Source: Bacteroidales bacterium
Lineage (GTDB): Bacteria > Bacteroidota > Bacteroidia > Bacteroidales > VadinHA17
NCBI GenBank assembly: GCA_025454795.1
Contig: JALONT010000016.1
Coordinates: forward strand, 1 to 64,000
DNA: 64,000 bases
Direction of reading: 5' to 3'
Part shown: piece by piece, positions 1-64,000 of the stretch
How positions within the stretch are numbered: position 1 is the stretch's first letter
Layout: each line of letters begins with the position of its first letter
The notes under the pieces: model-generated
The model's database searches: none
What the model saw: only the letters and a program-made list of their open reading frames with translations
What the model was told of the DNA's origin: nothing
Position numbers and translations under genes: made by a program

Positions 1-45
1 GTCATTCCGAATGAATCCGCCGCAAGGCGGATGAATGAGGAATCT
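1..45. repeat. Dispersed palindromic repeat, GTCATTCCGA...GAGGAATCT family
   Basis: The segment opens with GTCATTCCGA and closes with GAGGAATCT around a small hairpin (ATCCGCC / GGCGGAT). The same termini recur around a different hairpin at 48478-48533 and around a third core at 48535-48570. It lies in non-coding DNA and may extend beyond the left edge. It resembles REP/BIME-like intergenic repeats. No coding function is seen. Confidence 0.6.
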
Positions 46-77
46 CCTCCTTGCCCAGTGATTATTTTTGAAATTGT

Positions 78-142
78 AAAAGATGTGTATAAAGGGTAGC
101 TTTACGTAGTAGAGAGGGGGCCGGGGGGTGAGTACATGTTAT
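78..142. repeat. Dispersed repeat abutting the thiN stop codon (copy 1)
   Basis: This stretch matches 31978-32040 over most of its length: AAAGATGTGTA, GGGTAG, TACG, AGAGAGGGG and GGGGTGAGT.CATG are shared. Read in the thiN direction it begins CATGTACTCACCCC immediately after the thiN stop. A second start of the same motif lies 4 nt after the dnaJ stop. It may serve as a 3' end or terminator region, but it lacks a clear T-run hairpin. Confidence 0.6.
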
Positions 143-771
143 CTGAAGGGATCAGCAAACTTCAAATAAACCAGCAACCTGCCATCTTCAAATCTCAGCT
201 CGAAATGATCTCCCATCGCCTCATTCAGTGTAGCTTCCCACCAGTTTTTCAGTTTTCTGCCCGTAAGCGGATAGCGTAACCCTGCAGATGTAATTTCAGT
301 TTCAGGATCTATCGAGAAGACAGAAACCTGCTGACCGGGAAATGATTTAACCGTACAGCTCCGGAGAAAAGGGAAGAATATTCCGTTGTCAGTAACCATT
401 TTAACATTTATGCTTTCAGCATATTCGGTCAGCAATGAGATATTTCCCAAAGTATGATCCTCCCGTTTGCCTGTTGCACCCAGGATCACTATGTCATTAT
501 AACCTGATTCCCGACACCATCTTACAGCCTTGGTCAGGTCATTGGTTTCCTGCTCATCATCAATGTATATTCTGTCTTTAAACCTGTTTTTAAGTTCATC
601 CCCCAGGGAGTCCATGTCGCCGATGATTGCATCAGGTATAAAACCTGCATTAATCAGGTCTTCTGCGCTTCCGTCACAGCATACTCTCATGTCAGCATTC
701 CTGAGATACCCAAGGGGGATTTCATTCCGGGGAAAGATGCCGTCGGCAATAATAACTGTTCTGATAGACAT
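139..771 (-). CDS. thiN: Thiamine pyrophosphokinase
   Basis: Predicted cytosolic enzyme that transfers pyrophosphate from ATP to thiamine, giving thiamine diphosphate. At 210 aa it has the usual family length. The family motifs are visible: an early CDGSAEDL segment, the acidic GDMDSL motif near residues 50-55 and NDLTKA near residues 77-82, followed by ILGATGKREDHTLGN. The C-terminal half is the beta-rich thiamine-binding domain. It is the last gene of a three-gene operon behind the thiamine receptor and permease. Its ATG follows directly on the permease stop codon, so translation is probably coupled. The upstream TPP riboswitch would repress the whole unit when TPP is plentiful. Confidence 0.93.
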   Translation of the reverse strand: MSIRTVIIADGIFPRNEIPLGYLRNADMRVCCDGSAEDLINAGFIPDAIIGDMDSLGDELKNRFKDRIYIDDEQETNDLTKAVRWCRESGYNDIVILGATGKREDHTLGNISLLTEYAESINVKMVTDNGIFFPFLRSCTVKSFPGQQVSVFSIDPETEITSAGLRYPLTGRKLKNWWEATLNEAMGDHFELRFEDGRLLVYLKFADPFR

Positions 772-1539
772 CTAATTTAAACCATTGTTTTTGTTTAAGG
801 ACTTTTTCCATTCAATGAGTCCAACGAACGACATAGCACAATATACAACATATAATATTACAGTTGGATAGAGCTCCCTTGTAAAAAACAGTATCGAGGC
901 GGCGATGTTTACAACTATCCACAGATACCAGTGTTCAAAAATCTTCCTCGCCAGCATCCAGGTTGCAATTATTGAAAGTGATGTAATAAAAGAATCCCAT
1001 GCTGGTACCGGCGAATCTGTCAACCGGTCGAGAATAATCCACATTGCCAAAAATAAAAAGATAAAGATAATGGTCAGAATTCTTCCAGTATTAAGCTTAA
1101 GACGGGATACTGTAAGTTTTTCCAGTTCTACTTTACCCACCCCCATCCCCTCCAGGGAGGGGAGTTTTGCGGTTTTAGTCCTTTCGTACTTTTTTGTTTC
1201 AGTGGAAGGATAGACACCCCCCGAGCCCCCCTCCAGGGGGGAAACAATACTACTCTGCCCTGCGCTCTGCGCTCTGCGCCCTGCGCCCTGAGCCCTGCGC
1301 CCTGAGCCTTTTACCCACCAATACCATCCCATAATACTAATAACCAGATAGTATCCCTGCAGACTCATGTCTGCATATAGTTTCCCGGTTAAAAATACCC
1401 AGATATATACTGCTGAAGTGATTATCCCTAATGGCCAGAGCCAAATATTCTGTCTTATCTCAAGTATTACATAGAGTATTCCGGTGATTGCTCCGAAAAT
1501 TTCAATATAGTTATTTGATAACCAGTCATTAAAATACAT
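772..1539 (-). CDS. pnuT: PnuC-family thiamine transporter (PnuT) with in-frame repeat insertion
   Basis: Inner-membrane permease of the PnuC family. Residues 1-76 and about 150-255 carry the expected membrane segments and PnuC-like motifs (NIWLWPLGIITSAVY, GWYWW, SVPAWDS-like VPAWDSF). Its position between a TPP-riboswitch-controlled receptor and thiN indicates thiamine rather than nicotinamide riboside as substrate; this is inference from context. Residues about 78-137 are foreign to the family: a GRRAQGAGRRAQSAG run and two PLEGG/PSLEG segments, encoded by heptamer and CCCCTCC hairpin repeat DNA. Without them the protein would be about 195 aa, the normal PnuC length. The insertion keeps the frame and falls in the loop after GWYWW. 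Function is probable but not certain. Confidence 0.88.
   Translation of the reverse strand: MYFNDWLSNNYIEIFGAITGILYVILEIRQNIWLWPLGIITSAVYIWVFLTGKLYADMSLQGYYLVISIMGWYWWVKGSGRRAQGAGRRAQSAGQSSIVSPLEGGSGGVYPSTETKKYERTKTAKLPSLEGMGVGKVELEKLTVSRLKLNTGRILTIIFIFLFLAMWIILDRLTDSPVPAWDSFITSLSIIATWMLARKIFEHWYLWIVVNIAASILFFTRELYPTVILYVVYCAMSFVGLIEWKKSLNKNNGLN
1129..1301. repeat. Composite intergenic-type repeat inserted inside pnuT
   Basis: On the + strand, 1135-1250 has two GC-rich hairpins (CCCCTCC AGG GAGGGG and CCCCCCTCC AGGGGGG) joined by a spacer. It is followed at 1255-1301 by about seven heptamers of the type CTGCGCC/CTGAGCC. Both classes look like repeats found between genes elsewhere in the window (54761-54900; 34389-34468; 49728-49857). 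Here they are translated as an in-frame insertion of about 60 residues in a permease loop. Confidence 0.75.
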
Positions 1540-1557
1540 GATACTAAATATTACCTG

Positions 1558-3990
1558 TTAAAAAGTAAGGCCAGCCTTTACCATAAAATTAGTACCAGCC
1601 TGCGGGAAATAGTTTGACCAGCTGTATTCAATATTATCTGCGTAGCTGTTTCCACCATAAGCGTTGCTTTCATAAAGTGAATTAAAAAAATTATTTATAA
1701 GAAGTTGGAATTCGGTACCTCGGATTCCGGATATCCGCGGATTAAAATCGATCCTCAGATTATTTACAAAGTACGGATCTATCATTCTTTCCTGATTCAT
1801 GGTATTGTCAAAATATTGTTTCCCAACATATTTGCTTATAAAGTGCAATTCAAGGATCTCTGAAATCCTGAAATTTAAATCACTTGTAGCAATAACTGAT
1901 GGTGAATATGCAATATCTACAGATCCAAGATTTTTAATTTTATATTCCTCTGTTGAATCTATGGAAACATAATTAATATAATGTTCTGTGAAATTATTGA
2001 TCTTATTACTGCTTAGTGTGATGCCAGAATTCCAGGTTAAAAAGTTGAAAGGTTTAATACCGGCATTCAGTTCCAGTCCAATCCTTGAACTCTTTTTTAC
2101 ATTAGTCATTATTGAATATCCTACATTACTGAGCTCTCCGGTAGGTACGAGCTGGTCTTTATAGAACATACCATATAAATTTACAGCCAGGGAATACTTC
2201 TCTCCTCTCAGTTTATATCCTAATTCAGAATCATAGAGTGTTTCAGGTCTGGGGGCTGCATCCGGATCACCGGCAGCTTCCTTAAAATCGGCACGGGTAG
2301 GTTCACGGTTGGCCACTGAAAAAGAAATGTATGCATCCTGGTCAGGCGCTATTGATAAAAAGAATCCTGCTTTGGGATTGAAGAACCCGAAATGATGTTC
2401 CTGTTCAATATTTTTAAGATCATCATCGTTACCGGTCAGTTTGTAATTAATGTACCTGTACTGAAGGTCGCCGTAAACAGATATCTTGTAAGTTATTGCA
2501 TATTCAACCTTACCGAAAAAGCTGAACTCTCCTTTTGTACCATTGTTAAAGTACCATTGATGATCTTTCTCAGTGGACCCTGGAGATTTCATCCATATAA
2601 TCCTGCCGAAATGATCTCCGTCGTAGTAATTTGCTCCACCTCCAAAAGTTGCATCAAGCTTCTCTTTCCTGTACTTAAATGACCAGACAAGACCATAGAA
2701 GTCATTAGACATCCATTTTCTGCTTATAAGATCGGTCGATTTTATTATTGTATCTCCTGTAGTTATAGCAGGAAGTCCGTATTTAGCAAGTTTTTTGCCT
2801 TCCTTGTATTCCTCATAATAGCCGCTTCCTCTTGTATAGTGAAGAGCAGCGCTGAAAGTCAGATTTTTCAGAAGGTTGCGATTATAGATCAGCTGATAGT
2901 GGTTCTGGTTGTAATTATCGCTTTCATTATTATAATAATGTATTAACCCGTTCTCATCGGTATATTCGCCGGCCGGATTGTATCTTCGGTTAACTGTCAG
3001 CAAATCCTCCGGGACACCCCACCAGCCTATCCCTGTATGTTCTTTACCGAGAATAATATTGGCTTTCAGTCTTGATTTATCAGTTCTGTAAATACCGCTG
3101 ATGTATGCCGATTTATGGTCTGACCCTGAACGGTCGATAAAGCCATCGCTTTTCATCTCCGATAGTCTGATCTGGAAAGCAAACCGCTCATCCAGAATTC
3201 CGGTACCTGCAGCGATCATTCTTTTTGAAGTATTAAAGGAGCCGAATGAAGTGCTTATCTGCGCAAAAGGCTCATTTTCAGGATTTTTAGTCTGGATGCT
3301 CACTGTGGCTCCAAAAGCTCCGGCTCCATTTGTTGAAGTTCCGGCACCCCTCTGAACCTGTATATTTTCAACAGAAGATGCGAGGTCAGGAAGATCGACC
3401 CAGAAAACCTGTTGCGATTCCGGATCATTAAGCGGGATGCCATCAATGGTTACATTGATCCTGCTTGCATCTGTTCCCCGTATCCTGAGACTCGTGTATC
3501 CGATTCCGTTCCCGGCTTCCGAAGTCTCAACCAGCGAGGGGGTGAGGCTGAGAAGGAACGGTATATCCTGTCCTGAATTTTGCCTGGTAAGGTTCTCATT
3601 TTCAACTGTTGTGTATGCAAGCGGGGTACGGCTGCCTGCACGGCTGGCATTAACAATCACTTCTCCTGTCATCAGTGTCTCTGGCACCAGGCTGACATTC
3701 ATTATACTTTCGCCCTCAAGTCTTATCTCATGTATCTGCGATCTATAACCAACAAAGGAAAATCGTAGAGTATATACACCATCCTTAAGTCCTTTGAACA
3801 GATATGTGCCGTCTGCATTTGTGTAAACACCAAGGAAAGTATTTTCTATGGTTATTCCTGCACCGGGCAGATAATTGCCTGAATTGTCTGTCACCCTACC
3901 CCAGATAACAGAACTCTTATCCTGAAGTGCGCTTAGATTATTCACAGATAGCAGGATACCGACGAATAAAAACAATAATCTTCTTCTCAT
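1558..3990 (-). CDS. TonB-dependent receptor, probably for thiamine
   Basis: Outer-membrane beta-barrel receptor of about 810 aa that would import its ligand with TonB-ExbBD energy. A signal peptide covers residues 1-22 (RRRLLFLFVGILLSV then SALQ). A carboxypeptidase-regulatory-like domain follows at about 28-115 (GRVTDNSGNYLPGAGITIEN), a plug domain at about 120-235 (LRIRGTDASRINVTIDGIPL, VQRGAGTSTNGAGAFGATV), and then a 22-strand-type barrel ending in a terminal Phe. GTG at 3993 directly precedes ATG at 3990; I chose the ATG. The gene is first behind a TPP riboswitch and is followed by pnuT and thiN, which makes thiamine or a precursor the likely ligand. No SusD partner is present. Confidence 0.92.
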   Translation of the reverse strand: MRRRLLFLFVGILLSVNNLSALQDKSSVIWGRVTDNSGNYLPGAGITIENTFLGVYTNADGTYLFKGLKDGVYTLRFSFVGYRSQIHEIRLEGESIMNVSLVPETLMTGEVIVNASRAGSRTPLAYTTVENENLTRQNSGQDIPFLLSLTPSLVETSEAGNGIGYTSLRIRGTDASRINVTIDGIPLNDPESQQVFWVDLPDLASSVENIQVQRGAGTSTNGAGAFGATVSIQTKNPENEPFAQISTSFGSFNTSKRMIAAGTGILDERFAFQIRLSEMKSDGFIDRSGSDHKSAYISGIYRTDKSRLKANIILGKEHTGIGWWGVPEDLLTVNRRYNPAGEYTDENGLIHYYNNESDNYNQNHYQLIYNRNLLKNLTFSAALHYTRGSGYYEEYKEGKKLAKYGLPAITTGDTIIKSTDLISRKWMSNDFYGLVWSFKYRKEKLDATFGGGANYYDGDHFGRIIWMKSPGSTEKDHQWYFNNGTKGEFSFFGKVEYAITYKISVYGDLQYRYINYKLTGNDDDLKNIEQEHHFGFFNPKAGFFLSIAPDQDAYISFSVANREPTRADFKEAAGDPDAAPRPETLYDSELGYKLRGEKYSLAVNLYGMFYKDQLVPTGELSNVGYSIMTNVKKSSRIGLELNAGIKPFNFLTWNSGITLSSNKINNFTEHYINYVSIDSTEEYKIKNLGSVDIAYSPSVIATSDLNFRISEILELHFISKYVGKQYFDNTMNQERMIDPYFVNNLRIDFNPRISGIRGTEFQLLINNFFNSLYESNAYGGNSYADNIEYSWSNYFPQAGTNFMVKAGLTF

Positions 3991-4049
3991 CACATTAAGT
4001 TAAAATAATCAGTAAATGAGGTTCGTTGTTAATGCTGATATTCTGGATA

Positions 4050-4127
4050 CTCTTGTTTCCCTCCGCCGGCATTATCCGGATCAGGTTTAAGGGTATGATC
4101 TCAGCCCGAATTATTAAGGCACCCCAT
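4050..4127 (-). promoter_or_regulatory. TPP riboswitch (THI element)
   Basis: Read on the minus strand this has the conserved THI-box blocks in order: GGGGTGCC, GGCTGAGATCATACCC, ACCTGATCCGGATAATGCCGGCG and AGGGAAACA (the third block is 23 nt, shown only to identify its ends: ACCTGATC...GCCGGCG). It lies about 60 nt upstream of the receptor start. No T-run terminator hairpin is obvious between it and the start codon, so translational control is more likely; that part is inference. Confidence 0.95.
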
Positions 4128-4206
4128 TTTCCGAGAGGATAAAGGTAAAACCTTTTTCCCCATATTCCAATTTTTTGTTAATTTAGCTTATAAATTTATC
4201 AGGGAT

Positions 4207-4629
4207 ATGAAAGAACTCCTGTCCAGGCTTAACTACAAGGGAAACAGAAGGGTTGCGGTCTTAAATTCAGAGGAAAATTTCTTCAGGGCGGTCTCAAAAG
4301 AGCTGCAGGGTGTGATAACCGACCATGAAATCGATCAGAGGTGCCCTTATGAGTTCATTATTATATTTGTTAAATCAGTAGCTGAACTGGAGCACTTTGC
4401 CCCTATCGCCCTCCATAATCTGACGGCCGATGGAGTGTTATGGTTCTGTTATCCCAAAAAAAGTTCAAAAAAATACTCATCTGATCTTGAACGCGAAAAG
4501 GGCTGGAAAATTCTGAATGATTCCGGATTTCATGGCATAAGGATGGTGTCAATCGATGATGACTGGTCGGCAATGAGGTTCAGGAATGTGAAGTTCATTA
4601 AATCAAAATCGGGAAGATTCAATAAATAG
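4207..4629 (+). CDS. DUF3052-like small protein
   Basis: Soluble 140-aa protein without signal peptide or membrane segments. It has the pattern of the DUF3052 family: an N-terminal RVAVLNSEENF strand, a central region with LTADGVLWFCYPKKSSKKY (residues about 76-94) and a C-terminal segment SIDDDWSAMRFRNVKF. The PKKSSK motif and the DEDWS-like SIDDDWS motif are the recognisable parts. The family has no established function that I can name. It stands alone, divergent from the thiamine operon. Confidence 0.7.
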   Translation: MKELLSRLNYKGNRRVAVLNSEENFFRAVSKELQGVITDHEIDQRCPYEFIIIFVKSVAELEHFAPIALHNLTADGVLWFCYPKKSSKKYSSDLEREKGWKILNDSGFHGIRMVSIDDDWSAMRFRNVKFIKSKSGRFNK

Positions 4630-4768
4630 AAGTTGAAGTGGGAGGAAGAATTTGGAGGTAACTGAAGAAGTTGATTGTATTAATTTAATTACCCTCACTA
4701 AACGTGGACAAGGATTAAAAATTAACCAGGTGGGCTATTCAATCGTTTAAATTACTAATATAAGGATC

Positions 4769-5125
4769 ATGAAAACATTCCAATCAAAAAAGTACTTGCT
4801 GCTTATCTCATCAGCCATTTTGCTTCTTGCAGTTACAGGCTGTGCAAAAAGTGAGGTTATTGACCAGTGTCTGACAGGCCATTCTTATGGTTTCTTCGGT
4901 GGCCTCTGGCATGGATTCATCGCTCCGTTCGATTTTATAGGGATGCTTTTTAATGATAATATTACCATGTATGCCCAGAATAATAATGGTGGATTATATG
5001 CTCTTGGATTCTTACTTGGCAGCGGTGGGTGGGGATTTTTTGGAGGGAAAGGGGTAAACAGGGTCCGGCATTCGAAGATCAATTTCAATACGCAGAAATT
5101 CGATAATGCAGAGATTGTAGAATAG
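4769..5125 (+). CDS. Small lipoprotein, glycine/aromatic-rich
   Basis: 118-aa protein with a lipoprotein signal: a positively charged start (MKTFQSKKY), a hydrophobic core and the lipobox AVTGC with Cys at about residue 26. The mature part contains HSYGFFGGLWHGFIAPFDF and a GSGGWGFFGGKG segment near the C-terminus, with one or two hydrophobic stretches that could touch the membrane. I do not assign a function. It is 36 nt upstream of the next gene on the same strand, so the two may be cotranscribed. Confidence 0.7.
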   Translation: MKTFQSKKYLLLISSAILLLAVTGCAKSEVIDQCLTGHSYGFFGGLWHGFIAPFDFIGMLFNDNITMYAQNNNGGLYALGFLLGSGGWGFFGGKGVNRVRHSKINFNTQKFDNAEIVE

Positions 5126-5161
5126 AGATATAGTATTTAATTCTTAACTGTCAATTAAATA

Positions 5162-5662
5162 ATGAGTACCATGCACGACATATTAAAAGAACCAGAATGT
5201 TGTCCCGTATTTGATCCGAAACTATGGGACTACAAAACCCACGAATGGGTTGACAAACCTTTCATAAGGGATTACCTGCCTCAATTCATGCACATGCCGC
5301 TTCCCTCAATGATGGGAAGGGTAATTGGAAGGATGTGGAAAAAAGCAAAGGATGCCGGTGCAACTCCAGAAACAAAAGATTTCCTTCTGCTTGCATATGA
5401 CCCGTCACCCTGGAAAAGTGAACTCTATATGAATGTTACTAAAGAAGTTCCGGGAGCAGAAAATGTAAAACTTACGGGGACCTTCGTCAGTAAAGTATTT
5501 GACGGACCATATAATCATGTTCCAAAATATCTTAATGAATTCAGAAGATATCTGGAATTGACAGAAAAAAAAGCAAAGAAATATTATTTCTATTATACCA
5601 CCTGCCCAAAATGTGCCAAAAAGTACGGTCATAATTACATTGTAGCTTTTGCAGAGGTTTAA
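5162..5662 (+). CDS. Conserved-looking hypothetical protein with C-terminal CxxC
   Basis: 166-aa soluble protein. The start region holds CC (residues 13-14) and DPKLWDYKTHEWVDKPF. The middle includes LLLAYDPSPWKSELYMNVTK and FDGPYNHVPKYLNEFRRYL, which recalls the small-molecule-binding GyrI/AraC-effector fold only weakly. The C-terminal YYTTCPKCAKKYGHNY contains a CxxC pair and a His that could bind a metal or act in redox. I cannot name the function. It has an ATG with no strong ribosome binding site and follows a lipoprotein gene. Confidence 0.65.
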   Translation: MSTMHDILKEPECCPVFDPKLWDYKTHEWVDKPFIRDYLPQFMHMPLPSMMGRVIGRMWKKAKDAGATPETKDFLLLAYDPSPWKSELYMNVTKEVPGAENVKLTGTFVSKVFDGPYNHVPKYLNEFRRYLELTEKKAKKYYFYYTTCPKCAKKYGHNYIVAFAEV

Positions 5663-5794
5663 ACTTCAATAATTTAAGTTGCAATAATTTCCCTGTAAAC
5701 AAAAAATAGTATACATGAGAAGTTGGAGGATGATGTAATTTTAGCCATAAAATATGAAGGAGGAAAGTGCTGAAGTCAATAACGATGTGCATTC

Positions 5795-6412
5795 TTAATT
5801 GTTCTTCGTTCTACTGTTTTTCATAGCTTTAAAAATGAGATAGATAATAAAAGTCGCCCCAAGTAAATAGAGAATATACTCTAAATACGGAAATATCTGA
5901 TCTCTCAGATCATATATAAAGTAACCAATAATAACAAGTATTATATTCCAGATTCCCGCACCAATAAAAGTATAAAGCATAAAATCCCGTATATTCATCT
6001 TAGCCAGTCCTGCAGGAATTGAGATCAGGTGTCTGATTCCTGGTACAAGACGTCCTATGAAAGTCGAGGTCTTGCCATTTCTGATGAAATACTCTTCAGC
6101 CTTCACAACTTTTTCTTTCGATAGAAGGAAGAGTCCGCCAAGCTTTGATTCTGCAAATTTATAAACCAGCGGACGCCCGAGATAATATGCAAGAGTATAA
6201 TTGATAAGTGAACCGCTAAGAGCACCGACGGTACCGGCAAGGATAACAACGAATGCGTTCAGGTCTCCCTGAGCAGCTTTGTAGGCTGCAAATGGCATAA
6301 CAACCTCAGATGGCAAGGGAAGAAATGTGCTTTCGATTAACATGAGGAAAGCAACCGTGAAATAATTCAGGTTTGCCATGTACCAGTCCAAAAGAGTATG
6401 AAATAGTTCCAT
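5795..6412 (-). CDS. DedA-family membrane protein
   Basis: Inner-membrane protein of the DedA/SNARE-associated (VTT domain) superfamily, whose members act in envelope maintenance and, in known cases, undecaprenyl-phosphate or phospholipid translocation. The 205-aa length is typical. There are about five membrane segments, an early STFLPLPSEVVMPFAA re-entrant region and the signature TFIGRLVPGIRHLISIPAG (residues about 117-135) with the conserved Gly-Arg and Arg. It lies 17 nt downstream of a GH2 gene on the same strand. The exact lipid substrate cannot be read from sequence. Confidence 0.9.
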   Translation of the reverse strand: MELFHTLLDWYMANLNYFTVAFLMLIESTFLPLPSEVVMPFAAYKAAQGDLNAFVVILAGTVGALSGSLINYTLAYYLGRPLVYKFAESKLGGLFLLSKEKVVKAEEYFIRNGKTSTFIGRLVPGIRHLISIPAGLAKMNIRDFMLYTFIGAGIWNIILVIIGYFIYDLRDQIFPYLEYILYLLGATFIIYLIFKAMKNSRTKNN

Positions 6413-6429
6413 TAGAAATCTTTCTATTT

Positions 6430-8274
6430 TTAAAATTTAATCTGACCTGCTGCATCGTACATTTTCTGAGCCACAGCTTTTAACCTGGCTTCCGGGATTT
6501 TAACTACTTTCCTGTCATACGTCATAAGTCCGTTGGTTTCGATCTCAACATCAGTTGTTTGTGTATAGATAGCGGCAGACAGACCACGCTTTATAAAAGG
6601 GACGATCTGTTCGAGGTATCCTGAATAGGTTCTGAACAGAGTATCTGCATCCTGGAATGTTTCATAACCCCAGTTCTCTTTATCAAGCCAGGTATGTCCC
6701 TCCAGCGGAAGTCCCAGACCGCCGAACTCACCGAGTACAAGAGCCTGCTTTTGGCCAAAAATTTCAGGTTTGGCCATAACAGGTCCCGGATAGTTATGAA
6801 GATCCAGGATATGTCCGACCTCATGAAAATTACCACCGCTGGCACAGTTTACAAGACGGAAGGGATCTTTATGCATAGTCCAGTCTGTGATCTCGGCACT
6901 TTTAAACTGGCCCCAGGCCTCATTGAATGGTACCCAGACAACGACGCAGGGAGAATTGTATAAATAATCAATAATTGCATTCCATTCAACTCTGTAAATC
7001 ATTTCTGACGATTGCGTTCTGGCCTTATCTGATCCCCCTTCCATACCTGGTCTTGTATTCCACTTATTGCCTCCAAGATCTCCACTGGGCATATCCTGCC
7101 AGACAAGGATACCCGTTTTGTCGCAGTGATAGTACCATCGTGCCGGTTCTACTTTTACGTGCTTCCTTATCATATTGAACCCCATTTCTCTGGTCTTGCT
7201 GATGTCATACAGTAGAGCTTCATCAGTAGGAGCGGTATATAAACCATCCGGCCACCATCCCTGGTCAAGAGGACCATACTGGAATATGAACTTATTATTA
7301 AGCATCATTCTGAGAACACCTTTCTCATCGGGCTTCAGGGATATTTTACGCATTGCAAAATAGCTTTTAACTTCATCGGTTGCTTTACCATTTCTGATAA
7401 CAGAAATCTTAAGATCGTAAAGAAAAGGATCATCGGGAGACCATAGTTTCTGATCTTTAATAGTCAGGATAATCCCAAAACCGTCCGGTGATTCACCTTC
7501 CGAGATCATTTTATCTCCTTCCCATGCCGAGGCATGGATCATGTCACCCGGAAGCAGATTTTCAACTGCTGCATCTATATTCAGGAGACCCTTATCAACA
7601 TCAGGCACATGCTTTGTTGAAGAAATATATGTTGAAGGTACTGCTTCAAGCCAGACTGTCTGCCATATCCCTGTTACTGAAGTGTACCATATACCCCGGG
7701 GATTCAATACCTGTTTCCCCCGGGGCTGGGGGCCTTTGTCGACCGGGTCAGTAACTTTCAGCTCGAGAACCTGTTCTCCTCTATTCAAAAAACCGGTTAT
7801 ATTGAATGTAAAAGGATCATATCCTCCCTGGTGAGAACCGATTTTATTACCGTTTAAATAAACGTCTGACAACCAGTCAACTGCCCCGAAATGGAGCAAT
7901 ACATTTTTCTTACTGAAAGTCGAAGGAACGGTGAATTTTGTTCTGTACCATAGGCAGTTGTCAGGTCCAACGGACTTATTTACACCCGACAATCCTGATT
8001 CCACAGCAAAGGGAACCAGTATCTTTCCATGGAATTTTTTTGGTATAGCATCGTTTGCCGGTATTATGGCATAATCCCAGAGACCATTGAGGGACTTCCA
8101 TTCGGGTCGGACCATCTGCGGACGCGGATATTCCGGCAGGGGATTTAACGGATCAACCATCACTGACCACTGAGTTGAAATCTTATCGCCTGCAATTTTC
8201 CATGGAACCGGTTGAGCCTGATTAATAACTGAAAATATTATCAGGAATGAGAGGAGGGAAAATTGTTTTTTCAT
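6430..8274 (-). CDS. Glycoside hydrolase family 2 protein (beta-galactosidase/glucuronidase-like), secreted
   Basis: 614-aa exported glycosidase. Residues 1-20 form a signal peptide (FSLLSFLIIFSVINQAQ). A GH2 sugar-binding domain follows at about 55-215 (LNGLWDYAI, YLNGNKIGSHQGGYDPF), then an immunoglobulin-like domain, then a TIM barrel. The likely acid/base is Glu about 450 in VPFNEAWGQF and the nucleophile Glu about 514 in GEFGGLGLP. It is short for GH2: the C-terminal accessory domains of LacZ are missing. The sugar specificity is not readable. No SusCD pair is adjacent, so it does not sit in an evident polysaccharide utilisation locus. Confidence 0.88.
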   Translation of the reverse strand: MKKQFSLLSFLIIFSVINQAQPVPWKIAGDKISTQWSVMVDPLNPLPEYPRPQMVRPEWKSLNGLWDYAIIPANDAIPKKFHGKILVPFAVESGLSGVNKSVGPDNCLWYRTKFTVPSTFSKKNVLLHFGAVDWLSDVYLNGNKIGSHQGGYDPFTFNITGFLNRGEQVLELKVTDPVDKGPQPRGKQVLNPRGIWYTSVTGIWQTVWLEAVPSTYISSTKHVPDVDKGLLNIDAAVENLLPGDMIHASAWEGDKMISEGESPDGFGIILTIKDQKLWSPDDPFLYDLKISVIRNGKATDEVKSYFAMRKISLKPDEKGVLRMMLNNKFIFQYGPLDQGWWPDGLYTAPTDEALLYDISKTREMGFNMIRKHVKVEPARWYYHCDKTGILVWQDMPSGDLGGNKWNTRPGMEGGSDKARTQSSEMIYRVEWNAIIDYLYNSPCVVVWVPFNEAWGQFKSAEITDWTMHKDPFRLVNCASGGNFHEVGHILDLHNYPGPVMAKPEIFGQKQALVLGEFGGLGLPLEGHTWLDKENWGYETFQDADTLFRTYSGYLEQIVPFIKRGLSAAIYTQTTDVEIETNGLMTYDRKVVKIPEARLKAVAQKMYDAAGQIKF

Positions 8275-8453
8275 GCTCTGCTTTTATTGTTCTTTTTTAC
8301 ACTTGATCAAATAATTTTCATAATTGACGGTCCAAAATAATCAATTCCTGTTTCATGTGCAATTCCATCTGACAGTTTAGGAATATTTACAGGTATTTAG
8401 TAAATTGCAGGTAGCAAGCACCATCCTTAAAGTATTACTTAAATAGTATAGCT

Positions 8454-10226
8454 ATGAAAATATTGCGCACCTTCGACCTCCTGGAAAGATTCAGGGAAAA
8501 TTATATCAAAGATGATGTTCTGTGCTTTAAGAAAAACGGTACATGGATGAAATTCAGTACCCGGGATTATATCGATTATTCATACAACTTCTGTTACGGG
8601 CTATGTGAATCAGGCTTCAAGAAAGGTGATAAGATAATTACGGTAACTGCTAACCGACCTGAATGGAACTTTGTCGATATGGGAATGTCAATGATCGGTA
8701 TTATTCATGTACCGGTTTTTACTTCCCTCTCAACACAGGAATTTGAATTCATAATTAAAAATTCAGGGGCAGGGATGATCCTTATTTCTGATAAAAAGCT
8801 TTATAAATGCATGCTGCAGGCTCTTACAAATGCGGGGGTTACTGACAGGGTTTTCACATTCGATATTGTTGAAGGTGTAAAGAACTGGCTGGAAATTGTC
8901 GAAAAAGGTAAAAGGTGCTCTGAAAAAACAAAAGAATATGTGGAAAAAGAGAAAACTCTGATAAGGAGCGAAGACTTTGCAACACTCATATATACTTCAG
9001 GAACTACCGGTAAATCAAAAGGTGTAATGCTGTCACATAAAAACATGGTAAGCAATTTTCTTTCCGCAGCATCGGTCTTTAAACTTTGCCCTTCTGATAA
9101 ATACCTGAGTATCCTTCCGTTATGCCATGTCGGCGGACGAATGGGCAACTACCAGACCCAATACAGCGGATGCAGCATCTATTATGCCGAAAACATGGGT
9201 ACTATCGCTGTCAATATGCAGGAGATAAAACCTGACGGCTTCGATGCCGTTCCCAGGGTATTGGAGAAATTCTATGATGTCATTATCTCAAAGGGAAAGA
9301 ATCTTACCGGAATAAAAAAATCATTATTCTTCTGGGCCGTTGATCTTGGCCTGAAATATAATCCCTTCGGCGAAAACGGCTGGATCTATGAGCAAAAGCT
9401 GAAGATCGCCGACAAGCTCATATTCAGTAAGTGGAGACATGCTCTCGGAGACAAAGTAAGAATTGTCGGGTGCGGCGGTGCAAGCCTTCAGCCGAGGCTT
9501 GAGAGGATATTCTGGGCAGCCGGAATAAAGATTATAAACATGTATGGTCTTACCGAGACCTCCCCCATAATAACGATAAACAGGGTCGAAAAAGGGAAGG
9601 TAAAACTGGGTTCAGTCGGTATGGTTATAGAGGACGTAGAGATAAAAATAGCTGATGATGGAGAGATCCTTTGTAAAGGACCAAACGTGATGATCGGATA
9701 TTATAATGATCCTGATCTGACGAAATCAGTTTTCGATGAAGAGGGATGGTTCCATACCGGGGACATTGGTCATATTGAAGATGAAAAATTCCTGATGGTC
9801 ACTGACAGAAAAAAGGAGATATTCAAACTTTCGAACGGGAAATTCATTGCACCTCAGATAATCGAAAATATATTTAAGGAATCACCATTGATTGACCAGC
9901 TTATGGTCATCGGAGAAAATGAGAAGTTTGCCAGTGCACTTATATCACCCAATTTCAAATATTTTAATGACTGGAAGAGATCCAAAAACATATCTTTTGC
10001 AGATAATGAAGAGCTTATTCAAAATTCTCAGATCCAGTCACTTTTCTCAGCCGACGTAGAAAAATTCAATAAACGCCTTAATCCGCACGAAAGAATCAAC
10101 AGGTACAGGCTTGTAAAGGATGAATGGAGTCCTGCATCCGGAGAACTATCCGCGACACTTAAACTCCGGAGGCAATATATCCAGGAAAAATACAAGGCAA
10201 TAGTGACACAGGTTTACATGAAGTAA
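8454..10226 (+). CDS. Long-chain fatty acid--CoA ligase (AMP-forming)
   Basis: 590-aa member of the ANL adenylating superfamily, expected to activate fatty acids with ATP and CoA at the membrane. The P-loop-like motif IYTSGTTGKSKGVMLSH lies at about 179-195, the A5 motif MYGLTETSP at about 362-370 and the A7-A8 motifs GWFHTGDIG and TDRKKEIFKLSNGK at about 434-465. The C-terminal catalytic Lys domain ends in GELSATLKLRRQYI. It is monocistronic by appearance: the next gene starts 128 nt later. The Bacteroidota long-chain acyl-CoA synthetase type fits best, but acyl chain preference is unknown. Confidence 0.9.
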   Translation: MKILRTFDLLERFRENYIKDDVLCFKKNGTWMKFSTRDYIDYSYNFCYGLCESGFKKGDKIITVTANRPEWNFVDMGMSMIGIIHVPVFTSLSTQEFEFIIKNSGAGMILISDKKLYKCMLQALTNAGVTDRVFTFDIVEGVKNWLEIVEKGKRCSEKTKEYVEKEKTLIRSEDFATLIYTSGTTGKSKGVMLSHKNMVSNFLSAASVFKLCPSDKYLSILPLCHVGGRMGNYQTQYSGCSIYYAENMGTIAVNMQEIKPDGFDAVPRVLEKFYDVIISKGKNLTGIKKSLFFWAVDLGLKYNPFGENGWIYEQKLKIADKLIFSKWRHALGDKVRIVGCGGASLQPRLERIFWAAGIKIINMYGLTETSPIITINRVEKGKVKLGSVGMVIEDVEIKIADDGEILCKGPNVMIGYYNDPDLTKSVFDEEGWFHTGDIGHIEDEKFLMVTDRKKEIFKLSNGKFIAPQIIENIFKESPLIDQLMVIGENEKFASALISPNFKYFNDWKRSKNISFADNEELIQNSQIQSLFSADVEKFNKRLNPHERINRYRLVKDEWSPASGELSATLKLRRQYIQEKYKAIVTQVYMK

Positions 10227-10354
10227 TTAATATTCACCTATTTACAGTTCTGTGCTGCAGGAACGTTCTGCGTTACTCCTTCACACTCTGGGGAAGTCCC
10301 GAAAGCTATCCGAAGGAAGGGGGTTAAACAGATTATTACAATAATTAAAAAGAT

Positions 10355-11527
10355 ATGCAAATCCTCAAAGTAGAAGACAGAAAATCAGAAAAGATGTTTC
10401 TTGATACAGCCAGGGTTATTTATAAAAATGACAATACCTGGGTTTGTCCGCTTGACAATGATATTAAATCAGTATTTAATCCCTCCATGAACCCATATTT
10501 TAAACACGGAATGGTTCAAAGATGGGTACTTACTGATGAAAATAAATGCCTGAACGGCCGGATTGCTGCTTTCATTGATCATAATCTTGCAGGCTCATAT
10601 GATCAGCCAACAGGAGGAATTGGATTCTTTGAATGCATCGATGATGAGCCATCTGCCTTCCTTCTTTTCAATACGGCCAGAGACTGGTTGAGGGAGAAAG
10701 GAATGGAAGCCATGGACGGACCAATAAATTTTGGTGAAACAGATAAATACTGGGGTCTGCTGGTTAAAGGCTTCACCCACCCCTCGTTCGATGTACCATA
10801 CAATCCTCCCTACTACCAGCAATTGTTTCAATCATACGGCTTCAGGACTTATTATAAGATGGAAGGATTTCACCTTGATATCACTAAACCTCTGCCCGAA
10901 AGGTTTATTAAAATTGCTGAGTGGGTTGCCAGGAAACCTGGCTATTCATTCAGGCATTTTACATGGGAAGAGGAGGAAAGATTTACAATGGACTTTGCCC
11001 GGGTATTTAATGAAGCCTGGGCTTCTTTCAAGATCCATTTCGAGCCCCTGGAAGCGGATTATATAAAAGGGGTCCTGAAGAAAGCAAAGGCAATAATTGA
11101 TGAAGAATTCATCTGGCTTGCATATTTTGAAGAAAAACCAATAGCAATATACCTGATGTTCCCTGATGTAAATCAGATATTTAAACACCTGAACGGGAAA
11201 ATGAATATCATTAACATGTTCAGATTTCTCTATCTGAAGAAACGAAAAACTATGACAAGGGCAAAAGGTATGCTGATGGGTGTTATTCCAAAATTCCAGG
11301 GGCTGGGCATTGAATCTGCATTTATCTTAAACCTCGTGAAAGTTTTCAAAAACAAACCTCATTATACTGAAATTGAATTCTCGTGGGTTGCAGATTTCAA
11401 TCCCAAAATGAGAAAAGTATTTATTTCAGTAGGCAGTGACCCGGTAAAACATTATATAACGTACAGATACCTTTTCGACAGGAATAAGGAGTTTAAACGG
11501 TACCCGATACCTGACATTAAAGTTTGA
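10355..11527 (+). CDS. GNAT-like N-acyltransferase superfamily protein
   Basis: 390-aa soluble protein of a family seen in many Bacteroidota and often labelled N-acetyltransferase. The first half carries WVCPLDNDIKSVFNP and GRIAAFIDHN then GGIGFFECIDD, a GNAT-like beta-strand pattern. The second half contains a second GNAT-like core (FIWLAYFEEKPIAIYLMFPD, RAKGMLMGVIPKFQGLGIES). The last of these resembles an acetyl-CoA-binding R/Q-x-x-G-x-G/A loop in degenerate form. Substrate unknown. Its stop codon is overlapped by a tandem 16-bp repeat. Confidence 0.65.
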   Translation: MQILKVEDRKSEKMFLDTARVIYKNDNTWVCPLDNDIKSVFNPSMNPYFKHGMVQRWVLTDENKCLNGRIAAFIDHNLAGSYDQPTGGIGFFECIDDEPSAFLLFNTARDWLREKGMEAMDGPINFGETDKYWGLLVKGFTHPSFDVPYNPPYYQQLFQSYGFRTYYKMEGFHLDITKPLPERFIKIAEWVARKPGYSFRHFTWEEEERFTMDFARVFNEAWASFKIHFEPLEADYIKGVLKKAKAIIDEEFIWLAYFEEKPIAIYLMFPDVNQIFKHLNGKMNIINMFRFLYLKKRKTMTRAKGMLMGVIPKFQGLGIESAFILNLVKVFKNKPHYTEIEFSWVADFNPKMRKVFISVGSDPVKHYITYRYLFDRNKEFKRYPIPDIKV

Positions 11528-11614
11528 AGTGACTAAAGTTTGGAGTGACTAAAGTTAATTCGTTAGCTTTGTAAAACTCTGGGCACTCTAAACTTTAGTC
11601 ACTTTAGTCACTTT
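11523..11614. repeat. Tandem 16-mer and its inverted copy forming a long hairpin
   Basis: TTTGAAGTGACTAAAG (11523-11538) is followed directly by TTTGGAGTGACTAAAG (11539-11554). The complementary arm AACTTTAGTCACTTTAGTC with further CACTTT follows at 11591-11614. The left arm starts inside the stop codon of the acyltransferase gene and the right arm ends 4 nt before the next start codon. The hairpin would therefore fill the whole intergenic space. The loop carries a promoter-like TAGCTTTG. Confidence 0.75.
11564..11571 (+). promoter_or_regulatory. Putative -7 element (TAnnTTTG) for the CrtI-like gene
   Basis: TAGCTTTG matches the Bacteroidota sigma-ABfr -7 consensus TAnnTTTG and lies 48 nt upstream of the start codon, in the loop of the hairpin described above. 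No good -33 TTTG at the usual distance is apparent, so this is tentative. Confidence 0.4.
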
Positions 11615-11618
11615 CTAG

Positions 11619-13070
11619 ATGAAATATGATATTATTATAATCGGGGCAGGCCTTGGAGGATTGATAGCCGGAGCCAAGCTTTCGAAAGAAGGAAAAAGAG
11701 TTCTTCTTCTGGAACAACATAACCGGCCCGGGGGGTGTGCAACCAATTTTAGAAGAGGCGATTTCACGCTGGAAGTCGGATTGCATGAAATGGATGGCCC
11801 CTCTCCCCGCGACATGAAATCCAGAATATTCAATGACCTGGATATCTTCGATAATGTGGAATTTATCAGAGTCCCCGAGTTCTACAGGTTCATGAATGGC
11901 AGGTATTCTGTTACCATACCGCATGATCCGGCTGAAGCAACAGAAATATTATCAGGATTATTCCCTGGTGAGATCAATGGGATCAAGGCATATTTTGAAC
12001 AGATTCTCAATCCAAAAAAGAAACCATCTGAAAATGACAGGCAGGATAAAAGTCTCGGGGAATTTCTGGATTCTATAATCAAAAACGATGATCTGAAACT
12101 GATCCTTCTGGGTAATCTCGGATATTTTCACGACGATCCTTATACACTCTCGCTGGGGTACTATTCTGTTGCCCAGGGAAGCTACTATAAGGGTGGTGCC
12201 AGTTTTATTAAAGGCGGCTCACAGAAACTCTCGGATTATCTTGCCGGGTACATAAGAAGTCATGGCGGAGAAGTACTTTTAAACCATCTTGTCACCGGGT
12301 TTAATGCTCATGACAATAAGGTAACAGGTGTTGTATACAAAAAGAAAAGCGGCTCCGGGGCAGGCAGCATGGAAGCGCATGCTGATGAAATCATTGCAAA
12401 TAATGCTATCCCGAATATCGCAGAACTACTTCCTGCTGAATATGGGATGGAACTGAAAAATGAAATCAGGGATATACCAAGAGGTGCTTCACTTCTCTCG
12501 GTCTATTTTGGATTCAACAGGTCTCTTAAAGAGCTGGGACACAATTATTACTCCACTTTCATTTATGACAGCTCTGTAAAATCCCAGGCAGATATTCTGA
12601 GAAACAACAGGGATGATTTCTCAAGGCGCAGCTTTACTTTTGTCGATTATGGTCAGATTGATTCGGGCCTGGCCCCCGCAGGTAAAAGTGTCGGGGCTGT
12701 TTGTTGTGTTGATTATCTGGCTGACTGGGAGAAGCTTACAAGACAGGAGTATGATCTTAAGAAACAAAAGGGAGCTTCGGAGTTCATTGAAAGGCTGGAG
12801 AAATTAATTCCCGGAATAAAAAACACAATTGAATATTATGAAGCAGGTACTTCAGCATCAGTTAAGCGTTATACACTTAATCCGGGAGGTGAGGTTTATG
12901 GTTTTGCACAAACTCCCTCGAGGAGAATTATCGAATCCTTTAAATCCCTTGATAACCTGCATTTTGCATCTGCCTGGGGAAAAACAGGAGGTGGCTTCTC
13001 AGGAGTTATTTTTGGAGGTTACCTGTGTGCAGTGAATATACTCAGGAAGAGATCTCCTCAGAAACTTTAA
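11619..13070 (+). CDS. FAD-dependent phytoene desaturase/retinol saturase-like oxidoreductase
   Basis: 483-aa flavoprotein of the CrtI/CrtO/prolycopene isomerase superfamily. The N-terminal dinucleotide-binding motif IIGAGLGGLIAGAKLSKEG (residues about 6-24) is followed by EQHNRPGGCA, typical of this family. The C-terminal FASAWGKTGGGFSGVIFGG is the second FAD-contacting segment. No carotenoid biosynthesis genes (crtB, crtE) are nearby, so a role in carotenoid or isoprenoid modification is only one option; saturation of another lipid is possible. It converges on the kup gene with one base between stop codons. Confidence 0.82.
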   Translation: MKYDIIIIGAGLGGLIAGAKLSKEGKRVLLLEQHNRPGGCATNFRRGDFTLEVGLHEMDGPSPRDMKSRIFNDLDIFDNVEFIRVPEFYRFMNGRYSVTIPHDPAEATEILSGLFPGEINGIKAYFEQILNPKKKPSENDRQDKSLGEFLDSIIKNDDLKLILLGNLGYFHDDPYTLSLGYYSVAQGSYYKGGASFIKGGSQKLSDYLAGYIRSHGGEVLLNHLVTGFNAHDNKVTGVVYKKKSGSGAGSMEAHADEIIANNAIPNIAELLPAEYGMELKNEIRDIPRGASLLSVYFGFNRSLKELGHNYYSTFIYDSSVKSQADILRNNRDDFSRRSFTFVDYGQIDSGLAPAGKSVGAVCCVDYLADWEKLTRQEYDLKKQKGASEFIERLEKLIPGIKNTIEYYEAGTSASVKRYTLNPGGEVYGFAQTPSRRIIESFKSLDNLHFASAWGKTGGGFSGVIFGGYLCAVNILRKRSPQKL

Positions 13071-13071
13071 A

Positions 13072-15024
13072 TCAGGCTTCCTCCTTTCGTTCAATTCTCC
13101 TGGCAACCAGTTGATTAATGATGATAGGAACCTTTTCAACGATTGTGTTTGTGGAATCAAGGTGAAGGGCTTTATCTTCCGGAATGCTTATATGCCTGAC
13201 AATATCCTGGATGGCCAGAATTAAATTCTCGGTATTTGAAAGTTTAAAATCACGCAGCATTATGCGGTCAAGTACAACAAACTTGAAATCTGCCGGGAAT
13301 CCGTATTTCTTCAGAGAATCGAAACTGCTTTCAAGCTTTATTTCACCTGTCCTTACAAGATCTTCAAGAACCTCCCTGAAATAGAGATTTATTTTCGGAT
13401 CTACCTTGAACCCGATATGAAAGTCGACCCTGATCAGGACTCCTGGTATAATATGATTGACCTTATATTCAAACCTGTGGGGCTCATCTACCCTGTCAAC
13501 ATGAAGGAGCCAGAAAGTATCAGCCCTTTTGGGCTGCTTTTTGAATATTGAGTAAATCACTTTTGACTCCACCTGATCCTGTCGGTTTGCCTTGATAATA
13601 TAAACAAGATTGGAAGCAATCTTCGGAACACTTTTATCTCTTTTCAGATCTTTAAACAGTTCAATGTAGTCTCCAAGATTTATAAATGTAATGTAGCGGT
13701 TCTTGATTTTTCTGGCGAAATACCACCCGAACATTATGAGGAAATATAATGCTGCCATCAGAAGCGTGAACCACCCGCCATATTTGAATTTATGAAGATT
13801 TGCAATAAGAAAGCCTCCTTCAATTGTAAGAAAAAAAAGCATAACCAGAAATGCCAGCCGGTGATCCAAACCGCTTTGAATCAAGTAATATGACAACAGC
13901 AATGTCGTCATTATCATAGTGATAGTAATCGCCAGACCGTATGCTGCTTCCATATTGGCCGATTCCCTGAAGAATATAACCACCAGGCTGCACATTATCC
14001 AGAGAGACCAGTTTACGAAAGGCAGATAAACCTGGCCTTTGACAAATGTCGGATTTAAGATTTTTACCTTAGGCCAGAAGTTAAGTGATACCGCTTCGTT
14101 GATGAGTGTGAACGAACCGCTTATGAGTGCCTGGCTTGCAATTATGGCTGCTGCAGTGGAGATAATTATTCCGGGTAAAAGGAACCATTTCGGCATTATT
14201 GAGAAAAAGGGAATAATTTCTGTCCCGGGTGAATAGTTCATGAGAAGCCATGCCCCCTGACCGAAATAATTGAGTAGCAGTGTTGTTTTTACAAATATCC
14301 AGGAAACCCGAATGTTGCTCCGACCGCAGTGTCCAAGGTCTGAATAGAGAGCCTCAGCTCCTGTGGTACAAAGGAAGACAGCACCTAACAGTATGAAGCC
14401 TCCAGGATATTCGGTCAGGAACCGGATCACATAAACAGGACTCAGAGCACGAAAAATCTCAGGGTAATGGATAACCTGTGTAAATCCCAGGATACCGAGC
14501 ATCAGAAACCAGATAACCATCATGGGGCCAAAAGCAAAACCGACAACATTGGTCCCGAATTGCTGCATGAAAAAAAGCGCGGCAAAAATCACAAGCACAA
14601 TCGGTATAACCGATATATCCGGATTAAACATTCTTAATCCTTCTATTGATGAGGTAACAGTAATGGCAGGTGTTATAACACCATCGGCAAGCAGTGCAGC
14701 ACCTCCAATCATTGTCAGAATTGCTGCCCATGCAGATTTTCTCCTGATAAGGGCAAATAAAGCAAAGATGCCTCCCTCTCCCTTATTATCTGCACGGAGC
14801 GTGATAAAAACATATTTAGTTGTAGTCTGTAAAGTGAGTGTCCAGAAAACGCATGATAAAGCTCCATATATCAGGAGTTCATTAAATTCTTTGGCGCTTC
14901 CGACAATTGCCTTGATTGTATAAAGAGGGCTCGTCCCGATATCACCGTAAACAATACCAAGAGTAACAAGCAGCCCTGCAAATGAGAGTTTCCTGATATC
15001 AAGATGGCTTCCCTGCCCTTTCAT
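13072..15024 (-). CDS. kup: Low-affinity potassium transporter Kup (paralogue 1)
   Basis: Inner-membrane K+ uptake protein of the KUP/HAK/KT family. The family start GIVYGDIGTSPLYT is at about residues 22-35, followed by RADNKGEGGIFAL, GGAALLADGVITPAITVTS and GAVFLCTTGAEALYSDLGH, then a soluble C-terminal domain of about 200 aa. About twelve membrane segments are evident. An upstream in-frame TTG (15069) would add 15 residues that do not align with the neighbouring paralogue, so I chose ATG 15024. It lies downstream of a second kup on the same strand, with strong sequence similarity throughout; probably a tandem duplication. Confidence 0.92.
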   Translation of the reverse strand: MKGQGSHLDIRKLSFAGLLVTLGIVYGDIGTSPLYTIKAIVGSAKEFNELLIYGALSCVFWTLTLQTTTKYVFITLRADNKGEGGIFALFALIRRKSAWAAILTMIGGAALLADGVITPAITVTSSIEGLRMFNPDISVIPIVLVIFAALFFMQQFGTNVVGFAFGPMMVIWFLMLGILGFTQVIHYPEIFRALSPVYVIRFLTEYPGGFILLGAVFLCTTGAEALYSDLGHCGRSNIRVSWIFVKTTLLLNYFGQGAWLLMNYSPGTEIIPFFSIMPKWFLLPGIIISTAAAIIASQALISGSFTLINEAVSLNFWPKVKILNPTFVKGQVYLPFVNWSLWIMCSLVVIFFRESANMEAAYGLAITITMIMTTLLLSYYLIQSGLDHRLAFLVMLFFLTIEGGFLIANLHKFKYGGWFTLLMAALYFLIMFGWYFARKIKNRYITFINLGDYIELFKDLKRDKSVPKIASNLVYIIKANRQDQVESKVIYSIFKKQPKRADTFWLLHVDRVDEPHRFEYKVNHIIPGVLIRVDFHIGFKVDPKINLYFREVLEDLVRTGEIKLESSFDSLKKYGFPADFKFVVLDRIMLRDFKLSNTENLILAIQDIVRHISIPEDKALHLDSTNTIVEKVPIIINQLVARRIERKEEA

Positions 15025-15099
15025 AACCAAATTATCAAATTCAATTCCAGTCCCGTATAAAACCAGCAATGGTAATATCCTTCAAATTCAGAGAGCTTT

Positions 15100-17043
15100 T
15101 CACTGCATCCGCTTGATCCTGTAAGGGACAGGCAGGTCGATAGTGATCGGAACCTGTTCAATTATTGTATTAGTTGAATCCAGATTGAGTGTCCTTATGT
15201 CCGTAATGCTGAGTTTTCTCACAACACCGTTAAGAGCCAGTATAAAATTCTCCCAGTTTGAAAGCGTAAAATCACGTGACATTATTCTATCGATAAGTAT
15301 AAACTTAAAATCACCCTCCAAATCATGTTTTCTGAGAGAATCATAACTGCTGTTCAGCTTAATCTCCCCTGAATCAACAAGATCCTCAAGAACCTCTTTG
15401 AAATAAAGGTTAATCTTTGGCTCTACTTTAAAGCCTATACGGAAATCAATTCTTATAAGTATTCCGGGAATTATCTGTGTAACCTGGTAATCGAACCTAT
15501 TTGGTTCAGTTACCTTATCGACGTGAAGTAACCAGTAGGTATCAGCCCTTTTAGGCTGTTTGTGAAAGATTGAATAAATTACCTTCGACTCAACCTGGTC
15601 GTGCCTGTTGGCACGGATAATATAAACAAGATTAGTCGCAAGTCGCGGAACAGACTCATCTTTACTCAGATCCCTGAAAAGATCGAGGTATTTATCAAGA
15701 TCGGCAAATGTAATATACCTGTTCTTTATTTTTCTGCCGAAATACCATCCAAACATTACAAGGAAATAGAGTGATGCAAGCAGTAATGTAAGCCATCCTC
15801 CGTACTTAAATTTGTAAAGGTTAGCTATCAGAAAACTTCCCTCTAAGGTCAGATAGGTCATGAATAGCAATAATACAAGCCTGTGGTTCAGTCCTTTCTG
15901 AAGCAGGAAGTAGGAAAGGAGAAGTGTGGTCATTATCTCCGCAATTGTAATTGCAAGCCCATAAGCCGCATTCATATTTGACGACTCTTTAAATGAGAAT
16001 ACAACCAGGCTGCATGCTATCCAGAGAAACCAGTTTACAAACGGTATATAAACCTGGCCTCTCACATAAGTAGGGTGTAAAATCCTGACTTTGGGCCAGA
16101 AGTTGAGAGACACGGCTTCACCTATCAGTGTAAATGATCCGCTGATAATTGCCTGGCTGGCTATGATGGCTGCTGCCGTTGCAAGTCCTACACCGGGAAT
16201 CAGGAACCATTTCGGCATCATTTCAAAAAACGGGTTAATATAAGTACCCGGTTCAATATTCATCATAAGCCAGGCTCCCTGCCCAAAATAGTTCAGCAGA
16301 AGGGCTATTTTGACGAATATCCATGAAACCCTGATGTTTGCTCTCCCACAATGTCCGAGGTCGGCATACAGTGCCTCAGCTCCCGTTGTCGCAAGAAAGA
16401 CAGCTCCCAATAAAATAAAACCCCCGGGATATTCGGTAAGGAACCGGTAAGCATATACAGGATTAAGGGCGTTCAGAATATCGGGATATAATATTAACTG
16501 GGAAAATCCCAGAACTGCAAGTGTAAGAAACCAGATCACCATTATTGGTCCGAAGGAGCTCCCCACAAAATTGGTCCCGAACTGTTGAATAAAGAAGAGA
16601 GCACCGAGAATTATAAGTACAATCGGAACTACCGGAATATCAGGATTAAACAACTTTAACCCTTCAATTGAAGATGTAACTGTGATTGATGGAGAAATTA
16701 CCCCATCTGCTAAAAGTGCGGCTCCGCCAACCATTGTCAGGATAGCGGCCCATGACGATTTTTCCTTAATGAGGGCATAGAGGGCGAAGATGCCACCTTC
16801 ACCGTTATTGTCAGCCCGCAATGTAATTATGATATACTTTATTGTTGTGGATAGGGTTAAAGTCCAGAAAATACAGGAGAGGGCTCCATAAATTAAGAGC
16901 TGGTTGAAATTTTCTGCACCCCCGGCAATAATAGCCCTCATGGTATACAGAGGACTGGTGCCAAGATCACCGAATACTATTCCGAGGGTCACAAGTGCAC
17001 CAGCCAGAGAGAGCTTTTTGATATCCGGATGTCGCTGAGCCAT
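15100..17043 (-). CDS. kup: Low-affinity potassium transporter Kup (paralogue 2)
   Basis: 647-aa K+ transporter with the same architecture as its neighbour: GIVFGDLGTSPLYT at about residues 20-33, RADNNGEGGIFALYAL, LLADGVISPSITVTSS, LATTGAEALYADLGH and a cytosolic C-terminal domain with SKVIYSIFHKQPKRADTYW. It is the promoter-proximal copy: TAACTTTG lies just upstream, and the second kup follows after 75 nt. The pair sits 1.7 kb from the kdp locus, giving three K+ uptake systems in 14 kb. Whether the paralogues differ in affinity or in H+ coupling cannot be read here. Confidence 0.93.
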   Translation of the reverse strand: MAQRHPDIKKLSLAGALVTLGIVFGDLGTSPLYTMRAIIAGGAENFNQLLIYGALSCIFWTLTLSTTIKYIIITLRADNNGEGGIFALYALIKEKSSWAAILTMVGGAALLADGVISPSITVTSSIEGLKLFNPDIPVVPIVLIILGALFFIQQFGTNFVGSSFGPIMVIWFLTLAVLGFSQLILYPDILNALNPVYAYRFLTEYPGGFILLGAVFLATTGAEALYADLGHCGRANIRVSWIFVKIALLLNYFGQGAWLMMNIEPGTYINPFFEMMPKWFLIPGVGLATAAAIIASQAIISGSFTLIGEAVSLNFWPKVRILHPTYVRGQVYIPFVNWFLWIACSLVVFSFKESSNMNAAYGLAITIAEIMTTLLLSYFLLQKGLNHRLVLLLFMTYLTLEGSFLIANLYKFKYGGWLTLLLASLYFLVMFGWYFGRKIKNRYITFADLDKYLDLFRDLSKDESVPRLATNLVYIIRANRHDQVESKVIYSIFHKQPKRADTYWLLHVDKVTEPNRFDYQVTQIIPGILIRIDFRIGFKVEPKINLYFKEVLEDLVDSGEIKLNSSYDSLRKHDLEGDFKFILIDRIMSRDFTLSNWENFILALNGVVRKLSITDIRTLNLDSTNTIIEQVPITIDLPVPYRIKRMQ

Positions 17044-17059
17044 TATTTCTTAAAGGACG

Positions 17060-17067
17060 CAAAGTTA
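17060..17067 (-). promoter_or_regulatory. Putative -7 element (TAnnTTTG) for the kup pair
   Basis: Minus-strand TAACTTTG lies 16 nt upstream of the ATG of the first kup, matching the Bacteroidota -7 consensus. A second candidate on the + strand, TATATTTG at 17106-17113, could serve the divergent capA-like gene. Both are short motifs in AT-rich DNA and so are tentative. Confidence 0.4.
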
Positions 17068-17141
17068 TAAATTTAGATACACATTATGATTTTAGCCAAT
17101 AAGATTATATTTGTGAATTCTGAGTGAGCATATACTTAAAT

Positions 17142-18305
17142 ATGGATAGTAAACAAAAAACCGGCATGCACAGGATTCTTTTAAACTCCGTTTTTCTCCT
17201 CATTATCGCAGTGCCTGGCTCAGGACAGGTTCAAATTCCCTGCGAACAGAAGGTTTCATTTCTTTTCATAGGTGATATTATGGGCCATGATGAACAGATA
17301 TGGTCAGCTGAAAACAGGGAGACTCGTACATATAATTATGATGATGTATTTACTTTTATAAAACCCCTGATCTCAGAAGCCGATATTGCAATAGCAAATT
17401 TTGAAGTAACCCTGGCAGGTCTTCCTTATAAGGGATACCCTCAGTTCAGCTCGCCTGCAGCTCTCGCAGATGCCTGCCGGAATGCGGGAATCGATTACCT
17501 GGTAACTGCGAATAACCATTCAGCCGATCGTGGAAAGAACGGTATAATTGGTACTATAAACCGGCTCGACAGCCTTGGTATCCCGCATACCGGGACATTT
17601 ACTGATGAGGCTTCAAGAGACTCTCTTCAACCATTGATGATAAGAAAGAACGGTATTTCAGCTGCACTGCTGAATTATACTTATGGTACAAACGGTATCA
17701 AAGTACCAGAACCTGTAATTGTAAATATGCTGGACAAGAACCTGATAACCAGGGATATCGAAAAAGCCTGGAAAATGAATCCGGATATTATCATCCTGTT
17801 CCTTCACTGGGGTACAGAATATGATACTATACCATCAGATAGCCAGGAGGAGCTGGCAAGCTATTTTTTCTCAAAAGGTGTCGGTCTGATCATAGGTTCA
17901 CATCCTCATGTGCTTCAGAAAATGATCTGGTACAAAGAAGATCCGGTTTTTAATAGTAAAGCGGTAATTTACTCCCTTGGCAATTTTATTACAAATCAAA
18001 GAAAGCCAAAGACCGATGGGGGATCAATGGTCAGGATTGAACTGACAAAGAAAGAAAAGAGTGTCTCTGTTTCAAAAGCAGGATTCTACCTTACCTGGGT
18101 TTATACCCCGATAATCAGGTACAGGAAGAAGTTTTATATACTTCCATGTTCTGAATTTGAGAACAGGGCTGATTTTTTTACTCATCCTAGTGATTATGTC
18201 CAGATGAAGAAATTCGTAAATGATTCAAGAAGACTGCTTTATGAACAGAATATTAATTTCAGCGAGTATATCTTTAATGCAAATAATTGGCTGTTAAATA
18301 ATTAA
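17142..18305 (+). CDS. CapA-family (PGA_cap) metallophosphatase-like exported protein
   Basis: Exported protein of the CapA/PgsA family, related to calcineurin-like phosphoesterases and linked in other species to poly-gamma-glutamate capsule anchoring. An N-terminal signal (LLNSVFLLIIAVPGSGQ) is followed by the family motifs FIGDIMGHD, IANFEVTLAG, TANNHSADRG, LHWGTEYD, GSHPHVLQ and YSLGNFI, in order; these carry the metal-binding Asp, Asn and His residues. A GTG at 17124 is possible, but ATG 17142 gives a cleaner signal peptide. No capB or capC is present, so capsule synthesis is not implied. Function beyond the fold is unknown. Confidence 0.85.
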   Translation: MDSKQKTGMHRILLNSVFLLIIAVPGSGQVQIPCEQKVSFLFIGDIMGHDEQIWSAENRETRTYNYDDVFTFIKPLISEADIAIANFEVTLAGLPYKGYPQFSSPAALADACRNAGIDYLVTANNHSADRGKNGIIGTINRLDSLGIPHTGTFTDEASRDSLQPLMIRKNGISAALLNYTYGTNGIKVPEPVIVNMLDKNLITRDIEKAWKMNPDIIILFLHWGTEYDTIPSDSQEELASYFFSKGVGLIIGSHPHVLQKMIWYKEDPVFNSKAVIYSLGNFITNQRKPKTDGGSMVRIELTKKEKSVSVSKAGFYLTWVYTPIIRYRKKFYILPCSEFENRADFFTHPSDYVQMKKFVNDSRRLLYEQNINFSEYIFNANNWLLNN

Positions 18306-18364
18306 CAACCTATCTGGAATGCTGCTGCAATATTTCTCATCTATCCATCAGCCTATATTATCTT

Positions 18365-18432
18365 CTTTATAAAATCTTTATACAAGCAGCTCTAAATTTT
18401 ATAATTCCCTTATAAAGGGGGCTTTACCTTTG
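18365..18432 (+). promoter_or_regulatory. kdpF control region: CTTTATA direct repeat and -7 element
   Basis: CTTTATAAAATCTTTATAC (18365-18383) holds two CTTTATA half-sites spaced 11 bp start to start, the geometry used by OmpR-family regulators such as KdpE. A third related box (CCCTTATAAA) begins 42 nt after the start of the first. TACCTTTG at 18425-18432 fits the -7 consensus and is 19 nt before the kdpF start. The same blocks occur at identical spacing upstream of kdpA (26718-26785, minus strand), which strongly suggests co-regulation by KdpE. Confidence 0.75.
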
Positions 18433-18451
18433 CTTAGTAAATAACACAAAG

Positions 18452-18607
18452 ATGAAACTGATTATTTTTTCCTGGTTTGAAAAAATACCTGAAACTATAG
18501 TAAACTTTACAGTTTCAGGTAATGCTGGTTATCTGGTTGGTATTATTATTTCGGTAATAATTCTAGCCTACCTCCTCTATTCTTTATTAAAACCTGAAAA
18601 ATTTTAA
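18452..18607 (+). CDS. kdpF: KdpF-like small subunit of the K+-transporting ATPase
   Basis: 51-aa membrane miniprotein. The C-terminal half (about residues 27-51) is one hydrophobic segment ending in AYLLYSLLKPEKF, the KdpF signature (Y/L-L-Y-x-L-x-x-P-E-x-F). KdpF binds and stabilises the KdpABC complex in the inner membrane. It normally precedes kdpA in the same operon. Here it is on the opposite strand, beyond the 3' end of kdpE, with its own promoter that copies the kdpA one. The N-terminal 26 residues, with FEKIPETIVNF, are longer than in the E. coli subunit. Confidence 0.85.
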   Translation: MKLIIFSWFEKIPETIVNFTVSGNAGYLVGIIISVIILAYLLYSLLKPEKF

Positions 18608-18610
18608 GAG

Positions 18611-18718
18611 ATGTTCTGGATACTTGTTCTTTTTATAATATCGATTGCAGGTTTGCTTTATGCAGGCTACGATGCTGCAAGATTGCTTGAAGATATCTTT
18701 CATATCCATCTGCTTTAA
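18611..18718 (+). CDS. 35-aa membrane miniprotein downstream of kdpF
   Basis: ATG at 18611 starts 3 nt after the kdpF stop. It encodes a single hydrophobic segment (MFWILVLFIISIAGLLYAGY) followed by an amphipathic tail DAARLLEDIFHIHLL. The overlap of ribosome binding material (TTTTAAGAG just upstream) and tight spacing suggest translation with kdpF. I know of no named family; it may be a second small Kdp-associated subunit or a random open frame. The strong transmembrane signature and the operon position argue for a real gene. Confidence 0.55.
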   Translation: MFWILVLFIISIAGLLYAGYDAARLLEDIFHIHLL

Positions 18719-18747
18719 TTTATGCTTTTATTTACGATTATATCATA

Positions 18748-19431
18748 CTAACTACCAAACCGATAACCTATTCCCGATTCAGTGTTTAATAATTTAGGCC
18801 TGGCAGGGTCGTCTTCAACCTTTTTGCGTAGCTGAGCTATGAATACCCGTAAGTACTGAGTTTGTTCAATATAACCCATCCCCCAAACTTCTTTTAGAAT
18901 ATATTGATGTGTTAGTACCCGACCTTCATTTTTGGCTAATAACGATAATAGTGAGAATTCGGTCGATGTGAGTTTTAATAATTCGCTATTCTTGCGTACA
19001 ATATGATTGGTTAAATCGATAGATAATGAACCAAATTCTAATATTGGTTTGTCTGAAATGTTCTGAACTTGCCTGCTGGCCACACGGATACGAGCCAATA
19101 ATTCTCCAGTGCGAAAGGGTTTTGTAAGATAATCGTTAGCACCATTATCCAGTGCATGAATTATGTCTTCTTCCGAATTTCTGACAGAGAGAATTATAAT
19201 AGGTTTTAGATACCATTCTCTTAATTTTTTCAATATTTCAATACCATCTATATCAGGCAATCCTAAATCAAGGATTACAAGTACCGGGTGATTTGTAGCG
19301 GCAGCAATAAGTCCATCCTTTCCCGTTGCAGCTTCAGAAATCTTATATCCGTTTGATGAGAGTGTTATTTCAAGCAAACGCCGAATTTGCACTTCATCGT
19401 CTATAATCAATATCGTTTCGGGTAAATTCAT
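18748..19431 (-). CDS. kdpE: KdpE response regulator (OmpR family)
   Basis: 227-aa DNA-binding response regulator. The receiver domain (residues 1-120) shows the acidic pair IIDDEVQI, the phosphoacceptor Asp about 55 in VILDLGLPDIDG and Lys about 104 in YLTKPF. The C-terminal winged helix (about 130-227) contains LTSTEFSLLSLLAKNEGRVLTH and GIGYRF, as in OmpR/PhoB regulators. It would be phosphorylated by the adjacent KdpD sensor and would act on the CTTTATA boxes upstream of kdpA and kdpF. It starts 20 nt after kdpD, at the end of the kdpABC-x-DE operon. Confidence 0.93.
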   Translation of the reverse strand: MNLPETILIIDDEVQIRRLLEITLSSNGYKISEAATGKDGLIAAATNHPVLVILDLGLPDIDGIEILKKLREWYLKPIIILSVRNSEEDIIHALDNGANDYLTKPFRTGELLARIRVASRQVQNISDKPILEFGSLSIDLTNHIVRKNSELLKLTSTEFSLLSLLAKNEGRVLTHQYILKEVWGMGYIEQTQYLRVFIAQLRKKVEDDPARPKLLNTESGIGYRFGS

Positions 19432-19451
19432 ACATTGATTCTTGTTATTCC

Positions 19452-22118
19452 TTAAAAATCTATATGTAGTATCTCAGTTGGTATCTTAATTGTGAATATT
19501 GCACCACCATTTTGCCTGTTTCTCACCGTTATTGTCCCTTCATGTGCTTCAACAAAACCTTTTGCAATTGATAATCCCAGCCCTGTGCCACCGGCTTTTG
19601 ATCCTTCTACCCTGTAAAACTTATTAAATATAAAGGATATTTCCTTTCCTGGGAAACCCGGACCTCTGTCCATAACCTGTAAAGTCATTATTCCATTTTC
19701 ATAGAATGCTTTAACTCTCAGATTTATTGAAATAGAAGCATACTGTGTGGCATTATAAATCAGGTTGTAGAGTACCTGTTCTATTAATCCGAAGTCGATC
19801 TTTACTAAAGGCATGTCATCAGGAATAACAACATGAAGGCGGAATGGTTTAAGTTCATCCTGCAGGTTTTCAGAGACTTTATTTATCAGATCGTGAATAT
19901 CGCACCAATCAAGCCGGGGAGTAATCCGGCCGCTTTCGAGCCTTGACATATTCAATAGATTATCGATAAGACGGTTTAATCTTTTAGATGCCTTGAATAT
20001 TTCTTGAGAGAGCTCTTTACGTATTTCCTCTGGATGTAGCGATGTAAGCAGAGAGTCGGAAGCGCCCATAATTGTTGCAACAGGAATCCGCAGCTCATGC
20101 GATATGGAGTTAAAAAGCGTTTTGTACAGCTTGTCGGATTCGTTTAGCAAAAAAGCCTGTTTAGCCATATCGCGTAGATATTCCCTTTCGAACTTTCCTG
20201 AGATTTGGGAAATAAATGCATCCCAAAATTGCTCTTCACCCAGAGTGAATACATTTGTCTGTTGAATTGCAATTACTCCCAGGTTCATCTGATTTCCTTT
20301 TAAAGGGTAAAATGTATATTTACTGGATGGTAAGGTATCAGTATGTTTCCCTGCTTTTGCAGAGTGCTGGAATGTCCACGCTGCAACGCTCACATCGTTT
20401 TTTGACAGAATTATACCTGAATCAATCTGATTGGGGCAATCTAGTTGGTTTGTGTCATTTCTAAGTAATATCCGACACCGAAGATCAAAATATTTCTTAA
20501 TATCGTTTTTAGCAATATTAATAACCTCTTCAAAACCAGAAGCAGTGGACAACTCTCTGGTAAGCTGATACAGGGCATTTGTACGTTCCTCACGTCTTCT
20601 GATTTTCATCTCCTGTCTCTTTATCCTTGATGTAAGTACTCCGCTTAATAACGCAATGATGAAAAACATTATCAACATTAGCATATCTTCCGGCTTATCG
20701 ACATGTAATGTATAGGGCGGTGGAATAAAAAAGAAATCCCAGATAAGAGCGCTCAATGTTGCGGACACAAGAATGGGCCCTGTTCCAAAGAAAAATGCAA
20801 GTGTTGAAACAACAAATAATAAAGCAAATGAAACAACCTGATAACCAATAAATTCTTTAATTGAAAAACAAGCAAGTGCGGTTATTACAACAATCAGTGT
20901 AGCGGCAAAGTATTGCCGGATATTTGAAGTGAAAGATGGTAAAGAGACTTTTTCCTTAAACTTATCTGTTGACTTAATATCGGAACCCAGTATGTATACA
21001 TCAATATTGCCGCTATAACGGATAAGCCGGTTCACGAAGTTACCAAGTCGCAACAGGGTCAACAGATTCCTTACGCGAGGTTTACCGATGATTATATGTG
21101 TAATATTTTCTTTTTGAGCAAAATCTACAATTGCTTTTACCATATCGTTATTGGTAACAAACCGAAACTTAATACCTAGCTGCCTGGAAAGGTTGATATT
21201 TTTATTTAATTGTTCACTTTCTTTGGGGGTAAGCTTATATGAAGTCTCCACATAGACAGCCTGGAGATCGGCACCCATTGTATAAGAAAGATTTTTAGCC
21301 CAGCGGAGTAATTTTGCAGACTGCTGGGTATGACTAACAGCCACTAAAAGATGTAATCCAGATTTCCATGGACCTTTTATTCGCTTTAGCTGCATGTATT
21401 CGTGAAGCTGTTTGTCCACACGGTCGGCAACTATACGTAATGCCATTTCACGTAAAGCTGTTATATTTCCTTTACGGAAAAAACTCCCGATGGCTTCTTT
21501 CGACCTTTCGGGTGTATATACTTTGCCGTCTGAGAGTCTCTGCAACAGTTCATCCGGAGTCAGGTCAATAACCTCGATTTCATCGGCATTTTCAAAGATT
21601 TCATCGGGGAGTGTTTCCCGGACAATTATTCCAGTAATCTGCGATACTGTATCTGAACGGCTTTCCAGATGTTGAACGTTAAGTGTGGTATATACGCTTA
21701 TTCCATTATCAAGGATTTCCAAAACATCCTGACATCTTTTTGTATGACGGCTACCCGGGGAATTAGAATGAGCGAGTTCATCAACCAGAACAACCCTGGG
21801 TTTTCGGGCTATAATTGCATCCAAATCCATTTCCTGTACAGTAGTAGATTTGTACTGGTAGGTTTTGCGGGGTATCAATTCAAAGCCCTCTGCCAATTCA
21901 GCAGTTTCCTTTCGGTTGTGGGTTTCTACATAGCCAATGACAATATCGTTCCCTTTCAATTTCTCGGCTTGTGCTGTTTGTAGCATGGTGTAAGTTTTAC
22001 CAACGCCAGCACACATACCAAAGAATATTTTCAGCTTACCTCGTTTGCTTCTTTCTTCCTCAAACTTTAAAGAAGCTAAAAGTTCATCGGGATCCGGGCG
22101 ATTGTCAATTATGTCCAT
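19452..22118 (-). CDS. kdpD: KdpD sensor histidine kinase
   Basis: 888-aa sensor of K+ limitation or turgor. The N-terminal KdpD domain has a Walker A motif GMCAGVGKT (about 34-42). It is followed by a universal-stress-like domain (about 250-370), four closely spaced membrane segments (about 400-500), a GAF-like region and a histidine kinase core. The H box is ISHELRIPVATIMG with His near 675, then the N box and GTGLGLSIAKGFVEAHEG. Domain order and length match full KdpD. It starts 6 nt after a small coiled-coil gene, which itself overlaps kdpC, so the whole operon appears translationally linked. Confidence 0.95.
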   Translation of the reverse strand: MDIIDNRPDPDELLASLKFEEERSKRGKLKIFFGMCAGVGKTYTMLQTAQAEKLKGNDIVIGYVETHNRKETAELAEGFELIPRKTYQYKSTTVQEMDLDAIIARKPRVVLVDELAHSNSPGSRHTKRCQDVLEILDNGISVYTTLNVQHLESRSDTVSQITGIIVRETLPDEIFENADEIEVIDLTPDELLQRLSDGKVYTPERSKEAIGSFFRKGNITALREMALRIVADRVDKQLHEYMQLKRIKGPWKSGLHLLVAVSHTQQSAKLLRWAKNLSYTMGADLQAVYVETSYKLTPKESEQLNKNINLSRQLGIKFRFVTNNDMVKAIVDFAQKENITHIIIGKPRVRNLLTLLRLGNFVNRLIRYSGNIDVYILGSDIKSTDKFKEKVSLPSFTSNIRQYFAATLIVVITALACFSIKEFIGYQVVSFALLFVVSTLAFFFGTGPILVSATLSALIWDFFFIPPPYTLHVDKPEDMLMLIMFFIIALLSGVLTSRIKRQEMKIRRREERTNALYQLTRELSTASGFEEVINIAKNDIKKYFDLRCRILLRNDTNQLDCPNQIDSGIILSKNDVSVAAWTFQHSAKAGKHTDTLPSSKYTFYPLKGNQMNLGVIAIQQTNVFTLGEEQFWDAFISQISGKFEREYLRDMAKQAFLLNESDKLYKTLFNSISHELRIPVATIMGASDSLLTSLHPEEIRKELSQEIFKASKRLNRLIDNLLNMSRLESGRITPRLDWCDIHDLINKVSENLQDELKPFRLHVVIPDDMPLVKIDFGLIEQVLYNLIYNATQYASISINLRVKAFYENGIMTLQVMDRGPGFPGKEISFIFNKFYRVEGSKAGGTGLGLSIAKGFVEAHEGTITVRNRQNGGAIFTIKIPTEILHIDF

Positions 22119-22124
22119 ACAATA

Positions 22125-22310
22125 CTACTTCTTTTCAAATCTGGAAATTAGCTCTTTGGCTTGTTCTTCTATACTTTTAATTCGGAACAGTAAGTTTTTC
22201 AACTCCTGAATATCGTTAAGATTATGATCTTTACCCGGATCTTTATGTAAAGTTATAGACATTTTCTCCATGTTTTTATTTAATTTGTCCGCCATTTCAT
22301 TAAAAGTCAA
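22125..22310 (-). CDS. 61-aa coiled-coil protein encoded between kdpC and kdpD
   Basis: Small charged, hydrophilic protein with a heptad-like pattern in its second half (LKNLLFRIKSIEEQAKELISRFEKK) and no membrane segment. Its ATG overlaps the kdpC stop in an ATGA arrangement (22307-22310) and it ends 6 nt before kdpD. That is a typical sign of translational coupling and a good reason to treat it as real. I recognise no family. A role as cytosolic accessory to KdpC or KdpD is possible, but this is inferred from position only. Confidence 0.7.
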   Translation of the reverse strand: MTFNEMADKLNKNMEKMSITLHKDPGKDHNLNDIQELKNLLFRIKSIEEQAKELISRFEKK

Positions 22311-22891
22311 TGAAAGTTCTGGTCAAGTTTATTAAGTTCAAGGTTTAAAATCAATACATTAACTCTTTCTTCGCCAAGAATTAAAAACTGAGGTGTTTCG
22401 GTAAGGGTTTTTACGCTTTGAACCAAATTTTGTTTTTGGATAGCATTAAAATTTCGGGCTTTAGCAACCCGGGCCACTTGCAATAAAGCCGCTTGCTTAG
22501 AAATATGCGGATCGAGGCCGCTTGCTGATGCAAAAAGCATTTCGGAGGGAATTACAGTAAGACTATCCAATTGATTAAAAACAATGAATTGTTTTTTACG
22601 TTCGGCGACAAGATTTTTCAGTTTAAGATTCGTTAATCCATAATTTGAACCTCCTGAAGGCAAAGGATTATATGAAATTGCGGATGGCCTGGATGTGAAA
22701 TAAATTATAGAATCAAATTGCTGGCCAATAAGGCTGCTTCCAATTGTTTGATTATCATTTACAATTAAGCTGCCGTTTGCTTTTGCAGGAAATGTTACCT
22801 GAGCAATTCCGGTAACTAAAAGCGGGTAAACAATTCCTGTAAGCATTGTAAAAAACAGGAATATTTTCAAGGATATTATGATTGTTTTCAT
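22307..22891 (-). CDS. kdpC: Potassium-transporting ATPase subunit C
   Basis: 194-aa single-span membrane subunit of the KdpFABC pump. The N-terminal helix (about residues 6-30, IFLFFTMLTGIVYPLLVTGI) matches KdpC, followed by GSLIVNDNQTIGSSLIGQQF, FTSRPSAISYNPLPSGGSNYG and SASGLDPHIS, all standard motifs. The periplasmic C-terminal domain is complete. It follows kdpB after 14 nt and overlaps the next small gene by 4 nt. Confidence 0.95.
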   Translation of the reverse strand: MKTIIISLKIFLFFTMLTGIVYPLLVTGIAQVTFPAKANGSLIVNDNQTIGSSLIGQQFDSIIYFTSRPSAISYNPLPSGGSNYGLTNLKLKNLVAERKKQFIVFNQLDSLTVIPSEMLFASASGLDPHISKQAALLQVARVAKARNFNAIQKQNLVQSVKTLTETPQFLILGEERVNVLILNLELNKLDQNFH

Positions 22892-22905
22892 TTTTTTGTA
22901 TTGTC

Positions 22906-24993
22906 TTACAGGTTAATTATAATATCAATAAGCTTAATTCCAATAAATGGGGCAAGAATGCCACCTAAGCCAAAAACAAGCAGGTTACGGGTCAATGAAA
23001 CAGTAGCTGAAACGGGTCTGTAGCGAACACCTTTTAACGCCAGCGGCACCAATAGAATTATGATAATTGCATTAAAAATTACTGCACTCAGAATAGCACT
23101 TTGCGGTGAACCCAGGTGCATAATATTTAGGACAGAAAGAGGGCCAATTCCGTTTGTACCTGAATAAAGTGAAATTGCAATAGCCGGAATAATGGCAAAA
23201 TATTTAGCTACATCATTAGCAATACTAAATGTTGTGAGTGAGCCACGGGTCATAAGTAATTGTTTGCCTACTCCCACAACCTCAATAAGTTTTGTAGGAT
23301 TACTGTCGAGATCAACCATATTTCCAGCCTCACGGGCTGCCTGGGTACCTGAGTTCATGGCAATGCCAATATCGGCTTGTGCAAGGGCGGGGGCATCGTT
23401 GGTGCCATCGCCGATCATGCCTACCAAATGCCCGTTTGCCTGTTCTTCACGGATACGGCGCAATTTATCTTCGGGCGTTGCTTCAGCCATAAAATCGTCA
23501 ACCCCAGCTTCTGCTGCAATAGCAGCGGCGGTTAAAGGATTGTCCCCTGTAATCATTACTGTTTTAATACCCATTTTACGTAATTCGCTAAACCGTTGTT
23601 TAATGCCGCCTTTTACAATGTCTTTAAGGTGAATAACCCCTAAAACTTTTTTATCTTCTGCTACAACCAAAGGTGTTGCCCCCTGTCGTGCCAATCCGGA
23701 AACAATATTTTGAATTTCCTGAGGATAAAAACCATTATTGTTTTGTATAAATGTGCGAATGGCTTCTGATGATCCTTTGCGGACATGATGTATTATGCCA
23801 TCATTAGTTTTATAATCAACACCGCTCATTCTCGATTGTGCCGTAAAAGGGATAAACGTTGCATTAAGCCGGAGGACTTCACGGCCACGAATTTTAAACT
23901 TTTCTTTAGCCAGAATAACAATAGAACGGCCTTCAGGTGTTTCGTCCGATAATGATGAAAGCTGGGCTTCATGGGCAAGTTCTTCAATAGTTACACCTTC
24001 AGCCGGGATAAAATCGGTAGCCATGCGGTTGCCTAAGGTAATTGTTCCTGTTTTATCGAGCAACAGCACATCAACATCTCCGGCTGCTTCAATGGCACGA
24101 CCACTGGTAGCAATAACATTTCGCTGAATGAGCCTGTCCATGCCACTTATACCAATTGCACTCAACAAGGCACCAATAGTTGTGGGAATAAGACAAACCA
24201 ACAACGCAATTAATATGGGAATTGTTAAGTTTTGTGACATTGGTAACCCCGAAGCCTTAAGGCTGTACCCAAAGTATGCAGGAAGTGTAACCACTACCAG
24301 AAGAAAAATAATGGATAAACCCGAAAGAAGTATAGACAGTGCTATTTCATTAGGTGTTTTATGCCGTTTCGCCCCTTCAACCAGTGCTATCATACGGTCG
24401 ATAAAGGTGTTACCGGGCTCAGCTATAATATTGATCAAAATCCAGTCGCTTATTACTTTTGTCCCTCCCGTAACTGCTGAACGGTCTCCTCCGCTTTCGC
24501 GAATAACGGGAGCTGATTCGCCTGTTATTGCCGATTCGTCAACACTTGCAATACCTTCAATGACCTCTCCATCTGAAGGAATTGCTTCTCCTGCTTTGCA
24601 AAGGACTTTGTCGCCTTTTCTAAGCTCGGTTGCAATTACCGGAACTTCCTGTTTGCCAACAATCTTACGAGCTATGGTTTGGGTACGGTTTTTTCGCAAA
24701 TTATCAGCCTGGGCTTTTCCCCTGCCTTCGGCAATGGCCTCAGAGAAATTGGCAAACAACACAGTAAACCATAGCCATATAGCTATCTGAAGGTTGAAAG
24801 ATGAAAGGTTGCCCTGAAAAATACCTGCAAAGACTACGATTGTAGTAAGAAGAGAACCGATTGCCACAATGAAAATGACAGGGTTCTTAATCAGTAATAC
24901 AGGATTTAATTTGATTACACTGTCTTTTACAGCAAGTAACAATATATTTCTATTGAAAAGGCTTGTATTTTGTTTTGTACTCATTTTGTTCAA
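22906..24993 (-). CDS. kdpB: Potassium-transporting ATPase ATP-binding subunit B
   Basis: 695-aa P-type ATPase, the energising subunit of Kdp. Visible motifs are the actuator TGESAPV (about residue 155), the phosphorylation motif [13 protein letters not shown] with Asp near 313, the nucleotide-binding FTAQSRMSG and KGSSEA, and the hinge [19 protein letters not shown]. Seven or so membrane helices are predicted. It starts 3 nt after the kdpA stop. Arginine codons here are largely CGN, unlike the AGG/AGA usage of flanking genes. Confidence 0.96.
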
Positions 24994-24996
24994 AAA

Positions 24997-26688
24997 TTAA
25001 AAGGTTATTCCATAGTTCATTAGCAAATGATCCATAAGTGGACCTAGAGATAAAGCCGGGAAATGGGTTAATCCGCCTACAGTAAGTATAACAGCGATTA
25101 ACAAACCGATAAACAGCCAATTGTCGGTACGGAATGTGCCTGCCGAAAGCGGGGTAATCTTCTTTTTATTCATGTTTCCGGCTATTGCAAGTACCGGAAT
25201 AATAACTCCAAAGCGTCCAATCAGCATTCCGAATCCAAGAGTCAGATTATAAAACACCGAATTTGCATTTAACCCGGCAAAGGCGCTGCCATTGTTTCCT
25301 GCAGCAGAACTGTAAGCGTAGAGTATTTCTGAAAACCCGTGCGGACCTGCATTATTCAGGCTCGATAAACCATAACTACTTACCGAAGCCCATGCCGATA
25401 AAATCTGTATTACTAAATTTGGTGCAAGAACGGCTATTATGGCCATTTGAACTTCAAAAGTCTCAATTTTTTTGCCAAGATATTCAGGTGTGCGTCCAAC
25501 CATCAACCCGGCAATAAAAACCGTGATGATTATAAATATTACCATTCCATATAATCCTGCACCCACACCGCCAAAAATAATTTCACCCAGCATAATGTTT
25601 ATCATGGCCATCATACCTGCAATTGGTGAAAGGCTGTCATGCATTGCATTTACAGAACCATTTGAGGCTGACGTTGTGGCGGCTGACCATAGAATACTGT
25701 TGGTGATACCGAAACGTGTTTCCTTGCCTTCCATCAGGTGTAAATGCCCAAAAATAGAATTGGCTGAATACTCATCATATAATGAAATAATTAGTCCTGC
25801 AATAAATAAAATCAACATAGCAGTAAAAACTGTCCAACCCTGGCGTGTTGAATCGACCATTTTGCCATACGTGTAAGTTAATGCAACCGGGATAAGCAAT
25901 ATGGCCACCATTTGGAGGAAATTACTTAATGGGGTCGGATTCTCGAAAGGGTGTGAACTATTGGAATTAAAGAATCCTCCCCCGTTTGTACCCATTTGCT
26001 TGATGACAATCTGAGAAGCTGCCGGCCCCATCGGAATTACCTGCTGTGCACCTTGTAATGTCTGAACCGTTTCATAAGTTTTGAAATTCTGTACAACTCC
26101 CTGACCAACTAACACAATTGCTAATAGAATTGAAAGTGGTAAAAGCACATACAGGGTTGAGCGTGTGATATCCGTCCAAAAATTACCAAGCCCTTCGGTT
26201 GTTTTCCGTGAAATTCCTCTGATTAGTGCTAATAAAACTGCTATTCCTGTTGCAGCACTTACAAAGTTCTGGACGGTAAGGCCAATCATTTGCACAAAAT
26301 AACTTAGTGTTGTTTCCCCGGCATATCCCTGCCAATTGGTGTTGGTCATAAAACTTACTGCAGTATTGAAAGCAGAATGCCATGATACATTTGAAAGGTT
26401 TGCAGGATTCATTGGCAAATATGCCTGAAAGAGTTGGATCAAAAACACAAAAACAAATCCAATTAAATTAAACATAAGCAAACCGAAGGTATAAGACTTC
26501 CAGTTTGTTTCTTCATCGGGGTTTATTCCGGAGAATTTATATGTCAGTTTTTCGAGCCAGCCGAAAACAGGTAATATGAAATGCTTATTCCCTGTAAATA
26601 CCTTGTACATGTAGTTGCCCAGAATGGGTGTAAGGCCAATTAATACTGTAATGAATAGTATTATCTGAATTAAATCTTGAGTTGTCAT
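24997..26688 (-). CDS. kdpA: Potassium-transporting ATPase K+-binding subunit A
   Basis: 563-aa channel-like subunit that selects and translocates K+. The four pore-loop regions of the SKT superfamily can be traced: TNTNWQGYAGE (about 117-127), MGTNGGGFFNSNSSHPFENP (about 232-251), ATTSASNGSVNAM (about 345) and SAAGNNGSAFAG (about 467). About ten membrane helices are present. It is the first gene of the minus-strand operon. KdpF, which usually precedes it, is absent at this position; the nearest upstream gene is a divergent metal-transporter-like gene. Confidence 0.96.
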   Translation of the reverse strand: MTTQDLIQIILFITVLIGLTPILGNYMYKVFTGNKHFILPVFGWLEKLTYKFSGINPDEETNWKSYTFGLLMFNLIGFVFVFLIQLFQAYLPMNPANLSNVSWHSAFNTAVSFMTNTNWQGYAGETTLSYFVQMIGLTVQNFVSAATGIAVLLALIRGISRKTTEGLGNFWTDITRSTLYVLLPLSILLAIVLVGQGVVQNFKTYETVQTLQGAQQVIPMGPAASQIVIKQMGTNGGGFFNSNSSHPFENPTPLSNFLQMVAILLIPVALTYTYGKMVDSTRQGWTVFTAMLILFIAGLIISLYDEYSANSIFGHLHLMEGKETRFGITNSILWSAATTSASNGSVNAMHDSLSPIAGMMAMINIMLGEIIFGGVGAGLYGMVIFIIITVFIAGLMVGRTPEYLGKKIETFEVQMAIIAVLAPNLVIQILSAWASVSSYGLSSLNNAGPHGFSEILYAYSSAAGNNGSAFAGLNANSVFYNLTLGFGMLIGRFGVIIPVLAIAGNMNKKKITPLSAGTFRTDNWLFIGLLIAVILTVGGLTHFPALSLGPLMDHLLMNYGITF

Positions 26689-26717
26689 ATTGTGAATTCA
26701 ATATTTAAAATGTTATA

Positions 26718-26785
26718 CAAAATTCATATAGAATTTATAAAGGTTTTGTAATAATTAGCCATAGGTGTATAAAGACTTTATAAAG
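26718..26785 (-). promoter_or_regulatory. kdpA control region: CTTTATA direct repeat and -7-like element
   Basis: Read on the minus strand, CTTTATAAAGTCTTTATAC (26785-26767) differs by one base from the site before kdpF. A further box (CCTTTATAAA) begins 42 nt after the start of the first, and GAATTTTG (26725-26718) aligns with the kdpF -7 element. The operator-to-start distance is 97 nt here and 87 nt at kdpF. An upstream CATCTTTATAAAG overlap extends the repeat. Probable KdpE-binding site. Confidence 0.75.
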
Positions 26786-27055
26786 ATGCTACAAACCATC
26801 CATAAAGTTTCTGAGGGGCAAGATTGCAACTATTCCCGCATACTTTGGTTGAAGCGTAAGCATTGTGCGGTTTGCGGGACCTGCTAAAATGGGCGATTAG
26901 AAATTTAATAGTCTTTTGAAACCTGAATATGGTGAATAGCTGTACAAGATTTTAATCACGCTCCATTAATTATTTCAACTTTCCAGTCACTATTCTCATT
27001 TTTTATAAATATAATTGCATAATAAATATCAGGTAATCACAGATGAATTCTTCTT
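26786..27055. other. Non-coding gap between kdpA and the divergent metal-transporter-like gene
   Basis: Together with the kdpA leader this is a 367-nt stretch without a gene. Apart from the CTTTATA region I see no clear hairpin terminator, RNA gene or repeat. A segment near 26846-26900 (GCGTAAGCATTGTGCGG onward) is more GC-rich than its AT-rich surroundings and could be a remnant of something, but I cannot identify it. Confidence 0.5.
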
Positions 27056-27766
27056 ATGGGCGATTCAATTACTCTTCTTTCAGTCACAGCAATCTCAATC
27101 GGATTCATTCACACTATTCTGGGTCCTGATCATTACCTCCCATTTATAGTGCTCAGTGAAGCAAAAAAATGGAATCTCCGGAAAACAATGCTCATAACTT
27201 TTCTGTGCGGACTTGGTCATGTTTTAAGCTCTGTAGTGCTGGGACTTGTCGGAATTGCCGTGGGTATATCTGTTAATAAACTTGTTAACATTGAATCATT
27301 CCGGGGCAACATTGCTGCATGGCTTTTCATCGCTTTCGGACTTGTTTACATGATAATAAGCATCCGTAACCTTATCAGGAATAGAAAACACAGCCATATT
27401 CACTTTCATCAGGGCGGAGAGAATCATTTTCATGAGCATAATCATCACCTTGAACACTCACATATCCATGATAAAAAAATAGTTAATACTACACCCTGGA
27501 TACTTTTCCTGATTTTTGTTTTCGGACCGTGTGAACCCTTGATCCCCATCCTGATGTATCCCGCAGCCAAACACAATATTGCCGGTGCGGTATCTGTCTC
27601 TCTTCTTTTTTCTGTAGTTACCATAGCCACCATGATGTCAGTCGTTATGGTTTTCAAGCTCGGATTGAATAAAATCAATCTGAAGCCATTGGAAAAATAT
27701 GGTAACCTGATCGCCGGAACCACGATCTTCTTGTCAGGGATGGCTATACAGTTCCTGGGTTTGTAA
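27056..27766 (+). CDS. Membrane transporter of the UreH/NicO-like class with His-rich loop
   Basis: 236-aa inner-membrane protein with about six membrane segments. The first contains HTILGPDHYLPF (residues about 19-30), with the H-x-x-x-x-D-H pattern typical of nickel/cobalt and UreH-like transporters. A cytosolic loop at about 107-140 is very rich in His (HSHIHFHQGGENHFHEHNHH), suited to metal binding. A later helix carries FGPCEPLIPILMYPA, which resembles the sulfite-exporter/UreH cysteine motif. Nickel, cobalt or another transition metal is the likely substrate; direction of transport is unknown. It stands alone, divergent from kdp. Confidence 0.75.
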   Translation: MGDSITLLSVTAISIGFIHTILGPDHYLPFIVLSEAKKWNLRKTMLITFLCGLGHVLSSVVLGLVGIAVGISVNKLVNIESFRGNIAAWLFIAFGLVYMIISIRNLIRNRKHSHIHFHQGGENHFHEHNHHLEHSHIHDKKIVNTTPWILFLIFVFGPCEPLIPILMYPAAKHNIAGAVSVSLLFSVVTIATMMSVVMVFKLGLNKINLKPLEKYGNLIAGTTIFLSGMAIQFLGL

Positions 27767-27865
27767 ATCAGGCTTTCTTTTTAAGGATCTTAGCCCTGGC
27801 AGGATTCCTTGCAACTTTACTCTTTAAGGTGATCGGAGGATCGTGATTGATTTGGTTTTAATTAT

Positions 27866-27873
27866 TAGCTTTG
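27866..27873 (+). promoter_or_regulatory. Putative -7 element (TAnnTTTG) for DUF4290-murA
   Basis: TAGCTTTG matches the -7 consensus and is 16 nt before the chosen ATG (27889). A GGAGAGG sequence lies between them as a good ribosome binding site, which also decides the start codon against an in-frame upstream TTG. Confidence 0.45.
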
Positions 27874-27888
27874 CAAAAAACGGAGAGG

Positions 27889-28533
27889 ATGACTTACGAC
27901 TACAATACTCAGCGAAAGAGAATGGCTCTGCCTGAATACGGCAGGAATGTACAGAAGATGGTTGACCACATCAAGACTATCGGGAACCGGGATGAGAGGA
28001 ACCGTGCTGCCAAGACATTAATTCAGATTATGGGTAACCTGAATCCTCACCTCCGTGATGAAGGGGATTTCAGGCATAAATTATGGGACCATCTTGCCTT
28101 GATTGCAAATTTCGAGCTGGATATTGATTCTCCCTATCCGGTTCCCGAACCAACTAAGTTTATTGAAAAACCCAAGCAGGTACTATACAGGCAGGGCGGT
28201 ATAACATTCCTTCATTACGGGCGGATTATTGAATTAATGATCGATGCTGCAATTGAGATGAAGGAAGGCGATGAAAAAGAATATCTTACCACCCTGATTG
28301 TAAATCAGATGAAGAAATCTTACATAACCTGGAACAGAAGCCAGGTTTCTGATGAGGTGATAATCGGGGATATGAAATTATTGTCGCGGGGCAAACTGAA
28401 AATTACTGAGGGGGTTAAAATACTTGAGGTTAAAGAACTATTACCGCCGGTTAAAAGGAAACCCATGGGGAAACCTCATGGCCGGCCCCAGAATAAACAA
28501 TTCAATAAGAAAAAAGGATACAGCCATCACTAA
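27889..28533 (+). CDS. DUF4290 domain protein
   Basis: 214-aa soluble protein of the Bacteroidota-specific DUF4290 family, identified by MTYDYNTQRKRMALPEYGRNVQKMVDHI at the start (first 20 residues are diagnostic) and by ERNRAAKTLIQIMGNLNP. The C-terminus is basic (KRKPMGKPHGRPQNK), which may mean nucleic-acid or envelope contact. The ATG follows GGAGAGG. Its stop codon is joined directly to the ATG of murA, so the two are certainly one transcription unit; a link to peptidoglycan synthesis is suggested by that position only. Confidence 0.85.
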   Translation: MTYDYNTQRKRMALPEYGRNVQKMVDHIKTIGNRDERNRAAKTLIQIMGNLNPHLRDEGDFRHKLWDHLALIANFELDIDSPYPVPEPTKFIEKPKQVLYRQGGITFLHYGRIIELMIDAAIEMKEGDEKEYLTTLIVNQMKKSYITWNRSQVSDEVIIGDMKLLSRGKLKITEGVKILEVKELLPPVKRKPMGKPHGRPQNKQFNKKKGYSHH

Positions 28534-29838
28534 ATGGGAACCTTTATTGTTCAGGGCGGAAAATCGCTGAAAGGAGATATTACCCCGCAGGGCGCAAAAA
28601 ATGAGGCTCTACAGGTTATCTGTGCCGTTCTTCTGACCCCGGATAAGGTAACCATAAAAAATATTCCTGATATTGCCGATGTCAGTAAGTTGATCGAACT
28701 TCTAGGCTGTATGGGTGTTAAAATCACCAGGGAGTCCTCTTCCGTAATAAGTTTCGAAGCAGGCAAAATAAATCTTGATTACCTTCAGACAGCTGAATTC
28801 AGAACCCTGAGTATAAGCCTTCGTGGTTCAATAATGGTTGTTGGACCGCTGCTTGCACGCTTCGGGAAAGCCTATATTCCCAAGCCCGGCGGCGATATGA
28901 TCGGACGCAGGCGTGTGGATACACATTTCATTGGCTTTCAAAAACTTGGGGCTAAATTTGAGTTTGATTCGTCGGATACGTTCTTTAAAGTTGAAGCCTC
29001 ATCTCTTACTGGAGCATATATTCATCTCGATGAAGCCTCAGTTACCGGAACTGCTAATATTATAATGGCTGCAGTGATGGCAAAAGGCCGTACAACAATT
29101 TATAATGCAGCCTGCGAACCTTATATCCAGCAGCTTTGCAGGATGCTTGTATCAATGGGAGCAAAGATTGACGGTATAGGATCCAATCTGCTTTATATTG
29201 ATGGCATCAAAGAAATTAAAGGCTGCACACATACAATTCTCCCCGACATGATCGAAATCGGTTCATTTATAGGTATGGCAGCTATGACTGAATCGGAGAT
29301 CACAATAAAAAATGTCTCTTATGAAAACCTTGGTATAATTCCTGATTCATTCTCCCGGCTGGGCATAAAACTTGAAAGAATCGGAGACGACATCTTTATT
29401 CCCCGTCAGAACCATTATGAGATCGAGACTTTTATCGATGGGTCTATTATGGTAATAGCTGACGCAATATGGCCCGGACTTACCCCCGACCTTCTCAGTG
29501 TCTTTCTGGTAACTGCTACACAGGCTAAAGGCTCTGTACTGATCCATCAGAAGATGTTTGAGAGCCGTCTTTTCTTCGTGGATAAGCTTATCGATATGGG
29601 CGCTCAGATTATCCTCTGCGACCCTCACCGGGCAACTGTAATCGGAATGGACAAAATGATCAGACTCAGGGGGACTGTTATGTCATCGCCCGATATCAGG
29701 GCAGGAGTTGCACTCCTTATCGCAGCAATGTCGGCTGAAGGTCAAAGTGTTATCCATAACATTGAACAGATCGACAGAGGATACCAGAATATCGATGCCA
29801 GGCTCAATTCACTGGGTGCAGAAATTAAAAGAGTCTGA
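28534..29838 (+). CDS. murA: UDP-N-acetylglucosamine 1-carboxyvinyltransferase
   Basis: 434-aa cytosolic enzyme of the first committed step of peptidoglycan synthesis, transferring enolpyruvate from PEP to UDP-GlcNAc. The EPSP-synthase-like fold is indicated by QGAKNEALQVICAVLL, RTLSISLRGSIMVVGPLLAR, PKPGGDMIGRRRVDTH and HLDEASVTGTANIIMAA. The catalytic loop position usually occupied by Cys (as in LPGGCAIG) reads PKPGGDMIG here, so an Asp replaces Cys, a variant known to confer fosfomycin insensitivity in some bacteria. The start codon directly follows the DUF4290 stop. Confidence 0.93.
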   Translation: MGTFIVQGGKSLKGDITPQGAKNEALQVICAVLLTPDKVTIKNIPDIADVSKLIELLGCMGVKITRESSSVISFEAGKINLDYLQTAEFRTLSISLRGSIMVVGPLLARFGKAYIPKPGGDMIGRRRVDTHFIGFQKLGAKFEFDSSDTFFKVEASSLTGAYIHLDEASVTGTANIIMAAVMAKGRTTIYNAACEPYIQQLCRMLVSMGAKIDGIGSNLLYIDGIKEIKGCTHTILPDMIEIGSFIGMAAMTESEITIKNVSYENLGIIPDSFSRLGIKLERIGDDIFIPRQNHYEIETFIDGSIMVIADAIWPGLTPDLLSVFLVTATQAKGSVLIHQKMFESRLFFVDKLIDMGAQIILCDPHRATVIGMDKMIRLRGTVMSSPDIRAGVALLIAAMSAEGQSVIHNIEQIDRGYQNIDARLNSLGAEIKRV

Positions 29839-29859
29839 TTTATATAAAAACAGCCCAGT

Positions 29860-29902
29860 GGTTCAGCGGCTCAGCGGCCCAGCGGCTCAGCGGCTCAACG
29901 GC
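29860..29902. repeat. Tandem 8-mer array (GGCTCAGC type)
   Basis: Five consecutive octamers GGTTCAGC, GGCTCAGC, GGCCCAGC, GGCTCAGC, GGCTCAAC lie 21 nt after the murA stop. It resembles the heptamer arrays at 1255-1301, 34389-34418 and 49728-49818 in sequence style and in position after a stop codon, but the unit is one base longer. Confidence 0.7.
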
Positions 29903-30056
29903 AAAAAGACAATTTCTTAAAAAGAGAAGCCCTCCTGCCATTGCGCCTTTGTACCTTTAAGCCTTTACACCGTTCTTCCACTGCCAAATTGTCAACCTGA
30001 AGCCTGTGGCAGACATTTTGCAAGTAAAATAATCTAAAACCAAAAGTAAGCTTGTG

Positions 30057-30701
30057 ATGGTAAAGAAGAAAAGATCCGGACAGGAAGAACCTGTCGGGAG
30101 AAAGCATGACGAACCAACTGATAATAAAGCAAATAACAATTCAGGAGAAAATTCCGGGACTGAAATATCCGGTAATCCGCCGGTAAGTGAAACCGGAACA
30201 CCATCAAGTGATGGTTCAATACCAAAAGATGCTTCATCTGACAAAGTTGTTAACGGAGAGAAAACATGTGCAGAAAGACTGGCAGAGATTCAGGATAAAT
30301 ATATTCGTCTATCTGCTGAATTTGATAATTACAGGAAAAGGACCCTTCGGGAGAAAATTGAATTGACAAAATATGCAGGTGAAAATATCTTCTTGAAAAT
30401 TCTACCCGTCATGGATGATTTTGAAAGGGCAATCTCACTAATGGATGCGGCAACAGATCGTGATGCAATGAAAAGCGGTATAGATCTTATCTATGGAAAA
30501 TTTACGGAATTTCTGAGACACAGCGGAGTCAGAGAGGTCGAATCTATGAACTGTGATTTCAATGTTGATCTTCATTATGCAGTGGCAAAAGCACCTGTTC
30601 AGGAAGAAGACAAAAAAGGGAAGATTGTCGAGGTGATCCAGAAAGGTTATTATCTGCAGGATAAAGTTATCAGGCATTCGAAGGTAGTTATTGGAGAATA
30701 G
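30057..30701 (+). CDS. grpE: Nucleotide exchange factor GrpE
   Basis: 214-aa cochaperone that releases ADP from DnaK. The first 70 residues are polar and probably disordered (rich in K, E, G, S, P). A long helix follows (RLAEIQDKYIRLSAEFDNYRKR, first 20 residues diagnostic), then the beta-domain with NVDLHYAVAKAPVQEEDKKG and GYYLQDKVIRHSKVVIG, the GrpE signature. GTG 30054 directly precedes ATG 30057; I use the ATG. It is followed by dnaJ after 45 nt; dnaK is not in the window. Confidence 0.94.
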   Translation: MVKKKRSGQEEPVGRKHDEPTDNKANNNSGENSGTEISGNPPVSETGTPSSDGSIPKDASSDKVVNGEKTCAERLAEIQDKYIRLSAEFDNYRKRTLREKIELTKYAGENIFLKILPVMDDFERAISLMDAATDRDAMKSGIDLIYGKFTEFLRHSGVREVESMNCDFNVDLHYAVAKAPVQEEDKKGKIVEVIQKGYYLQDKVIRHSKVVIGE

Positions 30702-30746
30702 ATTTGTATCCGGACAGAAATAAGGCTGCTTAAAAAAATCAGGCGG

Positions 30747-31898
30747 ATGGGGAAAAGAGATTATTACGAGATTCTGGGGGTATCTAAAGATGCCTCAAAG
30801 GAAGAGATTAAAAAGGCTTACAGAAAGCAAGCCCTGAAATATCACCCGGATAGAAATCCCGGTGACAAAAAAGCAGAAGAGAATTTCAAGGAGGCTGCAG
30901 AGGCTTATGAGGTACTCAGTAATGATGAAAAGAAAGGCAGGTACGACCGCTTCGGTCACGCCGGAATGAGTGGTGCCGGAAATGGCTTCGGAGGCAGCGG
31001 AATGACCATGGATGATATCTTTTCATCTTTTGGTGATATTTTTGGTGATGCATTTGGTGGATTCGGGGCATTCGGAGGCAGCAGACGTGGCGGCCGCAGG
31101 GTGAATAAAGGAACAAACCTCCGGGTAAAAGTTAAGCTCTCCCTTAGTGAAATAGCCAATGGCGCCGAGAAAAAGATCAAAGTAACAAAATATAATACAT
31201 GCAACAACTGCGGAGGCACAGGAGCTGCAGATTCCGGCAGCCTTGCCACCTGTTCAACATGTCATGGCTCCGGCCATGTTACAAGACTTACCAATACCAT
31301 GCTTGGACAGATGCAAACGTCTTCAGTATGTCCTTCATGCAGTGGTGAAGGTAAAACAATAACAAAAAAATGTTTGGCATGCTACGGTGAAGGTATCGTT
31401 CAGAAAGAGGAAATTATTAAAATTAACATACCTGCTGGCGTCGGAAAGGGAATGCAGATGACTGTGAGTGGCAAAGGGAACGCTCCAAGAAGAGGTGGTG
31501 TATATGGAGATCTCCTTGTTGTCATTGACGAGGAGGAACATTCCGAACTGATAAGGGAAGGTAATGATCTGATCTATAATCTGTTCATAAGCATCCCTGA
31601 TGCAATCTCCGGTACGCATGTCGAGGTCCCTACAGTCGACAATAACGTCAAGATTAAGATTGAACCGGGAACCCAGCCCGGAAAAATTTTGAGGCTCAGG
31701 GGAAAAGGACTGCCCGAAGTGAATGGTTACGGACGGGGCGATCTTCTTGTGAATGTAAATGTCTGGATACCAAAAAGCTTATCAAAGGAAGAAACCAGAA
31801 TCATCGAAAAATTTAAGGACTCTGAATCATTTATCCCAAAACCCGATAAAAACGATAAGGGTTTCTTTGAGAGGATGAGGGGGTACTTCGAAGGGTAG
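30747..31898 (+). CDS. dnaJ: Chaperone protein DnaJ
   Basis: 383-aa type I J-domain protein. The J domain (residues 3-70) has the HPD motif in [14 protein letters not shown]. It is followed by a Gly/Phe-rich linker (about 75-115) and a zinc domain with four repeats: [24 protein letters not shown] and CLACYGEG (about 152-220). The two beta-barrel substrate domains follow. All elements for DnaK stimulation and client binding are intact. Immediately after the stop a dispersed repeat begins. Confidence 0.96.
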
Positions 31899-31902
31899 AT
31901 TG

Positions 31903-32041
31903 CATGTACTCACCCCCTTCCTCCGTGGCTACTCCGCGCGACTCCGTGGTTAAATAATCATTCATAGGGAATAAAGAAAAAGATGTGTACATAGGGTAGT
32001 TACGAAGCAGAGAGGGGATTTAGGGGTGAGTCCATGTGATC
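31903..32041. repeat. Dispersed repeat with inverted ends (copy 2)
   Basis: CATGTACTCACCCCC (31903-31917) starts 4 nt after the dnaJ stop. The inverted counterpart GGGGTGAGTCCATG lies at 32023-32036. Between them is a hairpin-prone CTCCGTGGCTACTCCGCGCG stretch, followed by a copy of the segment found at 78-142 (AAAGATGTGTA...AGAGAGGGG). The whole fills the dnaJ to ABC-transporter gap. Confidence 0.65.
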
Positions 32042-32091
32042 CACATTTTTTTTATATTTACATTCACTTTTAAAATTCAATAAATTCCATT

Positions 32092-33000
32092 ATGGCTCTT
32101 TTTGAAGCTAAGAATATAACCAAACAGTTCGGACGTTTTACGGCACTTGACGATGTAAGTATTTCAGTGCCGGAACAATGTATTTACGGACTTCTTGGCC
32201 CAAACGGAGCAGGCAAAACAACTCTCATAAGGATAATAAACCAGATAACCGGACCCGATTCCGGGGAAATGTTCCTGAACGGACAAAAGCTTAAAACATC
32301 TGATGTAACTACTATCGGCTACCTTCCTGAAGAAAGAGGACTTTATAAGAAAATGAAAGTCGGGGAGCAGGCTCTCTATTTCGCCCAACTTAAAGGAGTC
32401 TCAAAAACCGAAGCAATGGGAAGACTTAAATACTGGTTTAAAAAACTTGATATCATTGACTGGTGGGGTAAGAAAGTTGAAGAGCTTTCAAAAGGTATGC
32501 AGCAGAAAGTGCAGTTCATTACCACAATACTTCATGAACCGAAACTGATTATTTTCGATGAACCATTTACGGGATTTGACCCCGTTAATACAAACATCAT
32601 TAAAAACGAAATTCTTTTCCTGAGGGAAAGAGGTGCAACAATTATTTTTTCGACACATAACATGGGATCTGTCGAGGAGCTATGCGATAATATTACTCTT
32701 ATAGATAAAGCAAGGACTATCCTCGAAGGCAGCGTAGATGAAATCCGCAGTAAATGGGCTGCTAATGAATTTGACCTGGTCTTAAGCGGGGATGTACAAA
32801 TTGAAGATAATGGCCTTTATAAAATTCTGAACCGCCAGTTTGATAACAATAAAAGCACCATCAGGCTTAAAACTGCAGGCAGTTCTGTAACCAATGAAAT
32901 TCTCACCGAAATAATGAAATCAGGTGAGATTATCTCATTCAATCCTACTCTCCCTTCAATGAATGAAATATTTATAAGGGTCGTGGAATCACGTAACTAA
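32092..33000 (+). CDS. ABC transporter ATP-binding protein (NatA-like)
   Basis: 302-aa cytosolic ATPase. Walker A is GPNGAGKTT (about 38-46), the signature LSKGMQQKVQ (about 137-146) and Walker B LIIFDEPFTGFDP (about 157-169). The C-terminal 70 residues look like the DUF4162 extension common in NatA-type exporters. It is paired with the permease that follows after 30 nt. Na+ or drug export is the usual guess for this class, but the substrate is not shown by the sequence. Confidence 0.9.
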   Translation: MALFEAKNITKQFGRFTALDDVSISVPEQCIYGLLGPNGAGKTTLIRIINQITGPDSGEMFLNGQKLKTSDVTTIGYLPEERGLYKKMKVGEQALYFAQLKGVSKTEAMGRLKYWFKKLDIIDWWGKKVEELSKGMQQKVQFITTILHEPKLIIFDEPFTGFDPVNTNIIKNEILFLRERGATIIFSTHNMGSVEELCDNITLIDKARTILEGSVDEIRSKWAANEFDLVLSGDVQIEDNGLYKILNRQFDNNKSTIRLKTAGSSVTNEILTEIMKSGEIISFNPTLPSMNEIFIRVVESRN

Positions 33001-33030
33001 GCACTGATTAAACACTGCAATAGTCTTATT

Positions 33031-34389
33031 ATGAACAAGATATCAGTAATAATAAAAAGAGAATACATAACAAGGGTCAGAAAGAAATCATTCATAATAA
33101 TGACCATCCTTGCTCCGGTCCTTATGACCGGCATCATCATACTTCCAACTGTATTAATGATGAATGGAGATAAGAATCTCAAAAAGATAGCTGTGATTGA
33201 AGATGGCTCTGATCTGTTTAAAAACGCAATTCCCGATACAAAAGATGCAGATTATGTATACCTGGGAAACACCGATATAAATGTGCTGAAGAAGAATTTT
33301 GAACAGGCAGGTTATTATGGGATTCTATATATTTCACCTGAAATTATCAATACTCCGAATGCAATACAGCTCATCTCAAAGAATCAACCCCCTATTGGCC
33401 TTCTTGACCATATTTCCGGATCACTTGAGAAGGAAATAGAGAGGGAGAAACTACTTGCCTATAACATTCAGGACCTTGATGAGATCCTGAAAAACATCAG
33501 AACAAAAGTATCAATCCAGACTATTAAGATCGATGAAACAGGTCAGTCTACAGAGACAAGTACCGGGATTGCAATGGCACTGGCCTATATAGGAGGCTTC
33601 CTGATGTATATGCTTGTCTTTATGTTTGGAGCACAGGTTATGAGAGGGGTCATTGAAGAAAAAACCAGCAGGGTGGTGGAAGTAATTGTTTCATCGGTTA
33701 AACCCGTGCAGCTGATGATGGGGAAAATCATCGGAATTGCCCTTGTCGGATTAACACAGTTTATGATCTGGGTCTTACTCACATTGGGAATTGTTACCGT
33801 CGTTAAAACAACAGTACTGAAACAGGGCAGCATGACTGAGATAACCCGGAACCTCCCTCAGAACATTATGGCAGAAAATCAACTGATAGCTGCTACTCCT
33901 CAGACAGCTGAAATGTCACCCGAACTTGTTGAATTCAGCAAAATGTTTGATAATGCAATGAATCAGGACTGGCTTTTAATAATTACCTCATTTATTTTTT
34001 ACTTCATTACCGGTTATCTCCTGTATGCCTCAATTTTCGCTGCGATAGGATCAGCTGTTGATAATGAGACAGAGACACAACAATTTATGCTGCCTGTCAC
34101 AGTACCTATACTTCTCGGACTGATGGTAGCCATGGGAACCATGACAAATCCTGAAAGTTCTCTCTCATTCTGGTTTTCAATGATCCCGTTCACCTCCCCG
34201 ATAGTTATGATGGCACGGATCCCGTTTGGAGTACCATTCTGGCAGATAGCCCTTTCAATGCTCCTTATGATCATCACTTTTATTGCATTTGTATGGATGG
34301 CCGCAAAAGTATACCGGACAGGAATTCTCATGTATGGTAAAAAATCATCCTGGAAAGAATTATGGAAATGGCTGAGATATAGTGGGTAG
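33031..34389 (+). CDS. ABC-2 type permease (NatB-like)
   Basis: 452-aa membrane partner of the preceding ATPase. An N-terminal membrane anchor (residues about 22-45) is followed by a large extracytoplasmic domain (about 50-175), then five or six membrane segments. The RVVEVIVSSVKPVQLMMGKI motif (about 213-232) is typical of the NatB/ABC2_membrane_3 family. The stop codon's last G begins a heptamer repeat array. Confidence 0.88.
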   Translation: MNKISVIIKREYITRVRKKSFIIMTILAPVLMTGIIILPTVLMMNGDKNLKKIAVIEDGSDLFKNAIPDTKDADYVYLGNTDINVLKKNFEQAGYYGILYISPEIINTPNAIQLISKNQPPIGLLDHISGSLEKEIEREKLLAYNIQDLDEILKNIRTKVSIQTIKIDETGQSTETSTGIAMALAYIGGFLMYMLVFMFGAQVMRGVIEEKTSRVVEVIVSSVKPVQLMMGKIIGIALVGLTQFMIWVLLTLGIVTVVKTTVLKQGSMTEITRNLPQNIMAENQLIAATPQTAEMSPELVEFSKMFDNAMNQDWLLIITSFIFYFITGYLLYASIFAAIGSAVDNETETQQFMLPVTVPILLGLMVAMGTMTNPESSLSFWFSMIPFTSPIVMMARIPFGVPFWQIALSMLLMIITFIAFVWMAAKVYRTGILMYGKKSSWKELWKWLRYSG

Positions 34390-34468
34390 GCAATAGGCGT
34401 CAGGCGACAGGCGACAGGTTCTTCGATTCATTAAACTCCTGTTGCCTGTTGCCCGATGCCAGATGCCT
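34389..34468. repeat. Heptamer (GGCnnCn) array with inverted arm
   Basis: Units GGCAATA, GGCGTCA, GGCGACA, GGCGACA run from 34389, beginning inside the permease stop codon. The opposite arm at 34438-34468 has GCCTGTT, GCCCGAT, GCCAGAT, i.e. the same heptamers inverted, so the transcript would fold into a hairpin. The same family and same arrangement recur at 49728-49857. Confidence 0.75.
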
Positions 34469-34503
34469 TAATAATAAATGAACAAAGTGCAAATTAATAT
34501 ATT

Positions 34504-35679
34504 ATGTCAAAAATACTAGTGATTGATGATGAAAAAGCTATCCGGAACACACTTAAGGATGTCCTGGAATATGAGAAACATGAGGTGGATCTGGCAGAAG
34601 ACGGACCATCAGCCCTTGAGCTCTTTTCAGAAAACACCTATGATATTGTCCTCTGCGATATAAAGATGCAGAAGATGGATGGTATTGAGGTTCTCCAGAA
34701 GATAATGGAAATCTCCACAGTAACACCTGTGATAATGATTTCCGGACATGGAAATATTGATACAGCTGTGGAAGCAATTAAAAAAGGAGCTTTCGATTTC
34801 CTTGAGAAACCGGTTGACCTCAACAGGCTTCTTATTACGATCCGCAATGCTCTGGATAAGTCGACTCTGATCAACCAGACCCAGGTACTGAAGAATAAGG
34901 TCAGCAAAATGTATGAGATAGTCGGGGAATCGGTTGCTATCAAAAAAGTTAAGGAGATGATCGACAGGGTAGCTCAAACCGAAGCAAGGGTTCTAATAAC
35001 CGGAGCAAACGGTACGGGCAAGGAGCTCGTCGCACACCAGATACACGAGAAGAGTAACAGGGCAAAAGGCCCATTCGTAGAAGTAAACTGCGCTGCCATT
35101 CCCTCAGAACTAATCGAGAGTGAACTGTTCGGACATGAAAAGGGATCTTTCACCTCAGCCATAAAGCAACATATCGGAAAATTTGAGCAGGCTAACGGAG
35201 GAACCCTCTTTCTTGATGAAATAGGAGACATGAGCCTCTCTGCACAAGCCAAGGTTCTGAGAACTCTGCAGGAAAACCGTATCACAAGAGTCGGCTCAGA
35301 TAAGGATATCCAGGTTAACGTCAGGGTAATTACGGCTACGAATAAAAACATAAAGAAAGAAATAGAATCCAACGGTTTCAGGGAAGATCTTTATCACAGA
35401 CTGAGTGTTATACTCATACATGTTCCTTCACTCAATGACCGTGTTGAGGACATCCCTCTTCTTGCTGAATATTTTAACTCGCTGATCTGCAAGGAGTACG
35501 GCATGAGCAAAATAACAATTAAAAAGGATGCTTTAAAAGAACTGCAAAAAATCGAATGGACTGGGAACATCAGGGAATTCAGAAACGTCATTGAGAGACT
35601 GATAATTCTCTGCAAAGACGAGATCAGCGGAGCAGATGTACTTTCATACGCACGGCCGGTTTCCGGCAGCAATATATAA
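34504..35679 (+). CDS. Sigma-54-type response regulator lacking the Fis DNA-binding domain
   Basis: 391-aa NtrC-like protein. The receiver domain (1-120) has phosphoacceptor Asp 52 in VLCDIKMQKMDG and the Lys in FLEKP. The AAA+ domain has Walker A GANGTGKE (about 167-174), Walker B GGTLFLDEIGDM (about 236) and the terminal WTGNIREFRN. The sigma-54 contact loop reads GSFTSA rather than GAFTGA. The protein stops about 28 residues after the NIREFRN motif, so the usual C-terminal HTH is missing. It may act from solution or with a partner. No histidine kinase is adjacent. aspA begins 3 nt after its stop codon. Confidence 0.88.
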   Translation: MSKILVIDDEKAIRNTLKDVLEYEKHEVDLAEDGPSALELFSENTYDIVLCDIKMQKMDGIEVLQKIMEISTVTPVIMISGHGNIDTAVEAIKKGAFDFLEKPVDLNRLLITIRNALDKSTLINQTQVLKNKVSKMYEIVGESVAIKKVKEMIDRVAQTEARVLITGANGTGKELVAHQIHEKSNRAKGPFVEVNCAAIPSELIESELFGHEKGSFTSAIKQHIGKFEQANGGTLFLDEIGDMSLSAQAKVLRTLQENRITRVGSDKDIQVNVRVITATNKNIKKEIESNGFREDLYHRLSVILIHVPSLNDRVEDIPLLAEYFNSLICKEYGMSKITIKKDALKELQKIEWTGNIREFRNVIERLIILCKDEISGADVLSYARPVSGSNI

Positions 35680-35682
35680 AAG

Positions 35683-37122
35683 ATGTATCGTACAGAAAAA
35701 GATACTATTGGAGAAAAGCAGATCCCTGCTGATGCTCTGTATGGGATTCATGCCCTGAGAGCAAAAGAGAATTTTCCCGGTAATACACCTTTTCCTGTCG
35801 AATGGTATAAAGCTGTAGGAATCACCAAGCTGGCTTGCTACAAAACCTACAGGAGATTCCATGATGCTGCCGCTCTTAAGTCAGGCCCGGAACTCCCCTT
35901 CAAAACAATTAATGAAAACATTCTTAATGCCCTGATCATTGCTGCTGAAGAGGTTGCCGGTGGAAAATATTATGATCAGTTTATTGTCCCGGCTGTACAG
36001 GGAGGTGCTGGCACCAGTATAAATATGAATATCAATGAGATAATCACTAATGCAGCGCTTATCGGGACAGATAATAAGTGTGGAGAATACACTATAATAG
36101 ATCCGACCGAGGATGCGAATGTATTCCAGTCGACAAATGATGTAATTCCTACTGCTCTCACAATAGCTGTAATGAGGGCTTTGGAATCACTTGAGAAAGA
36201 GATTAATAACCTGAGACAAAAGGTTGAGGAATTTGAAAGGAATAACAGGGAAAAGCTCCGTCCGGGTTACACACAGATGCAGGAGGCAGTGCCATCATCA
36301 TTCGGATTGCTCTTCAGCACATATAATGAAGCATTATCACGCGACTGGTGGAGAGTCTCGAAATGTTTTGAGAGGATAAAGAATGTTAACCTGGGTGGAG
36401 GTGCCATCGGGACTGGTATCGCCATCCCGCGCTTCTTCATTATGGAAGTGGTTCCTGAACTGCGGACTCTGACAGGACTGCAGCTCACACACAGTGAAAA
36501 CCTTACCGATGCAACATCCAATCTCGACAAATGGGTTGAAATTCATGCAACTCTTAAAGCGCATGCCGTCAACCTCGAGAAAATGTCTTCTGACCTGAGA
36601 CTTCTTGCATCCGACATCTCAGGATCAAAGACTATTTCAATACCTGCAAAACAGGTCGGCAGCTCAATAATGCCAGGGAAAGTTAATCCTGTAATACCCG
36701 AATTTGTTATATCTGCAGCTCATAAGGTTTATTCCAACGACATCCTGATCAGCTCCCTTTGCGGACAGGGAACGCTGGAACTTAATGCATACCTTCCGGT
36801 AATCGGCTGTTCTATAATAGAAAGCCTTAACCTGCTGATATCATGCAATATAACACTTCTGAAAAATTTATTTTCAGGACTTGTGATTAATGAATCTGCA
36901 GGTTACCAGGCACTTATCCAAAGTCCTTCTGTGACAACAGTCCTCACACCGCATATCGGTTATCATAAAGCTGCAGTACTGGCAAAACTAATGAAGGAGA
37001 ATAAAATTGATATTTTCGAAGCCAATGCACTTCTGAAGGTGGTTGACAATACAAAACTGAAGGTTATCCTGCAGCCGGGGAATCTGCTTAAACTGGGATT
37101 TACTCTCGATGAAATTTCCTAA
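35683..37122 (+). CDS. aspA: Aspartate ammonia-lyase
   Basis: 479-aa cytosolic enzyme converting L-aspartate to fumarate and ammonia. The start GEKQIPADALYGIHALRAKENF (first part diagnostic), GGAGTSINMNINEIITNAAL, and the fumarase/aspartase signature GSSIMPGKVNP (about 326-336) with the flexible catalytic loop Ser are all present. Length is normal. It lies between the sigma-54 activator (3 nt) and hydF (21 nt). Aspartases recur in [FeFe]-hydrogenase maturation clusters, so it may supply ammonia or fumarate in that context; this is inference. Confidence 0.9.
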   Translation: MYRTEKDTIGEKQIPADALYGIHALRAKENFPGNTPFPVEWYKAVGITKLACYKTYRRFHDAAALKSGPELPFKTINENILNALIIAAEEVAGGKYYDQFIVPAVQGGAGTSINMNINEIITNAALIGTDNKCGEYTIIDPTEDANVFQSTNDVIPTALTIAVMRALESLEKEINNLRQKVEEFERNNREKLRPGYTQMQEAVPSSFGLLFSTYNEALSRDWWRVSKCFERIKNVNLGGGAIGTGIAIPRFFIMEVVPELRTLTGLQLTHSENLTDATSNLDKWVEIHATLKAHAVNLEKMSSDLRLLASDISGSKTISIPAKQVGSSIMPGKVNPVIPEFVISAAHKVYSNDILISSLCGQGTLELNAYLPVIGCSIIESLNLLISCNITLLKNLFSGLVINESAGYQALIQSPSVTTVLTPHIGYHKAAVLAKLMKENKIDIFEANALLKVVDNTKLKVILQPGNLLKLGFTLDEIS

Positions 37123-37143
37123 TATTGCCTTACATTCATTTTT

Positions 37144-38376
37144 ATGATAACTAAAGGCAGAGAATCCAAACCGCATATAGGTATTTACGGACGCCGTAAT
37201 AACGGGAAGAGCAGTCTTATCAATTCCCTTGCAAGTCAGGATATTGCTATTGTCTCGGACCATGCCGGAACGACCACCGATCCTGTTAAAAAATCGTTCG
37301 AAATAACCGGTTTCGGTCCCGTAATTCTTGTTGACACTGCTGGTATAGATGACAGCGGGGAACTTGGTGATAAAAGAGTGGAACGAACAGTCAGAACACT
37401 GGAGATCATCGACCTGGCAATACTTGTTGTTACTGACAACTCCTGGGGAGGATCTGAAGATGACCTTATAAGCAGATTCAGGGACCAGGATCTACCTTAT
37501 ATTATAATACACAACAAATCGGATATCATGCAACCAACACCCGGATTCCGCGAAGAGGTAAGAAAAAAATGCGGAACGGACCTTCTTGAGTTTTCAGCTA
37601 TTGATAAACGGAACTATGAAGAACTTATTGATCTTATCCGGATTACAATATCTGAACATTCATTTAAAATCCCGACCCTTCTCGGAGATCTTATAAAGTA
37701 TGGAGATATTGTTATTCTGATTACGCCTATCGATGTTGAGGCTCCGGCAGGCAGACTAATACTTCCCCAGGTCCAGGCTATCCGTGATATCCTTGATAAT
37801 GATGCTGTTGCAATAGTCCTGAAAGAGAGAGAAGTCGATGCTTTCCTGAAGAAGACCGGAATAAAACCTGCTCTGGCCGTTACTGATTCACAGGTTTTTG
37901 TCAAAGCCGATGCCTCAATACCACATGATATACCGCTTACCAGCTTCAGCATAATGCTTGCAAGATTCAAAGGAGACTTTGAAAATTACCTGAAAGGGAC
38001 TCCGAAAATCTCAGACCTGAAAGACGGAGACAGGGTTCTCCTCCTCGAGTCATGCACTCATCATGTTGCATGCGACGACATCGGAAGAACGAAAATACCA
38101 AGGTGGATCACCAATTTTACAGGTAAAAAAATTGATTATGATGTAGTTGCAGGACTTGATACCCTTCCCCGCCCAATAACTGATTATGCTCTCCTTATCC
38201 AGTGCGGAGGCTGTATGATAACCAGAAGGCAGCTCCATAACCGGTTGCAGCCTGCCATCAAAGCGGGAATTCCCGTTACCAACTATGGAATGGCAATTGC
38301 CTGGGTACAGGGAATATACAGGAGAGCTATTGCGCCTTTTGTGAAAGGATCTGATGATAGTCTGAACTATCTGTAA
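37144..38376 (+). CDS. hydF: [FeFe]-hydrogenase H-cluster maturation GTPase HydF
   Basis: 410-aa scaffold that carries the di-iron subcluster to HydA. The N-terminal GTPase has G1 GRRNNGKSSL (about 13-22), G3 DTAGIDD, G4 HNKSD and a SAID-like G5. A dimerisation domain follows. The C-terminal [4Fe-4S] domain has SCTHH (about 302-306) and QCGGC (about 352-356), the expected Cys-x-His plus HCxxC-type ligands in slightly variant form. HydE, HydG and the hydrogenase itself are not in the window. The stop codon abuts the convergent next gene with no base between. Confidence 0.93.
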   Translation: MITKGRESKPHIGIYGRRNNGKSSLINSLASQDIAIVSDHAGTTTDPVKKSFEITGFGPVILVDTAGIDDSGELGDKRVERTVRTLEIIDLAILVVTDNSWGGSEDDLISRFRDQDLPYIIIHNKSDIMQPTPGFREEVRKKCGTDLLEFSAIDKRNYEELIDLIRITISEHSFKIPTLLGDLIKYGDIVILITPIDVEAPAGRLILPQVQAIRDILDNDAVAIVLKEREVDAFLKKTGIKPALAVTDSQVFVKADASIPHDIPLTSFSIMLARFKGDFENYLKGTPKISDLKDGDRVLLLESCTHHVACDDIGRTKIPRWITNFTGKKIDYDVVAGLDTLPRPITDYALLIQCGGCMITRRQLHNRLQPAIKAGIPVTNYGMAIAWVQGIYRRAIAPFVKGSDDSLNYL

Positions 38377-41361
38377 CTAGAACCTGAAATATATAAACGG
38401 TATCACTTCCGTGCTTCTCATCGAGTACAGCAGAACAGCAATAAGCATAATAACTATTACCTGTGCAGCAACCGGGATTCTGATAAAGAGGCCTCTGTAG
38501 GACTCCTTAACTGTTTCAGGCAGAAAATGAATGATATAGCCTGCCGTCATCAGAAGGATTACGCTGCTGTAAACAGGGACCAGAGTAAGATATGATCCGG
38601 GGGAGAAATTCTCCGTGATCTGCTTAAGCATCAGCATCGCACTATCCATATCAGTTGCCCTGAAAAAGATCCAGCAGAAGTTTACAAAATTGAAAGTAAT
38701 GAATATTGCCAGTATCCGTCCAAGCCAGCCTGTCTTTCTGCAATCCCAAAATATTGAACTCCACAACTTATTAATTACCAGTCCAATACCATGTAGTCCG
38801 CCCCAGATGACAAATCTTAATGAAGCACCATGCCATAAGCCACCCAGAAGCATCGTAGCCAACAGGTTCAGGTAAGTACGGATCTTTCCCTTCCTGTTGC
38901 CTCCCAACGAAATATAGAGATAATCACGGAGCCACTGTGACAATGAAATATGCCATCTTTTCCAGAAATCCGTTATATTTCTCGCCTTGTATGGTGAGTT
39001 AAAATTGAAAGGTAGCCTGAAACCCAGTATCAATGCAACACCGATGGCAATATCAGTGTAACCAGAAAAATCACAATATATCTGAAGTCCGTATCCATAT
39101 ATTGCCATCAGATTCTCAAAACCTGAATAGATTGCCGGGGCATCAAAAACACGGTCGACCAGATTGACTGCAATGAAATTGGAGATTATTATCTTTTTAA
39201 TTAATCCCTTTGATATCAAGTATATAGCATGGCTGAATTCGCGCTTTGTAAGCCTGAATTCCTGGTATATCTGCGGAATAAAAAAAGAAGCTCTTACTAT
39301 CGGACCGGCAACAAGATGCGGGAAAAATGAAACATAAAAACCAAAATCAATAATATTCCTGACCGGCTCCATTTTTCTTCTATATATATCAATTGTATAG
39401 CTGAGTGACTGAAAAGTAAAGAAAGAAATACCGACCGGAAGTATTATATAGCTTATATCAAAGGATGTCCCCAGAATTGAATTTGAAAAAATTGAAAGGA
39501 AATCATAAACTTTGAACTGTGTTCCTAATAAACTATTTATTGTATTGATAATGAATCCAGTATACTTAAAATAACCAAGAAGTCCAAGATTTGAGACTAT
39601 GCTTAAAATGACAAAGAACTTCCTGGCAGTTTTCCTTTTTGATCTGTTTATCAGAAGCCCGCAACTGAAATCAATTACTGTCACAAATATCAGGATGAAC
39701 AGGAACAACCCTCCCGTTTTATAGTAAAAGAACAGGCTTATTAAAAAGAGGTAAATATTTCTGACCAGTAATTTCTTGTATACCAGGCTGTAACCAGCAA
39801 GAACCAAAAGAAAAAACAACCAGAAAGCAGGTGCTGTAAAAATAAATGGTTTCTCCGGGTCATAGCTGAATATTTCATAGGCAAGCTTTCCGGCCAATCC
39901 TTTTTCTGTGACCATTGAAGTCGGTACAACCTCTGTAACTGATTGCATACCGATAGTATCTGTAGTGACATGAGAGTTTAATGCCGGAACCGTGTCTTGT
40001 TCCTTACAGGGAAACATTGCTTCAGCAAGTAACTGCGACAACGTGTCGGCACCCGGATAAGTTAAGTGTACGTAATCTTTCTGAGCCAGAGCAGGTCTCT
40101 TTTGCGCCCATGAAACAATGGATGATTTACCTCCCATTGCACCGTAAGAGTCCCAGAAGATCACTCCTGCCTCCTGTGCTGCTTCTCTCTGTGCTTCAAT
40201 AATTGCTGGGATGTTCCTGTACGACACAACGCTCTCACCTTCCTGCTCAGCCATATCGGTAACTCCTATCAGCATTAAGGCAGCAGAAGGAGCCACCTCC
40301 TTAAGTGCTGAAAGCTGACGAAGCAAGCCACGTTTATAATAGGAATAGTCATCTCTTACATTCTTTACAATATTGAGCCCATAGTGAAGAATTATAAGGT
40401 CAGGTGAAAGCATTCTGAAAGACTCTGCAAGGTTATCCCTGTCAACCATAGTAAATTCAAGGCCGGCGCTGCCTCGCTGCGGAATATTATCAACAATAAT
40501 CCCGGCCCTGCTCTCAATGCTGATCCCATAAATATCAGGACTTACTCTTCCCTCAAATTCTATCAATATTTCCCTTGCGCCATAAAGGTTACAGGAAATC
40601 TCATGAAGGCCCGGTCCATTTCTCAGGGAGTCGGCAAGTAACTGCATATCATCAGCACGGACAGAAATATTCACCCTTCCGGTCTTATTGGAATACATCA
40701 TCCTCAGGAAATCATATTCAGAGACTGCACTGTCAGCAGAATTTGAAGGACGAATTCTGACAAAAGCTTTTTCGGGTTTTTCAGAAATATGATCATCCGG
40801 AAGATACCTGCAGATAGACATAAATGGACCCAGCCTGCAGTGTGATAAATTTCCTGATTTGAACGAGAGGTAATTATATCTCTTCCAGTCCGGTGACGAG
40901 CTAATCCAGAGTGATTTAGTGTACATCACCGGCATTACCGGGAGAAATAATCCGGGGCCTGTACCTTCCGTTCCTTCCCTTAACAATCTGCGGAGGTGAA
41001 AGGTAATGCGGTCGCCCTCAACCTGTGAATCTCCATAATAAAGGATCCTTGTCTGTTTTTCTGAATCACGCAGTGAATCAAGGAGGTGTCTCCACAGATC
41101 TTCCGGTTTTAAAAGAATTATTTTACGGGAAGTATCATTAAAACCTGCAGAATCAGGCTTTTGTTTGTATGTTGTATCAGAAAGATGCTCATTGACAGGC
41201 ATTTGATGCAATACAGAATCATCGGATATCTTATCAGGAAGAATGGAAGGGATGAATTCACTTATTGGCGGAAAAAGCCTGTTTTGTGGAAATATGTAAA
41301 AGATGCCGGTAAAACCGGCAAAGATGATCAGTAATAATAAAAACGACCTGAAAGGGCGCAT
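38377..41361 (-). CDS. SGNH hydrolase-MBOAT O-acyltransferase fusion protein
   Basis: 994-aa membrane protein. A membrane anchor lies at residues 5-25. An extracytoplasmic SGNH/GDSL-like domain covers about 90-460: block I YYGDSQVEGD with Ser about 112, block III HYGLNIVKN about 325 and block V DYVHLTYPG with the Asp/His pair about 429-432. After a membrane segment at about 510 comes an MBOAT domain with DFSGYTDIAIG, WKRWHISLSQWLRDYLY and the catalytic His near 842 in LWHGAS. MBOAT proteins such as AlgI and PatA move acyl groups across the membrane; the SGNH part could then transfer them to a surface polymer. Usually the two are separate genes. Substrate unknown. Confidence 0.88.
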   Translation of the reverse strand: MRPFRSFLLLLIIFAGFTGIFYIFPQNRLFPPISEFIPSILPDKISDDSVLHQMPVNEHLSDTTYKQKPDSAGFNDTSRKIILLKPEDLWRHLLDSLRDSEKQTRILYYGDSQVEGDRITFHLRRLLREGTEGTGPGLFLPVMPVMYTKSLWISSSPDWKRYNYLSFKSGNLSHCRLGPFMSICRYLPDDHISEKPEKAFVRIRPSNSADSAVSEYDFLRMMYSNKTGRVNISVRADDMQLLADSLRNGPGLHEISCNLYGAREILIEFEGRVSPDIYGISIESRAGIIVDNIPQRGSAGLEFTMVDRDNLAESFRMLSPDLIILHYGLNIVKNVRDDYSYYKRGLLRQLSALKEVAPSAALMLIGVTDMAEQEGESVVSYRNIPAIIEAQREAAQEAGVIFWDSYGAMGGKSSIVSWAQKRPALAQKDYVHLTYPGADTLSQLLAEAMFPCKEQDTVPALNSHVTTDTIGMQSVTEVVPTSMVTEKGLAGKLAYEIFSYDPEKPFIFTAPAFWLFFLLVLAGYSLVYKKLLVRNIYLFLISLFFYYKTGGLFLFILIFVTVIDFSCGLLINRSKRKTARKFFVILSIVSNLGLLGYFKYTGFIINTINSLLGTQFKVYDFLSIFSNSILGTSFDISYIILPVGISFFTFQSLSYTIDIYRRKMEPVRNIIDFGFYVSFFPHLVAGPIVRASFFIPQIYQEFRLTKREFSHAIYLISKGLIKKIIISNFIAVNLVDRVFDAPAIYSGFENLMAIYGYGLQIYCDFSGYTDIAIGVALILGFRLPFNFNSPYKARNITDFWKRWHISLSQWLRDYLYISLGGNRKGKIRTYLNLLATMLLGGLWHGASLRFVIWGGLHGIGLVINKLWSSIFWDCRKTGWLGRILAIFITFNFVNFCWIFFRATDMDSAMLMLKQITENFSPGSYLTLVPVYSSVILLMTAGYIIHFLPETVKESYRGLFIRIPVAAQVIVIMLIAVLLYSMRSTEVIPFIYFRF

Positions 41362-41375
41362 ATATTAGTCAGGAA

Positions 41376-42926
41376 TCAGCTCTTCTTTTTAATCTTAAGC
41401 TTCTGCCCCACCTGTATCTTCTGCGGATCCGAAATATTATTCAATGAGAGAACCTGGCTTGTAGTCACGTTGTCATACATCCTGACTATGTCCCATATCG
41501 TATCCCCATAACGTACCGTATGTGTAATATATTCATTATCAGTCTCAACGGCGGTAACGGTCTGATCAGATTGTATGGTGGCCGGAGTACTTTTTCCGAT
41601 CATGGACTGCTTGCTGGCAAACGTCATTGTATCTACTTTCGAATAGTAGTCAGATTTTGAAGGATCGACATATATCACAAGTTTCTGGCCAATCCGTATT
41701 GTATTCCGGTAGATATTATTCCAGTATCTGAGATCCGATAAACCAACACGGTACCATTCTGAAATGAACCCGAGGTTATCACCATCTTTGACGGTATATA
41801 TCAGTTTTGTTTTTCCTTTTACATCAGCTGGCAGATAAGCTGATCTGGAAGGGTCTGCTATCTGTGTTGCCCTGTTCAGGTAAATATCAGGTTTATAACT
41901 TCTTATTGTGTCGTTAAGATCAATAAAATCGCCAAGATGGCTTAATGGTAAAGTCAGAGCCAGCGGTTTTGATGATCCGGGTACAAGTCCTGTCCTGTAC
42001 TGAGGATTCAGTGCGCGGAGTTCTCCGAGAGGGATCTTCATAACCTCCGAGATCTGCGTAAGATGAATATCTTTATTCACCATAATTGTATCTGTTGCAA
42101 CCGGGATATTCAAAGGAAGCGGCCTCAGATTATGTTCGGGATAATAATTCAGGGCATAAGCTGCTGCAACATACTGAGGGATGTATCCTCTTGTTTCCCG
42201 GGGTAGTCTGTAGTAGATCTCCCAGTAATCCTTTTTGTTACCCGATCTTCTGATCGCTTTATTGACATTGCCCGGTCCACAGTTATATGCAGCAATCACA
42301 AGAATCCAGTCATGATAAATATTGTAGAGATCCTTCATGTACCTGGCAGCTGCATGAGTTGCTTTTAACGGATTCCTTCTTTCGTCAACGATGGAATTGA
42401 TTGTAAGCCCGTACATGCGTCCGGTGCTGTACATGAACTGCCATAAACCTGTTGCACCGGAATATCTGTTAACCGCGTTGGGATTTAGTGCCGACTCGAT
42501 CACTGCCATATATTTAAGCTCTGTAGGAAGCCCGTATGAATCAAAAACATCTTCTATCATTGGGAAATAATAATCCTTGAGTCCCAGTACAGCGCTGAAT
42601 TGTTCCCTTTGTCTTATTGTATAAACATGGATATGATTCTTTATAATACTGTTATAGTTAAGTTTAATAATTGAATTAATCCTGCTGATCCTGTTTTTAT
42701 ACACTGAATCTGAATATTGAATCCCCGCTGTATCGTTTGAAAAGATCCCGGGATTATTCTGAAGCGCTAGCTTCACGTACCAGCTGTTCACAAGACTGTC
42801 AAGATCAGAAGTGATCTTTTCTGAACCGATATCGGATTTAATTATTATTGTGTCCGTAATGGAAGATGCCCCGGCATTAATTATTACCGTGAAAAGTATT
42901 GCAAATAAAGTATTGAATCTGATCAT
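41376..42926 (-). CDS. Membrane-bound lytic transglycosylase with LysM repeats (MltD-like)
   Basis: 516-aa exported peptidoglycan lyase. A signal peptide is at 1-20. The SLT domain (about 130-260) has catalytic Glu about 144 in AVIESALNPNAV, then GATGLWQFMYSTGRMYGL and AAYNCGPGNVN. At least two LysM domains bind glycan at the C-terminal side: about 373-416 (YTVKDGDNLGFISEWY) and about 466-513 (HTVRYGDTIWDIVRMY, ending in KLKIKKKS). It would cleave murein to 1,6-anhydro products. It follows a DUF5683 gene after 12 nt in the parA-parB gene line, as seen often in Bacteroidota. Confidence 0.92.
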   Translation of the reverse strand: MIRFNTLFAILFTVIINAGASSITDTIIIKSDIGSEKITSDLDSLVNSWYVKLALQNNPGIFSNDTAGIQYSDSVYKNRISRINSIIKLNYNSIIKNHIHVYTIRQREQFSAVLGLKDYYFPMIEDVFDSYGLPTELKYMAVIESALNPNAVNRYSGATGLWQFMYSTGRMYGLTINSIVDERRNPLKATHAAARYMKDLYNIYHDWILVIAAYNCGPGNVNKAIRRSGNKKDYWEIYYRLPRETRGYIPQYVAAAYALNYYPEHNLRPLPLNIPVATDTIMVNKDIHLTQISEVMKIPLGELRALNPQYRTGLVPGSSKPLALTLPLSHLGDFIDLNDTIRSYKPDIYLNRATQIADPSRSAYLPADVKGKTKLIYTVKDGDNLGFISEWYRVGLSDLRYWNNIYRNTIRIGQKLVIYVDPSKSDYYSKVDTMTFASKQSMIGKSTPATIQSDQTVTAVETDNEYITHTVRYGDTIWDIVRMYDNVTTSQVLSLNNISDPQKIQVGQKLKIKKKS

Positions 42927-42938
42927 TCTGTTATTAAG

Positions 42939-43625
42939 TTAAAATGTTACCCGAAAGTTTATGCTCATTCCCACCCCTGGTTCTCCCGGAACCGGAATTT
43001 GCACCGGTGCAATTCCCAATTCGAGGCTATCGCTTATATCGTAATTAAAAAGGCTTGCATCAACATTGGCATCAAGAATAGTAAAAAGGTACCATGCTGC
43101 GACGCCAATATACGAAAGATCACGGTATTTTTTAAAATAATCAATCTTCCTGAGCATAGCTTCTTTATACCATGATTCACTGGAAATATCATAAGTACCA
43201 GGATGGAGGACCGGATCATAAGTTGACGGATCTACATCTTTAATAATTTCAATATAAGAGTCTGTCTCCGGGATCTTGTCTGTAAAATCCTGGTATCCTT
43301 TCATATACTTGTTGTAATATGTTGTATTGAAGCTTATGGCATATATTACCCCACCGAAACCTGCGTAGACGAAAGGTACTTTCCAGTATTTTTTGTTATA
43401 GATCTGTCCGAGGCCCGGCAAGGCCACTGCAAGCATTGTAGCCCTGAAAGGTTCAGCTTTAAACAATTGCTTTTTTGTTTTAGGGGATGGTAAAGTATCC
43501 TGTGCATTGATGTTCTGATGAAAACCCCAGAGCAGCAAAAGGAGCAGAATTATTATTTTATTTGTCGCCTTCAAAATAAGTTTTAACCGTGAATGCTTCA
43601 CAGTACCATTAAAACGGAGCGACAA
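42939..43625 (-). CDS. DUF5683 domain membrane protein
   Basis: 228-aa protein of the Bacteroidota family DUF5683. An N-terminal hydrophobic segment (IIILLLLLLWGFHQNINAQ) acts as signal or anchor. The domain core shows MLAVALPGLGQIYNKKYWKVPFVYAGFG (its PGLGQIYNKKYWK part is diagnostic) and later YRDLSYIGVAAWYLFTILDANVDASLF. Its function is unknown. It sits 11 nt after parB and 12 nt before the lytic transglycosylase, suggesting an envelope or cell-division role. Confidence 0.88.
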   Translation of the reverse strand: MSLRFNGTVKHSRLKLILKATNKIIILLLLLLWGFHQNINAQDTLPSPKTKKQLFKAEPFRATMLAVALPGLGQIYNKKYWKVPFVYAGFGGVIYAISFNTTYYNKYMKGYQDFTDKIPETDSYIEIIKDVDPSTYDPVLHPGTYDISSESWYKEAMLRKIDYFKKYRDLSYIGVAAWYLFTILDANVDASLFNYDISDSLELGIAPVQIPVPGEPGVGMSINFRVTF

Positions 43626-43636
43626 AGATAATTATT

Positions 43637-44524
43637 TTAAGAGTTCAGGCGATCAAATACACCCAAAATGCGCTCCATATCTTCAGGGTTTTCGAATGGA
43701 ATTACTATTTTCCCTTTCCCCTGTTCATTAATTCTGAAGTTTACTTTGGCTGAAAATATTTTGTTGAGATGCTCTGAAAGCTGTACAAAATCCTGGTTCA
43801 GCTTTTTCTTCCTCTCTGATTTTGTCGGGTCTTTGACAATCTCCGTCTGCAGCTGTCTGACCAGCTCTTCGGCCTGACGTACAGACAGGTCTCCATCAAT
43901 TATCTTGTAATAAACGCTTATCTGTATTTTCGGATCATCAATATTTACGAGGGTTCTTGCATGCCCCATCATCAGGTGTTTATTCTTTATTCCAAGCTGG
44001 ATCTCAGCCGGTAATTTAAGTAGTCTCAGATAGTTGGCAACCGTTGATCTTTGCTTACCGACTCTTTCGCTTAGTTGTTCCTGGGTCAGCTTGCACTCCT
44101 CAATAAGCCTCTGGAAACTGATGGCTACCTCAACTGCGTCGAGATCTTCCCTCTGAATATTCTCTACCAGAGCAAGTTCAAGCATCGCCTGATCATCGGC
44201 AGTCCTGATAAATGCCGGAACATGTGACAGGCCAGCCAGCCTGGCTGCTCTGAGACGTCGTTCTCCTGCTATAAGCTGGTATCTTCCGTTGCCTGTTTCT
44301 CTGACAGTCAGAGGCTGAACGATTCCAAGCTTTCTGATTGATGATGCCAGTTCTTCCATTGACTGTTCATCGAAATGGGTCCTGGGCTGAAAAGGGTTAG
44401 CATCTATTGAGTCGACCGATATATCCTGGTTAGCTTCAACTTTTTTTTCAAGGATCTCTTTCTCAACACCTTCAATCAGAGCTCCCAGACCTCTTCCCAA
44501 TGCATTTTTCTTTGTCATTATCAT
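43637..44524 (-). CDS. parB: ParB/Spo0J chromosome-partitioning protein
   Basis: 295-aa centromere-binding CTPase. The N-terminal GRGLGALIEG motif contacts ParA. The CTP-binding domain shows VDSIDANPFQPR, RKLGIVQPLTV and GERRLRAARLAG (about 87-98). A helix-turn-helix follows (LTQEQLSERVGKQRSTVANYLRLLKL, first 20 residues diagnostic), and the C-terminal dimer domain completes it. It follows parA by 29 nt. I searched the window by eye for a parS-like TGTTNCACGTGNAACA palindrome and found none. Confidence 0.94.
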   Translation of the reverse strand: MIMTKKNALGRGLGALIEGVEKEILEKKVEANQDISVDSIDANPFQPRTHFDEQSMEELASSIRKLGIVQPLTVRETGNGRYQLIAGERRLRAARLAGLSHVPAFIRTADDQAMLELALVENIQREDLDAVEVAISFQRLIEECKLTQEQLSERVGKQRSTVANYLRLLKLPAEIQLGIKNKHLMMGHARTLVNIDDPKIQISVYYKIIDGDLSVRQAEELVRQLQTEIVKDPTKSERKKKLNQDFVQLSEHLNKIFSAKVNFRINEQGKGKIVIPFENPEDMERILGVFDRLNS

Positions 44525-44553
44525 TACTTTTTCAGTTGAATGGTAAAACGCTG

Positions 44554-45336
44554 TTAAGCCTGATTTACCCTGGATTCCACTTTCTCTATCAGTTCTTTGG
44601 CAAGATTGAGGTAGTTGACGGTTCCTCTTGAATCGACATCGTAAAGGATTGCCGGTTGACCAAAGCTGGGTGCCTCAGAAAGTTTGACATTACGCTGAAT
44701 AATGGTCTTGAATACCATCTGCTGAAAATGTTTATTCACTTCATCTGCCACCTGGTTGGATAATCTGAGCCTTGAATCGTACATTGTAAGGAGAAATCCT
44801 TCTATTTCAAGCTCAGGATTAAGATTATTCTGAATGATCTTTATGGTATTAAGCAGCTTTCCAAGCCCCTCAAGAGCAAAATACTCACATTGAACCGGTA
44901 TAATCACTGAATGAGATGCTGTAAGTGCATTAACCGTAAGCAGCCCAAGCGATGGAGAACAGTCAATAAGGATGTAGTCGTAATTTTTCTCGATTTTTTT
45001 CAGTACCTCTTTAAGAATTTTTTCTCTCTCCGGCCTGTCGAGCATTTCAATCTCGGCACCCACAAGGTCAATATTGGAGGGTATTAGTGAAAGGTTATCT
45101 ACCTCACAGGAGATTACCGCCTCTCCAGGTTCTTTTCCATCTATCAGACAATCATAAATTGTGCTCCGTATCTGCCGTGTATCCACACCAATACCTGAGG
45201 TAGCATTTGCCTGCGGATCAGCATCAACTATAAGCACCTTTTTTTCGAGAGCTGCAAGACTTGCTGCCAGGTTTATGGCAGTTGTTGTCTTTCCCACACC
45301 ACCTTTCTGATTCGCTATTGCTATTATCCTTCCCAT
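44554..45336 (-). CDS. parA: ParA/Soj chromosome-partitioning ATPase
   Basis: 260-aa Walker-type ATPase that moves ParB-parS along the nucleoid. The deviant Walker A KGGVGKTTTAINLA is at residues 11-24, with the signature Lys. Walker A' is VLIVDADPQANAT (about 35-47) and Walker B IDCSPSLGLLTVNAL. Length is standard for chromosomal ParA. It is the first gene of the parA-parB-DUF5683-mltD series and has a TAAATTTG element 39 nt upstream. Confidence 0.95.
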   Translation of the reverse strand: MGRIIAIANQKGGVGKTTTAINLAASLAALEKKVLIVDADPQANATSGIGVDTRQIRSTIYDCLIDGKEPGEAVISCEVDNLSLIPSNIDLVGAEIEMLDRPEREKILKEVLKKIEKNYDYILIDCSPSLGLLTVNALTASHSVIIPVQCEYFALEGLGKLLNTIKIIQNNLNPELEIEGFLLTMYDSRLRLSNQVADEVNKHFQQMVFKTIIQRNVKLSEAPSFGQPAILYDVDSRGTVNYLNLAKELIEKVESRVNQA

Positions 45337-45375
45337 CTAATTTTTAATAAAATTTTATATTCCATTTGTGAGCTT

Positions 45376-45383
45376 CAAATTTA
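45376..45383 (-). promoter_or_regulatory. Putative -7 element (TAnnTTTG) for parA
   Basis: Minus-strand TAAATTTG matches the -7 consensus, 39 nt before the parA start. The rest of the 275-nt parA/lipid-kinase divergent gap holds a direct repeat of TGTCTTTGTG (two copies about 45497-45522) of unknown role. Confidence 0.4.
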
Positions 45384-45611
45384 CTATTTAATGCACCACT
45401 GCCTCCGGAAGTGAAAGATGTAATTGTAAACATTTTTTTTGTGGTTTTCAACATTTTATTAACAGTCTGTTCCCCCCTGTAAAACTATAATTTATTGTCT
45501 TTGTGTAACTTAATGTCTTTGTGCTTATGTGACTAAAAAATATTTCATAACCATGAAAGTACTATATCACAGTTTTATTTACATCTTTACGCGACATAAA
45601 AACCTGATCAT

Positions 45612-46565
45612 ATGCCAGATAATACGATCCGCGACGAATGGTTCACCATTGTCAATCCAAATGCCGGAAACGGAAAGGGGAAAAAGGACTGGGAAAGAAT
45701 TTCCGGTCTGTTTGCAAGGGAAAACATCAAGATCATTTCAAAATTCACTGAAAGGAAAGGGCAGGCAATTGAATTTGCAGGTGAAGTTATTGGCTCCGGA
45801 TTCAGAAAGATCATTTCTGTAGGCGGGGATGGCACACTGAATGAAATTGTCAATGGTGTATTTAAACAGAATTATTGCCCTGCAAATGAGGTTACTGTTG
45901 GAATGATACCTGTCGGAACGGGAAACGACTGGGGACGCATGTTCGGAATACCTCTTGTTTATGAGGGATCTGTTAATGTGATAAAGGAGAACAAATCCCT
46001 TCTCCACGATATTGGAGTAATAAGCTATTATACAGGTGCTGAACAGCACAAGAGGTATTTTATCAATATTGCAGGACTCGGCTTTGAGGCGATGGTGGTT
46101 AAAAAGACAAACAAACAGAAGGATAAGGGAAGAAGTAATAATGCAATCTATTTATATAATCTTCTCTCAAGTCTCATCTCTTATAAGAACACTGATGCAG
46201 AAATGATAATTGAGGGAATAAAACGTTCAGCTAAAGTTTTTTCGATTAATGTGGGAAACGGCAGGTACTGTGGCGGCGGGATGAGACAAACTCCTGATGC
46301 ACTGCCCGATGACGGGTTACTAGACATCACTGTCATCAAAGAAATGGGAAGGATTGAAATTATCAAAGCCCTTAAGATCCTTTATGACGGAACTATTCTC
46401 AGTCACCCCAAGGTTGACGGCTACAGGGCTAAAAACCTCATTGTCACATCAGAATCTCTGCTTTATGCGGAGGCAGACGGAGAATCGCTTGGACACACTC
46501 CGGTTGAATTCAGCATAATCCCTGCCGGTATAAAAGTTATTTATGGAACCAGACTCATTCAATAA
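45612..46565 (+). CDS. Diacylglycerol kinase-family lipid kinase (YegS/BmrU-like)
   Basis: 317-aa soluble or peripheral lipid kinase. The N-terminal catalytic domain shows IVNPNAGNGKG (about 13-23), the nucleotide motif SVGGDGTLNEIVNG (about 71-84) and GTGNDWGR (about 102-109). The C-terminal beta-sandwich domain contains GGGMRQTPDALPDDGLLD. It would phosphorylate diacylglycerol or a related lipid with ATP. Its last 11 nt overlap the convergent cyclotransferase gene. Confidence 0.92.
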   Translation: MPDNTIRDEWFTIVNPNAGNGKGKKDWERISGLFARENIKIISKFTERKGQAIEFAGEVIGSGFRKIISVGGDGTLNEIVNGVFKQNYCPANEVTVGMIPVGTGNDWGRMFGIPLVYEGSVNVIKENKSLLHDIGVISYYTGAEQHKRYFINIAGLGFEAMVVKKTNKQKDKGRSNNAIYLYNLLSSLISYKNTDAEMIIEGIKRSAKVFSINVGNGRYCGGGMRQTPDALPDDGLLDITVIKEMGRIEIIKALKILYDGTILSHPKVDGYRAKNLIVTSESLLYAEADGESLGHTPVEFSIIPAGIKVIYGTRLIQ

Positions 46566-47676
46566 TCCTTATCTCGAAGAGTCTCGGCCAGTTTTTACCT
46601 GTAACAAAGATCCTTTTACCCTCCTTATCCCAGGCAATCCCGTTCAACACATTTACTTCCGTGTTGGTATCCGGATCGTTTAAGATCCCTTTAAGATCAA
46701 GGTATCCAAGTACTTTCCCGGAGGCAGGATCAATTCTGGCAATCAGGTTGGTCATCCAGATATTTGCCCATATCTCACCATTAATATACTCAAGCTCATT
46801 AAGCTGATCGACCTTCTTTTCATTATCATAAACTTCGAGCCTTGACACCACAGTAAACATTTCAGGTTCAAATAGATACAGAACATTTGTGCCGTCGCTC
46901 ATCACTATCTGATCGTTCATGGTCGTCAAACCCCATCCCTGTGTCTGGTAATAGATCCTGTTTATCTGGTTAAAAGTGGATTTATCGTAAACGAATCCCA
47001 CTTTGGAGGTATATGTGACCTGGTAAATGCGATCTTTATATAAGGTAATACCCTCACCAAACAGGTCTGTGCTGAGATTCAACTGCCTCAGTACCTTACC
47101 GGTCTCAGGCTCAACCTCCCTCAGAGTAGATCTCGTCTCCTGCCCGGTACTTTCATAAAAAACTCTGTTATCATAGAAGAGACCCTGAGTGAATGCCTCT
47201 CTGTCGTGCGGGTATGTGTTTATCACTCTATAACTGTATCTTTTTGGAGGCTGGTCTGACAGGATTATCATAAACCTTGTTATTGTTGTTCTGGCTTTTC
47301 CATCTCTGAAGGCTGTAGCTTTAAGCGATTTTCTGCCAGTACTTGTCGTCATGACAGGTGAAATCCGGTACTCCCATGGCTCAGATCTCAACACAGAAAC
47401 TATCTTGCCGTCAAAGGAAATAACAATTGAATCAGACACCTGATTCCTGTTTCCATGTTCCAGCATAACTTCAATCGGATCACCCAGCTTAAACTCTGAA
47501 TTCTCCTCAGGGGCTATCATCTTTATCAGCCTGGCAGCAGGTTCTTCGGCAGTTTTATTATTGTCCTTTTCATTGACTGCACTTGTCTTCCCGGACCTTC
47601 CTGAACAGGAGATTGTCCATGTAACCATCAACCCTGCAAAAAGGGGAATCATGAATCTCAGATAATTACGTTTCAT
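46555..47676 (-). CDS. Glutaminyl-peptide cyclotransferase, lipoprotein
   Basis: 373-aa predicted lipoprotein with lipobox TISC (Cys about 24). Residues about 45-140 form an immunoglobulin-like domain, followed by a five-bladed propeller of the plant-type glutamine cyclotransferase family: HDREAFTQGLFYDNRVFYES and LNELEYINGEIWANIW and NVLNGIAWDKEGKRIFVTGK. The enzyme turns N-terminal Gln into pyroglutamate on exported proteins, which are common in Bacteroidota. Its start overlaps the end of the BT0820-like gene by 11 nt, so these are coexpressed. Confidence 0.9.
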   Translation of the reverse strand: MKRNYLRFMIPLFAGLMVTWTISCSGRSGKTSAVNEKDNNKTAEEPAARLIKMIAPEENSEFKLGDPIEVMLEHGNRNQVSDSIVISFDGKIVSVLRSEPWEYRISPVMTTSTGRKSLKATAFRDGKARTTITRFMIILSDQPPKRYSYRVINTYPHDREAFTQGLFYDNRVFYESTGQETRSTLREVEPETGKVLRQLNLSTDLFGEGITLYKDRIYQVTYTSKVGFVYDKSTFNQINRIYYQTQGWGLTTMNDQIVMSDGTNVLYLFEPEMFTVVSRLEVYDNEKKVDQLNELEYINGEIWANIWMTNLIARIDPASGKVLGYLDLKGILNDPDTNTEVNVLNGIAWDKEGKRIFVTGKNWPRLFEIRIIE

Positions 47677-48118
47677 TCTTATTCTTTATCCATGAAAATA
47701 AACGTTTTATTATATGTTTTCTTGCAGAGGCAATCCGTTTTTCAGCCTCTAACTGCTGTAACTCAAAAGGATAGAGGATCTGCCATATCTCGCTCCACCC
47801 CGGGAATCCGCCTGCATTTTTGTCATCAATATAAATATCGGCATCTATTTTACGGCTTACCGAACCGTCAAATACCTCTTCGGGATAGTTTTTATTTACA
47901 GCATAAAACTCGATACCGTTTTTACGGCAAAACTCAACTGCATCATCAAGCTCTTTTCCTGTTCTGAATGTCCAGAGAATCAACCTCGCTCCTCTCTTTT
48001 CAAGCTCCTTAAGTGTCTGAAAAGCAAAAAGTTTCTCCTTACCTATTTCGGGATACTGATGCTCGACAATCGTTCCGTCAAAATCAACAGCAATCTTTAT
48101 ATTGTTAATATCAATCAT
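47666..48118 (-). CDS. BT0820-like HAD-superfamily hydrolase
   Basis: 150-aa cytosolic protein of the HAD superfamily. Motif I is IAVDFDGTIVEH (residues about 9-20) with the nucleophile Asp; motif II is LILWTFRTG, and motif III/IV DIYIDDKNAGG. It is close to the family named after Bacteroides BT0820. The cap domain is absent, so a small soluble substrate or a protein is likely. Exact substrate unknown. It is the upstream gene of a two-gene unit with the cyclotransferase. Confidence 0.85.
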   Translation of the reverse strand: MIDINNIKIAVDFDGTIVEHQYPEIGKEKLFAFQTLKELEKRGARLILWTFRTGKELDDAVEFCRKNGIEFYAVNKNYPEEVFDGSVSRKIDADIYIDDKNAGGFPGWSEIWQILYPFELQQLEAEKRIASARKHIIKRLFSWIKNKNET

Positions 48119-48270
48119 CCAGGATTTATTTATTCGTAAAAGTAAGTATTTTTTATAATTCCATGATGCGTTGTTCCGGCAGATATGAACCTGAGATATC
48201 TACGGTTGTGGTCTAAAGAGTTCTCAATAATTTCAAATATTTTTTCAGTTAAGTCCTGTTCAAAAGAAGC

Positions 48271-48570
48271 GGATCCCTCACTTCGTTGCTAATGACAACA
48301 TTTTGTAACCGATTGGTTAATAATATGATGAGATTCCTCACTTCGTTCGGAATGACAAGGTCGAGTTTTATGGATTGGGGAAGGAAGCAGGAGCGTTTCG
48401 AACAAGATTTGAAACAGTAAGGAAAATTCCTGCAAAACGCTCCTGCTTCCTTCCCCCCTTAGAAATAAAAATACCCTGTCATTCCGAATAAAGCCAACCT
48501 GAACAAAGTGAAGGTTGGCGAAATGAGGAATCTTGTCATTCCGAGTGGAGCGAAGTGAAGCGAGGAATCT
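48271..48570. repeat. Cluster of dispersed repeats and a perfect 22-bp inverted repeat
   Basis: The 676-nt gap 48119-48794 has no gene that I can support. It holds four copies of the ATTCC.../GAGGAATCT family: 48271-48298, 48331-48359 (these two in the reverse sense), 48478-48533 with hairpin GCCAACCT/AGGTTGGC, and 48535-48570. Between them, 48377-48398 and 48435-48456 form a perfect 22-bp inverted repeat (arms GGGGAAGGAAGC...GAGCGTTT) around a 36-nt loop. The remaining parts of the gap appear featureless. Confidence 0.75.
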
Positions 48571-48794
48571 TATACCACTGGTAGAAAAAGATCATCATCT
48601 CATTAACCTTGATTCTCTGGTTCAGAAAATAAGAATCCGGAAAAAAGCCTAATTTTGTTTAAACTTCCAGGTTGCGATATTTCAACATTCTTCTCCAATT
48701 TATCCATGAAACAGCCAGTCATTAAAAAACAGGACTGTATCACAGTTATACTCTAAATTTATATTAATTTTACTCTCCTTCTGAAAAACGATCA

Positions 48795-49547
48795 ATGAAG
48801 AGGTATATTCCCAATTTTATTACTTCGTTAAACCTTGCGTCAGGTTTTATTGCCATGTTATTTGCTGTTAACGGTGAGCTTATAACAGCTTCCTGGCTCA
48901 TACTTGTTGCGATGTTCTTTGATTTCCTCGATGGCTTTTCAGCAAGACTTCTGAATGCCTACTCTGAAACCGGTAAGGAACTCGATTCTCTTGCAGATGT
49001 TGTAAGCTTCGGCGTTGCTCCTGCTGTTATCATCTATATGCTTCTCGGTAAATCAATGGCATTACCCGATCCGATGATTTACAATGCAAGAAGCTTTAAA
49101 ACTGTATTGATTCTTCTTTCTCCCGTAATAATGCCTGTATGTGCAGCTTTAAGACTGGCAATTTTCAATATTGATGAAACACAGAAAGCATCTTTTAAAG
49201 GATTGCCCACACCGGCAAATGCACTTGCGGTAATCTCATTTGTTATTGCTGGTCATTATTCGAATTTCAGCATAATCACCTCATTTACAGACTCAATGCT
49301 CTTACTAATAATCTTTACAGTTATTCTCTCCCTTTTGATGGTAAGCAGGATTCCGCTCCTGTCATTTAAAACGAATAACCTCAGATTCAAGGGTAACGAA
49401 GGGAGGTATATCCTTGTATCGATGGTGGTCATCGCGATTGTACTGCTTGGTACGGGTGCAGCACCGCTTATTATTCCTTTATATATTACTGCTTCCCTTA
49501 TCTCTCTGCTTTTCAGACCGAAAGGAATGGTAAGCAACAGAGCATAA
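48795..49547 (+). CDS. pssA: CDP-diacylglycerol--serine O-phosphatidyltransferase
   Basis: 250-aa membrane enzyme making phosphatidylserine from CDP-DAG and serine. The CDP-alcohol phosphatidyltransferase motif D-G-x2-A-R-x(8)-G-x3-D-x3-D is present at about 46-68 (DFLDGFSARLL then ELDSLADVVSFG). About eight membrane segments are predicted. Psd and CdsA for the flanking steps are encoded at 56-58 kb. It is preceded by the repeat-rich gap. Confidence 0.93.
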   Translation: MKRYIPNFITSLNLASGFIAMLFAVNGELITASWLILVAMFFDFLDGFSARLLNAYSETGKELDSLADVVSFGVAPAVIIYMLLGKSMALPDPMIYNARSFKTVLILLSPVIMPVCAALRLAIFNIDETQKASFKGLPTPANALAVISFVIAGHYSNFSIITSFTDSMLLLIIFTVILSLLMVSRIPLLSFKTNNLRFKGNEGRYILVSMVVIAIVLLGTGAAPLIIPLYITASLISLLFRPKGMVSNRA

Positions 49548-49551
49548 AACA

Positions 49552-49680
49552 CTATTCAGTCTGCTTTTCTTTATCAGGAAATCTTTTGTCGTAATATCCC
49601 AATACAATTCTTATTGCAAACCAGCTGATTATTATCAGCACCGGCCATAACAGATATTGCAGAATTTGTGGTATATACAT
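49552..49680 (-). CDS. 42-aa single-span membrane miniprotein downstream of cydB
   Basis: ATG at 49680 (minus strand) encodes MYIPQILQYLLWPVLIIISW followed by a basic and polar tail (RIVLGYYDKRFPDKEKQTE). One membrane helix is evident. It lies 178 nt after the cydB stop on the same strand, with a heptamer repeat between. Small CydX/CydY-like subunits of bd oxidases have this size and one span, so it is a candidate. There is no clear sequence match to CydX, and it converges with pssA at 4 nt. Confidence 0.5.
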   Translation of the reverse strand: MYIPQILQYLLWPVLIIISWFAIRIVLGYYDKRFPDKEKQTE

Positions 49681-49727
49681 GTTGTCATTTCTTTATATAA
49701 AATAGTCTACTAACTTAAATTGGCGTG

Positions 49728-49857
49728 GGCGTCGGGCGTCGGGCGTCGGGCGTCGGGCGTCAGGCGTCGGGCGTCGGGCGTCAAGCGTCAGGCGTCAGGC
49801 GTCAGGCTACGGGCAACGAGTTTTTTCCATTCCGCCTGAAGCCTGTTGCCTGTCGCC
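49728..49857. repeat. Heptamer (GGCGTCG) array of 13 units with inverted arm
   Basis: Eleven near-perfect units GGCGTCG/GGCGTCA run from 49728 to 49804, followed by degenerate GGCTACG and GGCAACG to 49818. After a T6 run come inverted units GCCTGAA, GCCTGTT, GCCTGTC at 49834-49857, ending one base before the cydB stop codon. The high unit identity suggests recent expansion and length instability. Confidence 0.85.
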
Positions 49858-49858
49858 T

Positions 49859-50989
49859 TTAATATACATGCCCGTCTTCTTTCATCTCTTCGTTCGTTAT
49901 TTTCTTATTATTGATTGCTTTCCAGGCATACCAGATATATCCTGCCACAAACGGTATAATAAATGAAACAAACATCATGGTCTTCAGTGTAAAGAAACTT
50001 GATGAAGCGTTCTTTATTGTGAGAGAACTGCCCGGATCGAAAGATGAAGGATAAAAAGAGGTATTGTTAAGTCCTGCCACCAGAAACAGGGCAAGAACTA
50101 CAAGTATTGTACCCGGCCCGGTAAACCAGATTCCCTTTTTGTCTCTCCTAAAAATAGTGACTCCTATACCATACAGAACAGCACATACACCTGCCAGAAA
50201 TATGATCAGAGCATAAGGCATCATGATAAAATTATGGAGATATTTGAACTTTTCGATTACAATCTGTCCTGTTTTTCCATTTACAGCATACGCGTCTGAT
50301 ATTAAAAGTGTAATAACAAATAAAAGAAAAAAGGCAAGGAATGCAACTGAGTTAACCATCAGCTTATTAACAGCACGTCTGCAGAGATCATTATCGTCGA
50401 TTGAATTAATGATATACAGTAATCCGTTAGACCTGGCAAGGAATAAAACTGCCAGGCCGAGAGCAAGATTTCTGCCGTTAAGCAGTGCTTCGAGTCCGTG
50501 CCATGGTGTCTGCCATCTTACATGGTTCATCTGATCGAGGCTGAACTGCGAACCGGTGAAGAATGTAGCCACCGCTGTACCAATCAGAAATGGTCCGAGT
50601 GTTCCGTTAATTAAAAGGAAAATATCGAATGTTTTCTGACCCAGAACATTAGCAGGTTTTGACCTGTATTCATAAGCGATAGCCTGAATAGTAAAGCTGA
50701 AAAGTATGGCCATCCATAACCAGTATGCTCCTCCGAAACTCGTTGCATAAAAGAGCGGAAAAGAGGCAAAGAAAGCTCCTCCAAAAGTCACCAGTGTTGT
50801 AAAAGTAAACTCCCATTTGCGCCCCATAGCATTGATTATCATCGTCTTCTGGCTATTATTTACAGGAAGAGAAAAAATCATCGACTGTCCCCCCTGGACG
50901 AACATCAGGAATATAAGAAGACCGGCAAGAAGGGATATTATCATCCACCAGTAATACTGCAGAAAAAGATATGATATCATTGCTGTCAT
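49859..50989 (-). CDS. cydB: Cytochrome bd ubiquinol oxidase subunit II
   Basis: 376-aa inner-membrane subunit with about eight to nine membrane helices. Family features include an N-terminal LQYYWWMIISLLAGLLIFLMF (first part diagnostic), the GRKWEFTFTTLVTFGGAFFASFPLFYA region and the C-terminal PFVAGYIWYAWKAI. It pairs with CydA, which precedes it by 2 nt. Together they reduce O2 to water with low-oxygen affinity, fitting a micro-oxic or nanaerobic lifestyle. Confidence 0.93.
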   Translation of the reverse strand: MTAMISYLFLQYYWWMIISLLAGLLIFLMFVQGGQSMIFSLPVNNSQKTMIINAMGRKWEFTFTTLVTFGGAFFASFPLFYATSFGGAYWLWMAILFSFTIQAIAYEYRSKPANVLGQKTFDIFLLINGTLGPFLIGTAVATFFTGSQFSLDQMNHVRWQTPWHGLEALLNGRNLALGLAVLFLARSNGLLYIINSIDDNDLCRRAVNKLMVNSVAFLAFFLLFVITLLISDAYAVNGKTGQIVIEKFKYLHNFIMMPYALIIFLAGVCAVLYGIGVTIFRRDKKGIWFTGPGTILVVLALFLVAGLNNTSFYPSSFDPGSSLTIKNASSSFFTLKTMMFVSFIIPFVAGYIWYAWKAINNKKITNEEMKEDGHVY

Positions 50990-50991
50990 TG

Positions 50992-52560
50992 TTATTCCTC
51001 CTGATGTTTTGGACCAATTTTAATCTGCCTGATCATAATTGAAACTTCGGCAATAAGCAGTGCCGTAAAGAGAACTGCAAAAAGAATGAAGGTGGTCATT
51101 ACCGAACCGACACTTAAATGTGATACTGCCTGTGATACCGGCATAAGGTCCTGAATTATCCAGGGTTGTCTCCCCATTTCTGCAAGAATCCACCCTGATT
51201 CACTAGCTATATATGCCAGAGGAATTGACAGAAGTACAATCCACAAAAACCACCTGCTTTTCTGCAAGGTTCCCCTTAGCAGAAGGAAGATCGAGATGGC
51301 GCAGACAGCGATGAAGAAGAATCCCAGCATAACCATAAGATGGAAAGAGTAGAATGCAATGGGAACATTTGGAATTGCATCTTCGGGTGATCTCAAAAAT
51401 GCATAGCCGAAATATCTGAAATAATTATCAATGAATGACTTGTCCCTGAATATATTCCTGACAGACTCAATCTGCTCTTTGTTATTAGCCTTTTTTGCAT
51501 TTTTATAATCGTTCAGTACCTGAAGGGCAATCCGGCCGTTTTCCATCTTTTTCTCTACCGAAAGAATATTTTGTTCATTATTTCCTCCTGTCACAAGTTC
51601 TCTGATCCCGGGAACATAAACATCTTTGTCACCTCCGGTCATAATTGAAAGCATGTTTGGTATCTTAATGCTGAAGACAAAATCTTTCTCTTTCTTTTCG
51701 CCAATGTTTCTATCTGAATCTTTAAGAAGTCCGATAACGGTCAACCCTGCATTTCTGCCTCCGGTGTAATGAGCTTCGAAAGCAGCAAATTTTACCGGTT
51801 GCACTACAGCCAGGGTTTTTGCAGAAGAATCTCCCGTGAGGGCTACCATCAGGGATGAAAAGAGCCCGAATATTGATGCGATGAGAATACTCCTTTTTGC
51901 CATCCACTCTTCCCTCTTCTTCAGCAGGAACCAGGCACTTACACCCATAACAAATACTGATGCCAGCAGAAATCCTGAAAATATTGTATGCAGAAACTTA
52001 TCCACAGCAACCGGGTTAAAAAGAACCGCCCAGAAATCAACCATTTCATTGCGGGCAGTATCCGGATTAAATACCATCCCGACAGGATTTTGCATCCATG
52101 CATTTGCTACAAGTATCCATAAAGCAGATAGATTTGCTCCGATTGCTACAAGCCATGAAGATGCAAGATGAAACTTTTTACTGACCTTGTTCCATCCAAA
52201 AAACATTACTGCAACAAAAGTTGATTCAAGGAAAAATGCCAGGATTCCCTCAATTGCCAGCGGAGCACCGAAAATATCTCCCACGAACCAGGAATAATTT
52301 GACCAGTTGGTCCCGAATTCGAATTCAAGAATGATACCTGTTGCAACCCCAATGGCAAAATTAATTCCGAAGAGGGTCATCCAGAATCGTGTCATCCTTT
52401 TCCATTCTTCCCTGCCTGTGCGGACATAAACAGTTTCCATCATGGCAACCAGAAACGAAAGTCCAAGTGTCAGAGGGACGAAGATCCAGTGATAAATTGC
52501 TGTAAGGGCAAACTGAGCCCTCGACCAGTCTACAAGAGACATATCTACATTTTCAATCAT
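50992..52560 (-). CDS. cydA: Cytochrome bd ubiquinol oxidase subunit I
   Basis: 522-aa haem-bearing subunit. The N-terminal WSRAQFALTAIYHWIFVPLTLG carries the haem b595 ligand His (about 24). FLHTIFSGFLL (His about 190) carries a further haem ligand, and the quinol loop shows PVKFAAFEAHYTGG with Lys and Glu. GRQPWIIQDL is the CydA signature. The ATG at 52560 is kept, although the internal Met at residue 7 is also possible. The start overlaps the DUF4492 gene by 8 nt. Confidence 0.95.
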   Translation of the reverse strand: MIENVDMSLVDWSRAQFALTAIYHWIFVPLTLGLSFLVAMMETVYVRTGREEWKRMTRFWMTLFGINFAIGVATGIILEFEFGTNWSNYSWFVGDIFGAPLAIEGILAFFLESTFVAVMFFGWNKVSKKFHLASSWLVAIGANLSALWILVANAWMQNPVGMVFNPDTARNEMVDFWAVLFNPVAVDKFLHTIFSGFLLASVFVMGVSAWFLLKKREEWMAKRSILIASIFGLFSSLMVALTGDSSAKTLAVVQPVKFAAFEAHYTGGRNAGLTVIGLLKDSDRNIGEKKEKDFVFSIKIPNMLSIMTGGDKDVYVPGIRELVTGGNNEQNILSVEKKMENGRIALQVLNDYKNAKKANNKEQIESVRNIFRDKSFIDNYFRYFGYAFLRSPEDAIPNVPIAFYSFHLMVMLGFFFIAVCAISIFLLLRGTLQKSRWFLWIVLLSIPLAYIASESGWILAEMGRQPWIIQDLMPVSQAVSHLSVGSVMTTFILFAVLFTALLIAEVSIMIRQIKIGPKHQEE

Positions 52561-52792
52561 CAGTATAGTTTGAATTTGTTATCTGATTAAGAACATATTC
52601 ACTTCTCTGAGCATCATTTTCATATTTTTTATTGAGGAAATCGCGGAAAAAGAAAATTTTCAGAATGATAAATATTATAAAGAGCTTGACCAGGATAATT
52701 ATCCAAACCTTCCTTCCCCATTGGGACATATCCCTGAATCCGTCGTAATAGAAACGGAATACTCTGGAAGCAATTGGGGAAAATAATCTCAT
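52553..52792 (-). CDS. DUF4492 small membrane protein of the cyd operon
   Basis: 79-aa protein with one long hydrophobic segment (IIILVKLFIIFIILKIFFF, about 30-48) flanked by basic residues, and the DUF4492-like start SPIASRVFRFYYDGFRDM. The family occurs next to cydAB in Bacteroidota and Campylobacterota, so an assembly or stability role for bd oxidase is likely. It overlaps cydA by 8 nt and is the first gene of the operon. Confidence 0.88.
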   Translation of the reverse strand: MRLFSPIASRVFRFYYDGFRDMSQWGRKVWIIILVKLFIIFIILKIFFFRDFLNKKYENDAQRSEYVLNQITNSNYTDD

Positions 52793-52851
52793 TATTCTTC
52801 AGTAAAGAGAAATAATATCATGCCTTAATATGTTGACTATCACCACAGTAT

Positions 52852-54048
52852 CTATCTATTAGTCTTCCGCGGTTTCCTGGTCTTAGTCTCACTTATTATT
52901 TCTTTTTCATTTGAAACAGTGGCGGAATTTTCGGTATCATCAGGAGATAATCCTGAGGTTATCTTCTGGACCATTTTGAAATTATAGAAGAACTCCCTCG
53001 CAAATACCCTTAGAACAGTGTATGTCGGAATGCCCAGGATCATTCCCGGAATGCCTGCTGCGAATCCGGCTGCAAGAACAACAATAAATATCTCCAGCGG
53101 ATGTGCTCTGACACTGTTTGAGAAGATAACCGGCTGAAAGATAATGTTATCTATCAGGTGAGTTATTGCTTCAACTATTATCATGTAATAGACAAGAGGT
53201 ATAACGACAGTGGTGAAATCCTGGTTTATGTGAGCTGCCACACCCATGATTATTGCAATGAAAAGGCCGAGCCATGGACCCACATAAGGAATTACATTGA
53301 GGATACCGAGGATCAGCCCCATCACCAGTGCCTGCTGAACATCAATTCCTGCAATGGTCATCCCTATATCGATCAGTATCATAATACATGTACTTTGAAT
53401 CAGTATACCAATGAAATACCTCGTAAGCAGATTCTTAACAGAGTTCAGAGCCCTGGTAAAATTATCGGTGTACTTCTCAGGCACCCATATCAGGATCGAT
53501 TCGAAGAAGAGATGCTGGTCCTTAAGAAAAAAGAATGTAATGAATGTTATAGAAAATATTGCGACAAGTACATTTCCCAATATCCCGACTATCGAGCTAA
53601 GGAAATTCTGGATCATATCAATATTCAGGACTGCAGAAACTTTTGACATAAAATAATCCTGTAACGAAAACTGATCTGTAATTTCCTTATTAAATGACCT
53701 GAACAGATTTTCTATTTTAGTTAACGGTACCTCAATAAGCTGAACTATTTTTCCGCTGTCGATAGTAGAAAAATAATTAATCTGCTTCGTTACCAGAGGA
53801 ACAAATATTATGAAGAAAAGAATAATTATCCCCCAGATAATCAGGAGAGTCAACAGGGCACTGAGCGCCCTTGGAAAATTCCATTTTCTGATCCTGATCC
53901 TGCAAAAGAGATCCACAAGAGGCCGGCCCATAACCGACAAAACACCCGAAACCAGGATATAAACCACGATATTGCGGAAGTACCACGCAATGGCCAATAA
54001 CAAAAGAATACCCAGAAATATCAGGATGTTCCTGAATGAGGTTTTCAT
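52852..54048 (-). CDS. AI-2E family transporter
   Basis: 398-aa inner-membrane permease of the AI-2E/PerM/YdiK family with about seven membrane segments. Two hydrophobic segments lie at the start (residues about 7-40), then a pair at about 62-85, a soluble region, and helices from about 150 onward with the motif GLILGILNVIPYVGPWLGLFIA (first 20 residues diagnostic). The C-terminal 35 residues are charged and probably disordered. The substrate is uncertain; members have been linked to autoinducer export and to Na+/H+ exchange. Confidence 0.9.
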   Translation of the reverse strand: MKTSFRNILIFLGILLLLAIAWYFRNIVVYILVSGVLSVMGRPLVDLFCRIRIRKWNFPRALSALLTLLIIWGIIILFFIIFVPLVTKQINYFSTIDSGKIVQLIEVPLTKIENLFRSFNKEITDQFSLQDYFMSKVSAVLNIDMIQNFLSSIVGILGNVLVAIFSITFITFFFLKDQHLFFESILIWVPEKYTDNFTRALNSVKNLLTRYFIGILIQSTCIMILIDIGMTIAGIDVQQALVMGLILGILNVIPYVGPWLGLFIAIIMGVAAHINQDFTTVVIPLVYYMIIVEAITHLIDNIIFQPVIFSNSVRAHPLEIFIVVLAAGFAAGIPGMILGIPTYTVLRVFAREFFYNFKMVQKITSGLSPDDTENSATVSNEKEIISETKTRKPRKTNR

Positions 54049-54287
54049 CTTAAACTGTTTCCTTTATACAAACCTAATCTAAATATTCGTAATTCCATAA
54101 CAACGACAATTCCAATTACCTGGGAGCAATTATTGGTGAGAATGTTACATTGCCTTATGTCATATTGTCCGATTGTATTTAAATACATCGGCCATATTGT
54201 CATGTATATCAGTTTGGAACAAAACTTGAAAAGCAGAAAGTATAATTTATTAACATGTATAACTTAAAAATAATGGAGGACAAAGCT

Positions 54288-54710
54288 ATGTTACCAACAA
54301 TTTCAAGAAGAACTTACAGCCCGTTTCTGTCAAATTTGTTTGACGATGACTTCTTTCCTGTAATGACAAACAGAACCAGCTCAATGCCGGCAGTCAATAT
54401 CAAGGAAAATGAAAAGAATTTCACTCTTGAGCTTGCTGTTCCCGGTATGGAAAAGAAGGATCTGAAGATTGACATTAATGAGGATGTACTCACAATCTCA
54501 TCCGAAACCAAGAATGAGACCGAAGAGAACCAGGACGGATACAAAAGAAAAGAATTCAGTTATTCATCTTTCTGCAGGAGCTTTTACATACCTGATAATG
54601 TTAACAGGGAAAAGATCGGAGCCTCCTACAAAGATGGGATACTGAGTGTTGAACTTCCGAAACAGGAAGAAGAAAAGAACAAAATCACCAGACAGATAAA
54701 GATTTCATAA
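54288..54710 (+). CDS. Hsp20/alpha-crystallin small heat shock protein
   Basis: 140-aa ATP-independent holdase. The alpha-crystallin domain runs from about 35 to 130: VNIKENEKNFTLELAVPG at the start, then LTISSETK and GASYKDGILSVELPK. The C-terminal IKI motif for oligomer assembly is present (TRQIKIS). A strong GGAGG lies 8 nt before ATG 54288; an upstream in-frame ATG at 54255 lacks such a site, so I start at 54288. It is monocistronic and followed by a repeat element. Confidence 0.93.
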   Translation: MLPTISRRTYSPFLSNLFDDDFFPVMTNRTSSMPAVNIKENEKNFTLELAVPGMEKKDLKIDINEDVLTISSETKNETEENQDGYKRKEFSYSSFCRSFYIPDNVNREKIGASYKDGILSVELPKQEEEKNKITRQIKIS

Positions 54711-54730
54711 TCCTGTAGCGGTACAGACAA

Positions 54731-54935
54731 AAAAAGAGGCTGTCTCAAAAGCCCACTACCTCCCCCCGACAATGTCGGGGGTACTTCCCGCCAAAGCGGG
54801 ACAGGCTCTCCGCTGAAGAGGAGGAGAAAGGTAGTATATTATATATCAGCACTTTCCCCTCCTTTCGAAGGAGGGGCGTCAGACGTCATTGGCGTATGAC
54901 GGGGTGGTTAATAAACTCTTGAGACAGCCCCTTTA
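54731..54935. repeat. Composite palindromic element with inverted ends, terminator-like
   Basis: GGCTGTCTCAA (54738-54748) and TTGAGACAGCC (54919-54929) are perfect inverted ends with A/T runs outside, so a hairpin with a T-run could form on both strands as a bidirectional terminator between hsp20 and fprA. The interior has nested hairpins: CCCCCGACA/TGTCGGGGG, TCCCGCC/GGCGGGA-like and CCCCTCCTTTCGAAGGAGGGG. These resemble the CCCCTCC repeat inside pnuT. Confidence 0.7.
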
Positions 54936-56162
54936 TTTTTGTGCACATTCCTCTTTAAACCTCAGTGCAAATTTTTTTCCGAAATCTTTCAGCATTTCTT
55001 CCTTTGATCCGGCAGGTTGGAATTTGAAACCAACAGTCTCTTCAAATACTTTAAGCTTCAGATTCTTCAGCGTTTCAAGAATAATCTCCGGTGCTTCACC
55101 GCTCCATCCATATGATCCGAATGCTCCGGCAAGCTTTCCTTTATCCCTTAAAGGATTTATCAGGGCGAATAATTTATACACCGGGAGTAAAGTATTCTGG
55201 TTTATTGTCGGGGAGCCCACCAGGATTGCATCATTAGATATTATTTTATCCTCAAGCTCTCCCAAGCTGATATTCTCAATATCAACAATATCAATTGTGA
55301 AATCAGCTGTTTCACGGATTGCAGATGCAATAAGGTCCGCTGCCATCTTAGTATAACCATAAGCCGAAACATAAGCAATAAGGATATGCCTTCTTGCATC
55401 CGTATTGGTTATCTTAAGATATTCATTTGCGTAATATTCAGTCAGTTCAATTATCTTCAGCCGGTTTTTATCCAGAATCGGACCATGACCCGGACATATA
55501 TATCTGATATCAAGCGGTTTGATCTTTTCTATAGCTTTAACCATAAAGCGACTGAATGGCTTCAGTATCACATCGAAGTAGTATTTAAATGCCGTAAGAT
55601 AATTTGCTGTGAGATCATCACTCATCTCACCAGTGCAGTAATGAGCACCGAACGAATCACAGGTAAAAAGAACTTTATCCTCCTCGAGCCAGGTATAGAT
55701 AGAATCTGGCCAGTGGAGGTTGGGAGCCGAAATAAAACTTAATGTTTTGTTACCCAGATCGAGCGTGTCACCATCCTTTACCACCAATGATTTAAAAGGC
55801 ACATTCACCATATCCTCCAGGTACCTTATAGCATTTCCGCTTCCTACAACTGTCGCCGATGGAGCAAGCTCAAGCAGGAGCTTAAGGCTGCCGGAATGAT
55901 CAGGCTCGGTATGGTCGAGAATAATGTAACTGATTTCAGCAGGATCTGTAACTGATCTTAGCTTATTCAGGTAAATGCTACTGAATTTCTCTTTGGCAAC
56001 TTCAACCAGAGTTTTCTTTTCAGCATTTATGAAATAGGAATTGTATGTAGTCCCGAACTCTGTATTCATCACAATATCAAATGTTTTGATCTCGTAGTCA
56101 AGAATACCGATCCACTTCACATCCCTGGTAATATCTATGATTCTGTCGTCAGTTTTATTCAT
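54933..56162 (-). CDS. Flavodiiron protein, FprA family A-type flavoprotein
   Basis: 409-aa cytosolic O2/NO reductase. The beta-lactamase-like N-terminal domain has the di-iron ligands HTEPDHSG (about 84-91), the conserved PNLHWPDS and CPGHGPI. The flavodoxin domain starts near 252 with ILIAYVSAYGYTKMAAD and contains VGSPTINQNT and GSYGWSGE. It would reduce O2 to water, protecting anaerobic metabolism, with electrons from rubredoxin or similar. It closes the rsfS-ftsH-cdsA-psd unit, 12 nt after psd. Confidence 0.93.
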   Translation of the reverse strand: MNKTDDRIIDITRDVKWIGILDYEIKTFDIVMNTEFGTTYNSYFINAEKKTLVEVAKEKFSSIYLNKLRSVTDPAEISYIILDHTEPDHSGSLKLLLELAPSATVVGSGNAIRYLEDMVNVPFKSLVVKDGDTLDLGNKTLSFISAPNLHWPDSIYTWLEEDKVLFTCDSFGAHYCTGEMSDDLTANYLTAFKYYFDVILKPFSRFMVKAIEKIKPLDIRYICPGHGPILDKNRLKIIELTEYYANEYLKITNTDARRHILIAYVSAYGYTKMAADLIASAIRETADFTIDIVDIENISLGELEDKIISNDAILVGSPTINQNTLLPVYKLFALINPLRDKGKLAGAFGSYGWSGEAPEIILETLKNLKLKVFEETVGFKFQPAGSKEEMLKDFGKKFALRFKEECAQK

Positions 56163-56174
56163 TTCTGGCCGATT

Positions 56175-56831
56175 TCAGATTTTGGCAATAATGCTTTTAT
56201 TTGCTCTCACCTGCTGAAGTATCGAAACCTCAACTTCTGTTCCCATTGGCAGGAAAATATCAACTCTAGACCCAAATTTAATAAAACCCAATTCATCGCC
56301 CTGCCTGACATCCTGATTTTCTTTTGCATAAGTAACGATCCTGCGCGCTACGGCTCCGGCAACCTGCCTGACAAGCACCTCTTTCCCGGTTTTTGTCTCG
56401 ATAACAATAGTGCTTCTTTCATTTAATTCAGATGATTTCGGATGCCATGCAACCATTTTATTCCCTGGATGATATCTGACAAACTTTATTCGCCCTGAAA
56501 CGGGGTACCTGTTACTGTGCACATTTAAAGGCGACATAAAAATTGATACCTGTAATCTGGTATCTTTAAAATATTCCATTTCTTCTGTCTCTTCAATGAC
56601 AACCACTTTTCCATCTGCCGGTGCAAAAACCAGTTCAGGATCAGGCTCGAGAGCCCGTTCAGGCCTACGGAAAAAAAATATAAGAAAAACGTAAAGTATA
56701 AATGAACAGATCAGAAATGTCCATTTTAAAAGAGTTTCATCAACCCATAATGTAGATACAAATATATTGAGCAGCAATAAAATCAGAAGACTGAAAGCTA
56801 AAATCCTGTATCCTTCTTTGTGAATGCTCAT
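56175..56831 (-). CDS. psd: Phosphatidylserine decarboxylase
   Basis: 218-aa membrane-associated enzyme making phosphatidylethanolamine. Two membrane segments lie at residues about 9-55. The sequence VFAPADGKVV, MSPLNVHSNRYPVSG and the autocleavage site GFIKFGSRVD (GS about 188-189, in place of LGST) match the short Psd type. Self-cleavage at Gly-Ser would create the pyruvoyl group. It follows cdsA by 37 nt and precedes fprA. Confidence 0.93.
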   Translation of the reverse strand: MSIHKEGYRILAFSLLILLLLNIFVSTLWVDETLLKWTFLICSFILYVFLIFFFRRPERALEPDPELVFAPADGKVVVIEETEEMEYFKDTRLQVSIFMSPLNVHSNRYPVSGRIKFVRYHPGNKMVAWHPKSSELNERSTIVIETKTGKEVLVRQVAGAVARRIVTYAKENQDVRQGDELGFIKFGSRVDIFLPMGTEVEVSILQQVRANKSIIAKI

Positions 56832-56868
56832 TTCCTTAAATTTTGCAAAACTAATTAAGTCCGGTCAA

Positions 56869-57711
56869 TCATCCAAAAAGTGAAATAAAAAGAAAGACCA
56901 GAGGAAAAGATATTATTGCGCTGTCGAAACGGTCAAGAAAGCCTCCGTGCCCCGGCATTATGGTTCCGGAATCCTTGACTCCAATGCTTCTTTTAAGCAT
57001 AGATTCAATGAGATCACCGTACGTTCCTGAAACTGAAACAATCAGTGCAATTAATACCCATCTTTCCCTTTCAACCACTCCAAGCCAATCTGATAGCAAC
57101 CATGCAGCAACAGCGGCCAGGATCATCCCTCCGAAAAATCCTTCCCACGATTTCTTAGGAGATATCCTTTCCATAAGGCGATGCCGTCCAAAGGAGATGC
57201 CAGCCAGGTATGCTCCCACATCATTTGCCCATAAAAGCAGGAAGAATCCAATAATTATTCCGGGTGAAAATACGACCTGGTTATGAGGCAGTAATGAAGG
57301 AAGTCCATCGCGGGAAAATGCTGCGAAAGGGAATAATGAAAAAGGAAGTGCAGTATAGAGGACAGAGAAGAAAGTATGAGCAAGTGAATCAAAAGGTTTT
57401 TCCTGTCTCCTGTAAAGTTCGAGAATCATTATCAGGAGCATCAGCGGGATCAGAACCAGGAGAAACTTCATTTTCAAAACTCCTGCAGCGATGAGTGTTG
57501 AGATAATGTAAGCCGCTGCCCCCGTAATTATGCCGGGAATCATCTGAGGTTTTGTCCCTGTATTTCCGACCATCAGATAATATTCGTACTGAATACCGGC
57601 AAGTATAACGAGACCTGTCAGAAAGAAAGAGACGGGGTGGATCCAGAATCCTCCCAGCACGAATATTACAATCCATGCCCCGGTTAAGGTCCTTCTGAAA
57701 AAATTATTCAA
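56869..57711 (-). CDS. cdsA: Phosphatidate cytidylyltransferase
   Basis: 280-aa inner-membrane enzyme producing CDP-diacylglycerol from CTP and phosphatidic acid. Eight or so membrane helices are seen. The signature is near the C-terminus: SPKKSWEGFFGG (about 183-194) and DLIESMLKRSIGVKDSGTIMPGHGG (its MKR-GVKDSG-PGHGG pattern, about 232-256). It overlaps the ftsH stop by 4 nt. Together with PssA (48.8 kb) and Psd it completes PE synthesis. Confidence 0.94.
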   Translation of the reverse strand: MNNFFRRTLTGAWIVIFVLGGFWIHPVSFFLTGLVILAGIQYEYYLMVGNTGTKPQMIPGIITGAAAYIISTLIAAGVLKMKFLLVLIPLMLLIMILELYRRQEKPFDSLAHTFFSVLYTALPFSLFPFAAFSRDGLPSLLPHNQVVFSPGIIIGFFLLLWANDVGAYLAGISFGRHRLMERISPKKSWEGFFGGMILAAVAAWLLSDWLGVVERERWVLIALIVSVSGTYGDLIESMLKRSIGVKDSGTIMPGHGGFLDRFDSAIISFPLVFLFISLFG

Positions 57712-59843
57712 GATTTGACAGGTTTATTCTTTGTGTTTTGACTTCTTTTTGGATTTCCCGGAGCAGCTTTCTCTTTCATTAATAAATCCTGGACCAGCTC
57801 ACTTTTTGTATTCTTTTTCGCCTTTCCGGATTTTTCTTTCTCCTTTTCGGGAATCTTCTCTGCATCTATTTTCTCCTTTGCTTCTCTCTGTTCTTTTACA
57901 ATTTCTCCTTTTCTCTTGCCAAAGATCCTTTCGAGATCTTCGCTGAAAATGACCTCTTTTTCGAGGAGCAGTTCAGCAAGCTCTGTAAGTCCTTTTATAT
58001 TGGCTTTAAGCACTTCTTTAGCTCTCAGGTACGACTCCCCTATGATTTGCTTAACCTCATTGTCTATCACTTCGGCAGTCTTCTCACTGTATGGTTTTGT
58101 AAATCCATAATCTGTCTGCCCTGATGAATCATAGAAGCTTATATTTCCGACCTTTTCGCTCATTCCGAAGTAAGAGACCATAGCATAAGCCTGTTTGGTG
58201 ATCTTTTCAAGATCGCTAAGAGCACCTGTTGATATCTTACCGAAAACCAGCTCTTCTGAAGCACGCCCTCCCAAAGCATAGGCCATTTCATCAAGCAGCT
58301 GTTCGCGGGTTGTAATCTGCCTTTCTTCAGGAAGATACCAGGCAGCTCCGAGAGCTCTGCCTCTGGGTATTATGGTTACTTTAAGCAATGGACTGGCATA
58401 TTCCAGAAGCCAGCTTACTGTTGCATGCCCGGCTTCATGATAAGCAATAGTCTTTTTCTCAACCATCGAAATGATCTTGCTTTTTCTCTCCAGACCGCCA
58501 ACAATTCTGTCGACAGCATCAAGGAAATCCTGATTTTCAACCACAGTTTTGTTCTTCCTGGCAGCAATAAGGGCTGATTCGTTACATACATTGGCAATGT
58601 CGGCTCCGGAAAATCCGGGAGTCTGTTTTGCCAGAAATTTAATGTCAAAATCTTTTTCGAGTTTTATGGGGCGCAGATGCACCTTAAATATCGCTTCTCT
58701 TTCTGTAAGGTCAGGAAGCTCGACATGTATCTGGCGGTCAAAACGACCTGCACGGAGCAGGGCTCTGTCCAGAATATCTGCTCTGTTCGTTGCGGCAAGG
58801 ATGATCACCCCCATGTTGGTTCCAAAGCCATCCATTTCTGTAAGAAGCTGGTTCAGTGTATTTTCACGTTCATCGTTCGATCCGAAGTTAACATTCCTCC
58901 CACGTGCGCGACCAACAGCATCTATCTCATCAATAAATACAATACATGGAGCCTTCTCCTTAGCCTGCTTAAAAAGGTCTCTTACCCTTGAAGCTCCCAC
59001 ACCAACAAACATTTCGACAAAATCTGATCCTGATAATGAAAAGAATGGCACATTGGCTTCGCCAGCAACGGCCTTGGCAAGCAGAGTCTTTCCTGTTCCG
59101 GGAGGGCCGATCAGAAGAGCTCCCTTTGGTATTTTTCCTCCAAGCTGAGTATATTTTTTCGGATTCTTGAGGAAATCGACGATTTCCATGACTTCAGTTT
59201 TTGCCTCTTCGAGTCCGGCAACATCATTGAAGTTGAGCTTTACATTTGTATCCTTGTCAAAGATCTGAGCTTTTGATTTCCCTACACTGAATATACCACC
59301 GGCACCACCGGCACCGCCTCCTGTCATCCTGCGCATCATGAACAGCCAGAGTCCTATTAATAATACCGGTAAAATAAGCCAGCCAATAATGTCGGCGAAG
59401 TAGTTCTTCTTAGTAACATATTCGGGATATATATAATCCTTTTCAGTATACCCTGCATTCTTTTGCGTTTCAATGATAAAAGGTTCAAAATTGCTTATAT
59501 CACCTATCATGTATATGAATTGAGGTTTCGGAACCTGAAGTCCAAATCCGCCACCGGGTTTCGGTAGTTTGGTATATCGTCCCGACTTAACAGCATCTTC
59601 TGTAAGGTAAATTTCAGCCTGATCTTTATTGACCACGACCAGACTCTTGATGTCGTGGTTGGCAATCATGTCCTTGATCATACTCGTTGTGGCTTTCTGT
59701 GATGTACTGCCGGTGAAGACCAGATTGAAAAGAATAAGTGAAACAGCCAGAATGGCAAAAATCCAATTGCTGTTAAAACGCGGCTTGGCGTTTTTGTCAT
59801 CCTTCTTTTCAGGAGAGGTATTATTATTTATATTATCTGCCAT
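57708..59843 (-). CDS. ftsH: ATP-dependent zinc metalloprotease FtsH
   Basis: 711-aa membrane AAA+ protease. Membrane segments lie at about 25-45 and 150-170. The AAA+ module has Walker [10 protein letters not shown] (about 243-251), Walker [11 protein letters not shown] and the SRH region [20 protein letters not shown]. The zinc site HEAGH is near 468. The last 60 residues are a Lys/Glu-rich disordered tail. It lies 11 nt after rsfS and overlaps cdsA. It would degrade misassembled membrane proteins. Confidence 0.96.
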
Positions 59844-59854
59844 AAATATTTTAC

Positions 59855-60232
59855 TTACTTAATTTTATCTTCCATTGCTTCAATTTCACCATCAGCCCAC
59901 AGTGATTCCAGGCTGTAGAAACTCCTGTACTCTTCCTGAAATATATGAACAACAACGTTCCCGTAATCCAGAAGCACCCAGTAACAATTATCAAGTCCCT
60001 CAACGTGCAATGGTTTTTCTCCGGCTACTTTCCGCACAGTATCTTCAACCGAATCACAAATGGAGTCAACCTGTGTTACCGACGAACCGTGACATATAAT
60101 GAAAAAATCAGCGATTCTGTTTTCGAGTTTCCGTAAATCAATTTTCAGGACATTCAGTCCTTTTTTTTCAAATATTCCTTTTATTACACTTTTTACAAGA
60201 ACATCAGCTCCGTCAGACCTTTTCTTCATCAA
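59855..60232 (-). CDS. rsfS: Ribosomal silencing factor RsfS
   Basis: 125-aa protein that binds L14 of the large subunit and blocks subunit joining in slow growth. The family pattern is clear: KGLNVLKIDLRKLENRIADFFIICHGSSVTQVDSICDSV (diagnostic part DFFIICHGSS) and WVLLDYGNVVVHIFQEEYRSFYSLESLWADG (diagnostic part DYGNVVVHIF). It is the promoter-proximal gene before ftsH. A minus-strand TACTTTTG lies at 60258-60265, about 25 nt upstream, as a -7 candidate. Confidence 0.94.
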   Translation of the reverse strand: MMKKRSDGADVLVKSVIKGIFEKKGLNVLKIDLRKLENRIADFFIICHGSSVTQVDSICDSVEDTVRKVAGEKPLHVEGLDNCYWVLLDYGNVVVHIFQEEYRSFYSLESLWADGEIEAMEDKIK

Positions 60233-60385
60233 TAATTATCAATTAGATATCAACTCGCAAAAGTACAAACTTTTATCTGTATTTTTGCCACAGCACTCCA
60301 ATTATGCAATTTAAATGCCAATCTCAGCATAATCAGGCAAATTGATGCGGTAATTAAAATACAACCTGTTAATTCGTTAACAATC

Positions 60386-61126
60386 ATGATTATAGGGTCA
60401 AAACTTCTCTTCTACGAAGATCTGCCATCCACCAATACTCAGGCATCCCGGCTTCTGAAGGAAAAAGTACAGCAGGAAGGTACCGTGGTATATACTGATT
60501 TCCAGACAGCCGGAAGAGGCCAGACAGGTAATAAATGGGAAAGCGGGAAAGGCAAAAACCTGTTATTCAGTATAATGCTTTATCCGGATACAATATTACC
60601 GGAAGACCAGTTTATGATTTCAATGAGCGTTTCACTGGGAATTTGTGATTTTCTTGATAGTCACCTGGAGGGAGCAACAATCAAATGGCCCAACGACAAT
60701 TATGTCAAAAATGACAAAATAGCAGGAATTCTTATTGAAAATTCAATTATGGGGGATAAGATTGAAAGCTGTGTTACAGGCATAGGTCTTAATATAAATC
60801 AGGTAACTTTCCCCACAGAAATTCCGAATGCAGTATCACTGAAAAAAGTCACAGGAAAAGAATATACCCCTGACCAATGCCTTAATGAAGTTCTTTCCCG
60901 GTTAGACTTCAGATACAGGCAGCTTTTATATGACGACAGGGCAATGATCCGGTCGGAGTATGTCTCCCGGCTTTACAGGCTTAATGAATGGCATCTGTTC
61001 AGAAGAAAAGGTTCAATATTTAGCGGAAGGATTACAGACGTTCTGTCGTCAGGGAAGCTGATTATAGAGGAAAATACCGGGAAAATGTCAGAGTTCGGCT
61101 TCAGGGAAATTGAATACGTTAGATAG
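60386..61126 (+). CDS. birA: Biotin--[acetyl-CoA-carboxylase] ligase
   Basis: 246-aa cytosolic enzyme that attaches biotin to BCCP. The catalytic motif GRGQTGNKWESGKGKNL (about 49-65) and the lid KWPNDNYVKNDKIAGILIE (about 98-116) are intact. There is no N-terminal HTH, so it is the non-repressor type and does not bind the bio operator. It starts 153 nt from rsfS in the divergent direction; TATTTTTG at 60280-60287 is a -7 candidate. It overlaps the convergent SRPBCC gene by 8 nt. Confidence 0.93.
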   Translation: MIIGSKLLFYEDLPSTNTQASRLLKEKVQQEGTVVYTDFQTAGRGQTGNKWESGKGKNLLFSIMLYPDTILPEDQFMISMSVSLGICDFLDSHLEGATIKWPNDNYVKNDKIAGILIENSIMGDKIESCVTGIGLNINQVTFPTEIPNAVSLKKVTGKEYTPDQCLNEVLSRLDFRYRQLLYDDRAMIRSEYVSRLYRLNEWHLFRRKGSIFSGRITDVLSSGKLIIEENTGKMSEFGFREIEYVR

Positions 61127-61547
61127 TATCTTTCCAGCCTCTGAACTTTTCCATCTCCCTGATCAGGGTCTCAAGGAATTGCTTAACAGGCTCAGCTGCC
61201 ATTATTTTCAGAAATGGGTTCATCTCTGCTGAGAGAATAACCCTTACTTCTGCTTCCTTTTCACTTTTGCCGAGAATGTTCAGAACCAGGGAGAAATCGT
61301 TGATCTGCATAGCATTACCTGAATAAACAACTTCACAGAATTTTTCTGTTTCAGAGATACGGGCAGTGACAGTTCCAAGCATACTGACCTGGATACTGCA
61401 TGAATCCTTATCAATCTTAAGGTTACTGGTACCTCCCCTGGGAATAATACGTTCAAAATTCCTTAAGTCAGTAACAAAATCAAACAGATCCTCCGCACTG
61501 CAGTCAACCTTCCCCGGCCTGCTTTCATAGTTAGTAATATCGCTCAT
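61119..61547 (-). CDS. SRPBCC/START-like small protein
   Basis: About 142-aa soluble protein with a START/SRPBCC-like pattern: DCSAEDLFDFVTDLRNFERIIP at the start, a series of beta strands, and a C-terminal helix (EPVKQFLETLIREMEKFRGW). A TTG- or ATG-type upstream start at 61586 would overlap pyrE by 29 nt; ATG 61547 begins 11 nt after the pyrE stop and matches the domain start better. Function unknown. It probably shares a transcript with pyrE. Confidence 0.75.
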   Translation of the reverse strand: MSDITNYESRPGKVDCSAEDLFDFVTDLRNFERIIPRGGTSNLKIDKDSCSIQVSMLGTVTARISETEKFCEVVYSGNAMQINDFSLVLNILGKSEKEAEVRVILSAEMNPFLKIMAAEPVKQFLETLIREMEKFRGWKDTI

Positions 61548-61557
61548 TGACAATTTC

Positions 61558-62193
61558 TTATTTTGTTCGCCAGTTTCCCGGATCACTTCTCCATTCTTTT
61601 AATGTCTCGACATCAGCTTCAGTTACATAACCTGTTTTTACTGCTGTTTCGATGAGTGTACTATAGTTGCACAGTGTTTTCAGGTTGCAACTTTCTTCTG
61701 TAAAACCTTTCTCTGCCTTGCTGAATTCATAAGTAAAAATAGCTACCATTCCCAGCACTTTGCAGCCTGCATCACGGAGAGCCTTTACGGCATTAAGGCT
61801 GCTGCCGCCGGTTGATATAAGATCTTCAACCACAACTACTTTCTGTCCCTTTTCAAAATAACCTTCTATCTGGTTACCAAGTCCATGCTCCTTGGCACCG
61901 GATCTCACATAAATAAAAGGTAATCCCAGTTTATCAGCGGCAAGAGCTCCGTGCGATATAGCGCCCGTGGCTACACCCGCAATCATTTCAGCCCGGGGGT
62001 AAAGATCACCGATCAACCGTACAAATGAATCACGGATATAAGATCTCACCTCAGGGAATGAGAGTGTTTTACGGTTATCGCAATAAATCGGAGATTTCCA
62101 CCCGGATGCCCACGTAAAAGGATTTGACGGTTGCAATTTTATTGCTTTAATTTGTAACAGATATTCGGCGATTTTTTTTGCACTATTTTCCAT
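61558..62193 (-). CDS. pyrE: Orotate phosphoribosyltransferase
   Basis: About 211-aa cytosolic enzyme of pyrimidine synthesis, joining orotate and PRPP to OMP. The substrate-binding [12 protein letters not shown] (about 27-38) and the PRPP motif [13 protein letters not shown] (about 119-131) are present. I choose ATG 62193 ([12 protein letters not shown]), as an upstream in-frame ATG at 62214 would overlap the divergent Nudix start codon. The two divergent start codons are then only 6 nt apart. Confidence 0.93.
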
Positions 62194-62199
62194 ACGAAA

Positions 62200-62811
62200 A
62201 TGTATAAAGTTCATTTCGAAAACAGATTCGTCCTGATTAGTTCTGAACCTGACCGGTTACAAAAATACGGGTTATTTCATAAGTTTAACGACACAAAAGA
62301 ACTTTATAAGATCATTGCTGATTTTCAGTTTGATCAGAAAATCTCAGCTCTTAATATTTACGGACCCGATATAAAACATATCTGGAAGATATTCAGGATT
62401 TATTTTACCGAAGTGGGTGCAGCCGGAGGATTAGTCCGTCACACTTCGGGCCGTTTCCTTTTTATTGAGAAGAAGGGGAAGCTTGATCTGCCGAAGGGTC
62501 ATATTGAACCGGGAGAGGAACCTGAGACCTGTGCATTAAGAGAAGTAAAAGAAGAATGCGGGATTACAGGTCACTCAATTGTTAAGCCCCTTGAGCCCAG
62601 CTACCATACATATTCCTGGGAAGGTATCTCATACCTTAAAAAGACCTCCTGGTTCCTGATGAAATATGATGGTGAAATGGTTACTGAACCTCAGGTAAAG
62701 GAGGGAATTACCTCTGTTGAATGGCTTCTTCCTGATGAAATAAGCAAAATAAAAAAAACGGCCTGGCTGTCGCTGATGGATATGATAAACATATCAATAT
62801 TCAGAACCTAA
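62200..62811 (+). CDS. Nudix hydrolase
   Basis: 203-aa protein with an N-terminal region of about 65 residues (the family's Bacteroidota-type extension) and a Nudix domain. The Nudix box GHIEPGEE...REVKEECGI (about 105-127) has all of the metal-binding Glu residues. The substrate, a nucleoside diphosphate derivative, is not readable. It is divergent from pyrE with 6 nt between start codons, and its stop overlaps coaD by 4 nt. Confidence 0.9.
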
Positions 62812-63290
62812 TCCTCTTTTCCCTTGTAATCTTTAAGATTTATTGAAGCAGGGACAAACTGCGAAGCATCTCCTCCGTTGCAAATTATATCGCGTACAAT
62901 AGTTGAATTTATGTGTGTATGCTCCGGAACTGTCAGGAGAAAGACTGTTTCAATTCCCGTTGCCATTACCTTATTAACCTGAGCAATAGCTCTTTCAAAT
63001 TCAAAGTCGGCTGCTGTCCTTAGTCCTCTTAAAATATATTTTGCCCCGTTCTTCTTACAATAATCAACTGTAAGTCCTTCATAATGATCGATTTTTACAC
63101 GTGGTTCATTCTGAAAAACTTTTGAGATCATCTTCTTCCTCGTTTTCAAAGGATAGTAACATTTTTTAATGGCATTAGCTCCAACAGCGATAATTATTTC
63201 ATCAAAAAGGCTGAGAGCCCGCCTGACAATTGCTTCGTGGCCTATAGTAAAAGGATCAAAAGATCCCGGGAAAACAGCTATTTTCTTCAT
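62808..63290 (-). CDS. coaD: Phosphopantetheine adenylyltransferase
   Basis: 160-aa cytosolic enzyme of the penultimate step in CoA synthesis. The nucleotidyltransferase motif GSFDPFTIGH (about 9-18) with the catalytic His, RGLRTAADFEFE and the NSTIVRD (ISSTxVR-type) motif near the C-terminus are all present. Length is normal. Its start follows a gap of 226 nt in which I see no clear gene. Confidence 0.95.
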   Translation of the reverse strand: MKKIAVFPGSFDPFTIGHEAIVRRALSLFDEIIIAVGANAIKKCYYPLKTRKKMISKVFQNEPRVKIDHYEGLTVDYCKKNGAKYILRGLRTAADFEFERAIAQVNKVMATGIETVFLLTVPEHTHINSTIVRDIICNGGDASQFVPASINLKDYKGKED

Positions 63291-63516
63291 TCAAATGTAA
63301 TTAAAACTGAATATCAATAAGTTAATAAATTAAGGTACAAATGAGGTACAATGAAGCATTAAAACTGTGCCTTTTTGTCATCAAAGTTAATAATTTACGA
63401 TTACTGCAATGAAAAAACGAAACGGTAAGAAGAAAACTCATCACATAAGGGGTCTTGAAGCACCAATCTGGCATCAATTAGCCTCAACTTTGAATTTATT
63501 AAAGAAAATAAAGTCT

Positions 63517-64000
63517 TTACTGATGAACCGGTTTGTACCATGATGGTCCGCAGTTAACTGCAGTAGCCAGTTCAACTTTCGGAACCTCATCAAAATTCTG
63601 AAAAGCACCAACCACAGGATTTTTGAAAGTTCGTCCTAAAATATCAGATTTCACAAACGAAAGTTCCTTCGCTTCATTCTTAGAGTAAGGAATTAGAAAT
63701 CCTCCGAGCTTCCCGGTTAAAACCTCACCAGGAACTGTACCTTTTGCTTTATAAAATCCTTTTTCATTAACCATTATATTATTCTCGAAAGTTATTCCAT
63801 CTGTCTTGTCATACTTTATTATCAGTTCGTTCTGATCCGGACAATAAACAAGATTATTGATCATTAAAGTACTTTCAGGTCTGACAGTGCAGTTATTCTC
63901 GCTTGATCCGGTACCAAGGCTCCAGGTATCATTGCAGTCAAAAAATGTATTATTGGCAATTATCACATTTTTTACTGAGGCATACCCGGAAGGAGGAGAA
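63517..64000 (-). CDS. Right-handed beta-helix protein, polysaccharide lyase family 6-like (partial, 5' end outside window)
   Basis: The frame is open to the right edge, where it reads SPPSGYASVKNVIIANNTFF; the GTG at 63966 is therefore only an internal codon. About 161 C-terminal residues are seen. Repeated short strands (IIANNTFFDC, LMINNLVYC, ITFENNIMVN) are typical of a beta-helix, and the pattern resembles the C-terminal half of chondroitinase B/alginate lyases of PL6. The catalytic residues lie outside the window. Substrate: alginate, chondroitin or a related uronate polymer, by family only. Confidence 0.65.
   Translation of the reverse strand, partial: SPPSGYASVKNVIIANNTFFDCNDTWSLGTGSSENNCTVRPESTLMINNLVYCPDQNELIIKYDKTDGITFENNIMVNEKGFYKAKGTVPGEVLTGKLGGFLIPYSKNEAKELSFVKSDILGRTFKNPVVGAFQNFDEVPKVELATAVNCGPSWYKPVHQ

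Follow-up and report, generated by a model that had tools for sequence, protein, structure and literature searches.

The window, by which we mean the whole analysed stretch of 64,000 nucleotides, contains a kdp locus divided between the two strands. Pfam and NCBIfam profiles placed kdpA, kdpB, kdpC, kdpD and kdpE on the minus strand, and kdpF on the plus strand, convergent with kdpE. This agrees with an earlier note made on this DNA, with the addition that a small gene, here called X, intervenes between kdpF and kdpE. The genes of the locus were the following, the flanks being compared with those of G041, a genome of the same genus:

17124..18305, plus strand: PGA_cap-type gene (Pfam), left flank in common with G041
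18452..18607, plus strand: kdpF, 51 aa, above the cut-offs of Pfam PF09604 and NCBIfam TIGR02115, sole KdpF match in the genome
18611..18718, plus strand: X, 35 aa, single helix, beginning 3 bp past the kdpF stop
18748..19431, minus strand: kdpE (Pfam/NCBIfam), convergent with kdpF-X
19452..22118, minus strand: kdpD (Pfam KdpD, DUF4118, HisKA, HATPase_c)
22119..22306, minus strand: remnant of gene x, reduced to the final ~58 codons of a membrane protein with a HAMP domain
22307..22891, minus strand: kdpC (Pfam/NCBIfam)
22906..24993, minus strand: kdpB (NCBIfam TIGR01497)
24997..26688, minus strand: kdpA (Pfam/NCBIfam), first gene of the inverted segment
27056..27766, plus strand: DsbD_2-type gene (Pfam), right flank in common with G041

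Two tandem KUP-type K+ transporters adjoin the kdp locus (13072-15069 and 15100-17043). The gene 'x' that had been placed between kdpC and kdpD does correspond to a reading frame, but only to the end of a gene that is whole in G041 (297 aa; L133, 7889-8782), where it gave a HAMP match of 25.3 bits (cut-off 25); the remnant was recognised by comparing the frames by eye. The 61-aa ORF at 22125-22310 was rejected as a gene, being a remnant of gene x. Gaps of like length between kdpC and kdpD occurred in L053, L055, L058 and other loci.

The proposal that the 51-aa ORF encodes KdpF was borne out by both curated profiles, with 28.6 bits against PF09604 (cut-off 21.2; residues 29-51) and 32.3 bits against TIGR02115 (cut-off 26.85). 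The 28 C-terminal residues (24-51), ending in SLLKPEKF, aligned with residues 2-29 of E. coli KdpF in a comparison with PDB sequences (E 0.046; KdpFABC entries 6hra and 5mrw), and a simple hydropathy scale revealed one hydrophobic stretch (residues 28-46, mean hydropathy 2.68), as expected for a single transmembrane helix. The protein carries an N-terminal extension of ~23 residues with respect to E. coli KdpF, close to the ~20 residues of the earlier note; KdpF relatives of the family carry such extensions too, so that this long N-terminus is ordinary and not a peculiarity of the window. As in E. coli, a KdpE-type promoter precedes kdpF, but the gene of the window lies on the opposite strand from kdpA and forms a separate unit. 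That kdpA lacks an upstream kdpF was also correct: none was seen in its upstream sequence, and a second genuine kdpF elsewhere, which would have spoken against the earlier reading, was not found in a profile search of the whole genome (86 contigs totalling 3.29 Mb, 99% complete).

KdpF was matched in 23 of the 117 genomes of the family and in 37 of the 393 genomes of the order sample, and KdpA in 28 and 47 genomes (46 over the cut-off in the order sample), respectively; the two samples overlap in some genomes, including that of the window. The pooled set comprised 60 kdpF genes from 59 genomes and 72 kdpA rows, five kdpA fragments being left out. In 59 of the 60 cases kdpF was upstream of kdpA on the same strand, the profile matches being 37-1991 bp apart. 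The window was the sole exception, kdpF not being the first gene of a kdpFABC operon on the strand of kdpA. The arrangement of the window is that of a known system, real, and unique in the samples examined. A literature search covering titles, the starts of abstracts and some passages yielded no recognised description of a separated kdpF or of X. Genes of ~254-261 aa were present between kdpF and kdpA in L063, L064, L081, and L111. Twelve genomes of the pooled samples had kdpA without a KdpF match. The kdpA gene was truncated in three of them (G037, G042, and G110); inspection of the other nine by eye revealed a KdpF-like ORF missed by the search in G176, G216, G315, and G327, X in place of KdpF in G074 and G076, and neither of them before kdpA in G209 and G310, whilst in G174 the contig ends at this place.

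Two predicted KdpE-type promoters and a hairpin within kdpF

Three regulatory features were predicted in the locus:

18364..18438, plus strand: upF, KdpE-type promoter of kdpF-X, with half-sites TTTATA at 18366-18371 and 18377-18382 and TACCTTTG at 18425-18432
26712..26786, minus strand: upA, KdpE-type promoter of kdpA, with half-sites TTTATA at 26784-26779 and 26773-26768
18486..18521, minus strand: terminator-like hairpin, 14 pairs followed by TTTTTT, inside the N-terminal part of kdpF

The sequence upstream of kdpF reads TCTTTATAAAATCTTTATAC and that upstream of kdpA TCTTTATAAAGTCTTTATAC; we take the octamer at 18425-18432 to be the -7 element of this phylum. The pattern TCTTTATAANNTNTTTATAC had nine sites with two or fewer mismatches in the whole genome of 3.29 Mb (six in the reversed control), and upF and upA were the only sites without mismatch. 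The genes start 88 bp (kdpF) and 98 bp (kdpA) after the start of this box. Relatives supplied 54 distinct kdpF loci whose upstream sequence was long enough (two further loci were too short). Of these 54, 38 had the box within three mismatches and 16 lacked it in the stretch searched; TTTG occurred near the expected place in 33 of the 38 boxed loci and in exact register in 25. A 75-bp matrix built from the promoters of 25 relatives, G041 included and the window excluded, gave scores of 49.3 for upF and 54.4 for upA, the next best score in the 64-kb window being -11.3. The training sites scored 49.6-95.2, and the maximum in the reversed sequence of 81 loci (2,571,192 positions) was 5.0. The two sites found by the matrix in 64 kb are those before kdpF and before kdpA, and the inference of the earlier note that kdpF is still regulated with the operon is supported: at the level of sequence, these predicted promoters are good evidence for co-regulation of kdpF and kdpA. 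The matrix also provides a means to map the KdpE regulon of the group.

Passages of PMC3264566 give the E. coli KdpE half-sites as TTTATA and TTTACA with 5-bp spacing, and both upF and upA follow this rule of the KdpE regulon, with two 6-bp half-sites and a 5-bp spacer. According to the same passages, the E. coli kdpFABC promoter has like half-sites, and their inferred distance from the transcription start is similar; the window differs in having two copies that face each other, each within a conserved 75-bp element ending in the TTTG box. These two promoters are the arms (18359-18416 and 26734-26791) of a 58-nt inverted repeat (74%), the longest among those listed for the locus. At 57 of 95 identical positions between upF and upA, a recent copy of upF was rejected as the origin of upA. 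The best matches of upA were the kdpF promoters of G063 and G078 (67/95 each) and those of upF the promoters of L060 and G041 (60/95 each), upA sharing 46/95 positions with the G041 promoter.

The hairpin within kdpF had a fold of -18.5 kcal/mol (z -4.79), and none of 200 shuffles was as good. Between 18300 and 19000 two terminator-like sites were found (mean of shuffles, 0.2), the other one being at 18405-18421 on the plus strand, inside upF; none was present in that interval 3' of X on the plus strand. The stop codons of X and kdpE are 29 bp apart, and given this distance and the lack of a terminator-like site after X, the two transcripts may overlap. It is possible that the leftward kdpABC-DE transcript ends at the hairpin, past X and part of kdpF. 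No hairpin was seen by eye at a like place in the kdpF of G041.

Comparison with G041 and origin of the arrangement

The kdp locus of G041 lies on one contig of 19.4 kb, in the order PGAcap>kdpF>X>kdpA>kdpB>kdpC>x>kdpD>kdpE>dsbD>DUF4290>EPSP synthase, with two KUP genes beyond PGAcap. The window presents the same flanks and the same order, with kdpA to kdpE reversed between X and dsbD; kdpF-X still adjoins PGAcap and keeps a promoter of the G041 type. About 1.8 kb present between dsbD and DUF4290 in G041 is absent from the window. Beside dsbD the window retains a stretch in common with the kdpE-dsbD spacer of G041:

26991..27019, plus strand: ~28 nt from the old right-hand neighbourhood of kdpE

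The local alignment of this stretch with the spacer scored 46, as compared with a mean of 20.3 and a maximum of 31 in 300 shuffles. The flanks shared with G041, together with this spacer remnant, indicate that kdpABCDE turned in place while kdpF and X stayed. The earlier note had kdpF displaced with its promoter by a rearrangement; a rearrangement is supported, but kdpF as the moved gene was rejected in view of the synteny with G041.

The kdp proteins differed in their nearest relatives. KdpA, KdpB, and KdpC were nearest those of G041 among 46, 49, and 51 other loci, respectively, and the window and G041 were sisters in the KdpA tree (100/93). KdpD was nearest that of L064 (91%; 88% with G041) and KdpE that of G063 (89%), the KdpE of G041 being almost the most distant of 83 rows (71%); as the loci were picked by likeness to the KdpE of the window, this last comparison is biased. 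With the same sampling bias, the long branch in the KdpE tree corresponds to G041 and not to the window, and a foreign origin of the window kdpE was rejected. The closeness of KdpD to L064 and the distant KdpE of G041 mean that the ancestral locus is only partly recovered. The KdpE of G041 (L133, 4516-5187) is a long-branch outlier though its KdpA to KdpD are near those of the window, and a gene replacement is likely in that genome.

Most probably, then, the kdpABC-(x)-DE segment turned round where it stood, with PGAcap-kdpF-X on one side and dsbD on the other; each half has its own KdpE-type promoter, and KdpF would act in trans. The locus would have been split as this segment flipped between fixed flanks. 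Under K+ limitation, KdpE would activate both units, so that kdpF-X and kdpABC-DE are transcribed towards each other; the kdpABC-DE transcript would perhaps stop at the hairpin inside kdpF, and KdpF made from the kdpF-X transcript would join and stabilise KdpABC in trans. A role of E. coli KdpF as a stabiliser of the complex in vitro is proposed in passages of PMC3618439.

The main rival to the inversion is replacement, in which a kdp operon from outside, carrying its own promoter but no kdpF, would have landed reversed and ousted the resident kdpABCDE, the resident kdpF-X being left behind. Since upA did not arise by recent copying of upF, and its likeness is to promoters from other lineages (those of G063 and G078, ahead of upF and that of G041), such an event is possible, and the affinities of KdpE to G063 and of KdpD to L064 fit it as well. 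However, KdpA, KdpB, and KdpC remain nearest to G041, with which KdpA pairs; no clear identity switch was seen along kdpA; and the long branch in the KdpE tree, within its sampling by KdpE likeness, is that of G041. We consider replacement unlikely.

An artefact of assembly, with contigs wrongly joined and kdpF really located before kdpA, is less credible still, and we give it very little weight. Both junctions are known from one contig of one draft genome (86 contigs), and the inverted repeat formed by the promoters could be invoked in its favour. Nevertheless, both junctions differ from G041, so that one false join would not suffice, the second and distinct promoter of kdpA has no counterpart in the 22 bp between X and kdpA of G041, and a long near-perfect inverted repeat was absent among the repeats listed. 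It is also improbable, to a degree only slightly smaller, that kdpF is a stranded relic, open as a frame but outside the pump, with X, or nothing, doing the job of KdpF. The dispensability of KdpF for Kdp function in E. coli (passages of PMC3618439), the presence of X without a KdpF match before kdpA in G074 and G076, and the hairpin that a portion of kdpF forms when read on the opposite strand all favour such a relic; the frame, however, has kept the conserved KdpF positions, its core differs from that of G041 by 7/5/16 substitutions by codon position, and a strong predicted promoter stands in register before it.

With the inversion as the preferred reading, the locus would be a case in which the gene of the smallest subunit was parted from its operon because the rest of the operon inverted, the promoter type being kept by both halves. 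The role of KdpF in vivo could be asked in such a setting, where kdpF and kdpABC are natural separate units.

X and other small genes of K+ uptake loci

Among the findings of the window, X is the more interesting lead. The earlier note had overlooked this second small gene directly 3' of kdpF. In G041, X occupies the same place, 22 bp from kdpA, with 26 of 35 residues identical; the differences fell 8/5/12 by codon position (dN 0.18, dS 0.82). No match to X was found in Pfam or NCBIfam, and its assignment to a known family of either was rejected. A diverged KdpF was rejected too (KdpF model, E 0.93 for 9 sequences; profile-profile probability, 4%). Relatives of X were located directly 5' of kdpA in G074 and G076 (74 and 69% identical, respectively), with no KdpF match before kdpA and with matrix scores of 45.3 and 49.2 for the sites before them. 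In G122 and G234, kdpF is followed by an X-like ORF (32 and 39% identical).

A model built on these six sequences (window, G041, G074, G076, G122, and G234) had matches below 1e-4 beyond its members in contig C85 of the window's own genome (1.6e-8), G071 (2.4e-8), and G064 (3.2e-5); any match was obtained in 7 of 117 and 5 of 334 genomes, those in G014, G339, and G143 being weak and taken as chance. The relatives in C85 and G071 have a TrkH gene on one side and, on the other, a DUF4118 histidine kinase accompanied by a KdpE-like regulator; that of G064 lies 5' of a DUF4118 kinase. The matrix scored 31.8 before trkH and 30.4 before X in C85, 36.1 and 18.3 in G071, and only 0.4 before X in G064. 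In C85 (21000-25534; L191), TrkH, the X relative, the DUF4118 kinase, and a KdpE paralogue stand in a row, which with its two KdpE-type promoter-like sites is a second K+ module of the genome. None of the 18 TrkH-kinase-regulator loci in the KdpE-similarity set contained X, and its link with TrkH is thus not general.

X stands behind KdpE-type promoters and next to DUF4118 kinases, a position that suggests a role as a transporter subunit or in feedback on the kinase. MgrB is a small feedback membrane protein that works with PhoQ. X would resemble it as a small single-helix protein, presumably induced by a response regulator, that may touch the kinase, the comparison being one of analogy only. 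Extra genes before kdpA are also found in the Clostridium acetobutylicum operon kdpZYABCXDE (passages of PMC5401905), which is likened to the present locus by gene order alone. The X proteins suggest that K+ homeostasis has a layer of small proteins for which neither Pfam nor NCBIfam offers a model.

A small gene with a likeness to X, here called X2 (GHLFKLDKYYE type), was found between kdpF and kdpA in G063, G084, G088, G185, G244, G467, G468, L056, and L103, and before kdpF in G333 and G413. The X2 model, built from six of those nine, had matches in 9 of 117 and 8 of 393 genomes. X2 follows a KimA-like gene in G035, G037, G059, and, weakly, G042; the label KimA rests on likeness to 6s3k for the partial protein of G059 (E 4.3e-23) and on likeness to G059 for the other genomes, Pfam giving no match with the partial proteins of G059 and G037. 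It also lies beside DUF4118 kinase/KdpE-like genes in G074 and G084:C278. Matrix sites before X2 scored 60.9 in G059, 61.9 in G035, 60.7 in G037, and 50.3 in G084:C278, but only -2.2 in G042, and in G074 a site of 26.0 sits behind X2. Three loci (L196, L197, and L198) have an X2-type gene behind a strong KdpE-type site and after a KimA-like gene; the next gene in G035 is a BBP2 porin gene, and a similar one was seen by eye in G059. No K+-uptake or kinase/KdpE-like neighbour was seen for the matches in G310, G398, and G071:C42. The latter two were weak and taken as chance; that of G310:C1 (2.5e-10) was left unexplained, lying at a distance from kdpA and next to a gene that had no Pfam match.

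X and X2 may share an ancestor, a candidate relationship on the basis of an hhalign probability of 34%, a pairwise E of 4.3e-4, and an E of 0.45 for X with the X2 model (9 sequences). Tentatively, and with the odds somewhat against it, X and X2 could form a family, so far without a description, of single-helix microproteins under the control of KdpE and common to unrelated K+ uptake systems of the order (Kdp, TrkH, and KimA-like), acting as a substitute for KdpF and as a transporter subunit or in feedback on KdpD/DUF4118 kinases; the inversion would then have freed kdpF-X as a unit of the regulon, with kdpF doubling as a terminator. Another small ORF lies between kdpF and kdpA in G031, and the gene just before kdpF in G248, G176, and G327 (L160, L170, and L175) encodes yet another small membrane protein, with WF(D/E/N)K(I/V) at its C-terminus.
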